DNA from: Tessaracoccus flavescens
GTDB taxonomy: Bacteria; Actinomycetota; Actinomycetes; Propionibacteriales; Propionibacteriaceae
DNA length: 64,000 nucleotides
Reading direction: 5' to 3'
Assembly: GCF_001998865.1 (NCBI RefSeq)
Contig: NZ_CP019607.1
Span: forward strand, 3,286,001-3,350,000
Shown here: positions 1 to 64,000 of the stretch, piece by piece
Layout of the letters: each line of letters starts with the position of its first letter
Position numbering within the stretch: the stretch's first letter is position 1
The notes under the pieces: model-generated
Database searches by the model: none
What the model was told of the DNA's origin: nothing
What the model saw: only the letters and a program-made list of their open reading frames with translations
Program-made: the position numbers and the translations under genes

Positions 1-224
1 CCACCGCTGCGGCGCCGCCGCGGGCCAAGATCTCCCGCGCCGGCCTGCGGTGGGGTCTGGTCGGGATCGTCGTCGGCCACCTGTCGATGGCCCGAGTTGC
101 CGAAGGACTGGGCGTGGCGTGGAACACCGCCAACGACGCGGTCCTGGCTGAGGGCCGGCGTCTGCTCATCGAGGACCCGACCCGCCTGGACGGTGTCAAG
201 GTCGTCGGGGTCGATGAGCACGTG
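1..224 (+). pseudogene. ISL3 transposase, 5' exon fragment (open at left edge)
   Basis: The frame is open from the window edge to 224 and reads as the middle part of an ISL3-type DDE transposase. It contains a helix-turn-helix-like segment (about ARVAEGLGVAWNTAND) and the stretch ending VGVDEHV, which carries the first catalytic aspartate of the family. At 225 the sequence changes into a group II intron that begins GTGCGCC. Reading across the intron junction to 2407 gives VDEHV followed by WRHTRLGDKYV, which is the normal continuation for this family. The N-terminal zinc-finger region lies outside the window. Confidence 0.85.
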
Positions 225-823
225 GTGCGCCACGAGGCGCTGTTGTATCGGATGGAGGTGGGAGACCTGCATTGGTTGGCCGTCGTAGCGGCCAGGTGAA
301 GCTGACGGCAGCCTGTCCTGGGGGAACGCCTGGGGTGGGTGGGAGCAGCCGTGACAAAGTCAGGACGGTCCAGTACTACCGGATGGGCCGTGTCTGGTGA
401 GCAAGACGGGAAGGTGTACGAGAGGAACCGGTGTCGTAAAGCCTCTTGATCGTCGCCCAGCTCTAACCCGGTGGATCGGGGCTGGTTTGCGGTGCGTAAC
501 CGCTTGTCGGGGCCGTCGTTGATGGTCGTGGCGGGTGGGGAACTGTCGGAACGGTGGTATGTGTCGGGTCCGGCAGGTCGTGGTGAAGGTCTACGGCGTA
601 GCCACGACGATGCCGCAGGGGTAAAGCCGGACGCCTCGCCCGTCAACCGAACAGCAGTGAACGTGGGAACCATCCGCATTCCGCTCCCCGCATTGGTGGG
701 GGATAGGTGCGTTGCCTGCCGAAGGGTGTGGGTGGGGCGGAGCCGTCGTAGTACTCCGAGGCCGGGAAAGCCGGTCACATGGGGAAGGGCGGCAGTGAGA
801 GAAAGCAGAAGAAGGTGAATGTA

Positions 824-2290
824 ATGTCCGAAGACGCGCCGGTGAATGTCGGCGCCTCCGGGTGGCCCGGCGATGCTCGGGCCTATCTGGGGGTACGGAG
901 GATGCAGACCAAGCTGCATGGTTGGGCGGCCACCGATGGTGGTCGCCGGTTCGATGACCTGTGGAACCTTGTGTGTGATCCGGCGTTCTTGACGATGGCG
1001 TGGGAACGCGTCGCTGGGAACAAGGGGTCCAAGACTCCCGGGGTGGACCGTGTCTCCGTGGCACGGATCAGTTCCGGGGTCGGGGTGGAGGAGTTCCTGC
1101 GGAACCTCCGCGCTCAGTTGAGGGCTGGAGAGTTCAGGCCGGTGCCGGTGCGGCAGGTGATGATCCCCAAGGCCAGCGGCAAGCTGCGCAAGTTGGGCAT
1201 CCCGACCGTGACCGACCGGGTGGTGCAGGCAGCTTTGAAGCTGGTGCTGGAACCCATCTTCGAGGCCGACTTCAAGTCGTGCTCCTATGGGTTCAGACCT
1301 AACCGGCGCGCGCAGGACGCGGTCGCCGAGATCCACCACTTCGCGAGCAAATCGTATGAGTGGGTGCTGGAGGCCGACATTGAGGCGTGTTTCGACATGA
1401 TCGACCACACCGCCTTGATGGACCGGCTCCGGTGCAGGATCGGTGACAAGCGGGTGCTCGCGCTGGTCAAGGCGTTCCTGAAAGCGGGAGTGCTCACCAC
1501 GGTGGGCACGACCGAGGGGATGATCACCGGCACCCCACAGGGCGGGATCTTGTCCCCGCTGCTGGCCAACATTGCCCTATCAGTCCTCGATGACGAGTTC
1601 GCTCGCCGCTGGGACCATGAGATGGGCACGGCCGGAAAGCGGGCCTGGCGCCGTGACCACGGCAAGGCGTCCTACCGGCTGATCCGTTACGCCGATGACT
1701 TCGTCATCGTGGTGAAGGGCAGCCAAGAACACGCCGAGCAGTTGCGTCACGAGGTGGCAGAAGTACTCGCCCCGATGGGGTTACGGCTGTCACCGGAGAA
1801 GACCCGCGTGGTCCACATCGACCACGGGTTCGACTTCCTCGGTTTCCACATCCGACGGATGCGGAAACGAGGCAGCAACAAGTGGTACGTCTACACCCTG
1901 CCCGCGAAGAAGGCGATCGCCTCGATCAGACAGCGGGTGAAGACCATGACCTACAGGAACACCCTGCACCAGGACCCGGGATACCTCATGGACTATCTCG
2001 GGCGGGTGCTGCGGGGATGGGCGAACTACTTCCGGTATGCGGTGGCCAAAGCAACCTTCGCCGCGATCGACTCCTACACGTGGGAGCGGATCACGGCATG
2101 GCTACGCAAGAAGCACCGCCGACTCGGATGGCCGGAACTCCGCCGCAGGTACTGCCTGCCCGGAACCTGGCGCCTCGCTCACAACGGGAAACGGTTCACC
2201 GGCGCCGCGAGCGTCCCGGTGACCAGGTACCGCTACCGCGGCTACCACATTCCTACCCCCTGGGACCGGCCAGCTGTCACCACCAGCTGA
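824..2290 (+). CDS. ltrA: Group II intron reverse transcriptase/maturase
   Basis: This 488-residue protein would copy the intron RNA into DNA during retrohoming and help the RNA fold for splicing. Reverse transcriptase motifs are clear: LGIPTVTDRVVQAALK, YGFRPNRRAQDAV, TPQGGILSPLLANI, and the catalytic RYADD box. A maturase (domain X) region follows with the typical LRGWANYFRY and WLRKKH motifs. The protein ends shortly after YRGYHIPTPW, with no zinc-binding HNH endonuclease, so target entry probably relies on single-stranded DNA or another nick. I chose the ATG at 824 over the upstream ATG at 779, because an AAGGTG ribosome-binding-like sequence sits a few bases before it. All catalytic motifs look intact. 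Confidence 0.93.
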   Translation: MSEDAPVNVGASGWPGDARAYLGVRRMQTKLHGWAATDGGRRFDDLWNLVCDPAFLTMAWERVAGNKGSKTPGVDRVSVARISSGVGVEEFLRNLRAQLRAGEFRPVPVRQVMIPKASGKLRKLGIPTVTDRVVQAALKLVLEPIFEADFKSCSYGFRPNRRAQDAVAEIHHFASKSYEWVLEADIEACFDMIDHTALMDRLRCRIGDKRVLALVKAFLKAGVLTTVGTTEGMITGTPQGGILSPLLANIALSVLDDEFARRWDHEMGTAGKRAWRRDHGKASYRLIRYADDFVIVVKGSQEHAEQLRHEVAEVLAPMGLRLSPEKTRVVHIDHGFDFLGFHIRRMRKRGSNKWYVYTLPAKKAIASIRQRVKTMTYRNTLHQDPGYLMDYLGRVLRGWANYFRYAVAKATFAAIDSYTWERITAWLRKKHRRLGWPELRRRYCLPGTWRLAHNGKRFTGAASVPVTRYRYRGYHIPTPWDRPAVTTS

Positions 2291-2309
2291 ACCAGCCCTC
2301 TCTCATGGA

Positions 2310-2406
<97 letters not shown>

Positions 2407-3147
2407 TGGCGACATACCCGCCTCGGTGACAAGTACGTCACCGTGATCATCGACCTCACCCCGGTCCGGGACGGCACCGGGCCCTCACGCCTGCTGGACG
2501 TGGTCGAAGGTCGGTCGAAGAAGGCGTTCAAGGACTGGCTGGCCGAGCGGGACCAGGCTTGGCGCGATGGGATCGAGGTCGTGGCCATGGATGGGTTCGC
2601 GGGCTTCAAGACCGCCACCACCGAGGAGCTGCCGGACGCCGTCACGGTTATGGATCCCTTCCACGTCATCCGGTTGGCCGGGGACGCTCTCGATGAGTGC
2701 CGCCGCCGAGTCCAACAGGAACTGCACGGACACCGCGGACGCAAGGGCGAGCCGCTCTACACCGCGCGGCGGACCCTGCACACCGGGGCTGACCTGCTCA
2801 CCGACCGCCAGCACGAGCGCCTTGACAAGCTCTTCGCTGGGGACCGGCACGTGCAAGTCGAGTGCACCTGGGGGATCTACCAGCGCATGATCTCCGCCTA
2901 CCGTCACCCCGACCGGGCAGCCGGCCGCGTCGAGATGAGCTCCGTGATCGACGCCCTCGCCGACAGTGTGCCTGAGGCGTTGGTAGAACTACGCAAGCTC
3001 GGGCCGCACCCTGACCAGACGCGCCTGCGACGTCCTGGCCTACTTCGACCGGCCGCGCACGGGCAACGGACCTACCGAAGCCGTGAACGGTCGCCTCGAG
3101 CACCTGCGTGGCCTGGCCCTCGGCTTCCGCAACCTCACCAACTACAT
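2407..3147 (+). pseudogene. ISL3 transposase, central fragment with frameshift
   Basis: This piece continues the transposase after the intron with WRHTRLGDKYVTVIIDLTPV. It carries the second catalytic aspartate in VVAMDGFAGF and the family segment VMDPFHVIRLAGDALDECR. Near 3001-3003 one extra G (CTC GGG CCGC instead of CTC GGC CGC) breaks the frame. After the shift the DNA encodes RTLTRRACDVLAYFDRP, the region with the catalytic glutamate (NGPTEAVNGRLEHLRG) and LGFRNLTNYI. The coding sequence is then cut at 3147 by the tyrosine-recombinase element. Codon use matches exon 1. The frameshift could be a sequencing error in a G run. Confidence 0.88.
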
Positions 3148-3176
3148 AGCTTATGCGGAATTCCGCATAAGCTATG
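3145..3176. repeat. 32-bp perfect palindrome at left border of recombinase element
   Basis: The sequence CATAGCTTATGCGGAA is followed directly by its exact reverse complement, making a 32-base perfect palindrome centred on AATT. It lies only at the left side of the element; the right side passes straight from the inverted repeat into transposase sequence. The outer CAT and ATG of the palindrome match the CAT seen at the right junction. It could be a coupling sequence brought in from a previous site, a recombination site, or a separate tiny insertion. Confidence 0.9.
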
Positions 3177-3260
3177 GTATGTCGACCTCGGGGTTATGTT
3201 GACCGACGTCGTGGGGTGCCTGTTCCAGTGCGGGTTGGGGCCTGATCCGGTCAACATAAC
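3174..3260 (+). repeat. Left 87-bp inverted terminal repeat
   Basis: This 87-base stretch is the reverse complement of 4365-4451 except for two mismatches near its inner end (CTGATCCGG versus CTGAGCCGA). Within it, GTTATGTTGACC (3193-3204) and its inverse GGTCAACATAAC (3249-3260) form a pair of 12-bp arms 44 bases apart. This is the geometry expected of recombinase binding arms. Confidence 0.93.
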
Positions 3261-3340
3261 GATGAATGCTCGGGTCGGGGTTCGCTTGATCTGACCGGGC
3301 GATCGTTGGGATCGCCTGGCTTCGGGTCAGGAGGACCAAG

Positions 3341-4354
3341 ATGGTGATTCATCGTGATCAGTGCCGCGCTGACGCGCGGGACGTGCTGGACGAGTTCGAA
3401 GCGTGGCTGCTGCGGGAACGGTCCACGCAAGAGGGCACCGCTGCTGCCTACGCCGACACGTTCCGGCTCCTGCTGACCTACGCCCAGCAGGCCACCGGGA
3501 TCGCCCCGTCGGCGTTGACCCTGGCCGATCTGGACGCGGACCTGATCGGCGGATTCCTCCAGCATCTGGAAACCGAGCGCGGCAACTCCGCCGCGACCCG
3601 CAACGCCCGCCGGGCCGCGCTGCGGTCGTTCTTCAGCTACGCCAGCTACCGGGCACCCGACGCGATCGCAACGATCAGCCAAGTCCTCGCGATCCCCGCG
3701 AAACGCACCAAGACCACCCTCGTGTCGTTCCTGACCGCTGCCGAAGCCGAAGCCCTCATCGCAGCCCCGGACACCGGCACCTGGCTCGGGCGCCGAGACC
3801 GGCTCCTGCTGCACCTGGGCATCCAAACCGGACTCCGCGTCAGCGAGCTGACCAGCCTGCACATCGACAGCATCCAGATCGGCCCGCACAGCCAGCTCGA
3901 ATGCATCGGCAAGGGCCGCAAGCAACGCGTGATCCCACTCCAGAAGAACACCGTCCAACTCCTCAACGCCTGGTTCGGCGAGCTTCCACCCGTACCGGAC
4001 GGGCCACTGTTCCCGACCCACGCCGGGACGCCACTGACCAGGGCTGCGGTCGGCAAGCTCATCGCCCGTCATACCGCTGCCGCGGTCGGACGGTGTTCTT
4101 CCTTGGCCGAGAAGAACGTCACGCCCCACACGCTGCGGCACACTTGCGCAATGAGCCTGCTGCACGCCGGGATCGACACCGCGAGCATCGCGCTCTGGCT
4201 CGGGCACTCGAACATCCAGACCACGCAGATCTACCTCCACGCCGACCTCGAACTCAAACGACGAACCCTGGAACGCGTCCCCGCCGTCGATGAGCGGCCA
4301 CCGGCCCGCTACCAAGCCTCGGACGCTCTCATCGCGTTCCTCAAGAACCGCTGA
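3341..4354 (+). CDS. Tyrosine recombinase/integrase of the element
   Basis: This 337-residue enzyme would cut and rejoin DNA at the element ends through a covalent phosphotyrosine link. An N-terminal SAM-like core-binding domain occupies about residues 10-105 (FEAWLLRERSTQEGTAAAY). The catalytic domain shows the full set of residues: Arg in TGLRVSELTSL, Lys in CIGKGRKQRVIPL, HTLRHT, LGHSNIQTTQIYLH, and the Tyr of that last motif. Nothing catalytic is missing. The gene fills almost the whole element and no second gene is present, so it is probably the only mobility protein. Its start is preceded by a GGAGG-like sequence (GTCAGGAGGACC). It is not a standard DDE transposase. Confidence 0.93.
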   Translation: MVIHRDQCRADARDVLDEFEAWLLRERSTQEGTAAAYADTFRLLLTYAQQATGIAPSALTLADLDADLIGGFLQHLETERGNSAATRNARRAALRSFFSYASYRAPDAIATISQVLAIPAKRTKTTLVSFLTAAEAEALIAAPDTGTWLGRRDRLLLHLGIQTGLRVSELTSLHIDSIQIGPHSQLECIGKGRKQRVIPLQKNTVQLLNAWFGELPPVPDGPLFPTHAGTPLTRAAVGKLIARHTAAAVGRCSSLAEKNVTPHTLRHTCAMSLLHAGIDTASIALWLGHSNIQTTQIYLHADLELKRRTLERVPAVDERPPARYQASDALIAFLKNR

Positions 4355-4364
4355 ACCCCGCACG

Positions 4365-4451
4365 GTTATGTTGATCGGCTCAGGCCCCAACCCGCACTGG
4401 AACAGGCACCCCACGACGTCGGTCAACATAACCCCGAGGTCGACATACCAT
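4365..4451 (-). repeat. Right 87-bp inverted terminal repeat
   Basis: This is the partner of 3174-3260, differing at two positions. It carries GTTATGTTGATC (4365-4376) and GGTCAACATAAC (4421-4432), the same paired 12-bp arms as the left end with one change in the inner arm. Its outer end runs directly into ISL3 transposase sequence at CAT. Confidence 0.92.
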
Positions 4452-4509
4452 CGCCCGCGCACTCCTCGAAGCCGGCGGATTCAGACCACACCTACACCCC
4501 GAATTGTGA
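4450..4509 (+). pseudogene. ISL3 transposase, 3' terminal fragment
   Basis: These bases encode IARALLEAGGFRPHLHPEL followed by a stop, the normal C-terminus of this transposase family. The fragment joins in frame to LTNYI at 3147, which shows that the recombinase element inserted without deleting host bases. The ISL3 right terminal repeat overlaps and follows the stop codon. Confidence 0.88.
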
Positions 4510-4562
4510 AGAGCCGGAAAAGGCTTCCAGCGGCTGATCTCGCGGTGGCCCGAGCGTGCGAA

Positions 4563-4591
4563 CGGGGTGTCGGACACCGTCTGACACCCCG
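4563..4591 (-). terminator. Hairpin downstream of the orphan trpB
   Basis: GGGGTGTC at 4564-4571 pairs with GACACCCC at 4583-4590 around an 11-base loop, with one further C-G pair outside. It lies just past the stop codon of the minus-strand trpB. No T run follows, so it is a GC-rich actinobacterial type hairpin. Confidence 0.6.
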
Positions 4592-4607
4592 CTCGCCGCG
4601 AGCCAGC

Positions 4608-5807
4608 TCACCCCATGCCGAGGCGTTCGGCCACGAAGTCGATGTCCTTGTCGCCGCGGCCCGACAGGTTCACGATGATCACGTCGTCCGCCGTGAGGGT
4701 CGGCGCGAGCTTCATGGCGTAGGCCAGCGCGTGGCTCGACTCGATGGCGGGGATGATGCCCTCGGCACGGCAGAGCACCTGGAAGGCCTCGAGGGTCTCG
4801 TCGTCGGTGGCGGTGACGTAGTTGACGCGGCCCAGGTCGCGCAGGTGGGCGTGCTGCGGCCCGACGCCGGGGTAGTCGAGTCCCGATGCGATCGAGTGCA
4901 CCGGCCACGGCTCGCCCGCCTCGTCCTGCAGCACGAGGGTCTTCATGCCGTGGAGCACCCCCGGCGTGCCGAGCGCCATGGTCGCGGCGTGCTCACCAGG
5001 GGCGTCGAGGCTCCTGCCCGCGGGCTCGACACCGTAGATGGCGACGTCCGCGTCCTCGAGGAAGGCGCTGAACAGGCCCATCGCGTTGGAGCCGCCGCCA
5101 ACGGCTGCCACGAGCGCGGTGGGGAGGCGTCCCTCCTTCTCCTGGACCTGGCGGCGTGCCTCGCGCCCGACGATCGACTGGAAGTCGCGCACCATCGAGG
5201 GGAAGGGGTCGGGGCCCACCACCGAGCCGATGGCGAACATCGTCTCGCCGAAGTCGGCCGCCCACACGCCGAAGGCGGAGTCGACGGCGTCCTTGAGGCA
5301 GCGTCCTCCGCTCTCGACGGAGACGACCTTCGCGCCGAGGAGGCGCATCCGCACCACATTGGGGTGCTGCTTCTCGATGTCGATCGCGCCCATGTGGATC
5401 TCGCACTCGAGCCCGAGCAGCGCGGCGGCGGTGGCGAGGGCGACGCCGTGCTGGCCTGCGCCGGTTTCGGCGATGACCTTCTTCTTGCCCATCCGCTTGG
5501 CAAGCAGGACCTCGCCGAGGGTGTGGTTGATCTTGTGCGCGCCGGTGTGGTTCAGGTCCTCGCGCTTCAGGTAGATCTTGGCCCCGCCCAGTTCGGCGCT
5601 CAGCCGTGCCGCGAGGAAGAGGGGTGAAGGCCGGCCGACGTAGTCGGCGAGCAGGGCCTCGTACTCGGCCTGGAAGGCGGGGTCATCCTTTGCCTCGGCA
5701 TAGGCAGCCGCCACCTCGGCGATCGGCGCCTCGAGATGCGGGGGGAGGAAGCGGCCGCCATGGGCGCCGAAGAAGCCGGCCTCGTCGGCCTGGGTGAGCG
5801 AAGTCAT
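4608..5807 (-). CDS. trpB: Tryptophan synthase beta chain, second orphan copy
   Basis: This 399-residue enzyme would join indole to serine to make tryptophan, using pyridoxal phosphate. The PLP lysine lies in [15 protein letters not shown], the phosphate loop is [13 protein letters not shown], and the substrate loop motif [13 protein letters not shown] is intact. It belongs to the usual TrpB1 type and is a paralogue of the operon trpB at 10615-11850. It stands alone on the minus strand, next to the ISL3 remnant and far from trpA. It may work as an indole-salvage enzyme or as a backup. Its ATG follows a TAGCAT box by six bases, so its mRNA is probably leaderless. Codon use looks native. Confidence 0.95.
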
Positions 5808-5813
5808 GCGCGG

Positions 5814-5819
5814 ATGCTA
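5814..5819 (-). promoter_or_regulatory. -10 box for orphan trpB (leaderless)
   Basis: The minus strand reads TAGCAT, then six bases, then ATG. Transcription would start at or one base from the start codon. No convincing -35 was sought beyond this box. Confidence 0.5.
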
Positions 5820-5968
5820 CTGGCTCGACCCTGCGGATCGGAAGCGGTTCGCAGACTGGATCGTCATCCCCGCTCACTTGACCAGGAGTGCGCCGCTTCC
5901 GTAGGGGATTGCCCGATCGAGGAGGATGGCGAGCCGACCCCCGAGTTCCTCCACGGGCCAGCCGAGCG

Positions 5969-6577
5969 TCACAGGGACAGCAGCGACCTCAGCCAGTTGT
6001 CAAGGACGGGCGGGTCGGCGACCAGCTCGACATCGGAGTCGCGCCCGGTGAGGTGCAGCAGCAGCTCAGAGGGCAGCCCGCTGAGGTGGATGGTCCGCTC
6101 GCCGGTACCGATCTGCTTCTCCTCGCCCTTGTCGGTGCGCGTGAGCCGCAGCTGGTCGCCCGCCTTCGCCTGGACCCGACGTGCCATCACCTGCACCAGT
6201 GGCCACAGCTCCTGCTGCTCCTTGGCGGTGAGCGTCTGCGAGCGGCCGTTGGCGCGCAGCACGTCCTCGTGGTGGATGAAGAACTCGCTCGTGTTGACCA
6301 GCCCGTCGAGCGGGCGCATGATCCAGCCGGGCGTGCGGATCTCCTCGACCAGGGTCGGATAGTCCATGGAATGGAGGGCGCGGTTCTGGATCTGTTGGGT
6401 CTTCTCCGCGAAACGTTCGAGCCCGATCCCGGGCAGCGCCCCGAGCTTGTGCTCGCGCACGTACAGGTGCGCGGCGAGATCCTGCGTCTGCCAACCCTCG
6501 CACTGCGTCGGGGCGAACGGGCCCAGCTCGTCGAGCAGGTCAGTCAGGGCGGCGCGCTGGCGCTTGGCGAAACTCAT
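5969..6577 (-). CDS. TIGR03085-family metal-binding protein
   Basis: This 202-residue protein resembles the actinobacterial TIGR03085 family, related to mycothiol-dependent maleylpyruvate isomerase-like (DinB-fold) proteins. The N-terminus (MSFAKRQRAALTDLL) leads into a conserved QCEGWQTQDLAAHLYVREHK segment, whose histidines probably bind metal. A second helix contains NTSEFFIHHEDVLRANG. The C-terminus (residues about 150-202) looks like the small SCP2-like lobe ending in NWLRSLLSL. The precise reaction is unknown for this family. The frame stays open far upstream of 6577, but the ATG there is set by the family N-terminus and by a TACGCT box six bases before it. It is transcribed divergently from the MOSC gene. 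Confidence 0.82.
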   Translation of the reverse strand: MSFAKRQRAALTDLLDELGPFAPTQCEGWQTQDLAAHLYVREHKLGALPGIGLERFAEKTQQIQNRALHSMDYPTLVEEIRTPGWIMRPLDGLVNTSEFFIHHEDVLRANGRSQTLTAKEQQELWPLVQVMARRVQAKAGDQLRLTRTDKGEEKQIGTGERTIHLSGLPSELLLHLTGRDSDVELVADPPVLDNWLRSLLSL

Positions 6578-6583
6578 GACCCC

Positions 6584-6625
6584 AGCGTAGACGGACGGCG
6601 CCCTCCGGGGGCGGGTGGCTAGGGT
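6584..6625. promoter_or_regulatory. Divergent leaderless promoters (TIGR03085 gene and MOSC gene)
   Basis: On the minus strand TACGCT (6584-6589) lies six bases before the ATG of the TIGR03085 gene. On the plus strand TAGGGT (6620-6625) lies six bases before the GTG of the MOSC gene. The 54-bp intergenic space therefore holds both -10 boxes, with the -35 regions crossing each other. Confidence 0.6.
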
Positions 6626-6631
6626 GGCGGT

Positions 6632-7330
6632 GTGCAACAGATTCTCGGGCAGGTCGCAGGAGTCCGCGTCGGGCGGGTCGTCACCCAGCCGTGGGGCGGC
6701 ACCGGCGTGCCGAGCGCAGCGATCAAACAGGAGGTCGCGGGTCGGGTCCCGCTCGGGCCGCTCGGCCTCCCGGGCGATGAGCACGGCGACACCGTCAACC
6801 ATGGCGGCCCCGAGAAGGCCGTGCTCGTCTTCCCGCGGCACCGCTACGACGACTGGCGCTCCATCGGGTTGGACCTCCCCGAGGGCGGCTTCTTCGAGAA
6901 CCTCACCCTCGACATCCCGGGCACCGACGAGACGGTCGTTGTGCTCGGCGAGACCTGGCGCATCGGCGCCGCGGTCGTCCAGGTGAGCCAGCCGCGCAAC
7001 CCCTGCTTCAAGCTGGCGCGACGCTGGGGGATCGACGACCTCGTGGTCCGCGTCCAGGACACCGGATGGGCCGGCTGGTACCTGCGCGTCCTGGAACCGG
7101 GGGAGATCGGCGTCGGCGACACCGTCGGGCTGCTCGAGCGTCCGGAAGGAGCCCCGACTGTCGGCGAGGTGGCCAGGGTCCTGAACCGGGACAAGCGCGA
7201 CCTCGAGGGGGCGCGTCGGCTGGTGGACGCGCCGGGGATGCCCGAGCGATGGGTGGCAAAGCTTCGGCGGCGGCTCGGCGGTACCGTCGACGACGAGTCG
7301 GCGAGGACGCAAGGGCCGACGGACGCCTGA
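6632..7330 (+). CDS. MOSC domain protein, YiiM-like
   Basis: This 232-residue protein carries a MOSC domain, the sulfur-carrying fold found at the C-terminus of molybdenum cofactor sulfurases. The region [18 protein letters not shown] is the typical start of the domain, and [19 protein letters not shown] contains the conserved cysteine that would carry sulfur. A C-terminal helical region (about residues 165-215) matches the three-helix extension of YiiM-like proteins, which in other bacteria help detoxify N-hydroxylated bases. The substrate is not known here. A GTG start at 6632 is supported by a TAGGGT box six bases upstream. The next gene, hisI, has its own promoter-like box. Confidence 0.85.
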
Positions 7331-7352
7331 GCGACGGATGTGGCCTTGTTGG

Positions 7353-7358
7353 CACAAT
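7353..7358 (+). promoter_or_regulatory. -10-like CACAAT box of the hisI-trp operon (leaderless)
   Basis: CACAAT is followed by GGGGCC and then the ATG of hisI. The same CACAAT plus about seven bases precedes aroC at 62486. A match in two biosynthesis genes suggests a real start site, though the first base differs from the TAnnnT boxes. Confidence 0.4.
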
Positions 7359-7364
7359 GGGGCC

Positions 7365-7691
7365 ATGCGCAACGTCAGGTACAACTCAGACGGCCTCGTG
7401 CCCGCCATCTCCCAGGACGAGGACACCCGTGAGGTGCTGATGCTCGCCTGGATGGACGAGGAGGCGCTGCGCCGGACCCTGACCACCGGGAAGGCGACCT
7501 ACTGGTCGCGCTCAAGGCAGGAGTACTGGGTCAAGGGTGAGACGTCGGGCAACCATCAGGCAGTCGTCGACGTCGCCCTCGACTGCGACGGCGACACCAT
7601 CCTGGTGACCGTCCGTCAGACCGGGGCCGCCTGTCACACCGGCAACCGCACCTGCTTCTTCAGCCCGCTCACCGCTGAGGACGCGCAGTGA
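7365..7691 (+). CDS. hisI: Phosphoribosyl-AMP cyclohydrolase
   Basis: The 108-residue enzyme opens the adenine ring of phosphoribosyl-AMP, step three of histidine synthesis. The conserved segments are all present: [48 protein letters not shown] (metal aspartates) and [11 protein letters not shown] with the zinc cysteines. It is the single-domain type with no HisE part. I chose the ATG at 7365 rather than the in-frame ATG at 7338, because the extra nine residues are not conserved and a -10-like box lies six bases before 7365. The gene leads the tryptophan operon and overlaps trpE by four bases (GTGA). Confidence 0.95.
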
Positions 7692-9178
7692 TCGTCCAGC
7701 CGAGCCTCGAGGAGTTCTCCGAACTCGCCAAGCAGCGGCGGGTGATCAGCGTCTACGCGAAGCTGCTCGCCGACGACGTCACCCCCGTGAGCGTGTACCA
7801 GAGCCTCTGCGGCGCCCGCGAGCAGACCTTTCTGCTCGAGTCGGCCGATGCGGGGGTCTGGTCGCGCTGGTCGTTCATCGGCGTGCGAACCGCCTCGACG
7901 CTGACCGAGACCGGCGGACGCGCGCAGTGGCTCGGCCGCGAACTGGTGGGCATCCCCGATGACGGGGACCCGTTGCAGGTGCTCGGCAAGACCCTGCAGG
8001 AACTGGCCACCCAGCCGATCGACGGCCTGCCCCCCTTCCATTCCGGCATGGTGGGCTACCTCGGCTACGACGTGGTGCGTCGCCTCGAGCGGCTGCCCGA
8101 CAGCACCGTCGACGACCTGGAGCTGCCCGAGCTGGTGATGATGCTGACCAGCGAGCTCGCCGTGGTCGACCACCACAAGGGTGAGCTGTGGCTGATCGCC
8201 AACGCGATCAACTTCGACGGAACCGACGAGGGCGTCGAACGCGCCTACTACGGGGCGGTCGCCGCAGTCGAGGCCATGGCGGAGCAGCTGCGCCAGCCGC
8301 GGGTCAGCCTGGCCTGCCAGGAGGGTCCCAGGCACCTGCCCACCATCCAGCGCCAACGTACCTCCGAGGAGTACCGGGCGCTCGTCGAGGAGGCGAAGGA
8401 GGAGATCCGCGCGGGGGAGGCGTTCCAGATCGTTCTCTCCCAGCGCTTCGACATCCCCACCGACGCCGACGCGCTCGAGGTGTACCGGGCGCTGCGGCTG
8501 ACCAACCCCAGCCCCTATCTCTATCTGCTGCGGCTGCCCGGCTTCGACGTCGTCGGGTCGAGCCCCGAGGCGCTGGTGACCGTCGACGACGGGGTCGCGA
8601 CGACGCGTCCGATCGCGGGGTCCCGGCCACGGGGCGCCACCCCGGAGGAGGACCGCAGGCTCGCGGAGGAACTGGTCAGCGACCCGAAGGAGAAGGCCGA
8701 GCACCTCATGCTGGTCGATCTCGGACGCAACGACCTCGGCAGGATCAGCGAGCCGGGCAGCGTCACGGTCCACGAGTTCGCGAAGGTGCACCGCTACTCG
8801 CACATCATGCACCTGGAGGCGGAGGTGTCCGGGCGCATCGACCCCGGACACTCCGCGCTCGACGCTGTGCTTTCCTGCTTCCCCGCCGGGACGCTTTCCG
8901 GGGCTCCGAAGGTCAGCGCCATGGAGATCATCGATCGCCTGGAGGTCAGCAGGCGCGGCCTCTACGGCGGCGTCGTCGGCTACTTTGACTTCGCAGGCAA
9001 GGCCGACGTCGCGATCGCCATCCGCACGGCCCTGATCAAGGACGGTGTCGCCCATGTGCAGGCGGGCGCCGGCATCGTCGCCGACTCGGATCCCGCGCTG
9101 GAGGACGCCGAGTGTCAGCACAAGGCGCGCGCGGTGGTCACCGCCATCGGCCGCGCGGAAGCGATGGCCCGCACATGA
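7688..9178 (+). CDS. trpE: Anthranilate synthase component I
   Basis: The 496-residue subunit converts chorismate to anthranilate using ammonia supplied by a TrpG glutamine amidotransferase, which is not encoded in this window. The N-terminal half holds the tryptophan feedback site, with [17 protein letters not shown] near residue 50. The C-terminal chorismate-binding domain shows [55 protein letters not shown] and [11 protein letters not shown]. Length is normal. The GTG start overlaps the hisI stop, and the stop overlaps the ATG of the next gene, so translation is probably coupled through hisI-trpE-membrane protein. Confidence 0.97.
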
Positions 9179-9582
9179 CCGGTCGCTGGGCGGTCACCCT
9201 GCTCACCGCGGCCGGGGCCCTGGTCGCGGGGCTCGCCGCGCAGAGCGCTGGGGCGCCGCTCGCCTCGCTCGCCTGGGCCCTGCTCGCGGGCATCGGGCTC
9301 AGCCTCATGCTGCGCGGCTTCGGGTTGCGCATCGTCGGGATGCTGCTCGTCGCCCTCGCCGTCGGGGGAGTGGTGTGGGGGGTGCAGAGTGCCCAGTGGG
9401 TGCCTGTGGCGGGCTTCGCGGTCGCAGGGGTGGCGGCGCTCGGCTTCATCGCATGGGGACCGGGGTGGAGGCTGCGCCAGCGCAGGGAGCGTGAGGTACA
9501 GGTCGACTACTGGAAGGCCATGGACGAGGGCGACGATCCGACCGATGAACAGGGTTCACACCCCGGTGACAAGTCAGGGTAG
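9175..9582 (+). CDS. Trp operon-associated membrane protein (TIGR02234 type)
   Basis: This 135-residue protein has three to four hydrophobic helices between residues 5 and 95, and a charged cytoplasmic tail (RQRREREVQVDYWKAMDEGDD). Proteins like this sit between trpE and trpC in many actinobacteria and are named for that position; their function is unknown. The ATG at 9175 overlaps the trpE stop by four bases, so it is translated with trpE. A role in tryptophan or indole handling at the membrane is only inference from its place. Confidence 0.85.
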   Translation: MTGRWAVTLLTAAGALVAGLAAQSAGAPLASLAWALLAGIGLSLMLRGFGLRIVGMLLVALAVGGVVWGVQSAQWVPVAGFAVAGVAALGFIAWGPGWRLRQRREREVQVDYWKAMDEGDDPTDEQGSHPGDKSG

Positions 9583-9622
9583 GCTCATCCGCACATCCGA
9601 TCGCTCCTGGAAGGCTGGTCTC

Positions 9623-9829
9623 ATGGCGCAAACCCCGAAGTACTACCACCACGGGAGAAGCCCTGCCGCCTGGACGGGCTCGGTCATCGCGGCCATCGGC
9701 TTCGTCGTGGCCGCAATCGGCTCGCTCACCGGCCCCAACTGGGTCATCACGATCGTCGGCGGCGCGATCATTCTGCTCGCGCTGCTCGCCACCATGGTCA
9801 TGAAGGCCATGGGCTACGGCCAGCCGTGA
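9623..9829 (+). CDS. HGxxPAAW family small membrane protein
   Basis: The 68-residue protein starts MAQTPKYYHHGRSPAAW, which contains the HGxxPAAW signature that names a small actinobacterial family. Two hydrophobic helices follow (about residues 18-36 and 40-60). Function is unknown. It lies inside the trp operon, 40 bases after the preceding gene, and overlaps trpC by four bases at GTGA. I set the ATG at 9623 from the signature; the longer open frame upstream is not conserved. Confidence 0.85.
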   Translation: MAQTPKYYHHGRSPAAWTGSVIAAIGFVVAAIGSLTGPNWVITIVGGAIILLALLATMVMKAMGYGQP

Positions 9830-10611
9830 GCGTCCTCGACGACATCATCGACGGAGTTCGCCTCGATCTCGAGCGGCGGCAGGCTGAGATCACCCTCGAT
9901 CAGCTGATCGAGGCGGCCCAGACCGCACCGCCTGCGCTGGACCCCATGCCGCGGTTCCGGGCACCGGAACTGGCAGTGATCTCCGAGGTGAAGCGCAGTT
10001 CACCCTCCAAGGGCCATCTCGCAGACATCGCCGACCCGGCAGAGCTCGCCTCGTCCTACGCAGACGGCGGCGCCGCTGCCATCTCCGTCCTCACGGAGCA
10101 GCGCCGCTTCAACGGCAGCCTCGCCGACCTCGACGCGGTGCGCGCTGCGGTCGACGTGCCGGTGCTCCGCAAGGACTTCATGGTCGACGCCTACCAGTTC
10201 TACGAGGCGCGCGCCCACGGCGCCGACCTTGTGCTGCTGATCGTCGCGGCGCTCGACGACGACGACCTCAGCCGGTTCCTCGCGCTCACCCGCCAACTCA
10301 GCATGACGGCGCTCGTCGAGACGCACACCGAGGACGAGGTCGACCGCGCCCTCGACGTCGGAGCGGAACTGATCGGCGTCAACAACCGCAATCTCAAGAC
10401 CCTGGACGTCGACCTCGCCACCTTCTCCGGCCTCGCCGAGCGCATCGGCGACCGCGCCGTGAAGGTTGCCGAGTCCGGCATCGGGGGCACCGAAGACGTG
10501 GCCAGGCTGGCCGCGGAAGGGGCCGACGTGATCCTGGTCGGGGAGGCGCTCGTCAAGCATGGCGACCCGCGCTCCGCCATCGGGGACTTCATGGCGGCCG
10601 GAAAGGGCTGA
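9826..10611 (+). CDS. trpC: Indole-3-glycerol phosphate synthase
   Basis: The 261-residue TIM-barrel enzyme closes the indole ring of the tryptophan precursor. Conserved catalytic segments are present: VISEVKRSSPSKG (lysine), ISVLTEQRRFNGS, VLRKDFMVDAYQFYEARAHGADLVLLI, GVNNRNLKTLDVD and KVAESGIGG. Its length is typical of a single-function TrpC; no TrpF domain is fused. It starts with GTG inside the end of the HGxxPAAW gene and ends three bases before the ATG of trpB. Confidence 0.97.
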   Translation: MSVLDDIIDGVRLDLERRQAEITLDQLIEAAQTAPPALDPMPRFRAPELAVISEVKRSSPSKGHLADIADPAELASSYADGGAAAISVLTEQRRFNGSLADLDAVRAAVDVPVLRKDFMVDAYQFYEARAHGADLVLLIVAALDDDDLSRFLALTRQLSMTALVETHTEDEVDRALDVGAELIGVNNRNLKTLDVDLATFSGLAERIGDRAVKVAESGIGGTEDVARLAAEGADVILVGEALVKHGDPRSAIGDFMAAGKG

Positions 10612-10614
10612 GGC

Positions 10615-11850
10615 ATGAGCCAGCCAGACAGTGTCGGCCACTTCGGACGTTTCGGGGGCCGCTTCGTCCCCGAGGCGCTGCAGGCGGCCCTCGACGAACT
10701 GACCGTCGCCTTCGACGAGGCGATGGCCGATCCCACGTTCCATGCGGACCTGGAGAAGCTGCAGAAGGACTACGCGGGTCGACCCACCCCGATCACCGAG
10801 GCGGCGAACTTCTCCCGACAGTGCGGCAACGCGCGGATCCTGCTCAAGCGTGAGGACCTGAACCACACCGGCGCGCACAAGATCAACAACGTGCTCGGCC
10901 AGGCCCTGCTCACCAAGCGGATGGGCAAGACCCGCGTCATCGCCGAGACCGGAGCCGGCCAGCACGGCGTCGCCACGGCGACGGCCGCCGCCCTGCTCGG
11001 CCTCGAGTGCCGGGTCTACATGGGCGAGGTCGACACGAAGCGGCAGGCCCTGAACGTGGCCCGCATGCAGCTGCTCGGCGCCGAGGTTTACGCGGTCGCC
11101 GCGGGCTCGCGCACGCTCAAGGACGCCATGAACGAGGCGATGCGCGACTGGGTGACCACCGTCGACTCGACCCACTACCTGATCGGCACCGTCGGCGGTC
11201 CGCACCCGTTCCCGTACCTCGTGCGCGAACTGCAGCGCGTGATCTCGACCGAGGCCCGCCAGCAGATGCTGGACGCCTACGGCGCGCTGCCCGACTACGT
11301 CGCGGCCTGCGTCGGCGGAGGGTCGAACGCGATCGGCATGTTCGCCGACTTCATCCCGGACGAGGACGTCAAGCTCTACGGTTTCGAGGCCGAGGGCGAC
11401 GGCATCTCCACGGGGCGCCACGCGGCGACGATCACCGCGGGCACTCCCGGCGTGCTGCACGGCGCAAGGACCTACGTGCTCCAGGATGAGGACGGCCAGA
11501 CCATCGAGTCGCACTCGATCTCTGCCGGGCTCGACTACCCGGGGGTAGGCCCCGAGCACGCGTGGCTCGCCGACACCGGCCGCGCCGTCTATGAGCCGGT
11601 CACCGATGCCGACGCCATGGACGCGTTCCAGCAGCTCACCCGCACCGAGGGCATCATCCCGGCCATCGAGTCGGCCCACGCCGTCGCGGGGGCCAAGCGG
11701 CTCGGGCTGCGGCTCGCCGAGTCCGACCCGCAGGCCAGGCCGACGATCCTCGTGTGCCTCTCCGGTCGCGGCGACAAGGACGTGGCCACCGCCTTCGAGT
11801 GGTTCGGCCTCGCAGGAGAGCCGGACAAGACCGTCGGAGGCATGGAATGA
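10615..11850 (+). CDS. trpB: Tryptophan synthase beta chain (operon copy)
   Basis: The 411-residue beta subunit combines indole and serine. The PLP-binding lysine is in [15 protein letters not shown], the glycine loop is [12 protein letters not shown], and [17 protein letters not shown] is intact. It directly precedes trpA and overlaps it by four bases, the normal arrangement for an alpha2beta2 complex. It is clearly related to the orphan copy at 4608-5807 but differs along its length, so the duplication is not recent. It is the likely partner of TrpA. Confidence 0.97.
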
Positions 11851-12695
11851 GCCAGTTCACCGATGCGCAGCGGCTGGGCGTCTCCGGGCAGGTCGTCGCC
11901 CGCTGCCTGGACGAGGGCCGCCCGGCGCTCGTCGGCTACCTTCCCGTCGGCTACCCGAGCGTCGCCTCGTCCATCGAGGCCGTGCGCGCCATCACCGAGG
12001 GGACCGAGGGGCGCGGCGTCGACCTCGTCGAGATCGGCATTCCGTACTCCGACCCGCTGATGGACGGCCTCGTCATCCAGCACGCCACCACAAAGGCGCG
12101 GGCGAGGGGAGTGCGTACCCGTGACGCCTTCGCCGCCGTCGAGGCGGTCGCGGCGACCAACGCGACCCCGATGGTGATGACCTACTGGAACCTGATCGAG
12201 GCCTACGGCGTCGACCGGTTCGCCCGCGACCTGGCGTCTGCGGGCGGTGCGGGCGCGATCACCCCCGACCTGCCGCCGGACGACTGCCCCGAGTGGTTCG
12301 AGGCGAGCGACGCCAATGGGCTCGACCGCGTGTTCCTGATCGCTCCGTCCTCGACCGAGGAGCGGATCCGACTCACAATGGGGTCGTGCCGCGGCTGGGT
12401 CTACGCCTCGAGCGTGATGGGCGTGACGGGCACCCGCTCTGCCACCTCCGACGCGGCCCCGGTCATCGTCGAGCGCGCCCGCGCCGTCGACCCAGGCCTG
12501 CCGGTCGGCATCGGGCTCGGCGTCAGCAACGCCGACCAGGCGGCCGAGATCGGCGCCTTCGCCGACCTCGTCATCGTCGGCTCCGCGCTGCTGAAGTGCC
12601 TCGACTCCGACGGCGTCGACCTCGACGGCGACCTCAACCGGCTCCGCACCCTCGCAGGCGAACTCGCCCGTGGAGTGGAGCGCTCGCGCCGCTGA
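11847..12695 (+). CDS. trpA: Tryptophan synthase alpha chain
   Basis: This 282-residue TIM-barrel protein cleaves indole-3-glycerol phosphate and passes indole to TrpB. The catalytic glutamate and aspartate lie in [15 protein letters not shown], and loop six is [13 protein letters not shown]. The phosphate-binding site is [12 protein letters not shown]. The ATG at 11847 overlaps the trpB stop (ATGA). The last codons form the left arm of the terminator hairpin. It closes the operon. Confidence 0.97.
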
Positions 12696-12707
12696 CGGCG
12701 AGCGCTC
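12678..12707 (+). terminator. Terminator hairpin overlapping the trpA stop
   Basis: GAGCGCTCGC (12678-12687) pairs perfectly with GCGAGCGCTC (12698-12707). The trpA stop codon (12693-12695) lies in the loop. The convergent MFS gene ends at 12737, so the hairpin may serve both directions. Confidence 0.8.
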
Positions 12708-12736
12708 GGAGAGGTGACACCCGCGCCGCGCCAGGT

Positions 12737-13936
12737 TCACGCCGTCGCGTCGACCAGCGCACGCCGGTCGACGATCCGGTTCACCACCTCGGACATGACG
12801 AGCATGAGCAGCACGAGCGCGCCGACGTAGGCGGGCAGGAGCCACAGGCCGAGCCAGCCGGAGAGCGCGCCGAAGAGCATCGGCATCAGCGTCACGCCGA
12901 GGTAGGCGCTCGCCATCTGGATGCCGATCACCGACTGCGAGTTCTCGCGACCGAAGTTCGTCGGGGTTGAATGGATGATGGCCGGGTACACGGGGGCGCT
13001 GCCGAAGCCGGCGATCACCAGCCCGGCCAGCGCGACGGCGTTCGTCGGGAGGGGGAGCACGATCAGGACGACGCCGAGCGCGACGAGCAGGCCGCCGTAG
13101 CGGATCATGCCGCGATCCCCGATCCGGTCCGCGATGAAGCCGCTGAGGAACCGTCCGGCCGTGATGCCGAGCAGGTAGAACGACGCGAACGCCGCTGCCG
13201 TCGCGGGAGCGACGCCACGGTCCACGACGAGATAGGTGGCCGACCAGAGGATCAGCGTCGACTCGAGCGCGCAGTAGGCGAAGAAGGCGATCAGGATCTG
13301 CGGCGCCCCAGGCAGCCTCAGCGTCGCGGCGAGGCTGAGGGGTTTCGACATCGGCGGGGCGTCTTCGTGGTGCTCCAGCAGCGGGGGATGGACCTTCCTC
13401 CACACCGGAAGCGACACGATCAGCAGGACAGTCAGGACCACCTGGATGATGCCGACGATCCGGTACCCACCCGTCCAGTGACCGCCCCCGGAGAGGGCGT
13501 AGCTCATGATGAACGGGCTGATCGACGCGCCGACCCCCCAGAAGGAGTGCAGCCAGTTCATGTGCCGTGACGAGTAGTGCAGCGCGACGTAGTTGTTGAG
13601 CGCGGCGTCCACGGCCCCTGCCCCCAGGCCGTAGGGCACCGCCCACAGGCACAGCGCCCAGAACGTCGATGAGTTGGAGAAGCCGAGCAGGGCGGTGGCC
13701 GTCAGCGCGACGCTGACCGTGGTCACCATCGCGGCTCCGAAGCGGCGGGTCAGGCGGTCAGACAGCAGGCTTGAGACGATGGTGCCGACCGCGATCACCG
13801 TGGTCAGGATGCCCGCGAAGGAGACCGGGACGCCGAGGTCGCCGTGCATCACGGGCCAGCCGGCCCCTGCGAGCGAGTCGGGGAGGCCGAGGCTGATGAA
13901 CGCGACGTAGATGATCGCAAGGAGCAGTGCGTACAC
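12737..13936 (-). CDS. MFS transporter, FucP/YfkF-like
   Basis: The 399-residue protein has about twelve hydrophobic helices and a charged central loop (HPPLLEHHEDAPPMSKPLS), the usual major facilitator fold. The motif ISLGLPDSLAGAGWP near the N-terminus and SDRLTRRFGAAMV in the first cytoplasmic loop fit this superfamily. ALNNYVALHYSSRHMNWLHSFWGVG resembles sugar and fucose permease relatives. The substrate cannot be told from sequence. The start is a GTG at 13934-13936, with a GAGAGAGGG ribosome-binding-like tract about 11 bases upstream. It is convergent with trpA. Confidence 0.85.
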   Translation of the reverse strand: MYALLLAIIYVAFISLGLPDSLAGAGWPVMHGDLGVPVSFAGILTTVIAVGTIVSSLLSDRLTRRFGAAMVTTVSVALTATALLGFSNSSTFWALCLWAVPYGLGAGAVDAALNNYVALHYSSRHMNWLHSFWGVGASISPFIMSYALSGGGHWTGGYRIVGIIQVVLTVLLIVSLPVWRKVHPPLLEHHEDAPPMSKPLSLAATLRLPGAPQILIAFFAYCALESTLILWSATYLVVDRGVAPATAAAFASFYLLGITAGRFLSGFIADRIGDRGMIRYGGLLVALGVVLIVLPLPTNAVALAGLVIAGFGSAPVYPAIIHSTPTNFGRENSQSVIGIQMASAYLGVTLMPMLFGALSGWLGLWLLPAYVGALVLLMLVMSEVVNRIVDRRALVDATA

Positions 13937-13974
13937 GCGGGATGCGCCCTCTCTCGGTAGGCAGAACCGTCAGC

Positions 13975-14178
13975 CTAGCCTCTGGCGCAGGACGGCCTGT
14001 CATCGCCCGTCCCCGGGCCGAGCCCAAGGATCGCCGACGAGCTGACGCGCACCACGTCGTCGAGCCAGTCCGGCACCACCCGCGAGCTACCGAGGTGGCG
14101 GCGCACCAGCGCGTAGGGGCTCTCCTGGCAGGCGATCGCCAGGAGCTCGACAGAGCGCGGGTCCGAGCCCCCGGAGAG
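13975..14178 (-). pseudogene. Possible minus-strand coding remnant
   Basis: The minus strand encodes about 65 residues ending at 13975 (including PRSVELLAIACQESPYALVR and VVPDWLDDVVRVSSS). Third codon positions are almost all G or C, as in the real genes around it. No ATG, GTG or TTG opens this frame at a sensible place; a GTG in another frame at about 14216 could open it only with a frameshift at a G run near 14170. It may be a broken small gene. The family is not recognised. The rest of the intergenic DNA shows nothing else. Confidence 0.25.
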
Positions 14179-14231
14179 AAGGCCGCGGGATGATCGCGGC
14201 GCTCGCCCGGAGCACCTGATCCGGTCCGGGC

Positions 14232-14237
14232 TAGCCT
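14232..14237 (+). promoter_or_regulatory. -10 box TAGCCT before a CTG start
   Basis: TAGCCT is followed by six bases and then CTG AGC CAG, the same spacing seen at the leaderless ATG and GTG starts elsewhere in the window. It supports the idea that the broken membrane-protein gene starts at the CTG at 14244. Confidence 0.45.
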
Positions 14238-14243
14238 TCCCCG

Positions 14244-15258
14244 CTGAGCCAGCCTCCCAAGGACCGACCGGAGTTCCTTCCGCCGGGGCCGTCACCCCAC
14301 CCGCAGCGGGCCCGCGGGAGAGGCCGGCCGATGGGTGGCAGCCAGCGGCCCAGGGGCCGGTTGAAGGCGGCGCGACGCCACCGCCGGACGCGTGGAGGCA
14401 GCCGGTGCCGCCGCGGCATCCGCCCTTCACGTGGCAGGTGCTCGTCATCGTGGGCGTCCTTCTCGCCGGTCTGGTGGCCTTCCTGCTGTGGCCGAGGACC
14501 GGGCCGCAGGGCCAGACACCCGTGCCGACCACCCGGGAACCGCGAGCCCGGCCGCGCAATGGAGCGACCTGACCGGCATCAACCCGGGCTACCGGCCGGA
14601 CGACCCGCAGAACAGCAACCCCTTCGCCACCGAGCCGAGAGAGTCGCGGCCTCCGGTGGCGCGACCCGACGCGACGCCCGAACAGGCGTGGCCGAGCGCC
14701 GAGCCGACCCCGAGCGAGCTCGACGGCTGGGTCGAGGTCGACGGGCTCTCGCGTGGGCGCTACCGGATCCCGGCTGGGTGGACCTACAAGGACGGCCTCA
14801 TCATGGGCTACGAGACGATGCACCAACTCGTGGTCGGCGGCGAGGTCTCGTTCGACCGCGACGGCCAGTGCCAGGGCGACTACTGGAGCGCCGTCCTGCT
14901 GCAGAAGGTCGCCGACACCCCTGCGGATCCGGCGGACGTCACGCTCCAGGCGGCCCGCAACTGGGCCCAACTGCGCAACACCGAGTGGGAGGGTGACTAC
15001 TACGAGGTGCCCGAACCGACTCTGGAGCCCTTCACCTTCGACGACGGCGTGGAGGGGAGCCTCGCGACGGTCTCCTTCGTGCCCATGTATTCGGACGAAT
15101 ACTCCTGCAACACCCCCGCCATCCGGTGCAGCGTCGCCTCCCGGGTAGACGGAGCCGGCTTCTACTCCATGGTGGCGATCTCGCACATCGGCGATCCCGA
15201 GTCGCTCCCGCAGGCCTCCGAGCGACAGATCCTCGCCACCCTCGCGACGCCGAGGTGA
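14244..15258 (+). pseudogene. Membrane-anchored exported protein, apparently frameshifted twice
   Basis: Three frames together make one sensible protein. From the CTG at 14244 the DNA encodes SQPPKDRPEFLPPGPSPHP, a proline-rich cytoplasmic start. A second frame (about 14333-14540) gives WRQPVPPRHPPFTWQ, a hydrophobic helix (VLVIVGVLLAGLVAFLLW) and a PVPTT linker. The third frame (about 14540-15258) gives an extracellular domain of roughly 230 residues that includes WSDLTGINPGYRPDD, RYRIPAGWTYKDGLIMGY and two cysteines in EYSCNTPAIRCSVASR. Its function is unknown. The nearest ATG in the third frame (14392) would lose the membrane anchor. The breaks may be real or may be sequence errors. Confidence 0.55.
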
Positions 15259-15312
15259 GCGGCGGTCTTTACGTGACGTCGAGCGCATCGAAACGCCTCG
15301 TCGCCGGCCCAT

Positions 15313-15328
15313 GTTTCGACCGCGTAAC
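15313..15328 (-). promoter_or_regulatory. Candidate GlnR-type half box upstream of gltB
   Basis: The minus strand reads GTTAC, six bases, GAAAC, which is the half-box form of the actinobacterial nitrogen regulator GlnR. It lies about 50 bases before the -35-like element of gltB, a reasonable place for activation. Only one good half box was found, so this is tentative. Confidence 0.35.
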
Positions 15329-15365
15329 AATTATGCGAAGAGAATTCGCACGGACCTGAACTGGG

Positions 15366-15395
15366 TTGGTCGCGCCAAAACCGGGGCCTTACTGT
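15366..15395 (+). promoter_or_regulatory. Candidate gltBD promoter
   Basis: TTGGTC (15366-15371) and TACTGT (15390-15395) are separated by 18 bases. This leaves a leader of about 50 bases before the gltB ATG, with the ribosome-binding sequence AGAGGAGG close to the start. Unlike many genes here, gltB is not leaderless. Confidence 0.4.
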
Positions 15396-15451
15396 TTCCC
15401 CGCTGGCGCTCGGGCGTCAGCGTGCCCGCCCGATCAGAGGAGGTCCCGACG

Positions 15452-18400
15452 ATGACCAAGAGCGTCTTTCCGCATCGCGAGAAGGTGGGTCTCTACGACC
15501 CCGCCTACGAGCACGACGCCTGCGGTGTCGCATTCGTCGCCCAGCTCGACGGGGTGGCCCGCCACGACATCGTCGCGAAGGGCCTCGAGGCACTGCGCAA
15601 CCTCGACCACCGCGGTGCCACCGGCGCCGACGAGGCGGCAGGTGACGGCGCAGGCATCCTGATCCAGGTCCCCGACGCGTTCCTGCGCGCCGTCGTCGAC
15701 GCGAAGCTGCCGGATGCGGGCGAGTACGCCGTCGGGATGGCCTTCCTCCCCACCGACGACGCCGAGCGCGCACGCGTGAAGGAGCAGATCGCCGAGCTGG
15801 CGGAGGAGGCCGAACTCGACGTCCTCGCCTGGCGCGAGGTTCCGGTCGAGACCGGCACCCTCTCACCCATCTCGCTCGGCGCGATGCCCCGCTTCGAGCA
15901 CCTCATCGTCGCCGGCCGAAACGGCCAGTCGGGCATCGACCTCGACCGCTTCGCCTTCGTGCTACGCCGCCGCGCCCAACACGAGGCAGGCGTGTACTTC
16001 TCGTCGCTGTCGTCGCGCACCCTCGTCTACAAGGGCATGCTGACCACCGATCAGCTCGAGGAGGTATTCCCCGAACTGCACGACGAGCGGGTCGCCTCCG
16101 CGCTCGCGCTGGTGCACTCCCGCTTCTCGACCAACACCTTCCCGGCGTGGGAGCTGGCCCACCCGTACCGGATGATCGCGCACAACGGCGAGATCAACAC
16201 AGTCCGCGGAAACCGGAACTGGATGCGGGCCCGCGAGGCGCTGCTGACCTCGGACAAGTTCCCCGGCTCGCTGGAGAAGCTGTTCCCGATCTGCAGCCCG
16301 GACGGCTCCGACTCGGCCTCCTTCGACGAGGTGCTCGAACTGCTCCACCTCGGCGGCCGTTCCCTCCCGCACGCCGTGCTGATGATGATCCCCGAGGCGT
16401 GGGAGGGCCACGCCGAGATGGATCCGCGGCGCCGCGCCTTCTACGAGTTCCACTCCATGATCATGGAGCCGTGGGACGGCCCCGCCTGCATGACCTTCAC
16501 AGACGGCTCGATCATCGGCGCCTGCCTCGACCGCAACGGGCTGCGCCCCGGCCGCTACTGGGAGACCCGCGACGGGCTCGTCGTGTTCGCCTCCGAGGCG
16601 GGCGTGCTGCCCATCCCCGCCGACCAGATCGTGCGCAAGGGACGCCTCCAGCCCGGGCGCATGCTGCTGCTCGACCTCGAACAGCACCGCATCCTCTCCG
16701 ACGAGGACGTCAAGGGCGCGCTCGCCGCTGAGCGCCCGTACGAACAGTGGGTCTCCGAGCACAAGATCGAGCTCGACGAGCTGCCGAGCCGGGCGCACAT
16801 CGTCCACTCCCACAGCTCGGTCACCCGTCGCCAGCAGACCTTCGGCTACACCCACGAGGAGCTGCGCCTGCTCGTGGCGCCCATGGCCAACAGCGGGGCT
16901 GAGGCGATCGGCTCGATGGGCACCGACACCCCGATCGCGATCCTCTCGTCCCGGCCGCGGATGATCTTCGACTACTTCAAGCAGCTCTTCGCCCAGGTGA
17001 CCAACCCGCCGCTCGACGCGATCCGCGAGCAGCTCGTCACCAGCCTCACCGCGAAGATCGGCCCCGAGCGCAACCTGTTCGAGCCGAGCCCCGAGGCCGC
17101 CCGCATGATCACCATGAGCGGCCCCATCCTCGACTCCGAGCAGCTGGCCAAGATCGTGCGGCTCAGCGAGGGAAACGTCCCCGGCTTCAGCACCCACGTG
17201 GTCAAGGGCCTCTACAAGGTCGCAGGCGGTGGCCGCGCCCTCGCCGCGAAGATCGAGGAACTCTGCCAGGAGGTCTCCGCGGCCATCCGTGGGGGAGCCC
17301 GCGCGATCGTGCTGTCGGACCGGCACTCGACCGCGGTGCTCGCGCCCATCCCGTCGCTGCTGCTGACCGCCGCCATCCACCACCATCTGGTGCGCGAGAA
17401 GACCCGCACCCAGGTCGGCCTCGTGGTGGAGGCGGGAGATGTGCGCGAGGTGCACCACGTCGCGCTGCTGCTCGGCTACGGCGCGGCCGCGGTCAACCCG
17501 TACCTCGTCTTCGAGTCGGCCGAGGATCTCGCCCGCCGTGAGATGTACGTCGACGTCACCGCGGAGAAGGCCATCGCCAACGTCGCGAAGGCGTTCAACA
17601 AGGGCGTGCTGAAGGTCATGAGCAAGATGGGTGTCTCGACCGTCGCCTCCTACACCGGCGCCCAGATCTTCGAATGCGTCGGCCTCAGCCAGGACGTCGT
17701 CGATGCCTACTTCACCGGCACCTCGAGCCGGCTCGGCGGGCTCAGCCTCGACCAGCTCGCCGACGAGATCAAGGCGCGCCACTTCAACGCCTACCCGGCC
17801 GACGGCATCCCCCTCGCCCACCGCGACCTCCTCGTCGGCGGCGAGTACCAGTGGCGCCGCGAGGGCGAACCCCACCTGTTCGACCCGGAGACGGTGTTCC
17901 GCCTCCAGCACTCGACCCAGACCGGCGACTACGCGGCGTTCAAGAAGTACACGGCCCTCGTCGATGACAACTCGCGCCGGATCATGACGCTGCGCTCGCT
18001 GATGAAGTTCACCGACCGCGAGCCGATCAGCATCGATGAGGTGGAGCCAGCGAGCGAGATCGTCAAGCGCTTCTCCACGGGCGCCATGAGCTACGGCTCC
18101 ATCTCGATGGAGGCGCACCAGACGCTCGCCGTCGCCATGAACCGGATCGGCGGCAAGTCGAACACCGGTGAGGGCGGCGAGGACCCTGAGCGCCTGCACG
18201 ATCCCGAACGGCGCTCCGCGATCAAGCAGGTCGCCTCCGGCCGCTTCGGTGTCACTTCGGAGTACCTCACCTACGCCGACGACATCCAGATCAAGATGGC
18301 CCAGGGCGCCAAGCCCGGCGAGGGCGGCCAGCTGCCCGGCCCAAAGGTCTACCCGTGGGTGGCGCGGACCCGACACTCGACGCCCGGCGTCGGGCTGATC

Positions 18401-19970
18401 TCTCCGCCCCCGCACCACGACATCTACTCGATCGAGGATCTCAAGCAGCTGATCCACGACCTGAAGTGCGCCAACACCTCTGCGCGGGTGCACGTCAAGC
18501 TGGTCTCCGAGATCGGCGTCGGCACCGTCGCGGCTGGCGTCAGCAAGGCGAAGGCGGACGTCGTCCTGATCTCCGGGCATGACGGCGGAACGGGCGCAGC
18601 GCCGCTGACCTCCGTCAAGCACGCGGGGGCGCCGTGGGAGCTCGGGCTGGCCGAGACCCAGCAGACGCTGCTGCTCAACGGCCTGCGCGACCGCATCGTC
18701 GTCCAGTGCGACGGCCAGCTCAAGACCGGACGCGACGTCATGATCGCGGCGCTGCTGGGGGCCGAGGAGTTCGGTTTCGCCACGGCACCGTTGGTGGTGT
18801 CGGGCTGCGTCATGATGCGCGTGTGTCACAAGGACACCTGCCCGGTCGGCGTCGCCACCCAGAACCCGGAGCTCCGCGGGAAGTTCCACGGCGACCCGGA
18901 CCACGTCGTGAACTTCTTCATGTTCATCGCCGAGGAGGTGCGCGAGTGGCTGGCGAAGCTCGGCTTCCGCACCCTCGAGGAGGCGATCGGTCACGTCGAG
19001 CTGCTTGACGTGAGCGAGGCGGTCGGCCACTGGAAGACCCAGGGCCTCGACCTGGAGCCTGTGCTCACCCGGATCGACGTGCCTGAGGGCACTGCGCTGT
19101 TCCACACCACGAGCCAGGACCACGGCCTCGACAAGAAGCTCGACGTCGAACTCCTGCGCCTCGCCGAGCCCGCCCTCGCCCGTGGGGAACAGGTGCGACA
19201 CACGCTCGGCGTGCGCAACGTCGACCGCACCGTCGGGACGATGCTCGGCCACGAGGTCACGAAGGCGACCGACGGCAAGGGGCTGGAGCCCGGAACGATC
19301 GAGTTCACGCTCACCGGCACCGGAGGGCAGAGCTTCGGCGCGTTCCTGCCGCGCGGCGTCACGCTGCGTCTGGTCGGCGACTCGAACGACTACGTCGGAA
19401 AGGGCCTCTCGGGTGGACGGATCGTCGTCACGCCGAGCAACGACGCCGAGTTCGACCCGGCCACCCAGATCGTGGCGGGCAACGTGATCGGCTACGGAGC
19501 CACCTCCGGCCAATTGTTCCTGCGCGGGCAGGTCGGCGAGCGTTTCTGCGTGCGCAACTCGGGTGCGACCGCCGTCGTCGAGGGGGTCGGCGACCACGGC
19601 TGCGAGTACATGACCGGCGGTGAGGTGCTCGTCCTCGGCCCGACGGGCCGCAACTTCGCCGCCGGCATGTCCGGGGGCGTCGCCTGGGTCCTCGACCTGA
19701 ACCCGCTGCGCCTCAACAACGAGCTCGCCGACCCGGTCGAGCTGCAGGCCGGCGACTACTCGCGGATCCGTGAGCTGCTGACCGAACACCGCGACGAGAC
19801 CGGCTCGCTGATCGCCGAGACTCTTCTGCAGTTGGGCGACGAGGAGCTCGGCCGCCGCTTCACGAAGGTCCTGCCACGCGACTACGCCCGCGTGATGGCC
19901 GTCAAGGAGATGTCCATCGCCGACGGCCTGGACGAGAACGAAACCACCAAGCTGATGATGGAGGCCGCTC

Positions 19971-19978
<8 letters not shown>
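15452..19978 (+). CDS. gltB: Glutamate synthase large (alpha) subunit
   Basis: The 1508-residue subunit makes glutamate from glutamine and 2-oxoglutarate. The N-terminal glutaminase domain has its nucleophile at Cys24 in [13 protein letters not shown], so the first 23 residues are a propeptide to be removed. The central and FMN-binding synthase domains include [34 protein letters not shown] and the iron-sulfur cysteines in [15 protein letters not shown]. The C-terminal beta-helix contains [21 protein letters not shown]. The ATG at 15452 follows AGAGGAGGTCC; the open frame extends upstream but is not conserved. The gene overlaps gltD by eight bases. Confidence 0.97.
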
Positions 19979-21437
<1,459 letters not shown>

Positions 21438-21449
21438 GGTCCGGCCGTG

Positions 21450-21486
21450 CCGCCCGCCCGTCCGCGTGACGGGCGGGCGGTTTCGT
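21450..21486 (+). terminator. Strong terminator after gltD
   Basis: CCGCCCGCCCGT (21450-21461) pairs perfectly with ACGGGCGGGCGG (21469-21480) around a seven-base loop, and TTTCGT follows. This is the clearest intrinsic terminator in the window. Confidence 0.9.
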
Positions 21487-21565
21487 CCCGTACGGGGCGG
21501 CGTCACGACGGCGACCGGCACCGGTATCGTTGCCGCCGCCAGTCATCCGACGAAGGGACCAAACC

Positions 21566-22045
21566 GTGCGCATCGCCATTGCCTCCGACCACGCAGCCAT
21601 CGAGTTCCGCCGCGAGCTCGCAGAGGCCGTCCGCGGACTCGGGCACGAGGTGATCGACTTCGGCACCGACGATCCGACGAAGGCCGACTACCCCTACTTC
21701 GGGAAGCTGGTCGCCGAGCGCGTCGCGGCGGGGGAGTTCGACCGCGGCATCGCGCTGTGCGGCTCCGGCATCGGGATCTCCATCGCCGCGAACAAGGTCG
21801 AGGGGATCCGCTGCGTCGTGTGCTCGGAGCCTTACTCGGCCGTCCTGTCACGCCAACACAATGACTCCAACGTGCTCGCCATGGGGGCGCGGGTGATCGG
21901 GGTCGAAATGGGAAAGATGATCGCCCGCATGTGGCTCGAGGCCGAGTTTGAGGGCGGAAGGCACCAGCGCCGCGTCAACCAGCTCGACGCCATCGCCCGC
22001 GGCATCGAGATCGAGGACCAGGTCGACCCGGGCAGCACCTGCTGA
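21566..22045 (+). CDS. rpiB: Ribose-5-phosphate isomerase B
   Basis: The 159-residue enzyme interconverts ribose 5-phosphate and ribulose 5-phosphate in the pentose phosphate pathway. RIAIASDHAAIEFRRELAEA is the typical N-terminus. GIALCGSGIGISIAANK contains the catalytic cysteine, and SRQHNDSNVLAMGARVIG contains a conserved histidine. Its length and motifs fit RpiB/LacA. I chose the GTG at 21566, because the family begins MRIAIASDHAA and the further residues upstream are not conserved. It stands alone between the gltD terminator and the dnaE promoter. Confidence 0.93.
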   Translation: MRIAIASDHAAIEFRRELAEAVRGLGHEVIDFGTDDPTKADYPYFGKLVAERVAAGEFDRGIALCGSGIGISIAANKVEGIRCVVCSEPYSAVLSRQHNDSNVLAMGARVIGVEMGKMIARMWLEAEFEGGRHQRRVNQLDAIARGIEIEDQVDPGSTC

Positions 22046-22222
22046 GTCAGGCCGCGCCGAGGCGAAGCCGCCGCTGCAGGTCCCTGATCCGCCCGGTCAG
22101 CGACGGTTCGTGGCGGTCCAGGTGATCGCGGCGGTGATGTGAGCAGCTCTGGCCGAGGTCTCAGCCTCGTCGGCTGGCGGCGTGTCACGCCGGTATGCGG
22201 CCGGGCCGCCGGAGTGCCATCC

Positions 22223-22250
22223 TTGGAACGTCGGTCCGGCTGGGTAAGCT
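22223..22250 (+). promoter_or_regulatory. dnaE promoter
   Basis: TTGGAA (22223-22228) and TAAGCT (22245-22250) are 16 bases apart. The leader is then about 25 bases with AGGAGG at 22271-22276, well placed before the TTG start of dnaE at 22283. Confidence 0.55.
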
Positions 22251-22282
22251 AGGCCGGCGTCGCCGGTCGTAGGAGGAACAAG

Positions 22283-25200
22283 TTGTCCGCATCGTTCGTG
22301 CACCTGCACACCCACACCGAGTTCTCGATGTTGGACGGTGCCGCGCGAATCAAGGACCTGTTCCAGGGCGCCGAGAAGATGGGGATGCCCGCGCTGGCCG
22401 TCACCGACCACGGCAACCTCTACGGCGCCTACGAGTTCTACAAGGCGAGCAAGAGCTTCGACGTCAAGCCCATCATCGGGCTCGAGGCGTACCTCACACC
22501 GCGCACCCACCGCTCGGAGCGCAAGCGCGTCCAGTTCGGCGACGGCACCGGCGACGACGTCGCGTCCAAGGGCGCCTACACCCACATGACGATGTGGGCT
22601 GCGAACCCGGCGGGCATGCACAATCTCTTCCGGCTGAGCACCAGGTCCTCGCTCGAGGGCTTCTTCTACAAGCCGCGAGCCGACAGGGAACTGCTCAACG
22701 AGTACGGCAAGGGCATCATCGCCACCACCGGCTGTCCCTCCGGCGAGGTGCAGACCTTCCTGCGGCTCGGGCAGTACGACAACGCCATCGCCGCCGCAGC
22801 CGAGTTCCGCGACATCTTCGGCGAGGGCAACTTCTTCGTCGAGCTGATGGACCACGGCCTCGACATCGAGACGCGCGTGCGCAAGGACCTGCTGAAGCTG
22901 GCGAATGACCTGAGCCTGCCGCTCGTGGCGACCAACGACCTGCACTACGTGCACGCAGACGACGCCGACGCGCATGACACGCTGCTGTGCGTCTCGTCCG
23001 GGTCCCGCAAGGCGCAGACCGACCGGTTCAAGTTCGACGGCAACGGCTACTACCTGAAGTCGCCCGAGGAGATGCGTTCCCTCTTCCGGGAGCTGCCCGA
23101 GGCCTGCGACAACACGCTGGCCATCGCGGAGCGGATCGAGACGGTCTTCGACGAGGGCATCGGCACCTACATGCCACGCTTCGACGTCCCGGACGGCGAG
23201 ACGGAGGACTCCTGGTTCCGCAAGGAGGTCGAGCGCGGGCTCGACTTCCGCTACCCCGACGGGTACGGCCAGGAGGTGCGTGACCGCGCCGAGTTCGAGA
23301 TGGGCATCATCATCCAGATGGGCTTCTCGGGCTACTTCCTCGTCGTGTCCGACTTCATCAACTGGGCGAAGCAGAACGGCGTGAAGGTCGGGCCGGGTCG
23401 AGGCTCCGGCGCGGGCTCGATGTGCGCCTACGCGATGCGCATCACCGACCTCGATCCGATCGAACACGGCCTGATCTTCGAGCGCTTCCTCAACCCCGAG
23501 CGCGTCTCCATGCCCGACTTCGACATCGACTTCGACGACCGCCGCCGCGGCGAGGTGATCCAGTACGTCACCGAGAAGTACGGCTCCGAGTACGTGGCCC
23601 AGATCATCACCTACGGCTCCATCAAGGCGAAGGCAGCCGTCAAGGACTCCGCCCGCGTGCTCGACATGCCGTTCGCGATCGGCGAGCAGATCTCCAAGGC
23701 CATGCCGCCAGACGTGATGGGCAAGGGCGTGCCCCTCGGTGACCTGTTCAACGAGGAACACAAGCGCTATGCGGAGGGTGCGGAGTTCCGCGAGCTCTAC
23801 CAGTCATCGCCCGATGTGCGCACCGTCGTCGACACCGCGCGCGGTATCGAAGGCCTCAAGCGACAGTGGGGCGTCCACGCGGCAGGCGTGATCATGAGCC
23901 GCGCCCCCCTGATCGACATCGTGCCGCTGATGAAGCGCGAGGCGGACGGCGCCATCATCACCCAGTTCGACTACCCGGGCTGCGAGAGCCTCGGGCTGAT
24001 CAAGATGGACTTCCTCGGCCTCCGAAACCTGACGGTCATCGCCGATGCGCTGAACAACATCTCGCTCAACCAGAACGTCGACGTCGACCTCGAGACCCTC
24101 ACCCTGGACGACCCGAAGACCTTCGACCTGCTGCAGCGTGGAGACACCCTCGGCGTGTTCCAGCTCGACGGCGGGCCCATGCGTTCGCTGCTTCGCTCCA
24201 TGCAGCCAGACTGCTTCGACGACATCTCGGCCGTCGGCGCGCTCTACCGGCCTGGCCCGATGGGCGCCGACTCGCACAACAAGTACGCCCGCCGCAAGAC
24301 GGGCCGCGAGCCGGTCGAGCCGATCCATCCCGAGCTCGCGGAGGCACTGGAGCCCATCCTCGGCGAGACCTACGGCCTGATCGTGTACCAGGAGCAGGTC
24401 ATGGCCATCGCCCAGCACCTGGCCGGCTACACGCTCGGTGGCGCCGACATGCTGCGCCGCGCCATGGGCAAGAAGAAGAAGGCCGAGCTGGACGCCCAGT
24501 ACGAGATCTTCTCCGGCGGCATGATCGAGCGCGGCTATTCCAAGGCCGCGATCAAGACGCTCTGGGACATCCTGCTCCCGTTCTCCGACTACGCGTTCAA
24601 CAAGGCCCACTCGGCCGCCTACGGTGTCATCTCCTACTGGACGGCGTGGCTCAAGGCCAACTATCCGGTCGAGTACATGGCGGCCCTCCTGCAGTCGGTG
24701 CGCGACGACAAGGACAAGTCCGCGCTCTACCTCGCCGAGTGCCGCCACATGGGCATCGAGGTGCTGCCCCCGGACGTGAACTCCTCGGAGGTCATGTTCA
24801 CCCCGGTCGGCGACCACATCCGCTTCGGCCTCGGTGCGGTGCGCAACGTGGGCGACAAGGTCGTCACGGCCTGGATCGAGGAGCGCAACAAGGTCGGCCC
24901 CGCGACCGACTTCTACGACTTCCTCGACAAGGCGCCGCTGCTGATGTGCAACAAGCGCGTCGTCGAGTCGCTGATCAAGTCGGGCGCCTTCGACGAGCTG
25001 AACCACACCCGCCGCTCCCTGATGGGGATCTTCGAGAACGCCGTCGACTCCATCATCGACCTCAAGCGCAACGCGGAGAACGGCCAGGACGGCTTCGACT
25101 TCGGCTTCGACATGGGAGACGAGGAGGAGTCGGCCTCGTCCATGCACGGCACCGTCCCCGAGGTGGACGAGTGGGACAGGCGCACGAAGCTCGCCTTCGA

Positions 25201-25822
25201 GCGCGAGATGCTCGGCCTCTACGTCTCCGACCATCCGCTCAACGGTCTCGAGCACGTGCTCCAGTCCAACGGAGACCGGTCCATCGCCTCGGCGGTGGCC
25301 GAGGACGGCTACCGCGGCCCCGCCAAGCTGTGCGGCCTGATCACCGCCGTGAACCGTCGTGTGAACAAGGCCGGAAACATCTGGGCGCAGGTCGTGCTCG
25401 AGGACCTGACCAACTCCATCGAGGTGACGGTGTTCCCGCGGGTCTACGACCAGGTCGCCCAGCACCTCGCGCCGGACACGATCGTCTCGGTCGACGGCAT
25501 CGTCGAGTCCGGTGAGGACCGCGGCCGGGTCAGGGCACAGGGGATCACGGTCCCGCACACCAGCGCGGAGGGCAGCATCGGCCCGCTGGCCCTCACGCTG
25601 CCTGCGGTGCGCTGCACGCCGGGTGTGGTCGGGGAGCTCAAGCGGATCCTTGCGCAGTATCCCGGGGCAGCCGAGGTGCACCTGAACCTCCGAACGGGCG
25701 ACCAGGTCAAGACCTTCCGGCTCGGTGACGGCTTCCGGGTCGAACTCACCTCTGCCCTCTTCGCCGACCTCAAGGCCGTGCTCGGCCCCTCGTCGGTCGG
25801 CCTGGAACGGGAACCGGCATGA
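22283..25822 (+). CDS. dnaE: DNA polymerase III alpha subunit (DnaE1)
   Basis: The 1179-residue replicative polymerase starts with a PHP domain (VHLHTHTEFSMLDGAARI and VTDHGNLYGAYEF) that keeps the metal-binding histidines expected for proofreading in actinobacterial DnaE1. The catalytic aspartates lie in MPDFDIDFDDRRRGEV, and the palm continues through GRGSGAGSMCAYAMRITD. A helix-hairpin-helix region (near residue 900) and an OB-fold (KLCGLITAVNRRVNKAGN) follow. The start is TTG, fixed by a strong AGGAGG site and by MSASFVHLHTHTEFS. The stop overlaps the next gene by four bases. Confidence 0.97.
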   Translation: MSASFVHLHTHTEFSMLDGAARIKDLFQGAEKMGMPALAVTDHGNLYGAYEFYKASKSFDVKPIIGLEAYLTPRTHRSERKRVQFGDGTGDDVASKGAYTHMTMWAANPAGMHNLFRLSTRSSLEGFFYKPRADRELLNEYGKGIIATTGCPSGEVQTFLRLGQYDNAIAAAAEFRDIFGEGNFFVELMDHGLDIETRVRKDLLKLANDLSLPLVATNDLHYVHADDADAHDTLLCVSSGSRKAQTDRFKFDGNGYYLKSPEEMRSLFRELPEACDNTLAIAERIETVFDEGIGTYMPRFDVPDGETEDSWFRKEVERGLDFRYPDGYGQEVRDRAEFEMGIIIQMGFSGYFLVVSDFINWAKQNGVKVGPGRGSGAGSMCAYAMRITDLDPIEHGLIFERFLNPERVSMPDFDIDFDDRRRGEVIQYVTEKYGSEYVAQIITYGSIKAKAAVKDSARVLDMPFAIGEQISKAMPPDVMGKGVPLGDLFNEEHKRYAEGAEFRELYQSSPDVRTVVDTARGIEGLKRQWGVHAAGVIMSRAPLIDIVPLMKREADGAIITQFDYPGCESLGLIKMDFLGLRNLTVIADALNNISLNQNVDVDLETLTLDDPKTFDLLQRGDTLGVFQLDGGPMRSLLRSMQPDCFDDISAVGALYRPGPMGADSHNKYARRKTGREPVEPIHPELAEALEPILGETYGLIVYQEQVMAIAQHLAGYTLGGADMLRRAMGKKKKAELDAQYEIFSGGMIERGYSKAAIKTLWDILLPFSDYAFNKAHSAAYGVISYWTAWLKANYPVEYMAALLQSVRDDKDKSALYLAECRHMGIEVLPPDVNSSEVMFTPVGDHIRFGLGAVRNVGDKVVTAWIEERNKVGPATDFYDFLDKAPLLMCNKRVVESLIKSGAFDELNHTRRSLMGIFENAVDSIIDLKRNAENGQDGFDFGFDMGDEEESASSMHGTVPEVDEWDRRTKLAFEREMLGLYVSDHPLNGLEHVLQSNGDRSIASAVAEDGYRGPAKLCGLITAVNRRVNKAGNIWAQVVLEDLTNSIEVTVFPRVYDQVAQHLAPDTIVSVDGIVESGEDRGRVRAQGITVPHTSAEGSIGPLALTLPAVRCTPGVVGELKRILAQYPGAAEVHLNLRTGDQVKTFRLGDGFRVELTSALFADLKAVLGPSSVGLEREPA

Positions 25823-26388
25823 GTGGGCCGGCGCTCGCTCCGGCGCCGCACGGCCAGCTCGCCGAGCTGTGGGGCCGCACCCTGTGGCGCGTGGTCGTCT
25901 TCACCGCCGCGTGCATCCTCACCGGAGCGATCGGCGCGCTGATCTGGGCCGAGGTCACCCCGCTTTCGGAGTACACCGTCGAGAAGGACCTCTCGGCCTC
26001 GATGACGGAACGGGCGCTCGCAGGCATCGTCGCTCCCGACGCCACCTTCGCGCTGATCACCGGCGTGATCGGACTGCTGGTCGGGATAGCCGGCTGGTTC
26101 GTGCTGTACAGGCGAGGCTGGGTCGTCACGGTCGTGCCCATCATCGCGGCACTCTTCGCCTCCCTGATGGCCTGGCGGCTCGGCACCATCGTGGGCGTCA
26201 CAGGCTTCGCGGACCGGATCGCAGCAGCCTCGCCCGGTGACGTGGTCCAGGTGGACCTCGAGCTGCGCTCCCTCTCGGCGCTGCTGATCGGTCCCTTCGC
26301 CGCGATCACCCCGATCATGCTGCTGGCGGCCTTCTGGCCCGAGCCGCGCGAGGAGGGCATCGAGTTGGAGAGCATTGCGGCCGTCTAG
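25819..26388 (+). CDS. Four-helix membrane protein downstream of dnaE
   Basis: This 189-residue protein has four hydrophobic helices (about residues 25-47, 78-95, 105-125 and 155-175). A soluble loop between the first two includes SEYTVEKDLSASMTERAL. No enzyme motif is visible. The layout resembles short actinobacterial membrane proteins of the DUF2567 type, but I cannot place it firmly. It overlaps the dnaE stop (ATGA), so it is cotranslated with the polymerase subunit. A terminator hairpin follows. Confidence 0.75.
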   Translation: MSGPALAPAPHGQLAELWGRTLWRVVVFTAACILTGAIGALIWAEVTPLSEYTVEKDLSASMTERALAGIVAPDATFALITGVIGLLVGIAGWFVLYRRGWVVTVVPIIAALFASLMAWRLGTIVGVTGFADRIAAASPGDVVQVDLELRSLSALLIGPFAAITPIMLLAAFWPEPREEGIELESIAAV

Positions 26389-26415
26389 CACCACCATCTG
26401 GGACGGCGGATGACC

Positions 26416-26437
26416 GACGGGCCTTCGCAGGCCCGTC
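26416..26437 (+). terminator. Terminator between dnaE unit and hisD
   Basis: GACGGGCC (26416-26423) and GGCCCGTC (26430-26437) form a perfect eight-base stem around TTCGCA. It ends five bases before the -10 box of hisD. Confidence 0.75.
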
Positions 26438-26442
26438 CACAC

Positions 26443-26448
26443 TAGAAT
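26443..26448 (+). promoter_or_regulatory. -10 box TAGAAT of the his operon (leaderless)
   Basis: TAGAAT is followed by seven bases and the GTG start of hisD. It is the best-matching -10 in the window. The terminator hairpin just upstream overlaps the spacer and -35 region. Confidence 0.65.
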
Positions 26449-26455
26449 CTGGTCC

Positions 26456-27757
26456 GTGCTCCGATCTCTCGACTTCACCGATGCCAACGGCTCGTACCGC
26501 TTCCGCCTTCCGCGGGGCCAGTTCGACGTGGATGCGGCCCTTGACGTGGTCCGCCCCATCGTCGCCGACGTCGCCCATCGCGGTGAGGTCGCGATCAAGG
26601 AGTACTCCGAGCGCTTCGACGGCGTGATCCCCGAGGCGGTCCGGGTGCCGGCCACCGAACTGAAGAAGGCAGCCGACGAGCTGGCCCCGGAACTGGCGGA
26701 GGCGTTCGCCGAGTCGATCCGCCGCCGCCGCGAGGTCGCGACCGAACTCGAGGTGGACACCAATCCCGCGCCTGCCCTGCTGGCCGACGGCGCCCGCGTC
26801 GGCCTGCGCAACGTCCCGGTCGCCCGCGTCGGGCTGTACGTCCCCGGCGGTCTCGCCCCTCTGGCCTCCAGCGTGATCATGAACGTGGTCCCCGCCCAGG
26901 TCGCCGGGGTGCCTTCGATCGCCATCGCCTCGCCTCCCCAGCGTGAGTTCGGCGGGTTGCCGCACCCAAGCATCCTGGCGCTGTGCCACCTGCTCGGCGT
27001 GGACGAGGTCTACGCCGTCGGCGGCGCCCAGGCGATCGCCATGTTCGCCTACGGTGTCGAGGGGCTCTGCGAGACTGTCTCGCTGATCACCGGCCCGGGC
27101 AACATCTACGTCGTCGCGGCGAAGCGCCTTGTACGCGGCGTGGTCGGCATCGACTCGGAGGCGGGCCCGACGGAGATCGCCATCGTCGCCGATGACACCG
27201 CGAACCCGGCGTTCGTCGCAGCCGACCTGATCTCCCAGGCGGAGCACGACCCGATGGCCGCCTCCGTGCTGATCACAGCGTCGTCCGCCCTCGCCGATGC
27301 CGTGCGCGCCGAGCTCGAACGACAGGTCGCCGACGCACCGCACGCTGAGCGGATCCGCACGGCGCTCGGCGGCGAGCAGTCGGCCGTCGTGCTGGTGCGC
27401 GACCTCGACCAGGCCATCGACGTCGCCGACGCCTACGCCGCCGAGCACCTGGAGATCCAGACCGCCGACGCCGAGCAGGTGGCCGCGCGCATCCGCAACG
27501 CCGGAGCGATCTTCGTCGGCGCCTACTCGCCCGTCTCGCTCGGCGACTACTCCGCCGGCTCAACCCACGTGCTCCCCACCGCGGGTGCCGGGGCCCACTC
27601 GTCCGGCCTGACGGTGCGCTCCTTCGTGCGCACCGTGCACGTGATCAACTACGACGAGGCGGCCCTGATGCAGATCGCCGACGGCGTGGAGCGCTTCGCC
27701 CTCGCCGAGGACCTGCCGGGCCACGCCGCCGCCGTCACGGTGCGGAGGCGCTCGTGA
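26456..27757 (+). CDS. hisD: Histidinol dehydrogenase
   Basis: The 433-residue zinc enzyme carries out the last two oxidations of histidine synthesis with NAD. Family segments are present: [71 protein letters not shown], and the metal and catalytic residues in [13 protein letters not shown]. The C-terminal arm includes [20 protein letters not shown]. The GTG start is supported by TAGAAT seven bases before it. It heads hisD-hisC-hisB-hisH with overlaps at each junction. Confidence 0.97.
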
Positions 27758-28845
27758 TCAGCCTCAGCGACCTGCCGCTGCGGGCGGACCTCGTCGGGCA
27801 GGAGCCCTACGGCGCGCCGCAGCTCGAGGTGCCGGTGGTGCTCAACGTCAACGAGAACCCGTACCCACCGTCGCCCGCGATCCGGCACGAGATGGCCGCC
27901 GCCATCGTCTCGGCCGCCGGTAGCCTCAACCGTTACCCGGACCGCGAGGCGCTCGGCCTGCGGGGAGATCTCGCCGCCTACCTCGGTCACGGTCTCGCGG
28001 CCGAGAACATCTGGGCGGCCAACGGCTCCAACGAGGTGATGGCGCACCTGCTGACCGCCTTCGGGGGCCCAGGGCGCACCGTGCTCACCTTCACACCCAC
28101 CTACTCGATGTACCCGGAGTACGCCCGCAACACGTGCACCGGTTACGTCACGGTGCCGCGCAACGACGACTACACGCTCGACGCGAAGCTCGTGCTCGAC
28201 GCGATCACCAAGCACCAACCGACGGTCGTGCTGATCACCACGCCGAACAACCCGACGGGAACCACGGTCGACCTCGACACCATCGAGGCGATTCTGGAGG
28301 GAAGTGACGTTCTGCTCGTCGTCGACGAGGCGTACCAGGAGTTCTCCAGCGGACCGAGCGCGCTGGAACTGCTCGAACGGCACCCGCGGCTGATCGTCTC
28401 GCGCACCATGTCGAAGGCGTTCGCGCTGGCCGGCGGGCGCGTGGGCTACTTCGCGGCGGCACCCGCCATCGTCGACGCCTGCCGGATCGTGCGGTTGCCC
28501 TACCATCTCAGCGCCCAGACCCAGGTCATCGCCCGCGTGGCGCTCGCGCACTCCGACGAGATGCTCGCCCAGGTGCGTTCGCTCGCCGCCGAGGCGCGCT
28601 CCTTCGAGGACTGGGCCCGTGGCCGCGGCTACGAGGTGATCGACTCCCAGGCGAACTTCTCGCTGATCGGCAGGTTCCCTGACCGGCACCGCGTCTGGCA
28701 GGATCTGTTGGACCGCGGCATCCTCATCCGCGAGACCGGCCCCGCCGGATTCCTCCGCGTCTCCGCCGGGACCCCCGAGGAGATGGCGCTCCTACGCTCC
28801 GCGCTGGACGAGATCGACCCCACCCTGGAAGGACGCGCGTCATGA
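27754..28845 (+). CDS. hisC: Histidinol-phosphate aminotransferase
   Basis: The 363-residue fold-type I PLP enzyme moves an amino group from glutamate to imidazole acetol phosphate. The substrate-side motif [13 protein letters not shown] is at the N-terminus. [13 protein letters not shown] and [10 protein letters not shown] contain PLP contacts, and the Schiff-base lysine is in [17 protein letters not shown]. The GTG start overlaps hisD by four bases (GTGA), and the stop overlaps hisB (ATGA). Confidence 0.96.
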
Positions 28846-29450
28846 GCCGCACCGCCACCATCAGCCGCTCGACGAGCGAGTCCACCATCACGGTGACCCT
28901 TGACCTCGACGGCACCGGCGCCTCCGACATCTCCACCGGCGTCGGCTTCTACGACCACATGCTGACCGCCCTTTCCAAGCACTCCCTGATCGACCTCACC
29001 GTCAAGGCGGAGGGTGATCTGCACATCGACGGCCACCACACCGTCGAGGATGTGGCCATCTGCATCGGGCAGGCGCTGAAGGAGGCGCTCGGCGACAAGG
29101 CGGGGATCCGTCGCTACGGTCACGCCGTGATCCCGCTCGACGAGGCCGTCGCGGACGTGGTGGTGGACGTCGCGGGCCGCCCGTACGTGACCTGCCAGGG
29201 TGAGCCGGACGGTCAGCCCTATGCACTGATCGGCGGCAGCGGCGTGCCGTACGCCGGTTCCATGACCTACCACGTCTTCGAGGCGCTCGCGCTCAACGCC
29301 GGCCTCTGCCTGCACCTGCGCCTCCTCTCCGGCCGCGATCCGCACCACATCGTGGAGGCCGAGTTCAAGGCGCTCGCGCGTGCACTGCGCGAGGCCGTCG
29401 AGACCGACCCCCGTCAGCCGGGGATCCCGAGCACAAAGGGCGCGCTCTGA
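28842..29450 (+). CDS. hisB: Imidazoleglycerol-phosphate dehydratase
   Basis: The 202-residue enzyme removes water from imidazole glycerol phosphate. It is the single-domain form, with no histidinol phosphatase. Two metal-binding repeats are clear: [20 protein letters not shown] and [34 protein letters not shown] gives further conserved histidine contacts. It overlaps hisC by four bases, and its TGA stop overlaps the proposed CTG start of hisH. Confidence 0.97.
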
Positions 29451-30061
29451 GCCGCCGGATCGGGCTGTTCGACTACGGGTCGGGCAACCTCCACTCCGCC
29501 CAGCGGGCCTTCGCAGGGGCGGGTGCGGACGTGGTCGTCACCTCCGACCTCGACGAGCTGCGCAGGCAGGACGCGCTCGTTGTCCCGGGGGTGGGCGCCT
29601 ACGCCACGTGCATGGCGGGGCTGAGCGCAGCCGGGGGAGTCGAACTGATCCGCGACTGGGTCGCCGCCGACCGACCGTTGATCGGCATCTGTGTCGGGCA
29701 TCAGATCCTCTTCGACGGCGGCACCGAACACGGCGTCTCGACGCCGGGGCTCGGCCTGCTCGACGGGGAGGTGGTGTCCCTCGAGGCGCGCCGCCTCCCA
29801 CACATGGGCTGGAACACCGTCGACGCACCGGAGGGGTCGCGACTCTTCGACTCCCTCGCGGGGGAGAGGTTCTACTTCGTGCACAGCTACGCCGCCATGC
29901 GCCCGCCGACCGGCGCGCTCGTGGCGACCTCGGAGCATGAGGGGAGCCAGTTCGTCGCAGCCGTCGAGCGCGGCAACCTGGCCTCCACCCAGTTCCACCC
30001 CGAGAAGTCGGGGGCCGCCGGTGCGCGACTCATCGCGAACTGGCTTCGCATTCTCGGTTGA
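29447..30061 (+). CDS. hisH: Imidazole glycerol phosphate synthase, glutaminase subunit, CTG start
   Basis: The 204-residue amidotransferase releases ammonia from glutamine for HisF, which is not in this window. The conserved start [18 protein letters not shown] is encoded, but no ATG, GTG or TTG precedes it in frame; the first such codon (GTG at 29531) comes after it. CTG at 29447 overlaps the hisB TGA in the same CTGA pattern as the ATGA and GTGA junctions of this operon, so I use it as the start. The nucleophile is in [14 protein letters not shown], and the catalytic histidine and glutamate are in [11 protein letters not shown] second CTG at 29465 is another option. Confidence 0.88.
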
Positions 30062-30072
30062 GCCAGTTCAGA

Positions 30073-30078
30073 TAGGGT
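30073..30078 (+). promoter_or_regulatory. -10 box TAGGGT before priA
   Basis: TAGGGT is followed by eight bases and the GTG start of priA. It suggests that priA and the cassette after it can be transcribed independently of hisD. Confidence 0.5.
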
Positions 30079-30086
30079 TGGGCGTC

Positions 30087-30818
30087 GTGGAGAAATTGCA
30101 GTTGTTGCCTGCCGTCGATGTGCAGGGCGGCCAGGCCGTCCAGCTCGTCCAGGGCGTCGCGGACACCCAGAAGGAATTCGGCGATCCCCTGAAGGCAGCG
30201 CTGCGCTGGCAGGACGGCGGCGCCGAGTGGCTCCACCTCGTCGACCTCGATGCCGCCTTCGGGCGCGGCTCCAACGCAGACCTGCTGCGCGAGATCGTCG
30301 GAAAGCTCGACCTGTCCGTCGAGCTCTCGGGTGGCATCCGCGACGACGCCTCGCTCGAGCGGGCGCTGGGCACGGGCGCCCGCAGGGTCAACATCGGCAC
30401 GGCCGCGCTCGAGAACCCCGAGTGGTGTGACCGCATCGTCGCCGAGCATGGCGACCGGGTGGCCATCGGCCTCGATGTGCGCGGCGAGAACCTGGCCGCC
30501 CGCGGCTGGACCACCGAGGGCGGCCCCTGGATGGAGACGCTGGATCGGCTCGTGGCCGCAGGTTGCGAACGCTTCGTCGTCACCGACGTCAACTCCGACG
30601 GCATGCTCACCGGCCCCAACACGGAGCTGCTGAAGCAGGTCGCCGAGCGCAGCGGACGCAAGGTCATCGCCTCCGGCGGCATCGCGACGCTCGAGAACCT
30701 GCGCGACCTGCGTGAACTCGTGCCGCTCGGCATCGAGGGCGCCATCATCGGCACGGCCCTCTACGTCGGACGCTTCACCATCGAGGAGGCCCTCGAGGTC
30801 GCTGAGGGACAGCTGTGA
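30087..30818 (+). CDS. priA: PriA-type phosphoribosyl isomerase (HisA/TrpF)
   Basis: The 243-residue TIM-barrel isomerase acts on ProFAR in histidine synthesis. In most actinobacteria it also replaces TrpF. The first catalytic aspartate is Asp11 in [12 protein letters not shown], and the second lies in [22 protein letters not shown] style sequence (here [10 protein letters not shown]) keeps the Arg-Gly-Trp that marks dual-function PriA. The place normally held by Arg19 is glutamine here. No trpF was found in the window, which fits a dual role. The GTG start at 30087 has a TAGGGT box just upstream, and the stop overlaps the next gene. Confidence 0.92.
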
Positions 30819-33166
30819 TGGCGCGGCCACCTGCCAGTGCCTTCGGGGTCAGCAACCCCGACACCATGCACGTGCCGCCCCTGCTCGACGGGCGGATCTC
30901 CGAGCTGCTCGCGGGCAAGAAGATCGCCATGACCGGCGTCACCGGGTTCATCGGCGAACAGCTGCTGTGGAAGGTGCTCACCGAGTGCCCCGACACCACA
31001 ACCGCGGTGCTGGTCCGGCGGAAGGGCTCTGTCACCGCGGAACAGCGCGTCGAGAGCCTGCTGAAGAAGAAGATCTTCGCCGAAATCGTCGCCGCCTCCG
31101 GAGGGGTGGAGAAGCTGATGGCCGAGCGCGTCCAGGTGATCGAGGGCGACCTGCCCGCGGTGCCGGACCTCCCGCGCGACCTCGACGTCCTGCTGCACTG
31201 CGCAGGTGACGTGTCCTTCGACCCGCCCATCGACCAGGCGTTCATGACCAACGTCGTCGGCACGAAGGCGCTCCTCACCAAGCTGCGCGAGGCCTGCTCC
31301 GACGAGGAAGGCAACCTGGTGCGGATCCCGCACTACGTGCACGTCTCCACCGCCTACACAGCGGGTCGACGCCGAGGTGCCATCCCGGAGGCCGCCCACG
31401 TCCACGACATCGACTACGAGGAGGAGACGCGCGCCGCCCTCGCGATGAAGGAGCACGTGGAGGCCCGCTCGCGCAGCTCCGAGCAGCTCACCAAGCTGCG
31501 CGAGGAGGCGGAGGCCCTCCACCGCCAGGCCGGATACCTCACCACCTCCGAGGACACGGAGCGCCGTCGCCTCGAATGGGTGAAGAAGGAACTGGTCGCC
31601 GCCGGAACCGAGCGGGCCCGTTCGCTCGGCTGGACCGATGTCTACACCTTCGCGAAGGCCCTCGCCGAGCGCGTCGTGGCCGACCTCGCCCCCGACTTCC
31701 GCGTCTCGATCGCCCGTCCGGCCATCGTCGAGTCCTCCCTGAACTTCCCGCACGCCGGGTGGATCGAAGGCTTCAAGATGGCCGACCCGATCATCCTGGC
31801 CTACGGTCGCGGACAACTGCCTGAGTTCCCGGCCTCGCCCGACGCCGTGATCGACATCATCCCGTGCGACCTCGTCGTCAACGCGATCATCGCGGTCACC
31901 GCGACCGAGCCGAATCTCGGCGAGGTGGAGTACTACCACCTGAGCTCCGGGGCGCGGAACCCGCTGACGTTCCGCGGCGTCTACGAGCACGTGCGCAACT
32001 ACTTCAGCCAGCATCCCTACACCTCAGGGCAGGGCTCGACCCCGCTCGCCACCTGGAACTTCCCCGGCGCCGAGCCCATCGAGCTTGTGCTCAAGCTCGC
32101 GGACAAGGGCGTCAAGATCGGCAACAAGCTGCTCAGCTTCGCCCCGCGCGGCAAGCAGACCCGCAAGCTGGCCACCTCCCTGGACAAGACGCGCAAGCAG
32201 TTGGACTTCCTCGGCAAGTACCTGACGCTGTACGGCGAGTACCTGCAGTCCGAGCTCCACTTCGTCGACGACTGCACCCTCGCGCTGCACAACTCGCTCC
32301 ACCCCGACGACGCCGTCACGTTCGGTTTCGACTCGGCCAGCTACGACTGGAAGCACTACATGGAGGAGGTGCACATCCCGGCGATCACCAACCCGGTGCG
32401 GCGCCTCGAGGCCGCGCGCAAGCGCCGCAACGCCCGCTCCAGCACCTTCCGCGAGCTGCGTCCCGCCGAGCCGGGCACAGTGCTCGCGGCCTTCGACCTG
32501 GACGGAACGGTCATGGCGACCAACGTCGTCGAGACCTACATGTGGGCCCGGCTTCCCGAGCTGTCGCCGCTGCGTCGCGTCGGCGAGGTGGCGAGCCTTG
32601 CGCTGCAGCTGCCGATGTATCTCGGCGCCGAGCGGCGCGACCGCGGCGTCTTCCTCCGCTCGATCTACCGCCGCTACGCAGGCGCCGATCTCGCAAAGCT
32701 CGAGGACTACGTCGACGAGAAGCTGGCCCCGATGATCCTGGACCGGATGTCGCCCGACGCGATCCGCAGGATCCGTGAGCACCGCGACGCCGGGCACACC
32801 ACCATCTTGATCACCGGCGTGATCCGGCCGCTGACCCGTCCGTTCGAGGGCCTGTTCGACACCATCGTCGCGGCCGACCTCGCAACCGATGCCGACGGCG
32901 TGTGCACCGGCTTCCTGAGCGGTCCGCCGATGGTGGGGGAGTCGCGGTCGGCCTGGCTGCGTCACTACGCACAGCTGCACGGCATCGATCTCAACAACTC
33001 GTTCGCCTACGCGGACAGCCATGTCGACCTGCCGATGCTCGGCGCCGTAGGCAACCCGGTGGCGGTCAGCCCCGACATCGGGTTGATGCGCGCGGCGAAG
33101 TCAAAGGGCTGGTCAATCGTCGAGTGGCCGGAGATGTCTCCGCTGCCGCGTTGGAAGATGTCGTGA
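30815..33166 (+). CDS. Fatty acyl-CoA reductase-like domain fused to HAD-IB hydrolase
   Basis: This 783-residue protein has two enzymes. Residues about 35-420 form an extended short-chain reductase of the fatty acyl-CoA reductase/Male-sterility type. The NAD(P) loop is [34 protein letters not shown] and [15 protein letters not shown] are conserved, and the active YxxxK is in [12 protein letters not shown]. Residues about 556-765 are a HAD-IB phosphatase, with [11 protein letters not shown] as the nucleophile loop and [16 protein letters not shown] as the metal loop. The likely job is to reduce an acyl chain and remove a phosphate or act on a lipid head group, but the substrate is unknown. It overlaps priA by four bases and leads a three-gene cassette. 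Confidence 0.85.
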
Positions 33167-33182
33167 ACGGAAAGGACCGCTG

Positions 33183-34703
33183 ATGTCTCGTCCCGGGTTC
33201 GTGCTTGAGGTCGATGAGAAGACCCCGCACCTCATGACGATGTCGGGCGCCCAGCTGCGGCTGGAGCGCTTCGGGATCGGCACCCAGGTGGTCTACACCG
33301 CCGACGCCGAGGAGTCGAGCGACCCCGTGGGTCTCATCGACTCGGCCGTCAGCGCACCCTCGGGCAGCGCTCCGCTTGCCGACCTGCTGCGCCAGGACAC
33401 CACCTTGACGCTCGTCATCGTGGACGCCGACGCCCCGCTCCCGCGCCCTCACTTCGACCCCCGCCGCACGCTCGCCGAGCGGGTGCTGGAGACGGCGGCC
33501 AGGGCAGGGGTCGACGACGTCGAGATCGTCGTGGCCAACGGCCTGAAGCAGCGGTGGTCCAGCCCGCAGATCACCCGGGTGCTCGGCGACCGCGTCGCCA
33601 CCTCGTTCCTCCCCGACGGTCTGATCACCAGTCACGACGTCACAAGCGACGATCTGGTCCGGATCGGCGATGTCGACGGCACGCCCGTGCGGCTCAACCG
33701 TCGCGTCGCCGAGTCCGATCTCGTCGTGGTGATCGGCCTGCGCGGCGACGCCTCGCGCACCAACCCGCTCACCGTCGGGTTGACCGATCTCGCCACGATC
33801 AACCGGATCGTGGGCGTCGAGCCCGATCAGGGGTTCGCCGATGGGGTGCAGGCGCTCCTCCAGGCGAAGATCCCCACCTTCGGCCTGTCCGCCGTCCTCG
33901 GCCAGCCGCTGCTCACCCGCGGCCTTCGCTTCCTCTCCAAGTGCGAGTGGGAATGGAACCTCGCCGATCAGCTCGCCTTCGCCGGATCGCGCCAGATCAT
34001 CGCGGCGCTGCCCCGCCAGGGGGCCCAGCTGGTCAACGGGAACCCGCGCGCCGACTATGCCGTGATCGACGTCGTCGGCGGGGACTACCTCTCCGTGCTC
34101 GACGAGTCGCGCCTCGTGTGGCAGGCGGCCAACGCCGTCGAACTGACCGGCTCGGCAGACGTGCTCGTCACCTCGGTGTGGGGCCCGTCGATCGACCCGG
34201 TCGACTCCATCGGCTCCCCGCTGAACGCAGCGCACCACGCCCTCGTCACGCGCGCGGGCAGCCATCTTGAGGCCCCGCTGGCGAAGGAGGGCGGCGTCCT
34301 GATCGCCTTCCATCCGCTGCGCAACCGGTTCTCCAACCGTCGCCAGTCCTCGGCCGCCGACTTCTTCGCCAAGGTGCTGCCCGCCACGACCGACCCGGCC
34401 GAGATCGCCGCCGAGTTCGAGCCGAAGGCCGTGCAGGACGAGTGGTACCTGGACCTGTACCGGAAGAACTTCGCGAGCCATCCGCTGCGCTCGTTCCAGC
34501 AGTGGTACGAACTGTCGCGGGCAAACCGTCACTTCGCCGAGGTGATCTGGGTGGGAGGCGACCGCAAGTGCGCGGCCCTGCTCGGCCATCGGGCAGCGAC
34601 GACCTATGCCGATGCGCTCGAGATCGCCTCGGGCACCGTCGGGCTCCACCCGACGATCACGATGCTGCGCGGACCCGGGCTCGCGCTGGGCGACGTGCGA
34701 TGA
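33183..34703 (+). CDS. LarA/DUF2088-like protein
   Basis: This 506-residue protein resembles the N-terminal domain of LarA, the nickel-pincer lactate racemase, and the DUF2088 family. The segment VIVDADAPLPRPH followed by VLETAARAGVDDVEIVVANG matches the start of that fold, and SDLVVVIGLRG and GGDYLSVLDESRLVW lie in later parts. I do not see the full set of LarA catalytic histidines and lysines with certainty, so racemase activity is not claimed. It starts with ATG after GGAAAGGACC and overlaps the next gene by four bases (ATGA). Its place between a reductase fusion and an acyltransferase-like protein suggests a shared lipid role. Confidence 0.65.
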   Translation: MSRPGFVLEVDEKTPHLMTMSGAQLRLERFGIGTQVVYTADAEESSDPVGLIDSAVSAPSGSAPLADLLRQDTTLTLVIVDADAPLPRPHFDPRRTLAERVLETAARAGVDDVEIVVANGLKQRWSSPQITRVLGDRVATSFLPDGLITSHDVTSDDLVRIGDVDGTPVRLNRRVAESDLVVVIGLRGDASRTNPLTVGLTDLATINRIVGVEPDQGFADGVQALLQAKIPTFGLSAVLGQPLLTRGLRFLSKCEWEWNLADQLAFAGSRQIIAALPRQGAQLVNGNPRADYAVIDVVGGDYLSVLDESRLVWQAANAVELTGSADVLVTSVWGPSIDPVDSIGSPLNAAHHALVTRAGSHLEAPLAKEGGVLIAFHPLRNRFSNRRQSSAADFFAKVLPATTDPAEIAAEFEPKAVQDEWYLDLYRKNFASHPLRSFQQWYELSRANRHFAEVIWVGGDRKCAALLGHRAATTYADALEIASGTVGLHPTITMLRGPGLALGDVR

Positions 34704-35491
34704 GCCGCGACCTTCCGTCCTGGGCGCAGGGACGCAAGCAGAGCAGGCGGCCGAAGCTGACCCTTCCCCGTGACCTCCTCGCGGCCGCGAAGGCGGTGTT
34801 CCGGCGCCAACGCCCCGCAGGTGCGCCGCCGAAGCCGATCGCCACGCACGAGCCCGGACTGCGCGCCGAGCGACCGGGCCGACACCTCACGCTCCGGCTG
34901 CTGAGCCTTCGCTTCGACATCGAACTGGTCGGTGACGACTCGCTCACCGGTCTTCGCCAGCCGTTCGTGATGGCCGCCAACGAGCAGGGCGCGCTCGACT
35001 ACCAGCTGCTGCGGCTGTCGCTTCCCTCGCGACTCCGCCCGACCATGATCGCCCCCTCGCGGGCGCTGGCGCGGGGCAACAACGTGGTGATCTTCACCGA
35101 CGACCCCTCCGCCGGACGCCAGGTCGGCGAGTTCTCCGACGCTGCGGCAGGCATCGCGGGCCAGCACAACGTGGCCGTCGTCCCGGTCGGGCTCGTCGGC
35201 ACCTTCAAGCTCAAGGACATCCTCAAGCTGCCGCTGACCACCAAGCCGAAGGTCTCGATCCGGTTCGGCGCCCCGCTGTACCCGCGTGGGCGCGGGCTGG
35301 AGGAGTCGACCTCCGAGCTGCAGCACCGCGTCGAGCAGTTGGTGCACGAGGGCGACCTGAGCTGGTGGACGGTCGAACGACGCCGCGTGGAGGGGCCGTC
35401 TGCGCCCTCGCCTGACCAGACGCCCCGCTGGCGTCGCCTGTGGGACCAGGCCGCCCCGGCAAAGGATCCCCGGCCCCGCATCTGGCGGTAA
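34700..35491 (+). CDS. Acyltransferase-fold (PlsC-like) protein lacking the catalytic motif
   Basis: The 263-residue protein looks like a 1-acylglycerol-3-phosphate acyltransferase, but its active motifs are changed. Where PlsC has NHxxxxD, this protein has NEQGALD, so the catalytic histidine is glutamate. The glycerol-phosphate motif FPEGTRS is replaced by IFTDDPSAGR, while the later VAVVPVGLVGTF strand is kept. A basic N-terminal region (RKQSRRPKLTLPRD) may touch the membrane. It may be a binding or scaffold subunit for the two genes before it. The ATG at 34700 overlaps the upstream stop. Confidence 0.65.
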   Translation: MSRDLPSWAQGRKQSRRPKLTLPRDLLAAAKAVFRRQRPAGAPPKPIATHEPGLRAERPGRHLTLRLLSLRFDIELVGDDSLTGLRQPFVMAANEQGALDYQLLRLSLPSRLRPTMIAPSRALARGNNVVIFTDDPSAGRQVGEFSDAAAGIAGQHNVAVVPVGLVGTFKLKDILKLPLTTKPKVSIRFGAPLYPRGRGLEESTSELQHRVEQLVHEGDLSWWTVERRRVEGPSAPSPDQTPRWRRLWDQAAPAKDPRPRIWR

Positions 35492-35494
35492 GCT
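35489..35494 (+). promoter_or_regulatory. -10 box TAAGCT before the GNAT gene (leaderless)
   Basis: TAAGCT overlaps the stop codon of the preceding gene and is followed by seven bases and ATG. The acetyltransferase is therefore probably its own unit rather than part of the cassette. Confidence 0.5.
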
Positions 35495-35501
35495 GAGCGG
35501 C

Positions 35502-36437
35502 ATGGAAGCCTACGTGGAGCCCCATCTCCGGTGGAGGCTCTTGGGCCAGGAGGACGTGGCGGAGGTGGAGAACTTCCGCAGCCAGTTGGAGGCACTGGAC
35601 AACTCGGTCCTGTCCGGCATGGCGTCAGCCATCATGGACACCGATCTCCTCCCTGCCGATGGCATGGCGGTCGGTGGCTGGGACGCCTATGACTCCCTCT
35701 CGGCCTTCGGTGTGTCCTTCATCGCGAGCACCGATCCGCTGCGGATCTACGTGATGGGGGGCGTGCATCCGGTGCACCGGCACATGCTGGTCGGCACCTC
35801 CCTGCTGCGCTGGCAGGTCGAGCGGGCCAGGCACTGGCGCGATGCGAACCATCCCGACCAGCCGATGTGGCTCGGCTGTTACGCGGAGATCGGACGCCCC
35901 GGCCTCGAGCGGGTCGCTCTGAAGCTCGGCTTCACGGCGGAGCGCTACTACTACGACCTGCACCGCGATCTCAGCCGGCCCCTCGCCGTGCCGCGCTCGC
36001 CGGGCATCGACGTCGCAGGCTTTCGCGCCGAGGACAGCGAGGCGGTGCGGGTGCTGCACAACCTCTGCTTCCAGGCCATCGGCGGCTCGGAGGTCCTGCG
36101 CGAGGTCTGGGACGCACGCCTCGCAGACCCCGCCTTCCGGCCCGACTGGTCCTTCATCGCGCGTGACGGAGACCGCATCATCGGGTACGCGATGAGCGCG
36201 GTGGACGGCGAGGAGAACGGCGGCTGGACCGAGCGGTTCGGCGTGCACCCCGACTACCGTCGCCGCGGCATCTTGCTCGCGCTGCTCGGTCACTGCCTGC
36301 ACGCGATGCGGGCCTCCGGCTGCACCGAGGCGGGCATCGGCATAGACACCCCGGACGGCCTGGGCCTCTCCCGCCTTGCCGGTGAACTCGACTACACCAC
36401 CCGCGACGCCGTGGCGCTCCTCAGCCGCGTGGTCTGA
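35502..36437 (+). CDS. Tandem GNAT-fold N-acetyltransferase
   Basis: The 311-residue protein seems to have two GNAT domains, an architecture like that of mycothiol synthase MshD. The C-terminal one (about residues 165-300) has the acetyl-CoA loop in RFGVHPDYRRRGILLALLGHCLHAM. The N-terminal one is more divergent (IYVMGGVHPVHRHMLVGTSLLRW). The acceptor is unknown, and nothing nearby points to one. It is preceded by its own -10 box. The following 114 bases hold a small GC hairpin and the yebC promoter. Confidence 0.78.
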   Translation: MEAYVEPHLRWRLLGQEDVAEVENFRSQLEALDNSVLSGMASAIMDTDLLPADGMAVGGWDAYDSLSAFGVSFIASTDPLRIYVMGGVHPVHRHMLVGTSLLRWQVERARHWRDANHPDQPMWLGCYAEIGRPGLERVALKLGFTAERYYYDLHRDLSRPLAVPRSPGIDVAGFRAEDSEAVRVLHNLCFQAIGGSEVLREVWDARLADPAFRPDWSFIARDGDRIIGYAMSAVDGEENGGWTERFGVHPDYRRRGILLALLGHCLHAMRASGCTEAGIGIDTPDGLGLSRLAGELDYTTRDAVALLSRVV

Positions 36438-36499
36438 TCCCGGAGCCGGGTCCGGCCGCGCCCACGGCGTCGGTATGCGGTCGGCTGGGCGGAGCACGA

Positions 36500-36505
36500 T
36501 AAGCT
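36500..36505 (+). promoter_or_regulatory. -10 box TAAGCT of the yebC-ruv unit
   Basis: TAAGCT lies 46 bases before the ATG of yebC. The leader contains GAGAAGGTGGG as the ribosome-binding sequence. No good -35 was seen. Confidence 0.4.
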
Positions 36506-36551
36506 TCGCCAGAGACCAGATGAATACTGAGCGACGAGAAGGTGGGACCGG

Positions 36552-37325
36552 ATGAGCGGGCATTCCAAGTGGGCGACGACGAAGCACAAGAAGGCGGTCA
36601 TCGACGCCAAGCGCGGCAAGCTGTTCGCGAAGCTGATCAAGAACGTCGAGGTCGCGGCGCGACTCGGCGGCGGCGACCCCTCGGGCAACCCGACGCTGTA
36701 CGACGCGATCCAGAAGGCGAAGAAGTCGTCGGTCCCCAACGACAACATCGACCGCGCCGTCAAGCGCGGCTCCGGCGCGGAGTCCGGCGGCGCCGACTAC
36801 GAGACCATCATGTACGAGGCCTACGGCCCCGCGGGCGTCGCGATCCTGATCGAGTGCCTGACCGACAACCGGAACCGCTCCGCCTCCGACGTCCGCGTCG
36901 CCGTCACCCGCAACGGCGGCACCATGGCCGACGTCGGCTCCGTGCAGCGCCTGTTCTCCCGCAAGGGAGTCGTCGTGGTGCCCAAGAAGCAGAACTCCGG
37001 CGAGCTTTCCGAGGACGCCCTGCTGGAGGCCGCGCTCGAGGCGGGCCTCGAGGAGGTCTCCGACGACGGTGACGAGTTCGAGGCCTACACCGACCCGAAC
37101 GACCTGGTCGAGGTGCGCAAGGCGATCGAGGCCGCCGGCCTCGACTACGACTCCTCCGAGGTCCAGTTCGTGGCCTCCTTCGACCAGGCCGTCGACTCGG
37201 TCGACGTGGCGCAGAAGGTGTTCAGGATCATCGACGCGCTCGACGACTCCGACGACGTGCAGAACGTCTACACCAACGTCGACCTCACGCCAGAGGTCGC
37301 CGAGGCGCTCGAAGATGAGGACTGA
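36552..37325 (+). CDS. yebC: YebC/PmpR-family protein
   Basis: The 257-residue protein belongs to a widespread family that acts as a transcription regulator or, as recent work on relatives suggests, helps ribosomes through proline-rich stretches. The start [21 protein letters not shown] is the family signature. [19 protein letters not shown] and [21 protein letters not shown] follow. The acidic C-terminus ([18 protein letters not shown]) is standard. It precedes ruvC, as in many bacteria. Its ATG has a good ribosome-binding sequence. Confidence 0.95.
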
Positions 37326-37346
37326 TCCGGACAGGGGACTGAGGCT

Positions 37347-37868
37347 GTGCGAGTCATCGGGATCGATCCCGGCCTGACCCGCTGCGGGATCGGGATCGTC
37401 GAGGGAACGGTCGGCCGACCACCGCGGCTGGTCGCGGTCGGCGTCGTGCGCACCACCGTCGGAGACGATCTCGCCTCGCGTCTGCTCGCGCTCGAGGCCG
37501 GGCTCACCGAGTGGTTCGACGAGTACCGACCAGAGGCCGCAGGGATCGAGCGGGTCTTCGCGCAGCACAACCTCAGCTCCGTGATGGACACGTCGCAGGC
37601 CTCGGGCGTCGCGGCGCTCACCGCGGCGCGCAGGGGCCTTCCCGTCACCTTCCACACACCCAGCGAGGTCAAGGCGGCGGTCACCGGGTCCGGCAATGCA
37701 GACAAGGCGCAGGTCGCCGCGATGGTCGTCCGGATCCTGAAGCTCACGGCAGCGCCGAAGCCGGCCGACGCCGCCGACGCCCTCGCCATCGCCGTCACCC
37801 AGGTGTGGCGTGGGGCGGTCACCAACAGATACGCCGCGGCAGTCGCGGCAGCCAAGGGGAAGCGATGA
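37347..37868 (+). CDS. ruvC: Holliday junction resolvase RuvC
   Basis: The 173-residue nuclease cuts Holliday junctions in recombination. The acidic active-site residues are visible: Asp in [12 protein letters not shown], Glu in [12 protein letters not shown], and two Asp in [12 protein letters not shown]. Its length is normal. The GTG start is 21 bases after yebC. It overlaps ruvA by four bases (ATGA), giving the standard ruvC-ruvA-ruvB order. Confidence 0.96.
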
Positions 37869-38479
37869 TCGCACAACTGACAGGCACCGTGCTCAAGGCC
37901 GGGGCCACCTCCTGCGTGCTCGACGTCGGCGGGGTCGGCTTCCTCGCCCACGTGACCCCGTCAACGGCGGCCGCGCTGCGTCCGGGGGAGGCCGCGACGC
38001 TGCACACGTCGATGGTGGTGCGCGAGGACTCCCTGACGCTTTTCGGGTTCGCCGAGGAGGGGGAGCGCGAGGCGTTCGAACTCGCCCAGACGGCGACCGG
38101 GGTCGGGCCGAAACTGGCGCTGGCGATCGTCTCGGTGCTCACCCCTTCCGACCTGCGCCGCGCGGTGCAGGCCGAAGACCTCGCCCGCCTCTGCTCGGTC
38201 CCGGGAATCGGCCGCAAGGGTGCACAGAAGCTCGTGATCGAGCTCAAGGACAAGGTGCTGGCCCTCGCCGCGGAAGGCGAGGACACGGTGACCACCGCGT
38301 CTCCCGAGCGGCCGGAGGTGTGGCGCGCACAGGTCTCCGAGGGTCTGCAGGGACTCGGCTGGTCGGCCCGCGACGCGGAGACCGCCTGTGACAACGTGGC
38401 ACACCTCGTCGAGGAGAATCCCGACCTCGGCATGGGCCAGCTGCTGCGCGCAGCGCTCAACTCGCTTGCGAGGAAGTAG
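37865..38479 (+). CDS. ruvA: Holliday junction DNA-binding subunit RuvA
   Basis: The 204-residue protein binds the four-way junction and loads RuvB. The N-terminal OB fold starts [19 protein letters not shown]. Two helix-hairpin-helix motifs are [15 protein letters not shown] and [15 protein letters not shown], and the C-terminal RuvB-contact domain includes [16 protein letters not shown]. The ATG at 37865 overlaps ruvC. The stop TAG shares its G with the GTG of ruvB. Confidence 0.96.
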
Positions 38480-39507
38480 TGGAACACTCAGAGGTCGACC
38501 CCAACGCGTTCGTGGAGGAACGCGACTACGAGGCGGCGCTGCGCCCGAAGACCCTCTCCGAGTTCGACGGACAGCCCCGCGTGCGTGAGCAGCTCGGACT
38601 CGTGCTCGAGGCGGCCATGCACCGGGGGACCGCCCCCGACCACGTGCTCCTGTCCGGACCACCCGGGCTGGGCAAGACGACGCTCGCCATGATCATCGCC
38701 GCCGAGCTCGGGTCGGGGCTGCGGATCTCGTCCGGGCCGGCCATCCAGCACGCGGGCGACCTCGCCGCGATCCTCTCGGGCCTCGACGAGGGCGACGTGC
38801 TGTTCCTCGACGAGATCCATCGGCTCTCGCGGCCGGCGGAGGAGATGCTCTACCTCGCCATGGAGGACTTCCGGGTCGACGTGATCGTCGGTAAGGGCCC
38901 CGGCGCGACCGCGATCCCGATCAATCTGCCTCCGTTCACCCTCGTCGGCGCGACGACCCGGGCTGGGATGCTGCCAGGGCCGCTGCGCGACCGGTTCGGG
39001 TTCACCGGCCAGCTCGACTTCTACGACCCGGCCGACCTCGCGGGCATCGTCGAGGCCTCCGCGGCAAAGCTCGGCATCAGCATCGACGAGCAGGCCCGCG
39101 GTGAGATCGCGCGCCGCTCGCGCGGCACCCCCCGCATCGCCAACCGGCTGCTGCGCCGCGTGCGCGACTTCGCCCAGGTGAAGGGCCACGCCACCGCCCA
39201 CCGAGACGTCGCCCGCTCCGCGCTGGAGCTCTACGAGGTCGACGAACGCGGCCTCGACCGGCTCGACCGCGGCGTGCTCGACGCCCTGTGCAGGCTCTTC
39301 GACGGCGGCCCGGTGGGGCTGTCCACCCTCGCGCTCAGCGTCGGTGAGGAGATCGAGACGGTCTCCGAGGTCGCCGAACCCTTCCTGATCCGGGAGGGCC
39401 TGCTCGTGCGCACCCCGAGGGGCCGGCTGGCCACGAGAGCGGCCTACCGCCACCTCGGCATCCGACCCCCCGCCGCCATGCCCGCGCTGTTCGACGACGA
39501 CGAATGA
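38479..39507 (+). CDS. ruvB: Holliday junction branch-migration ATPase RuvB
   Basis: The 342-residue AAA+ motor drives branch migration. Walker A is [13 protein letters not shown], Walker B is [10 protein letters not shown], sensor 1 is [10 protein letters not shown], and the arginine finger region is GPLRDRFGF. The C-terminal winged helix includes [19 protein letters not shown] start, sharing one base with the ruvA stop. About 70 bases with a TATTCT-like -10 follow before yajC. Confidence 0.97.
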
Positions 39508-39577
39508 CTGTCGTGCGGCTTATTGACACGCCTCCGCTATTCTGAGCGGTGGCCCAGCCTCAACCGGAGTAATAACC

Positions 39578-40090
39578 ATGGAAATGATCCTGCTACTGGT
39601 CGCAATGTTCGCGATCATGTACTTCCTGATGATCCGTCCGCAGCAGAAGAAGATGCGCGAAGACCAGGAGATGCGCAACCAGCTCGCCGAGGGCGACCGC
39701 GTGCTCCTGACCTCCGGCATCTTCGCCACGATCGCCCACGTCGGTGAGCGTCAGATGATCGTCGAGCTGGCCCCCGGCCTCGAGGTCACCATCCTCAAGG
39801 GCAACGTCGCTCGCAAGGTGACGCCCGAGGACGAGGAGTTCGAGTTCACCGACGAGGTGGCCCCCGCGGTCGCCGACGAGTACGACGGCGTGGCCGACGC
39901 GCTCCAGCCCTCCGACTTCCTCACCGAGGAGAGCCGCACCACCGAGGCCACCGACCCGGTGACGGGGGAGCAGGTCGTCGAGGAGAGCGTCGTCGAGGAC
40001 GACACGTCGACCTACAAGCCCTGGGACCGCACCGCCGGCCCGTCGTTCGAGGCCCCCGATGAGACGCCGCGCACGGAGGACAACAAGTAA
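39578..40090 (+). CDS. yajC: Preprotein translocase subunit YajC
   Basis: The 170-residue membrane protein accompanies SecDF. A single N-terminal helix (MEMILLLVAMFAIMYFLMI) is followed by the signature RPQQKKMREDQEM and LAEGDRVLLTSGIFATI. The acidic C-terminal tail after residue 85 is longer than in many YajC proteins and has low complexity. It lies directly before secD, two bases apart. Confidence 0.92.
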   Translation: MEMILLLVAMFAIMYFLMIRPQQKKMREDQEMRNQLAEGDRVLLTSGIFATIAHVGERQMIVELAPGLEVTILKGNVARKVTPEDEEFEFTDEVAPAVADEYDGVADALQPSDFLTEESRTTEATDPVTGEQVVEESVVEDDTSTYKPWDRTAGPSFEAPDETPRTEDNK

Positions 40091-40092
40091 CC

Positions 40093-41754
40093 GTGGCGAC
40101 AACCGCTAAGCGGCGCCGACCAGGCGTCGTCCTGACAGTCTTCCTGCTCATCATCATCGGCATGTACGTGATAATGGCTGCCACGAAGACCTGGACCCCC
40201 AAGCTCGGCCTCGACCTCCGGGGCGGCCAGACGATCACCCTGACGGCGACCAACAGGTCGGTCCCGATGGAATCGCTCGAACTGGCCCGCGACATCATCC
40301 AGCAGCGCGTCGACGGCCTCGGCGTCGGTGAGGCGTCAGTCGCCGTCCAGGGTGACCGCAACATCGTCGTCTCGGCCCCGAACGTCGAGCGCGACGACCT
40401 GGCCGAGCTCGTCGGCACCACCGCTCAGCTCGCCTTCCGCCCCGTCCTCCAGGTGGGCGCGGGAACCGGTCCCTCGGGTGGCGAGAGCCCCGACCCGTCG
40501 GCCGACCCTTCCGCGACGCCGAGCGAGACCCCGCTTCCCGGTCTCCCCACCGCTCCTGCGAGCCCCACCCCGACGCCGACGGCCACGCCGAGCGGCGAGA
40601 CCGGTGACGGCGCCGACTCGGAGGCACTCCTCCCGATGAGCGAGGTGCTGGCCTACCAGCCGACCGAGGCCGATCTGGCCGACTTCGAGTCCTTCACCTG
40701 CGGCGACGACACCCACGACGATCCGTCGCGCGCGCTGGTGGCCTGCGACGAGAGTGGGACGAGCAAGTACCTGCTCGGCCCGATCGCGATCCGTGGTCAG
40801 GACCTCAACACTGCCTCGTTCGGCGTGCCCCAGGGCGAGCTGGCCTACGCAGTGACGCTCGACTTCAACAGCGAGGGGACCACGCGGCTCGGCGAGCTCA
40901 CCGGCGCCCTCGTCGCGCAGGCCGAGCCGCGCAACATGTTCGCCATCGTGCTCGACGGTAACGTCGAGTCGGCTGCCACCGCCCAGGACAGGATCGCCAA
41001 CGGCGAGGCCATCATCCGTGGCGGATTCACCGCCGAGAGCTCCGCTGCGCTTGCCAACGTGCTGAAGTTCGGCTCCCTTCCGCTCAGCTTCGAGGCGAGC
41101 CAGGTGGAGACCGTTTCTCCGACGCTCGGTGGTGAGCAGTTGCGCGTCGGCATCATCGCGGGCCTGCTCGGCCTCGCCGTCGTCGCGCTGTACTCGTTCC
41201 TGTACTATCGCGCGATGGGCATCGTGGTCGTCCTCTCGCTTGCCGTGGCCGCAGCGGCGACCTATTCGATGATGGTGCTGCTCGGATCGGTGTTCGGGTT
41301 TGCGCTCAACCTGCCTGGCATTGCGGGCGCGATCGTCGGTATCGCCGTGACGGCGGACTCGTTCATCATCTACTTCGAACGGATCCGAGACGAGATCCGC
41401 GAGGGGCGCTCCCTGAAGTCCGCCCTTGTGTCCGGCTGGGAGAAGGCTCGCGGCACGATCCTCATCTCCGACGCGGTGTCGCTGCTTTCGGCCGTTGTCC
41501 TGTTCATCCTCGCCGTCGGTTCGGTGAAGGGGTTCGCGTTCACGCTCGGCCTGACCACCCTGCTCGACCTCGCCGTGGTGTTCTTCTTCACCAGGCCGCT
41601 GGTCGAACTGCTCGGCCGCACGAAGTTCTTCGGTGAGGGTCGCAAGGGCTCCGGGCTGGATGCAGCAAAGATGGGCGTGACCCAGGACTCCCTGCTCGGC
41701 CGGCGCCTGCGCCGCAGGACGACCCCCTCGACGACCACCCCGCAGGAGGCCTGA
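40093..41754 (+). CDS. secD: Protein translocase subunit SecD
   Basis: The 553-residue membrane protein uses the proton gradient to help pull proteins through SecYEG. The first helix is at residues 10-27, and KLGLDLRGGQTITL is the signature after it. A large outside domain contains a proline, serine and threonine-rich insert (about residues 130-175) that looks disordered. Five more helices follow, from GIIAGLLGLAVVALYSFLY on, with GIAVTADSFIIYFERIRDE as the conserved acidic motif. GTG start. secF begins two bases after the stop. Confidence 0.96.
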   Translation: MATTAKRRRPGVVLTVFLLIIIGMYVIMAATKTWTPKLGLDLRGGQTITLTATNRSVPMESLELARDIIQQRVDGLGVGEASVAVQGDRNIVVSAPNVERDDLAELVGTTAQLAFRPVLQVGAGTGPSGGESPDPSADPSATPSETPLPGLPTAPASPTPTPTATPSGETGDGADSEALLPMSEVLAYQPTEADLADFESFTCGDDTHDDPSRALVACDESGTSKYLLGPIAIRGQDLNTASFGVPQGELAYAVTLDFNSEGTTRLGELTGALVAQAEPRNMFAIVLDGNVESAATAQDRIANGEAIIRGGFTAESSAALANVLKFGSLPLSFEASQVETVSPTLGGEQLRVGIIAGLLGLAVVALYSFLYYRAMGIVVVLSLAVAAAATYSMMVLLGSVFGFALNLPGIAGAIVGIAVTADSFIIYFERIRDEIREGRSLKSALVSGWEKARGTILISDAVSLLSAVVLFILAVGSVKGFAFTLGLTTLLDLAVVFFFTRPLVELLGRTKFFGEGRKGSGLDAAKMGVTQDSLLGRRLRRRTTPSTTTPQEA

Positions 41755-41755
41755 G

Positions 41756-42895
41756 ATGGCTGAGCAGACCCAGAAGAAGCTCGGCATCGCCGAGCGGCTC
41801 TACACGGGCCAGTTGTCCTACGACTTCATGAAGGCCAGGAAGTTCTGGTTCACGTTCTCCGCGGTGCTCGTGGCGCTCACGCTGCTCGTGCTGCTGGTGC
41901 GCCCCCTCAACCTCGGCATCGAGTTCAAGGGCGGCACCGACTTCCAGGCCCCGATGAAGATCGGGGCGACCACCGTCGACGATGTGCGTTCACATCTCAA
42001 CGACCTCTCGGTGGCAGACCTCGAGGCGCAGGTGTTCTCGCTCGGCGACAGCCAGATCCGGATCCAGACCAGGTCGCTCTCACCGGAGGAGACCGCCACC
42101 ACCCGCGCCGAGATCGCGGCGCTGGCCGGCGTCGAACCAGGAGACGTGACCTACAACGCGATCGGCGCCTCGTGGGGTCAGCAGATCACGAAACAGGGCA
42201 TCATCGCGCTGCTGGTCTTCATGGGACTTGTGATGCTGCTGATCGCCGCCTACTTCCGCGACTGGAAGATGTCGGTGGCCGCCATCGTGGCCGTGCTGCA
42301 CGACCTGGTGGTCACGGTAGGCGTCTACGCCGCGGTCGGGTTCACCGTGACCCCGTCCACGGTGATCGGCGTGCTGACCATCCTCGGATACTCGCTCTAC
42401 GACACCGTCGTGGTCTTCGACAAGATCCGCGAGAACACCAAGGACCTCGAGCAGACCAACCACACCTACTCGTACCAGGCCAACCTGGCGATCAACCAGG
42501 TGCTGGTGCGTTCGCTGAACACCACGATCATCGGCGTGTTGCCCGTGCTGGCGCTGTTCGTGGCCGGTGCGACGCTGCAGAGCGGACCGCTCGCAGACCT
42601 CGGCCTCGCCCTGCTCGTCGGCATGATCGCCGGCGCCTACTCGTCGCTGTTCATCGCGGCCCCGCTCCTTGCGTGGCTGCGGGAGCGCGAGCCGGGCATG
42701 GTCGCGCACCGCGAGCAGATCGAGCGGCGCAAGAAGCGTCACGAGGCGAAGGCCGAGGTCAAGGCCTCGCACCACCGCGAAGCGGTCGCCGCGACGGCGA
42801 CGACGAGCCCGACGGGCACGACGCCGTCCGATGCCCAGGCGAGACAACAGAGGCGCACGGCGAGCAGCCGTGCGGACCGGAAGAAGCACAAGTGA
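41756..42895 (+). CDS. secF: Protein translocase subunit SecF
   Basis: The 379-residue partner of SecD has six helices. Signature parts are PLNLGIEFKGGTDFQ after the first helix and LTILGYSLYDTVVVFDKIREN in the fourth to fifth helix. The cytoplasmic C-terminus (after about residue 310) is long and very basic (ERRKKRHEAKAEVKASHHR) and may bind ribosomes or lipids. It overlaps apt by four bases (GTGA). Confidence 0.96.
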   Translation: MAEQTQKKLGIAERLYTGQLSYDFMKARKFWFTFSAVLVALTLLVLLVRPLNLGIEFKGGTDFQAPMKIGATTVDDVRSHLNDLSVADLEAQVFSLGDSQIRIQTRSLSPEETATTRAEIAALAGVEPGDVTYNAIGASWGQQITKQGIIALLVFMGLVMLLIAAYFRDWKMSVAAIVAVLHDLVVTVGVYAAVGFTVTPSTVIGVLTILGYSLYDTVVVFDKIRENTKDLEQTNHTYSYQANLAINQVLVRSLNTTIIGVLPVLALFVAGATLQSGPLADLGLALLVGMIAGAYSSLFIAAPLLAWLREREPGMVAHREQIERRKKRHEAKAEVKASHHREAVAATATTSPTGTTPSDAQARQQRRTASSRADRKKHK

Positions 42896-43431
42896 GCACA
42901 GATCCGAGGGGTGAACTGATCGGCGGCCTGATCGTCGACGTTCCCGACTTCCCCAAGCCGGGAGTGGTGTTCAAGGACATCACCCCGCTCCTGGCCTCGC
43001 CCGAGGGGTTCCAGGCCACCGTCGACGCCCTCGTCGAGTCCGCCCCGGAAGGGGTGGACGTCGTGGTGGGGATGGAGGCCCGCGGGTTCATCTTCGCCGC
43101 GCCCGTCGCGCTGGCGCTCGGGGCGGGCTTCGTGCCCGTCCGCAAGCCGGGAAAGCTGCCTGGGGAGACGCTCAGCCACTCGTTCGAGCTCGAGTACGGC
43201 TCGGAGACGCTCACCATCCACCGCAACGCCATCACCCCCGGCGCGCGCGTGCTGGTGGTCGACGACGTGCTCGCCACCGGCGGCACGATCGGTGCGACGG
43301 CCGAGCTGCTCAAGGCCATGGGCGCCGAACTGGTGCACGTCAGCGTCGTCATGGAACTCAGCTTCCTGCACGGCCGTGAGCGTCTGGCAGGCCTCGGCAT
43401 CGACAAGTGCACCGCTCTGGTGACAGTCTGA
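42892..43431 (+). CDS. apt: Adenine phosphoribosyltransferase
   Basis: The 179-residue enzyme salvages adenine to AMP. The N-terminus PDFPKPGVVFKDITPLLA is typical, and the PRPP-binding loop is VLVVDDVLATGGTIGATAELL. GMEARGFIFAAPVAL and GFVPVRKPGKLPGET are also conserved. I chose the GTG at 42892 that overlaps the secF stop. The secD-secF-apt-rel neighbourhood is common in actinobacteria. Confidence 0.95.
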   Translation: MSTDPRGELIGGLIVDVPDFPKPGVVFKDITPLLASPEGFQATVDALVESAPEGVDVVVGMEARGFIFAAPVALALGAGFVPVRKPGKLPGETLSHSFELEYGSETLTIHRNAITPGARVLVVDDVLATGGTIGATAELLKAMGAELVHVSVVMELSFLHGRERLAGLGIDKCTALVTV

Positions 43432-43481
43432 GCCCATGGAGAAGATCCAGGCGGGAGCCTCCAAGGGGGGGCATCCTCTCG

Positions 43482-44522
43482 ATGGTCAGCCTCCCGCGGA
43501 TCGCGAGCAGCCCCTTCAAGGAGCTGGCGCGCCGCGGGTTGCTGGCCCTCGGCCTGCTGTTTCTGACCACGATGCTGGTGTGGCTCGACCGCGGCGCCTA
43601 CATCGACAACACCGGCCAGGACGGCGTCTCCTTCATCGACGCCCTCTACTACGCGACGGTCACCGTCACCACGACGGGCTACGGCGACATCACGCCCATC
43701 GCCCCGCACGCGAGGCTGATCAACGCCCTCGTGATCACGCCCCTGCGCATCTCGTTCCTCGTCGTGCTGGTCGGCACGACCATCGAGGTGCTGGCGAACC
43801 AGGGCAGTCGCGCCATCAAGGACTCGATCTGGAGGAAGAAGATGCGCAACCACATCGTCGTGATCGGGTACGGCACCAAGGGACGCAGCGCGGTCAACAC
43901 CCTGCGGCGCCAAGGCGAGAAGCCGGACAAGATCGTCGTGATCGACGCCTCCACCGCCGCCGTGAACGAGGCCAACTTCGACGGCTACGCCGCCTTCCAG
44001 GGTGACGCGACCCGCCGGTCGCTGCTGCGCCGCGCCGAGGTGAGCAAGGCCAGGCAGGTGATCATCTCGCTCGACCGGGACGACGCCGCCATCCTCACCA
44101 CGCTGACGGTGCGCCAGCTCAACCCGACCGCGGGCGTGATCGTCTCGGTCCGGGAGCACGAGAACGTTCCGCTGGTCAGACAGTCCGGCGCCTCAGCCGT
44201 CGTGACCAGCTCCGAGACGGTCGGCCGGCTGCTCGGCCTCTCGGCGATCGGCCCGGAGATGGGCACGATCATGCAGGACATGCTCACCGGCGCCGAGGGC
44301 CTCGAGGTGCATCAGCGCCTCGCCACCGCCGACGAGGTCGGCCAGCCGCCCTCCGCCGTCCTGGGGGAGCGCGTGATCGGCATCATCCGCAACGGAACGC
44401 TTCGCCGGTTCTACGACAAGTCGGCAACCAGGATCGAGGTCGGTGACGAGCTGATCGTCGTGCGGAGGGCCCAACCACCCTCCCCGAAGGACAAGGACAT
44501 CCTGCGCTCCTTCGACGACTAG
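43482..44522 (+). CDS. Potassium channel with RCK (TrkA-N) domain
   Basis: The 346-residue channel has two helices (about residues 17-38 and 85-108) around a pore loop with the selectivity filter TVTTTGYGDITP. A cytoplasmic RCK domain follows with the nucleotide loop VVIGYGTKGRSAVNTL, and then a smaller RCK-C region (after about residue 260). The ATG at 43482 gives a complete channel. However, the ATG at 43436 in another frame (MEKIQAGASKGG) would join it if one G were removed from the seven-G run at 43465-43471, adding about 15 residues. It probably forms tetramers gated by a nucleotide or ion. It precedes rel but has its own region. Confidence 0.88.
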   Translation: MVSLPRIASSPFKELARRGLLALGLLFLTTMLVWLDRGAYIDNTGQDGVSFIDALYYATVTVTTTGYGDITPIAPHARLINALVITPLRISFLVVLVGTTIEVLANQGSRAIKDSIWRKKMRNHIVVIGYGTKGRSAVNTLRRQGEKPDKIVVIDASTAAVNEANFDGYAAFQGDATRRSLLRRAEVSKARQVIISLDRDDAAILTTLTVRQLNPTAGVIVSVREHENVPLVRQSGASAVVTSSETVGRLLGLSAIGPEMGTIMQDMLTGAEGLEVHQRLATADEVGQPPSAVLGERVIGIIRNGTLRRFYDKSATRIEVGDELIVVRRAQPPSPKDKDILRSFDD

Positions 44523-44600
44523 CCCAGGCAGGCACATCGGCGCAGACCCGTCGAGGTGAACACCCCTGGTGAGACCCCGCACCCGGTTGCGCGTCGGCAC

Positions 44601-44606
44601 TAGACT
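44601..44606 (+). promoter_or_regulatory. -10 box TAGACT of rel (leaderless)
   Basis: TAGACT is followed by six bases and the ATG of rel. The mRNA would begin at the start codon itself. Confidence 0.6.
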
Positions 44607-44612
44607 CTGCCC

Positions 44613-46886
44613 ATGGCAGATGAGGCGTTGACGGGGGCTTCCCGGCTGGTGACCGGTCCCGAACAGCCGCGCCTGCGGATGCGGCACAGGCTGGCGCGTC
44701 TCGGCGCGGTGCAGTCGAAGTCTGCCGTCCTCGACCCACTGTTCCGGATCATCCGCGCGAGCCATCCGAAGGCCGACCTCGCGGTGATCGAGCGGGCCTA
44801 CCGCACCGCGGAGCACCACCACCAGGGCCAGACCCGCAAGTCGGGCGATCCGTACATCACGCATCCGCTCGCCGTCGCCACCATCCTCGCCGAGCTCGGC
44901 ATGACCGAGCCCGTCCTCGTCGCGGCCCTGCTGCACGACACCGTCGAGGACACCCCGTACAGCCTGGACCAGCTGCGCAGCGACTTCGGCGAAGAGGTCG
45001 CGCGGATGGTCGACGGCGTGACAAAGCTGGACAAGCTGGAGTACGGCGAGACGGCAAAGGCCGAGACCATCCGCAAGATGATCATGGCCACCAGCGAAGA
45101 GGTCCGCGTGCTGGTGATCAAGCTCGCCGACCGCCTGCACAACATGCGCACCCTCGGCTACCTCCGCCCGGACAAGCGGGTCAGGATCGCGACCGAGACG
45201 CTCAACATCTTCGCGCCGCTCGCGCACCGCCTCGGCATGAACACGATCAAGTGGGAGCTCGAGGACCTGTCGTTCGCCACGATCGAACCGAAGGTCTACG
45301 CCGAGATCGTCGACATGGTCGCCCAGTCGGCCCCCGGCCGCGAACGCTACCTGCGCGAGCTGATCGCCGAGTTCCAGGCGAAGCTGGCCGAGTCGAAGAT
45401 CCAGGCCACCGTATACGGCCGCCCGAAGCACTACTACTCGATCTACCAGAAGATGATGGTCCGCGGCCGCGACTTCCGCGACATCTACGACCTGATCGGG
45501 CTGCGCGTGCTGGTCAACGACATCAAGGACTGTTACGCGGTCCTCGGCGTGGCTCACGCGGGCTGGAAGCCCATTCCCGGTCGCTTCAAGGACTACATCG
45601 CGGGTCCGAAGTTCAACATGTACCAGTCGCTTCACACGACGGTGCTGGGCGCGAACAACGAGCCGATCGAGTTCCAGATCCGCACCCACGAGATGCACCG
45701 CCGCGCCGAGTACGGCGTGGCGGCCCACTGGAAGTACAAGCAGGACCTGCGCGAAGGTGTGACGCCAGAGGAGGCGGGCCTCAGGGCCATGCACCAGCTC
45801 GGCGTCATGAGCAAGGAGACCGAGGACCCGAGCGAGTTCCTCGACTCGGTGCTGTTCGAGATCAACTCCGACGAGATCTACGTCTTCACCCCGAAGGGCG
45901 AGGTGATGGCGCTCCCCGTCGGCGCGACCCCGGTGGACTTCGCCTTCGCCGTCCACACGGAGGTCGGCTACCGCACGATCGGGGCCCGGGTCAACGGGCG
46001 GCTCGTCGCGCTCAGCACCCCTCTGCAGCAGGGCGACAAGGTCGAGGTGCTCACCTCGAAGGCTGAGGGCGCGGGCCCAAGCCGTGACTGGCTCGGCTTC
46101 GTCGTGTCCTCGCGGGCGAGGCAGAAGATCCGCCAGCACTTCTCCCGCGAACGCCGCGACGAGGCGATGGAGCAGGGCAAGGAGACCCTTGCCCGCGACC
46201 TGCGCCGGGCGGGTGTGCCGATGCAGCGCCTCCTCACGCTGGAGAACCTGACGGCCGTCGCCAACGAGCTCGGCTACAAGGACGTGCCCAACCTGTACGT
46301 CGCGATCGGCGAGGCCCACCTGGGCGCGCAGAGCGTCGTGGAGAAGCTGGTCCAGCTGCACGGGGGCGAGGAGGAGACGGTCGACACCGTCACCGAGGAC
46401 GTCGTCGTCAGGCAGCGCCGCCGGCCGGTCAGTGACGGCGCGCAGATCCTCGTCGACGGCGACGACTCGGTCGTGGCCAAGTTCGCCAAGTGCTGCTACC
46501 CGCTGCCCGGCGACGAGATCATCGGGTTCGTCACCAAGACCGACGGCGTCTCCGTGCATCGCGCCGACTGCTCCAACGTGCCCGCCCTGAAGAAGGAGCC
46601 CGAGCGGATCGTCCCGGTCAGCTGGGCCGACGGCGAGGCCAGCGCCACGTTCGTGGTCACCATCCAGATCGAGGGCCTCGATCGGGCGCGCCTGCTCTCC
46701 GACGTCTCCTCGGCGCTGTCGGAACAGCACCTCGACATCCTCTCGGTCAACATCTCCACGAACAAGCACCGCCAGTTCACGGGCAAGTTCACCTTCGAGT
46801 CGGCCGACCCGACGCACCTGCAGCACGTGATGAACCAGGTGCGAAGGGTTCCTGGCGTCTACGACGTCTTCCGCATCTCCGGCTGA
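44613..46886 (+). CDS. rel: Bifunctional (p)ppGpp synthetase/hydrolase Rel
   Basis: The 757-residue stringent-response enzyme makes and destroys (p)ppGpp. The hydrolase domain has ALLHDTVEDTPYS. The synthetase has GRPKHYYSIYQKM and the RFKD motif in PGRFKDYIAGPKFN, which marks bifunctional Rel rather than RelA (EFDD). A TGS domain starts at YVFTPKGEVMALPVGATPVD. A conserved cysteine region (AKCCYPLPGDEIIGFVTK) and a C-terminal ACT domain follow. The length is normal, and no catalytic residue is lost. It starts without a leader. A bidirectional terminator separates it from the DUF349 gene. Confidence 0.97.
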   Translation: MADEALTGASRLVTGPEQPRLRMRHRLARLGAVQSKSAVLDPLFRIIRASHPKADLAVIERAYRTAEHHHQGQTRKSGDPYITHPLAVATILAELGMTEPVLVAALLHDTVEDTPYSLDQLRSDFGEEVARMVDGVTKLDKLEYGETAKAETIRKMIMATSEEVRVLVIKLADRLHNMRTLGYLRPDKRVRIATETLNIFAPLAHRLGMNTIKWELEDLSFATIEPKVYAEIVDMVAQSAPGRERYLRELIAEFQAKLAESKIQATVYGRPKHYYSIYQKMMVRGRDFRDIYDLIGLRVLVNDIKDCYAVLGVAHAGWKPIPGRFKDYIAGPKFNMYQSLHTTVLGANNEPIEFQIRTHEMHRRAEYGVAAHWKYKQDLREGVTPEEAGLRAMHQLGVMSKETEDPSEFLDSVLFEINSDEIYVFTPKGEVMALPVGATPVDFAFAVHTEVGYRTIGARVNGRLVALSTPLQQGDKVEVLTSKAEGAGPSRDWLGFVVSSRARQKIRQHFSRERRDEAMEQGKETLARDLRRAGVPMQRLLTLENLTAVANELGYKDVPNLYVAIGEAHLGAQSVVEKLVQLHGGEEETVDTVTEDVVVRQRRRPVSDGAQILVDGDDSVVAKFAKCCYPLPGDEIIGFVTKTDGVSVHRADCSNVPALKKEPERIVPVSWADGEASATFVVTIQIEGLDRARLLSDVSSALSEQHLDILSVNISTNKHRQFTGKFTFESADPTHLQHVMNQVRRVPGVYDVFRISG

Positions 46887-46902
46887 GCCCCGGAGACGCA
46901 CA

Positions 46903-46936
46903 GAGGCGGCGGCCCCCTTCGGGGAGCCGCCGCCTC
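46903..46936. terminator. Bidirectional terminator between rel and the DUF349 gene
   Basis: GAGGCGGCGGC pairs with GCCGCCGCCTC, with an inner CCCC-TTCG-GGGG stem. The genes on both sides end here, so the hairpin probably stops both. Confidence 0.85.
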
Positions 46937-46950
46937 AGCGTCTCATCTGG

Positions 46951-48195
46951 TTACCGGGTGAACTCGCTCAGCGTCTCGCGCGCCTGGTCGAGCCAGCTCG
47001 TGTAGGTCTCGATCGACTTCGTCGCGTCCTTGACGCCCCGGGAGTCGCCCTTCGCCTCGGCCTTGTCGAGGTCGGCCTGCAGCTTCGCGATCTGGTCCTC
47101 GAACATCTTGACCGTGTCCTCGGCACGCTTGCGGGCCTCGGGATCGGTCCTGCGCCACTCCTCGGCCTCCAGCGCTGCGACCTTGTCGCCGATGGAGCGC
47201 ACCTTCGAGTCGATCTCGCGCATCGCGCCGCGCGGGACGTAGCCGAGCCCGTTGAACTTCTCGAGGAACTCGCGGTGGATGCCCTTAGCCTGGTCGACGT
47301 CGGTGACGCCCTCCAGATCGGCGGTCACCTGCTGCACGAGGGCCTGCTTCGCGGCGAGGTTCTTGGCCTGCTCCCCGTCGACCGCGCTCTGGGCCGCGGT
47401 GCGGGCATCGAAGAACTGGTCCTGGATCGCGCGGAACCGGCCCCACAGGGCGTCGTCATCGGCGCGGCGCGCACTGCCCGCGGCCTTCCAGCGCTGCATG
47501 AGATCGCGGAATGCGGCCGACGTCGGGCCCCATTCGGTGGACGAGGCCAGCGGCTCAGCCTCCGCGATGATGGCCTCCTTCTCCGCCTTCGCGGAGTCGC
47601 GAAGCGTGTTCAGATCGCTGAAGTGCGCCTTACGGCGCCGCGTGTACTGCGTGCGGGCCGACGAGAAGCGGTGCCACAGTTCGTTGTCCGTTGTGCGGTC
47701 GACGCGGGGGAGTGCCTTCCACTCCTCGAGCAGGACGCGGAAGCGGTCGACGCCGCCCCGCCAGTCGTCGCCCTGCGAGAGCGTCTCGGCCTCTTCGACC
47801 ATCGCCTCCTTCGAGGCGATGGTGGCGGCGTTCTGCTCCGCGCGCTGGGCCTTGCGGGCCTCGACCTGGGCGGGCAGCAGTTCGGTGAGGGCGTCGAGGC
47901 GCTTGGCGAGGGAGTCAAGGTCGCCGACGGCGTTGGCGTCGGTCACGTTGGTCTTCGCCGATGCGATCGCGTGCTTGGCCTCCTCAGGCGACATCGCCTG
48001 GGCCGCGACGCGGGACTCGAGAAGAGTCACCTCGGCAGCGAGGTTCTCGAAGCGGCGGACGTAGAACGCCATGGCCTCTTCAGGGGTGGAGTCGGGGATC
48101 TGCCCGACACTTCGTTCAGTGCCACCCGAAATGACGTAGACCGTTCCGTCGGGATCGACTCGGCCGAAATCAGCGGGCGCTTGCGGTTCGCTCAT
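46951..48195 (-). CDS. DUF349 domain protein
   Basis: The 414-residue protein is almost all helical and charged, with repeated DUF349 units of the form W-x-x-A-G-x-A-R-R-x-x-D-x-L-W-x-R-F (WKAAGSARRADDDALWGRF). Two or three such repeats lie between residues 110 and 290, and a coiled coil forms the C-terminus. Its biochemical role is unknown; no transmembrane helix is present. The minus-strand ATG lies six bases after TAGATT, so it is leaderless. It faces the metallo-hydrolase gene across only 30 bases. Confidence 0.9.
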   Translation of the reverse strand: MSEPQAPADFGRVDPDGTVYVISGGTERSVGQIPDSTPEEAMAFYVRRFENLAAEVTLLESRVAAQAMSPEEAKHAIASAKTNVTDANAVGDLDSLAKRLDALTELLPAQVEARKAQRAEQNAATIASKEAMVEEAETLSQGDDWRGGVDRFRVLLEEWKALPRVDRTTDNELWHRFSSARTQYTRRRKAHFSDLNTLRDSAKAEKEAIIAEAEPLASSTEWGPTSAAFRDLMQRWKAAGSARRADDDALWGRFRAIQDQFFDARTAAQSAVDGEQAKNLAAKQALVQQVTADLEGVTDVDQAKGIHREFLEKFNGLGYVPRGAMREIDSKVRSIGDKVAALEAEEWRRTDPEARKRAEDTVKMFEDQIAKLQADLDKAEAKGDSRGVKDATKSIETYTSWLDQARETLSEFTR

Positions 48196-48201
48196 GGTCC
48201 C

Positions 48202-48219
48202 AATCTAGCCGGATAGGGT
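48202..48219. promoter_or_regulatory. Back-to-back leaderless promoters, DUF349 gene and MBL hydrolase
   Basis: On the minus strand TAGATT (48202-48207) is six bases before the DUF349 ATG. On the plus strand TAGGGT (48214-48219) is six bases before the hydrolase GTG. The two -10 boxes are only six bases apart, so each -35 region lies inside the opposite gene. Confidence 0.6.
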
Positions 48220-48225
48220 GGCCTT

Positions 48226-48891
48226 GTGCTTGTTCAGCCCATCACCGTATCGCCATGGCAATCGAATTGTTATCTCGTCCGCGTCTCCGAGGAGGCGAGC
48301 GAGGTACTGATCGTCGATCCGGGGATCACCGCCGCCGGGCCCGTGGCGGCCGCGATCGAGGAGCTGGGGCTTGAACCCGTCGCCCTGCTCGGCACCCATG
48401 GTCACGTCGACCATGTCGGCGATGCACACCTGCTCGCCGCCCGTTTCGGCATCCCGCTCTACCTGGCCGATGCCGACCAGGCCTGGCTCACCCGACCCGG
48501 CGAGGGGCTCGGGCCGCGCGGCAACGAGATGATGGCCCAGATGACGGGAAGCGATCAGCTGCCGGCCGTCGAGGACGTGCGCGACCTCGGTGAGCCGTTC
48601 GAGGCGGCGGGGCTCACCGTCACGGCTTTCGCGGCGCCCGGACACACCCCCGGCTCCACCCTGTTGACCGTCTCGGAGCCGGGCGTCGAGGTGGTGTTCA
48701 CCGGTGACGTGCTGTTCAACGGGACGATCGGGCGCACCGATCTGCCCGGCGGTAGCATGGAGCAGATGCGCGAGAGCCTCGCCCGGATCGCGGCGTCGTT
48801 CCCAACGGAGGTGCCCCTGCTTCCCGGCCACGGTGAACCGACGACCCTTGCCGCGGAGCTCTCCGCGAACCCCTATCTGCAGAACCTGTGA
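48226..48891 (+). CDS. Metallo-beta-lactamase fold hydrolase (glyoxalase II-like)
   Basis: The 221-residue enzyme has the zinc motif THGHVDHVG, a second histidine in AAPGHTPGSTLL, the bridging aspartate in VFTGDVLFNGTIGRTDLPGG, and a last histidine in LLPGHGEP. These are the metal ligands of the glyoxalase II-like group that hydrolyses thioesters. The substrate is not known; in a mycothiol-using organism it could be a mycothiol thioester. It starts with GTG after TAGGGT and is followed ten bases later by hisS, a pairing common in actinobacteria. Confidence 0.9.
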   Translation: MLVQPITVSPWQSNCYLVRVSEEASEVLIVDPGITAAGPVAAAIEELGLEPVALLGTHGHVDHVGDAHLLAARFGIPLYLADADQAWLTRPGEGLGPRGNEMMAQMTGSDQLPAVEDVRDLGEPFEAAGLTVTAFAAPGHTPGSTLLTVSEPGVEVVFTGDVLFNGTIGRTDLPGGSMEQMRESLARIAASFPTEVPLLPGHGEPTTLAAELSANPYLQNL

Positions 48892-48901
48892 GGACCACCA
48901 C

Positions 48902-50233
48902 GTGTCACGCCCCAAGCCACTGAGTGGCTTCCCCGAGTTCCTGCCGAGCGGTCGCATCGCGGAGCTCGCCGTCCTCGACATCGTCCGCTCGACCTTCGAG
49001 CTGCACGGCTTCGCACCCATCGAGACCCGCGCCGTCGAGCCCCTCGACCAGCTCTCCCGCAAGGGCGAGATCGACAAGGAGATCTACGTCGCCCGGCGCC
49101 TGCACGCCGACGCGGGTGATGCGGACGAGCTCGGCCTGCACTTCGACCTGACGGTCCCGTTCGCGCGCTACGTGCTGGAGAACGCGGGGCATCTCGCCTT
49201 CCCGTTGCGCCGCTACCAGATCCAGAAGGTGTGGCGCGGGGAGCGGCCTCAGGAGGGCCGCTACCGCGAGTTCACCCAGGCCGACATCGACATCGTCGGC
49301 CAGGCAGCCCTCGCCGCCCACCACGACGTGGAGATCCCGCTGGTGGCCATCGACGTGTTCGAGAAGCTGCACCGCGACCTCGGCCTGCCGCCCGTCACGC
49401 TGCACGTGAACAACCGCAAGCTCTCCGAGGGGTTCTACCGCGGGCTCGGCATCGAGGACACCGCCGCGGTGCTGCAGCGCGTCGACAAGCTCGACAAGAT
49501 CGGCGCGGACGCGGTGCGCGCCCTGCTGACCGACGAGGTGGGCCTGAGCGCCGCCCAGGCGGCGGCCTGCGTCGACCTCGCGGGCATCTCCGCGGCAGAC
49601 GAGTCCTTCGTCGAACGGGTCCGCGCGCTCGGCGTGCAGCACGAACTCCTCGACACCGGCCTCGAGGAGCTGGCCGCGCTGATCCGCGTCGCGAGGCGTT
49701 CGGTTCCCGACCGCGTCGTCGTCGACCTCAAGATCGCGCGCGGCCTGGACTACTACACCGGCACCGTCTACGAGACGTTCCTGCAGGGCTCCGAGAAGCT
49801 CGGCTCCGTCGCCTCTGGCGGCCGCTACGACTCGCTGGCAAGCGACGGGAAGACGACGTTCCCCGGCGTCGGCTACTCGTTCGGCATCACCCGGATCCTC
49901 GCCCCGCTGATCGGCAAGGGAAAGCTGACCGCCTCGCGCAGCGTGCCGAGCGCGGTCCTGGTCGCCGTCGACAACGAGGAAGCCCGCGAGCAGGCCATCG
50001 CGGTCGCCTCTCAGCTGCGTGGCCGCGGCATCCCCGTCGAGGTGGCGCCGAAGGCAGACAAGTTCGGCAAGCAGATCCGCTACGCCGAGCGACGTGGTAT
50101 CCCGTACGTCTGGTTCGGCGCGGGCTATGACGACTCCGTCAAGGACATCCGCACCGGCGAGCAGCAGCCCGCCTCGCCCGCCGACTGGGCACCTCCGGCG
50201 CAGGACCTGAAGCCGACCGTGGCGGGCGCGTGA
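48902..50233 (+). CDS. hisS: Histidine--tRNA ligase
   Basis: The 443-residue class II synthetase charges tRNA-His. Motif 1 and 2 regions include GFPEFLPSGRIAE, LHFDLTVPFARYVLEN and KVWRGERPQEGRYREFTQADIDI. The histidine-specific segment LKIARGLDYYTGTVYETF and motif 3 (VGYSFGITRI) follow. The C-terminal anticodon-binding domain begins near residue 340. I used the GTG at 48902, because MSRPKPLSGFPEFLPS is the family start. The stop overlaps the next gene by four bases. Confidence 0.96.
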   Translation: MSRPKPLSGFPEFLPSGRIAELAVLDIVRSTFELHGFAPIETRAVEPLDQLSRKGEIDKEIYVARRLHADAGDADELGLHFDLTVPFARYVLENAGHLAFPLRRYQIQKVWRGERPQEGRYREFTQADIDIVGQAALAAHHDVEIPLVAIDVFEKLHRDLGLPPVTLHVNNRKLSEGFYRGLGIEDTAAVLQRVDKLDKIGADAVRALLTDEVGLSAAQAAACVDLAGISAADESFVERVRALGVQHELLDTGLEELAALIRVARRSVPDRVVVDLKIARGLDYYTGTVYETFLQGSEKLGSVASGGRYDSLASDGKTTFPGVGYSFGITRILAPLIGKGKLTASRSVPSAVLVAVDNEEAREQAIAVASQLRGRGIPVEVAPKADKFGKQIRYAERRGIPYVWFGAGYDDSVKDIRTGEQQPASPADWAPPAQDLKPTVAGA

Positions 50234-50859
50234 GCCAGCGGCTCGGCATCATCGGCGCCGGAAAGCTCGGCACCGCCATCGGGCGGCTCGCGCTGGACGC
50301 CGGTTACGAGGTGCGGATCTCCGGCTCCGACCGGCAGCCCATGCTGCGGCTGGTCATTGACACCGTCCTGCCCGGGGCGAGGCTGCTCCCGGAGGCCGAC
50401 GTCGTCGCCGACTCCGACCTCGTGGTGATTGCGATCCCGTTCGGGAAGGCCGACACGATCGACTACTCCGCGCTCGAGGGCAAGGTGGTCGTCGACGCCA
50501 TGAACGCGTGGGACGCGGCCGGTGGCCACCCCGATCCCGACTGGGACGGCACCACGAGCTCCTTCGTCGCTTCCCGCAACCCGGCCATGCGCCTGGTCAA
50601 GTCGCTCAACCATCTCGGCTACTCCGATCTGGTCGCCGACGCGCACGAGGCTGGCCATCCGCTGCGCCGCGCGATCGCCGTCATCTCTGACGACGAGGGT
50701 GCGCGCGAACGTGTGGCCGACCTCGTGGACCGGCTTGGTTTCGACCCGGTCGAGGCGCCCCGCTCCGCGTCGCGCTGCGTCGAACCGGATTCGCCGATCT
50801 TCGGTCACCCGATGGGCGCCGCCGAACTTCGGGCCGCGCTGCAGGGCGCGGTAGACTGA
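50230..50859 (+). CDS. NADPH-dependent F420 reductase-like dehydrogenase
   Basis: The 209-residue protein has a Rossmann loop at its start ([23 protein letters not shown]) and a second half typical of the NADP oxidoreductase, coenzyme F420-dependent family ([36 protein letters not shown]). Related proteins move hydride between NADPH and F420, but some use other partners. No F420 biosynthesis gene is in this window. It is translationally coupled to hisS by GTGA. Confidence 0.8.
50852..50857 (+). promoter_or_regulatory. -10 box TAGACT upstream of aspS
   Basis: TAGACT overlaps the last codons of the F420-reductase-like gene and lies 51 bases before the aspS GTG. An AAAGGA ribosome-binding sequence is present, so aspS would have a normal leader. 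Confidence 0.45.
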
Positions 50860-50908
50860 GCCGCTGCTGAGCTGCACCGTCTATGCAGCCAGAACTGAAA
50901 GGAATACC

Positions 50909-52720
<1,812 letters not shown>

Positions 52721-52733
52721 TCAGCCAGCGGTA

Positions 52734-52773
52734 GGGGCGGGGCGGACGCGGTTGCGTCCGACCCGCCCCCTTT
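52734..52773 (+). terminator. Terminator after aspS
   Basis: The inner stem GGACGC/GCGTCC (52744-52749 and 52754-52759) is extended by GGGGCGGGG pairing with CCCGCCCC, and CTTT follows. It is a strong GC-rich hairpin. Confidence 0.8.
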
Positions 52774-52932
52774 GCATCCGCCTTTGGTCGTCTCATCTGC
52801 GACGGGGGAGGCAGGTCGGCACATCGCGTCGTAGAGTGGCCGGATCGGTCGGAAAGCCGCAGTCACAGGGGTGTAGGCGCCCGGCCTCGTCCCGGCCGGC
52901 GTGGGTCGGGGCACGTCGCGAAGGGCAACGCC

Positions 52933-53410
52933 ATGACGACCACCACAACCGCAGAGGTCGAGAAGGAGAAGCGCGGCCTGCACGTGCCGGGATCCGCCCA
53001 ACTGCAGCGGCTTGGCAAGTCGCTGATGCTGCCGATCGCGCTGCTCCCCGCCGCCGGGATCCTGCTGCGGGCTCGGCCAGGACGACCTGCTCGCGAAGAT
53101 CGACGCGCCGGTGATCGGCCCGTTCTTCGACGCCAAGACCGAGGCGGGAGCCGAGGTACTCGCCCGCATCGGCCTCGACACCGTCAAGCTGAAGGGGGAG
53201 GGCTTCACCCAGCTCCTGAACCAGGGCGACCCCGTCGAGGCGGGGGACCCGGTGATCCGGGTGGACCTTGCGACGGTGGCGCCGCTCGTCCCGTCGACGG
53301 CCACCCCGGTGCTGGTCACCGACGGCCGCAAGTTCGACGTGTCAGCGCTCGACGCCTCGGCAACCGGAGGCGAGCCGGTGGTCACCGTCACCAGGAAGCC
53401 GAAGCCATAG
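52933..53410 (+). pseudogene. Remnant of a PTS sugar permease (EIIC start joined to EIIA end)
   Basis: The first part encodes the start of a glucose/N-acetylglucosamine EIIC (LQRLGKSLMLPIALLPAAG, ILLR). One extra G near 53070 shifts the frame, after which LGQDDLLAK continues the same EIIC. The sequence then jumps to the second half of an EIIA domain (IGLDTVKLKGEGFTQLLNQ, then GDPVEAGDPVIRVDL and ATPVLVTDG). A normal EIICBA or EIICA would be several hundred residues longer, so the whole middle is deleted. The EIIA histidine normally before IGLDTV is arginine (LARIGLDTV). The remnant cannot transport sugar. A TAGAGT -10-like box lies at 52832-52837. The EIIC/EIIA assignment is by motif recognition. 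Confidence 0.75.
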
Positions 53411-53424
53411 CTCGGGCGCGCAGG

Positions 53425-54651
53425 CTAGACGAGTCGGCCGCGGGGCAGTGAGCGCGGGCGCAGCACGACCCACAGCGCCACGGTGGCGAGGCTCGCGCAG
53501 ATCAGCATCGCGGTGCCCATCGGCACGGCGCTGGTCATCGGCACCAGCCCGATGAGAGGACCGACCAGCGAGCCTACGACCTGTGTCGTCGCCCCCATCA
53601 GGGAGGAGGCGGTGCCGGAGCGCTCGCGATGATTCTGCAGCACCAGCAGCTGGGTGCAGGGCGCAGACGACCCGAAGCCGAAGGTGAACAGGAACAGCGC
53701 CGGAACCAGCGGAACGTAGCCGACGTCCGCGGCGTTGACGACGAGCACGGCGAGCGACGCCGTCACCATGAGCGCGGTCGAGACGACAAGCACCCACTGC
53801 GGACCGAAGCGCTGCGCCATCCGGCTCCCCAGTTGCACGCCGATGAAGACGCCGCACGAACAGATCGCGAACACGGTGCCGAAGCCCCGCGGGCTCAGGC
53901 CGTAGACGCTCTGCAGCAGGACAGACGAGCTCGACACGTAGGAGAACAGGCCGCCGAAGGAGAACGCAGCGATCAGCATGCCGCCGAGCGAGATCCTGTC
54001 ACGCAGGACGACGGAGAACCCCTTCGCCAGGGTGCCGAGCCCTCCCCGGGTCCGCTGCGCGGGCGGTCGGGTCTCCACCGTCATCACGATCACCAGCGCG
54101 ACCACGAGCGCCCCGTAGCAGGCCAGGCCCCAGAAGATGCCGCGCCACGGCATGAAGCTGACCATCCAGGAGCCGACGATCGGGGCGATGATGGGGGCGA
54201 GGCCGGAGATCAGGGCCAGCCGCGACAGCATCACCACGAGCGGGCGCCCGCTGAAGAGGTCGCGTGCCATGGCCATCGCGACCACCGACCCGCCCGAGGC
54301 GCCTATGCCTTGGAACACGCGCATCAGGGTGAGGAACTCCACGCTCGGCGCGATCGCCACCAGCACGGACGAGATCACGTGCAGGGAGGAACACACCACC
54401 AGCGGCCAGCGCCGGCCGAGCCGATCGCTGAGCGGACCCACGATCAGCTGCCCGAGCGCGAAGCCGAGCGTGGTGGCAGAGAGGGTGATCTGCACCTGCG
54501 CGTCGGTGAGCGACCATTCGTGCTTGATGGTGGGAAACGCAGGAAGGTACAGGTCAATGGTGAAGGGGCCGAGCCCGGTCAGCAAGCCGAGCGTGACGAT
54601 GATGGCGAGGCGACGGCGGCGCGAGAACCGGCGGCCCAGGTCGGATTCCAT
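53425..54651 (-). CDS. Bcr/CflA-type MFS drug exporter
   Basis: The 408-residue protein has twelve predicted helices. The opening region GPFTIDLYLPAFPTIKHEW and the loop GPLSDRLGRRWPLVVCS are typical of the Bcr/CflA drug-resistance branch. GIGASGGSVVAMAMARDLFSG is the matching helix-five motif. Substrates could include antibiotics or dipeptides, but the sequence does not say. It ends 14 bases after the PTS remnant, facing it. Confidence 0.87.
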   Translation of the reverse strand: MESDLGRRFSRRRRLAIIVTLGLLTGLGPFTIDLYLPAFPTIKHEWSLTDAQVQITLSATTLGFALGQLIVGPLSDRLGRRWPLVVCSSLHVISSVLVAIAPSVEFLTLMRVFQGIGASGGSVVAMAMARDLFSGRPLVVMLSRLALISGLAPIIAPIVGSWMVSFMPWRGIFWGLACYGALVVALVIVMTVETRPPAQRTRGGLGTLAKGFSVVLRDRISLGGMLIAAFSFGGLFSYVSSSSVLLQSVYGLSPRGFGTVFAICSCGVFIGVQLGSRMAQRFGPQWVLVVSTALMVTASLAVLVVNAADVGYVPLVPALFLFTFGFGSSAPCTQLLVLQNHRERSGTASSLMGATTQVVGSLVGPLIGLVPMTSAVPMGTAMLICASLATVALWVVLRPRSLPRGRLV

Positions 54652-54849
54652 GCGGCAGGATCCTTGGAGCTAGTGCGGGGGAGTGGCGATGGCCCGCCGT
54701 GGCCCACCCGGTGTCTGCTCCGGTGGTGTTGCGCGGGAACCCAAATGCTCATGATAGGTGCGCGGAACAACCGCAGCCAAAACTGGAAGGGCCCACCGCC
54801 TGTCGGTGCGAGGGGCGGTCACGGGTTCGTGAGCCGGTCCTCGTCGAGA

Positions 54850-55365
54850 ATGGATCGCGCGCGCAGACCCACCCTCGCCCTGCTTTCCGCCCTCACCCTC
54901 GCCGCCTGCGCGGCCGAGCCGGCCGAACAGATCGAGCTTCCGGAGCCCGCACGCTTCACCGCGGACCATCTGCGCTGGCTCGAGGCGAAGGCCGAGAACA
55001 CCCCGATCGGCTGCGTCACCGAACTTGGCCACAGCTCGCCGAACTGGCGCTACCTGCCGCTCGAGTGCGACGGCGTCGAACAGAAGGGCGACGGTGAGGG
55101 TCAGAAGATCCCCGCACTCCGCTTCGACGACCTCTCGGCGCTCGCCTACGAGGAGACGCGGCCGGGCGTCGAACTCGCCTTCGACGAGGGCGACACCTAC
55201 GTCTGCACGAACGAGTGCGACAACTACACCTCCCGGATCGCCGCCTTCCGGGTCAGCGGCGACGACTTCGACGGGTACCTCGCGGCAGACGTCGACGCAC
55301 GGCGCGTCGACGAGGAGGCGTGGCGGTCCTGGATCGAGGGCACCAGCTTCGACCTCGGCGAGTGA
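54850..55365 (+). CDS. Lipoprotein of unknown function
   Basis: The 171-residue protein begins with a basic start (MDRARRP), a hydrophobic core and the lipobox LAAC at about residue 20, so it should be lipid-anchored outside the cell. The mature part has four cysteines (NTPIGCVTELG, LPLECDGVEQ, YVCTNECDNY) that could form two disulfides. No family was recognised. The long open frame upstream of 54850 is an antisense shadow of the MFS gene. It precedes rarA. Confidence 0.75.
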   Translation: MDRARRPTLALLSALTLAACAAEPAEQIELPEPARFTADHLRWLEAKAENTPIGCVTELGHSSPNWRYLPLECDGVEQKGDGEGQKIPALRFDDLSALAYEETRPGVELAFDEGDTYVCTNECDNYTSRIAAFRVSGDDFDGYLAADVDARRVDEEAWRSWIEGTSFDLGE

Positions 55366-55381
55366 GCCTGGCCACCGCGGG

Positions 55382-55387
55382 TAGAGT
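55382..55387 (+). promoter_or_regulatory. -10 box TAGAGT of rarA (leaderless)
   Basis: TAGAGT is followed by six bases and the GTG start of rarA. Confidence 0.55.
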
Positions 55388-55393
55388 GGCCGG

Positions 55394-56752
55394 GTGTCTG
55401 TCGACCTGTTCGGAAACCTCGATCCCGAGCCCTCACAGCGGGGCGGCTCGCTGAGTGACGCCAGCAACCCGCAGGCCCCACTTGCGGTGCGGCTGAGGCC
55501 CCGCAACCTCGACGAGATCGTCGGGCAGCAACACCTGCTCGCTCCGGGCTCGCCGTTGCGCCGACTCGCGGACGGGCAACCCATGTCGGTGTTCCTCTGG
55601 GGGCCGCCAGGGGTGGGAAAGACGACCATCGCCTCGGTCGTCTCGCAGGCCACCCAGCGTCGTTTCGTCGAGCTGTCCGCCGTCACCGCCGGGGTCAAGG
55701 AGGTCCGCGCCGAGATCGAGGAGGCCCGCCGCCAGCTCGCCCGGGGTCGGGCGACCGTCCTCTTCGTCGACGAGGTGCACCGCTTCTCCAAGGCGCAGCA
55801 GGACGTGCTGCTCCCCGCGGTCGAGAACCGGCTCGTCACGCTGATCGCGGCCACAACCGAGAACCCGTCGTTCTCGGTGATCTCGCCGCTGCTGTCGCGC
55901 TCGCTCCTACTGCGGCTCCAACCACTGACCACCGACGACCTCATCGCGCTCCTCGAGCGCGCCCTGAGCGACGAGCGTGGCCTGAGCACCACCGCGGGCG
56001 AGCGACTCACCCTCGCCGCCGACGCCCGCGACATGATCATCCGACTGGCCGGCGGCGACGCCCGCCGCGCGCTGACCTACCTCGAGGAGTCGGCCGCTGC
56101 CACCGATGCGCTCGGCCGCACCGAGATCGACCAGGCCGCCGTCGAGTCGTCGGCCGACCGCGCGGCCGTGCGCTACGACAAGGACGGCGACCAGCACTAT
56201 GACGTGATCTCCGCCTTCATCAAGTCGATCAGGGGATCCGACGTCGACGCAGCCCTGCACTATCTCGCTCGGATGCTCGAGGCGGGCGAGGACGCGCGCT
56301 TCATCGCCCGCCGGCTCATGATCTCCGCGTCGGAGGACATCGGCATGGCGGCCAGCGGTGTGCTGCAGACCTGCGTCGCGGCGGCCCAGGCGGTGCAACT
56401 GCTCGGCATGCCCGAGGCGCGGATCACCCTCGCCCACGCCACTGTCGCGGCGGCAACCGCCCCGAAGTCGAACGCGTCCTACATGGCGCTCAACAAGGCG
56501 ATCGCCGATGTGCGGGAGGGCAGGGGGACCGGTGTTCCCGCGCACCTGCGCGACGCGCACTACTCGGGAGCCAAGAAGCTCGGCCACGGGGAGGGCTACC
56601 GGTATCCGCACGACTTCGAGCACGGGGTCGTTGCCCAGACCTACCTGCCCGAGGACCTCGAGTCGGCCCGCTACTACGAGCCAACCGGCAACGGTCAGGA
56701 GGCCATGATCGCCGATCGCGTCGAACTGCTCCGCGGCCTGCTCGGCCGTTGA
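55394..56752 (+). CDS. rarA: Replication-associated recombination protein A
   Basis: The 452-residue AAA+ ATPase acts at stalled replication forks. Walker A is [16 protein letters not shown] and Walker B is [16 protein letters not shown], and sensor 1 lies in [14 protein letters not shown]. The C-terminal tetramerization part includes [20 protein letters not shown] and [13 protein letters not shown]. Length is normal. It is leaderless and opens the run to alaS. Confidence 0.95.
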
Positions 56753-56795
56753 GGTGGTTGGGCCAACGCCGTCCGCTCAACCCGTGAGGGTCGGC

Positions 56796-56801
56796 TAAAG
56801 T
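56796..56801 (+). promoter_or_regulatory. -10 box TAAAGT of the DUF948 gene (leaderless)
   Basis: TAAAGT is followed by seven bases and the ATG at 56809. Confidence 0.55.
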
Positions 56802-56808
56802 AACGGGC

Positions 56809-57189
56809 ATGTCTGTTGGTGAAATTGCGGGTCTGATCGCTGCCGTCGCGCTCTGCGTGTTCGTGGCGCTGGCCGCCGTGCCCCTGCTCAAGCTCGGCCG
56901 CACCCTCGACGAGGTGCGGCTCGCCGTGCGTGACGTCGGGAACAACTCGGTGCCCATCCTGCAGGAGCTCAAGGGCACCGTCGTGGCTACCAACGACGAG
57001 CTGGCGAAGCTGAGCGTCGTGACCGAGGACGCAAGCCGCGTCGCGGGCCACGCCACTGTCGTGACGGAGAACGCCGCCCAGCTGTCGACGCTGTTCGCCG
57101 CGACCCTCGGCGGGCCCCTCGTCAAGACCGCCGCCTTCACCTACGGCGTGCGTCAGGCCTTCCAGGGCAGGAAGCGGGTCAAGAAGTGA
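56809..57189 (+). CDS. DUF948 membrane protein
   Basis: The 126-residue protein has one N-terminal helix (about residues 5-25: IAGLIAAVALCVFVALAAV) and then a helical stretch that begins LKLGRTLDEVRLAVRDVG. This is the usual form of DUF948, a family of general stress-like proteins of unknown role. It precedes a second small membrane protein and alaS, a neighbourhood conserved in actinobacteria. Confidence 0.88.
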   Translation: MSVGEIAGLIAAVALCVFVALAAVPLLKLGRTLDEVRLAVRDVGNNSVPILQELKGTVVATNDELAKLSVVTEDASRVAGHATVVTENAAQLSTLFAATLGGPLVKTAAFTYGVRQAFQGRKRVKK

Positions 57190-57419
57190 GGCGTCTCTTC
57201 TGGATCCTGATCGGCGCAGTCATCGCCGTGTTCATCGTCCTGCGCGGGCGTGAACTGCTGGAGAGGCTGACCCCACGCGGGGTCTCCAGGCAGGTGGAGA
57301 AGAAGGGCCACGAGGCCGCAGCGAGCTTCGGCGACTTCATGGGCACCTTCCGCGCCGCGATGGCCCAGCGGGAGGCCGAGCTCCGTCATGAGCTGAACAT
57401 CCCCGCCAAGAACGACTGA
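57186..57419 (+). CDS. Small membrane protein (DUF6167-like)
   Basis: The 77-residue protein has one N-terminal helix (LFWILIGAVIAVFIVLRGRE) and a charged helical tail. It overlaps the DUF948 gene by four bases (GTGA) and lies 23 bases before alaS. Its position and shape match a family called DUF6167 in actinobacteria; function is unknown. Confidence 0.8.
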   Translation: MRRLFWILIGAVIAVFIVLRGRELLERLTPRGVSRQVEKKGHEAAASFGDFMGTFRAAMAQREAELRHELNIPAKND

Positions 57420-57442
57420 TCGTCTTAGGAAATAGCCCTGAT

Positions 57443-60094
57443 ATGTTGACCTCCGAGATCCGGAGCCGGTTCATCGACTTCTTCGCCAAGCGCGAGCATG
57501 TCGACGTGCCGAGCGCCTCGCTGCTCTACAACGACCCCACCCTGCTGTTCGTCAACGCAGGTATGGTCCCGTTCAAGCCCTACTTCATCGGCGACGAGCC
57601 GGCCCCGTACGCGCGCGCCGTCTCCGCCCAGAAGTGCGTGCGCACCCTCGACATCGACGAGGTCGGCAAGACCACCCGCCACGGCACCTTCTTCCAGATG
57701 CTCGGCAACTTCTCCTTCGGCGACTACTTCAAGGAAGGCGCCATCCGGTTCGCGTGGGACCTCGTCACCTCAAGCGAGGAGGACGGCGGCCTCGGCTTCG
57801 ACCCGGAGAAGGTGTGGGTCACCGCACTCTTCGGCGACCAGGAGACCATCGACCTGTGGCTGAAGGTCGGCATCCCGCGCGAACGGATCCAGGAGCGCGG
57901 CCTCAAGGACAACTACTGGCACATGGGCGTACCCGGTCCGGGCGGACCCTGCTCCGAGATCTACATCGACCGCGGCCCGGAGTTCGGAGCCGACGGTGGC
58001 CCGGAGGCCGACGAGGACCGCTTCCTCGAGATCTGGAACCTGGTCTTCCAGCAGGAGGAGCTCTCCGCCGTCCGCGCGAAGGACGACTTCGACGTGCTGC
58101 GCCCCCTCCCGCACAAGAACATCGACACCGGTGCCGGTCTCGAGCGCATCGCGTTGCTCAAGCAGGGCGTCGCGAACATGTACGAGATCGACGAGGTGTA
58201 CCCCGTCATCGCGAAGGCCGCCGAGCTCTCCGGTAAGACCTACGGCGACAACGCCGAAGACGACGTCCGCTTCCGCGTCGTGGCCGATCACGTCCGCTCC
58301 AGCCTGATGCTGATGACCGACGGCGTCACCCCCGGCAACGAGGCGCGCGGCTACGTGCTGCGTCGACTGCTGCGCCGCGTCATCCGCGCGATGCGCCTGC
58401 TCGGGGTCAACGAGCCGGTGCTGCTCGAACTGCTGCCCGTCTCGCGCGATCTGATGCGGGTCTCCTACCCGGACATCGACGCGAACTGGCCCCGCGTGGC
58501 CGAGGCCGCCGAGGCCGAGGAGAAGGCGTTCCGCCGCACCCTGCAGGCGGGCACCGTGATGTTCGACTCCGCCGTCGAGGAGGCCGGAGCCGCGAAGTCG
58601 ACGGCGCTGCCCGGCGAGAAGGCCTTCCAGCTGCACGACACCTACGGCTTCCCGATCGACCTGACCATGGAGATGGCGGCCGAGCAGGGGCTCAGCGTCG
58701 ACCGCGCCAAGTTCGACGAGCTGATGCGCGAGCAGAAGGAACGCGCGCGTGCCGATGCCAAGGCGAAGAAGGGCGGCGCGGCGAGCCTCGAGGCCTACCG
58801 CGAGCTGCGCGAGGGCGGCGAGGTGCCGTTCCTCGGCTACACCGACCTCGACGTCTCGACGAAGGTGCGCGGCATCATCTCCGACGGACGCTCGGTCGAT
58901 CGCGCCCTCGACGGCACCACCGTCGAGATCGTGCTGCAGGAGACCCCGTTCTACGCCGAGTCCGGCGGTCAGGACGCCGACCGCGGCGTCATCGTCGGCG
59001 ACGGGTTCAACCTGAACGTGATCGACGTGCAGCGCCCCGTCCCCGGGCTGGTGGTGCACCGCGTCGAGGTGCTCGGCGAGCTGGCGCTGGGTGCCGACGT
59101 CGACGCGAAGGTCGACGCCGTCGCGCGGCACGGCTCCTGCCAGGCGCACACCGCCACCCACATCGTGCACGCCGCGCTGCGGGAACTGGTCGGCGAGACC
59201 GCGACCCAGGCCGGCTCCTACAACAAGCCCGGCTACATGCGCTTCGACTTCTCCTCGACGCATGGGCTCAGCGAGCAGCTCAAGGCCGAGCTCGAGGGCC
59301 GCGCCAACGAGGCCATCGCCGACAACTTCGCCGTCACGGCCAACGAGATGCCGCTCGAGGAGGCAAAGGCGCTCGGCGCGATGGCCATGTTCGGTGAGAA
59401 GTACCCGCCGATCGTCCGGATGGTCGAGCTTGCCGGGCCGTGGTCGCGCGAGCTGTGCGGCGGCACCCACGTGGCAACGACGTCCGAGATCGGCATGCTC
59501 AACCTGCTGTCCGAGTCGTCGATCGGCTCGGGCGTGCGGCGGGTCGAGGCCCTCGTGGCCGCCGACGCCTTCAACAAGTTCGCGGCCGAGCGCGCGCTCG
59601 TGTCCGCGTTGACCGACACGCTGCGGGTCCAGCCCGACCAGCTCGTCGGCCGCGTCGAGAAGCTGATCAGCCAGCTCAAGGACGCCGAGAAGCAGATCGC
59701 GAAGCTCAACTCCGAGAAGCTGCTCGCCTCCTCGGCACAGCTGGTCGACCGTGCGGTCGACGTCAACGGGGTCCGCTACCTGGGCGTGCACACGCCAGGC
59801 GTGGTCGGGGGAGAGTTGCGCACGCTCGTGCTGGACCTCCGCGAGCGCCTTGGCTCGGGCCCGGCGGTCGTCGCGATCGTAGGCGGCGCCGAAAAGCCGA
59901 CCGCCGTCGTCGCGACCAACGAGGCGGCCCGGGGTCTCGGGCTCCGCGCCGGCCAGTTGATCTCAGTCGCGAGCGCCGCCCTCGGCGGCAAGGGTGGCGG
60001 AAAGGACGACCTGGCGCAGGGCGGCGGGACCGACGCGTCCGCCGCTCCGGCGGCGCTGGCCGCCGTCAGCGCCGCGCTGGAGACGCGTGGCTGA
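57443..60094 (+). CDS. alaS: Alanine--tRNA ligase
   Basis: The 883-residue synthetase has the class II catalytic core at its start (RSRFIDFFAKREHVDVPSA, FVNAGMVPFKPYF). Editing-domain zinc ligands are HTATHIVHAAL and CGGTHVATTSEIG. The C-terminal C-Ala domain includes GGAEKPTAVVATN and GGKGGGKDDLAQGGG. All key motifs are present. It overlaps ruvX by eight bases. Confidence 0.97.
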   Translation: MLTSEIRSRFIDFFAKREHVDVPSASLLYNDPTLLFVNAGMVPFKPYFIGDEPAPYARAVSAQKCVRTLDIDEVGKTTRHGTFFQMLGNFSFGDYFKEGAIRFAWDLVTSSEEDGGLGFDPEKVWVTALFGDQETIDLWLKVGIPRERIQERGLKDNYWHMGVPGPGGPCSEIYIDRGPEFGADGGPEADEDRFLEIWNLVFQQEELSAVRAKDDFDVLRPLPHKNIDTGAGLERIALLKQGVANMYEIDEVYPVIAKAAELSGKTYGDNAEDDVRFRVVADHVRSSLMLMTDGVTPGNEARGYVLRRLLRRVIRAMRLLGVNEPVLLELLPVSRDLMRVSYPDIDANWPRVAEAAEAEEKAFRRTLQAGTVMFDSAVEEAGAAKSTALPGEKAFQLHDTYGFPIDLTMEMAAEQGLSVDRAKFDELMREQKERARADAKAKKGGAASLEAYRELREGGEVPFLGYTDLDVSTKVRGIISDGRSVDRALDGTTVEIVLQETPFYAESGGQDADRGVIVGDGFNLNVIDVQRPVPGLVVHRVEVLGELALGADVDAKVDAVARHGSCQAHTATHIVHAALRELVGETATQAGSYNKPGYMRFDFSSTHGLSEQLKAELEGRANEAIADNFAVTANEMPLEEAKALGAMAMFGEKYPPIVRMVELAGPWSRELCGGTHVATTSEIGMLNLLSESSIGSGVRRVEALVAADAFNKFAAERALVSALTDTLRVQPDQLVGRVEKLISQLKDAEKQIAKLNSEKLLASSAQLVDRAVDVNGVRYLGVHTPGVVGGELRTLVLDLRERLGSGPAVVAIVGGAEKPTAVVATNEAARGLGLRAGQLISVASAALGGKGGGKDDLAQGGGTDASAAPAALAAVSAALETRG

Positions 60095-60548
60095 CGCCGT
60101 CCGCCTCGGCATCGACTGGGGTAAGGCGAGGATCGGGGTGTCCGCGGCCAACGCGGGCACCTCCTTCGCCTATCCGGTAGAGACCGTCAAGGCCGGCGCC
60201 GATGAACTGCGCCGACTGGTGGCACTCGTCACCGAGTACGAGCCGGGCGTCATCTACGTCGGGCTGCCCCTCACGCTGGCGGGTGAGCGCAGCTTCGCCG
60301 CCCAGTTCGTGCAGGAGAAGGCGGAGGCGTTGGCCTCGGCGGTGTCCCCGATCGAGGTGAGGCTGGTCGACGAGAGGATGAGTACCGCCTCGGCATCGCG
60401 TAGCCTAGGCAGTGCGGGCCGACGCTCGAAGCAGCAGCGCACGGTCATCGACCAGGCCGCTGCGGTGGAGATTCTGCAGCGGGCGTTGGACGGCGAGGAG
60501 CGCGAGGGCGCACCCGTAGGTCAGCCCGTGGTGAAGGAGGAGCGGTGA
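60087..60548 (+). CDS. ruvX: Putative pre-16S rRNA nuclease RuvX (YqgF)
   Basis: The 153-residue RNase H-like nuclease trims 16S rRNA ends in other bacteria. LGIDWGKARIGVSAAN carries the first aspartate, with tryptophan where many relatives have Val or Pro. VGLPLTLAGERS, VRLVDERMSTASAS and QAAAVEILQ complete the fold. I used the GTG at 60087 inside the end of alaS. It overlaps mltG by four bases. Confidence 0.92.
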   Translation: MADAVRLGIDWGKARIGVSAANAGTSFAYPVETVKAGADELRRLVALVTEYEPGVIYVGLPLTLAGERSFAAQFVQEKAEALASAVSPIEVRLVDERMSTASASRSLGSAGRRSKQQRTVIDQAAAVEILQRALDGEEREGAPVGQPVVKEER

Positions 60549-61663
60549 GCCCAGCGTTCATTGACAACGACGGACGCCTGAACTGGCGCAAGATCGGCTA
60601 CCACGCGCGCAGCGCCTTCGCGGTGCTGCTCGCCGCGGCCGTGCTCGGCGGTGGCGGCTGGTACGTCTATGCCAAGGCCAACGAGGCCTACGTCGAGTGG
60701 CGCACCGAAGAGGACTACATCGGCGAGGGCAAGGAGAAGGTCGAGGTCCTGATCCCGCGCGGAGCAGGTTCCACCCAGATCGGTGACCTGCTCACCGAGG
60801 CAGGCGTGATCAAGTCGACGAAGGCCTTCCGCTCGGCCGTCGAGGACGCAGGCGCCCGCGACAAGCTCCAGTACGGCAGGTTCGCGCTGAAGAAGGAACT
60901 GCCCGCCGCCACGGCACTCGAGATGCTGCTCGATCCGAAGAACGTGGTCAACGAGAAGGTGACCTTCCCCGAAGGCACGACGTTCGCGGAGCAGCAGGCG
61001 ATCATGGCTGAGAAGTTCGGCGTCTCCGCGGAGGAGCTGAAGACCGCCGCCTCGATCTCCTACGACGCGCTTCCCGCCTACGCGGGAGGCAGACTCGAGG
61101 GCTACACCTTCCCGTCCACCTACCAGGTGGTCGAACCCGTCGTCCCGTCATCGGTGGTCGGCACCCAGTTGCGCCAGTTCGGCAGGATCGCGGAGAAGCT
61201 GGAGCTGGAGTCGAAGGCCCAGGCGTTGGGCACCACCCCCCATGCGGTCGTGACCACGGCCTCGATCATCGCGAGCGAGGTCACCAATCCCGACGACCAG
61301 CCGATGGTCGCGGCGGTGATCTACAACCGGCTCAACAAGGGCATGATGCTCCAGATGGACTCGACAGTCCACTACGCGGTCGGCAAGGCAGGCAAGGTCA
61401 CCACGACGGCCGAGGACCGCAAGGATCCCTCCCCCTACAACACCTACATGCACAAGGGCCTGCCACCCGGCCCGATCAGCAACCCGGGCGAGACCGCGCT
61501 GTCCGCCGCGCTCAACCCGGCGGCCACCGACGCGCTCTTCTTCGTCACGGTCAACCTCGACACTGGCGAGACCCGGTTCGCCGCGACGGCAGAGGAACAC
61601 GAGGCGAACGTCAAGCTCTTCCAGCAGTGGTGCAGCGCGAACAAGGACCGCGGGCTCTGCTGA
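60545..61663 (+). CDS. mltG: Endolytic transglycosylase MltG
   Basis: The 372-residue protein cuts nascent peptidoglycan to end strand growth. One N-terminal helix (SAFAVLLAAAVLGGGGWYVY) anchors it. A LysM-like part includes EKVEVLIPRGAGSTQIGDLL. The catalytic YceG domain has ASIIASEVTNPDDQPMVAAV, whose glutamate is the catalytic acid, then IYNRLNKGMMLQMDSTVHYA. GTG start overlaps ruvX, and the stop overlaps aroE by one base. Confidence 0.95.
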   Translation: MSPAFIDNDGRLNWRKIGYHARSAFAVLLAAAVLGGGGWYVYAKANEAYVEWRTEEDYIGEGKEKVEVLIPRGAGSTQIGDLLTEAGVIKSTKAFRSAVEDAGARDKLQYGRFALKKELPAATALEMLLDPKNVVNEKVTFPEGTTFAEQQAIMAEKFGVSAEELKTAASISYDALPAYAGGRLEGYTFPSTYQVVEPVVPSSVVGTQLRQFGRIAEKLELESKAQALGTTPHAVVTTASIIASEVTNPDDQPMVAAVIYNRLNKGMMLQMDSTVHYAVGKAGKVTTTAEDRKDPSPYNTYMHKGLPPGPISNPGETALSAALNPAATDALFFVTVNLDTGETRFAATAEEHEANVKLFQQWCSANKDRGLC

Positions 61664-62472
61664 TGCGCTGCGGCGTGATCGGTGACCCGGCGGGTCACTC
61701 GCTCTCGCCCGCCATCCACCGGGCGGGCTACGCGCTCAACCGGCTCGACTGGAGCTACGACGCGTACACGGTCCACCCGGAGGACCTCGCGGAGTTCGTC
61801 ACGCAACGGGCGGCAGATCCCCAGTGGGCAGGGCTCAGCGTCACCGCCCCCCACAAGGAGGCGATCCTCGCCTTCGGCGAGCCCGACGAGCCGACCCTGC
61901 TGGTCGGAGGTGGCAACACGATCGTCTTCGGCGAGCAGGCGCGGATCCACAACACCGACGTCCCGGGCTTCGTCGGCGCCTGGCGCGCCCACTCGCTCGC
62001 GACGCCGCGCAGCGCTGCGGTCCTCGGCAACGGCGCGACGGCCCGCTCGATCGTGTTGGCCCTCGCCGGGCTCGGTGCGCGCGAGCTGACGGTGCTCGCC
62101 CGACGGCCCGAGCGCGCGGCCCCGCTGCTCGACCTGGCGGGAATGCTCGGACTGGCCGCCGAGGTGCGGCTCCTGGGTGACTCCCTGGAGCGGGTCGACC
62201 TCGTCGCGAGCACCATCCCGGCCGACGCCGCCGCCCCGCACGCGGAGGCCCTCTCCGCCGCGGCAGGCACCGTCTTCGACGTCGTCTACGATCCCTGGCC
62301 GACCCCCTTGACCGCGGCCGCGCAACGCGAAGGCCTCGCTGTCCTGAACGGGCTCGACCTGCTCGCAGGTCAGGCGGTCGACCAGTTCTTCCTGCTGACC
62401 GGACATCGGGTCACCTTCGAACAGTGCCGTTCGGCAGCCGGTCGCGAACTCAAGGCACGCGCCGCACTCTGA
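61663..62472 (+). CDS. aroE: Shikimate dehydrogenase
   Basis: The 269-residue enzyme reduces dehydroshikimate with NADPH. Shikimate contacts are [12 protein letters not shown] and the lysine in [10 protein letters not shown]. The catalytic pair is completed by the aspartate in [12 protein letters not shown]. The NADP loop is [14 protein letters not shown]. The ATG at 61663 shares a base with the mltG stop. It begins the shikimate cluster. Confidence 0.95.
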
Positions 62473-62478
62473 CACAAT
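62473..62478 (+). promoter_or_regulatory. -10-like CACAAT box of aroC (leaderless)
   Basis: CACAAT is followed by seven bases and the ATG at 62486. The same box stands before hisI. It overlaps the alternative ATG at 62477, which argues for 62486 as the real start. Confidence 0.45.
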
Positions 62479-62485
62479 GGCGCCT

Positions 62486-63685
62486 ATGCTGCGCTACCTG
62501 ACCGCCGGTGAATCTCACGGCCAAGCCCTGATCGCGACCATGGAGGGCATTCCTGCCCACGTCCGCGTCGGGGTCGAGGAGATCGCCGAGAACCTGCGGC
62601 GTCGCCGGCTCGGCGTCGGGCGCGGTGCCCGGATGAAGTTCGAGGCCGACGAGGTCACCCTCCTGGGCGGGTTCCGTCACGGCGAGACCCTCGGCTCTCC
62701 GATCGCGATCCAGGTCGGCAACACCGAGTGGCCGAAGTGGCAGCAGGTCATGGCGCCTGGAGAGGTGGATGAGGAGACCCTCGCCCAGCTCGCCCGTAAC
62801 GCCCCGCTCACCAGGCCCCGACCCGGCCACGCCGACCTCGCGGGCATGCAGAAGTACGACTGGGACGAGGCCCGGCCCATCCTGGAGCGCGCCTCGGCCC
62901 GCGAGACGGCGGCGAGGGTCGCGCTCGGCACCATCGCCCAGGCGTTCCTGCGCCAGGCGTTCGGGATCACCCTGCTCAGCCACGTCGTCGAGTTCGGCAG
63001 CATCAAGGCGTCCCGCGCCGACCTGCCGACCATCGACGATCTCGAGGCGATCGACGCCGACCCCGCGCGCTGCTTCGACCCGGAGGCGTCGCTCAAGATG
63101 CAGGCGGAGGTCGAGGCGTGTCACCGCGACGGCGACACCCTCGGCGGTGTCGTCGAGGTGGTCGCGTGGGGCCTGCCGCCGGGCCTCGGCTCGCATTCGC
63201 AGGGTGACCGTCGCCTCGACGCGCGCCTCGCGGGCGCACTGATGGGCATCCAGGCGATCAAGGGGGTCGAGGTCGGAGACGGATTCGAGCTCGCCCGCAC
63301 CCGCGGTTCCCTCGCGCATGACGAGATCGTCCCTGCCGAGGGTGGGGGAGTCTCGCGCGCCTCGCACCGCTCCGGTGGGACGGAGGGGGGCATGTCGACA
63401 GGTGAGGTGCTGCGCGTGCGAGCCGCCATGAAGCCGATCGCCACCGTCCCACGCGCCCTCCGGACGATCGACACCATCACCGGTGAGGAGGCGAAGGCCC
63501 ACCACCAGCGCTCCGATGTCACCGCCGTCCCGGCCGCAGGCGTCGTCGCGGAGGCCATGGTCGCCCTCGTCATCGCGGAGGCTGCGCTCGAGAAGTTCGG
63601 CGGCGACTCCGTCGGCGAGGCCAGGCGCAACTACGAGTCGTACCTTGCCGACGTGAAGGCCCGCGGGTTGGAGATCGGCCGATGA
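62486..63685 (+). CDS. aroC: Chorismate synthase
   Basis: The 399-residue FMN enzyme makes chorismate, the branch point feeding TrpE in this same window. Family signatures are present: [71 protein letters not shown] and [21 protein letters not shown] chose the ATG at 62486 rather than 62477, because the family starts [12 protein letters not shown]. It overlaps aroK by four bases. Confidence 0.96.
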
Positions 63686-64000
63686 GTATCGTCCTGATCG
63701 GAGCCCCGGGGGCAGGCAAGTCCACCGTCGGAAAGCGCCTCGCAAAGCGGCTGGGGAAGAGCTTCGTCGACGTCGACCACCGGATCGAGCAGGTCGTCGG
63801 CAAGCCGATCGCCGAGATCTTCGCCGACGAAGGCGAGGCGCACTTCCGCGCCCTCGAACAGGAGGCGACCCTCGAACTGCTGGAGAGCCACGATGTGCTC
63901 GCCCTCGGTGGCGGCGCCGTGATGAACGAGGCCATCCGCGAGGCGCTGGAGGGCCACGAGGTGATCTGGCTCAAGGTCTCCGTCGGCCAGGCGAGCCGAC
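63682..64000 (+). CDS. aroK: Shikimate kinase (partial at right edge)
   Basis: About 106 residues are visible before the window ends. The P-loop is [18 protein letters not shown], and the shikimate-binding aspartate lies in [37 protein letters not shown] and [13 protein letters not shown] are standard. The ATG overlaps the aroC stop. The C-terminal lid region lies outside the window. The run aroE-aroC-aroK suggests that aroB follows. Confidence 0.95.

Follow-up and report, generated by a model that had tools for sequence, protein, structure and literature searches.

What is a 1.3-kb element that carries a single tyrosine recombinase gene, and how did it come to lie inside the transposase gene of another mobile element? 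The question is raised by a locus of Tessaracoccus flavescens. It lies in a stretch of 64,000 nucleotides (contig NZ_CP019607.1, positions 3,286,001 to 3,350,000 of the forward strand) that we call the window and whose numbering is used below. The original prediction, made from the letters of this stretch, took the element for a possible undescribed family of insertion sequences.

Another class of element has to be considered. RITs carry three adjacent recombinase genes, ritA, ritB and ritC. As described by Van Houdt and co-workers, they are about 3.5 kb long, with terminal inverted repeats and a palindrome near their ends, and they have been found in a Tn6049-like transposase gene and in radC (PMC3414803). 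A further insertion is reported in tnpA of IS66 (PMC2864759). RITs, their repeats, the end palindrome and insertion into transposase genes are thus already described (PMC3414803, PMC2864759).

Here we compare the window element with RITs of its own chromosome and of other genomes. We conclude that it is probably a RIT that has been shortened to one fused gene. Such a natural one-gene derivative, living beside five intact trios, offers a test of whether the genes of a RIT act in cis, in trans, or neither. The fixed side of its palindrome and the short spacers at its ends predict the joint of a circle and the point of crossover. The mobile elements described here use one conserved codon in other transposons as a landing site.

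RESULTS

The insert and its target gene

By sequence comparison the window element is an insert of 1,304 bp, 3146-4449, that splits an ISL3 transposase gene (Table 1). The original prediction had the length right and the same insert in view but placed it two bases off, at 3148-4451; comparison of the spacers favours 3146-4449. An empty relative in genome G034 (locus L234) has the same ISL3 site at 98% identity over 221 bp, with both flanks alike. Since L234 lacks exactly the insert, no target bases were lost at insertion, as had been proposed. The left part of the window gene has an extra G when aligned with L234, so the target is frameshifted besides carrying the insert.

Table 1. Features of the element and of the interrupted gene, in window coordinates
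Feature	Position	Strand	Evidence or remark
ISL3-family transposase gene, left part (target)	2443..3145	+	PF01610 E 2.7e-37; gene in two pieces
Spacer 1, ATAGC, boundary of target and palindrome	3146..3150	+	spacer comparison
Perfect 20-bp palindrome TTATGCGGAATTCCGCATAA, predicted to form two divergent half-sites for recombinase	3151..3170	.	12 exact genome copies
Spacer 2, GCTAT (inverted ATAGC), boundary of palindrome and left repeat	3171..3175	+	variable among copies
Left terminal inverted repeat	3176..3260	+	outer arm GGTATGTCGACC, inner arm GTTATGTTGACC, inverted arm GGTCAACATAAC
Fused ritA(1-36)::ritC tyrosine-recombinase gene, 337 aa	3341..4354	+	predicted catalytic R166, K191, H263, R266, H289, Y298
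Deletion junction, 6-bp microhomology GCCTAC	3446..3451	+	present in both ritA and ritC
Right terminal inverted repeat	4365..4449	-	repeat alignment
Spacer 3, ATCGC, the target's own bases	4450..4454	+	identical to empty site L234
ISL3 transposase gene, right part (C-terminus and stop)	4450..4508	+	alignment to L234

The inverted repeats can be aligned over 87 bp at 97.7% identity (3174-3260 and 4365-4451) or, alternatively, over 90 bp at 97%. The first alignment bears out the 87-bp repeats of the original prediction, and its paired 12-bp arms 44 bases apart are likewise present: 44 bases separate GTTATGTTGACC (3193-3204) from GGTCAACATAAC (3249-3260) in the left repeat, while the right repeat has a single mismatch in one arm (GTTATGTTGATC). 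The inner arm GTTATGTTGACC sits 17 bp inward of the outer arm GGTATGTCGACC. Outside the left repeat lies a perfect palindrome, which the spacers lengthen to 32 bp; neither this palindrome nor the three-gene relatives in the same chromosome figured in the original prediction. Spacer 1 reads ATAGC where the empty site has ATCGC, so it was likely imported with the element.

The same ISL3 gene holds a second guest, a group II intron with a reverse transcriptase/maturase ORF at 779-2290 (TIGR04416, E 2.9e-116) and flanks placed by eye at about 290-2410. Close together in the window, two differing ORFs read in translation like the beta subunit of tryptophan synthase (4608-5807 on the minus strand and 10615-11850 on the plus strand).

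The recombinase gene joins ritA to ritC

In a domain search the 337-aa product matched Phage_integrase (E 1.5e-31) and a SAM-like N-domain (E 9.3e-9), confirming the complete tyrosine recombinase that had been predicted. Eleven NCBIfam models, XerC and XerD included, also matched, all below their curated cut-offs. Only domains of the phage-integrase type were found; the gene shows neither a DDE nor a HUH transposase.

Comparison with a full-length RIT of the same chromosome, R_a, reveals how the gene is built. The short element is missing 1,842 bp, and its protein is RitA through residue 36 and RitC thereafter, joined in frame at GCCTAC. Over residues 12-330 it is 91.9% identical to the RitC of R_a, which places it in the RitC family, and its close relatives in other genomes are the RitC proteins of trios. 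The fusion put ritC behind the start of ritA and the DNA upstream of it.

The fused protein looks complete. In an alignment of 33 sequences the residues with a predicted catalytic role, R166, H263, R266, H289 and Y298, are invariant, and K191 is nearly so. The predicted structure (mean pLDDT 81.8, pTM 0.56, with residues 1-8 below 50) contains the helices and strands of complete core-binding and catalytic domains. Its fold matches XerA, XerH, integron, Cre and Tn1549 recombinases in the PDB, best of all XerA and XerH (TM 0.46-0.57 by query length).

Short copies and full RITs share one chromosome

A DNA search of the T. flavescens genome found six copies of the short element, five complete (S1, in the window, to S5) and one truncated; for RITs, multiple copies have been read as a sign of mobility. 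S1-S5 are identical apart from the spacer positions. Six further loci have additional DNA between the left end of the short element (99-100% identity in five, 79% in the sixth, R_f) and its 3' 1,012 bp (86-93%). R_a to R_e, five of the six, are 3,126 bp each and hold the ritA, ritB and ritC of a RIT as intact recombinase ORFs that overlap (312, 322 and 330 aa), against the one ORF of the short element. R_f is a disrupted RIT of 4,606 bp that holds a Mutator-family transposase ORF. Otherwise the short element has what RITs have, inverted repeats and a palindrome that overlaps or adjoins them, though at 1,304 bp it is well below the RIT length of about 3.5 kb.

Its left 281 bp equal R_a, and its right part, from ritC, is 93% identical to R_a and closer, at 95%, to copies in G119, a genome of the same genus. 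The exact parent RIT was not found in the T. flavescens genome. The right repeat is the same to the last base in all five complete short copies and differs from that of R_a to R_e.

The truncated copy (L026, G000:C1:2264737-2268891) has four internal base differences. About 3 kb from it, in a different ISL3 gene, is a second remnant consisting of the palindrome and about 23 bp of repeat.

All complete copies follow the same codon

The palindrome TTATGCGGAATTCCGCATAA has 12 exact sites in the genome and none at one to three mismatches; the control gave 0. It marks one end of all 11 complete elements, and the twelfth copy is at a remnant. All 11, one-gene and three-gene alike, directly follow the same ISL3 codon (CAC in R_e and TAC in the other ten). 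Relative to the ISL3 gene the palindrome always lies 5' (11/11), whereas the element itself is oriented + in five cases and - in six. ISL3 is multicopy in this genome, with 42 PF01610 matches, many of them pieces; among 30 ISL3 loci inspected by eye, seven intact sites keep the motif unoccupied.

The ISL3 genes that hold the short copies are of four types or more, the copies point both ways and their spacers differ, which argues for separate hops rather than duplication of ISL3. The original prediction had seen mobility in the precise insertion, and several copies with both ends in common, in different ISL3 genes and both orientations, speak for it too. It had further expected a genuine family to show many copies at unrelated sites; what we find is 11 of 11 complete copies at one codon of ISL3 transposase genes.

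The same arrangement recurs in ISL3 genes of other genomes (L095, L097, L098, L099, L100 and L104) and in a cytosine methyltransferase gene (L101, from the family search; L212 and L213 read alike). In L099, L100, L212 and L213, three of the ten palindrome pairs are mismatched. For these assignments we set aside the joined ORFs of L107, L110, L111 and L112 (493), whose repeat matches were poor or absent, and the longest joined ORFs of S1, L099, L100, L108 and L112 (4300), which contained no recognised target gene. The repeat matches of L212 and L213 have 1 and 4 mismatches in 24. At these two loci (about 4.6 and 6.3 kb) the RIT-type ends enclose more DNA than three genes require; part of the extra DNA of L213 matches ISL3 transposase, so it may be a nested insertion sequence and not cargo.

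Spacers and their sides

Every insertion has three 5-base spacers. Which of them belongs to the target? A case was counted as informative when both spacers were readable and a close empty relative was available (left 150 bp at 96% or more, L234 at 98%, or L302 at 125/126). In six of the seven informative cases (S1, S2, S3, S4, R_a and R_b) it is the palindrome-distal spacer that is native, and in R_c the order is reversed; seven cases are too few for this side rule to be more than suggestive. Empty relatives for S2, S3, S4, R_a and R_c were matched on the left 150 bp (96-100%). Over the right 110 bp, which extend beyond the end of the gene in these comparisons, the empty relatives from the same genome are only 61-77% identical, so the matching is mainly by the left flank.

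Several other cases stand outside the count of seven. R_e agrees but has a relative of 90%, and L098 and L101 agree with a native state taken from the gene type alone. In a remnant at G000:C1:2268872, whose other end is lost, the bases on the palindrome side look native. S5, R_d and R_f are uninformative as to which spacer is native and which imported.

Where did the imported bases come from? Those in T. flavescens (ATAGC, ATCGC, GTCGC and ACCGC) are of kinds that are native at other ISL3 sites. L101, in a methyltransferase gene, carries ATCAC, which is native in one ISL3 gene (L250), and L098, in ISL3, carries GGCGC, a spacer that L212 and L213, in the methyltransferase gene, also have. Judged by their bases, the spacers would fit coupling sequences carried over from earlier sites.

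At the right junction of R_c (L027, G000:C1:2279542-2279554) the sequence is ATAGCCAGAAGCC, which is exactly the site found in a different ISL3 type (L091, L092); beyond it the flank reverts to the element's own ISL3 sequence. This stretch is possibly a conversion patch.

End geometry in RITs of other phyla

We examined 15 ends of 14 elements from actinobacteria, proteobacteria and myxobacteria, selected for having the palindrome. The TATG of the inner arm lies 24 bases past the palindrome in all 15, that of the outer arm 7 bases past it in 14, and an inverted CATA is found at 82-85 in 11. The same TTATG core is present in the halves of the palindrome; halves and arms look like binding sites for one set of recombinases. 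The CATA and TATG that flank a 5-base spacer are 8 bases apart, a usual separation in a crossover site of tyrosine recombinases.

The palindrome, in the form TTATG-n10-CATAA, is present in 21 of 52 RIT loci and absent from 31, including all of the more distant L214-L233; the 52 include several duplicates and loci at contig ends. L116 has the same palindrome at both ends of the RIT (1334-1353 and 4818-4837), and its flanks are inverted repeats of each other; the copies in T. flavescens are one-ended. L112 has a second near-palindrome at 484-503, with one mismatched pair; the flank resembles a repeat, and a neighbouring RIT may end here.

Single-gene copies elsewhere

Is the short form found in other genomes? 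A DNA search of 197 genomes of the family, scoring two candidates per genome, found no full-length short element outside T. flavescens. No plasmid copy was found (76 records had a match, none covering 80%), and no phage copy. Among the best 120 of 7,878 protein matches, none reached the RitA-derived start (query cover at most 95%; clustering at 90% could hide one). In a profile search, with T. flavescens included, RitC was present in 24 of 391 genomes of the order and 22 of 396 of the phylum. These genomes held no other one-gene copy among up to five candidates scored in each, a depth at which a short copy beside several trios could escape, as those of T. flavescens did. We also found no genome in which the short element occurs without a trio.

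Scanning 84,980 species genomes yielded 79 loci, of which 32 (L095-L126) were examined for RitA and RitB. RitB sequence lies upstream of RitC in 25 of the 26 best (L095-L120), a count that excludes the partial or distant L121-L126. Of the RitC rows from genomes other than T. flavescens, the order sample has 37, with RitB immediately upstream in 32, and the phylum sample 24, with RitB so placed, by eye, in 21. None of the eight rows without an adjacent RitB (5/37 and 3/24) is a short element with both ends. The original prediction would fall, by its own account, if the recombinase always proved part of larger elements. This is largely what we see: truncated, rearranged and contig-end copies aside, the recombinase is, in the further genomes we looked at, one of the three genes of a RIT, and its closer relatives have the same ends.

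Individual candidates for a one-gene copy were rejected. L107, the exception among the 26, is not a lone RitC; the start of its RitC is cut by a gene that reads like a transposase. L219 holds a trio and an additional RitC copy with a remnant of RitB, L254 and L256 are both trios, and L306 (G455) is a trio with an interrupted ritC. In L255 the RitC is oppositely oriented beside RitA and RitB; L257 and L258 are parts of one RIT split by rearrangement. In L305 (G782) all that accompanies RitC is a remnant of RitB, and 6.5 kb showed no inverted repeat; L307 (G666) stops at a contig end inside RitB.

DISCUSSION

How the element may move

We think it probable that the 1.3-kb element is a shortened RIT, with both ends and a single ritA-ritC fusion gene retained, and that it jumps as a predicted circle into one codon of ISL3 transposase genes, helped by the full-length RITs that share its chromosome. 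In the joint of the circle, the right repeat would be followed by 5 bp, the palindrome, another 5 bp and the left repeat, so that two mirror-image crossover sites would arise, each with one half of the palindrome as a half-site. Recombination of either site with the target would insert the element in either orientation, always with the palindrome on the 5' side. Such a two-site joint in the predicted circle would account for the palindrome side in 11 of 11 copies. The spacers would be coupling sequences brought from earlier sites. RitA and RitB of the intact trios likely act in trans on the short element, with or without its own RitC-like protein; only the co-residence with five intact trios suggests this trans-mobilisation.

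Does the short element need such help? Its ORF is intact and retains all predicted catalytic residues, its predicted structure has complete core-binding and catalytic domains and matches tyrosine recombinases in the PDB, and the fusion supplied ritC with the ritA start and upstream DNA. The kept residues and the predicted fold would permit autonomy, in which the RitA-RitC fusion alone recognises ends, palindrome and target and drives movement, one recombinase replacing three. We nevertheless consider autonomy unlikely, given the five co-resident trios and the position of RitB upstream of RitC elsewhere (32/37 rows in the order, 21/24 by eye in the phylum); GInts, a related three-recombinase element, are reported to need all four of their genes (PMC10214605). 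Just as doubtful is a self-sufficient one-recombinase transposon in which a RitA-RitC chimera uses a two-headed attachment site and the spacers record earlier targets.

The short form could instead be immobile and have multiplied passively, through transposition of ISL3 or gene conversion of RIT insertions. The target, ISL3, is multicopy too, and short and full elements have in common the left 281 bp and, on the right, about 1 kb, enough for homologous exchange. The spread of the short copies over four or more ISL3 types, both orientations and differing spacers speaks against this, however, and the five complete copies keep the short-form right repeat to the last base, unlike R_a to R_e, so that conversion would have to stop in the spacer each time. 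Passive spread thus appears improbable. Least probable by far is a new family of insertion sequences with one tyrosine recombinase and an independent origin. The single gene, the long inverted repeats and the several copies would favour it, but ends, palindrome, target and protein all match RITs of the same chromosome and no other single-gene copy was found in the genomes sampled; we reject it because of the ritA-ritC junction, which contradicts it, and the co-resident trios.

Comparison with known systems

In elements of the Tn916/Tn1549 type, bases from the old site are carried as coupling sequences in the joint of the circle, which has a single crossover site. The shortened RIT would likewise carry old-site bases in its joint, but with two mirror-image sites predicted. 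MITE-like derivatives of DDE insertion sequences are internally deleted, retain their ends and multiply beside full-length copies. The short element, by contrast, is of the tyrosine-recombinase kind and still has its recombinase gene whole and in frame.

The short element resembles RITs in its RitC-type recombinase, its inverted repeats with an overlapping palindrome and its insertion in transposase genes; it differs in having one fused gene in place of ritA-ritB-ritC and a length of 1.3 kb, against about 3.1 kb for the RITs here and about 3.5 kb for those of PMC3414803. Strand-biased circularizing elements (SEs) and Tn554 also combine tyrosine recombinases with target specificity (PMC10214605). 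As presented there, they have a short spacer with one native and one imported copy on defined sides, a rule that our six of seven cases, with R_c reversed, can only suggest here. SEs and Tn554 form a double-stranded circle that carries one flank and leave no empty donor site; in our case the circle is predicted. SEs, as described in PMC10214605, have four genes and a 6-bp footprint, where we find a 20-bp palindrome between two spacers. Searches of the open PMC literature, whose coverage does not extend to Ricker 2013 and Nielsen 2017, yielded no one-gene fused RIT derivative, fixed palindrome side or spacer record.

The RITs of this chromosome differ from distant ones in one further respect. 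At 312 aa, the RitA of R_a (L028, 3422-4360) is about 90-100 N-terminal residues shorter than the RitA of distant RITs (402 aa and more; the comparison was with L108 RitA, 816-2024). A double core-binding domain is reported for RitA (PMC8138268) and may be absent in the R_a-type subgroup.
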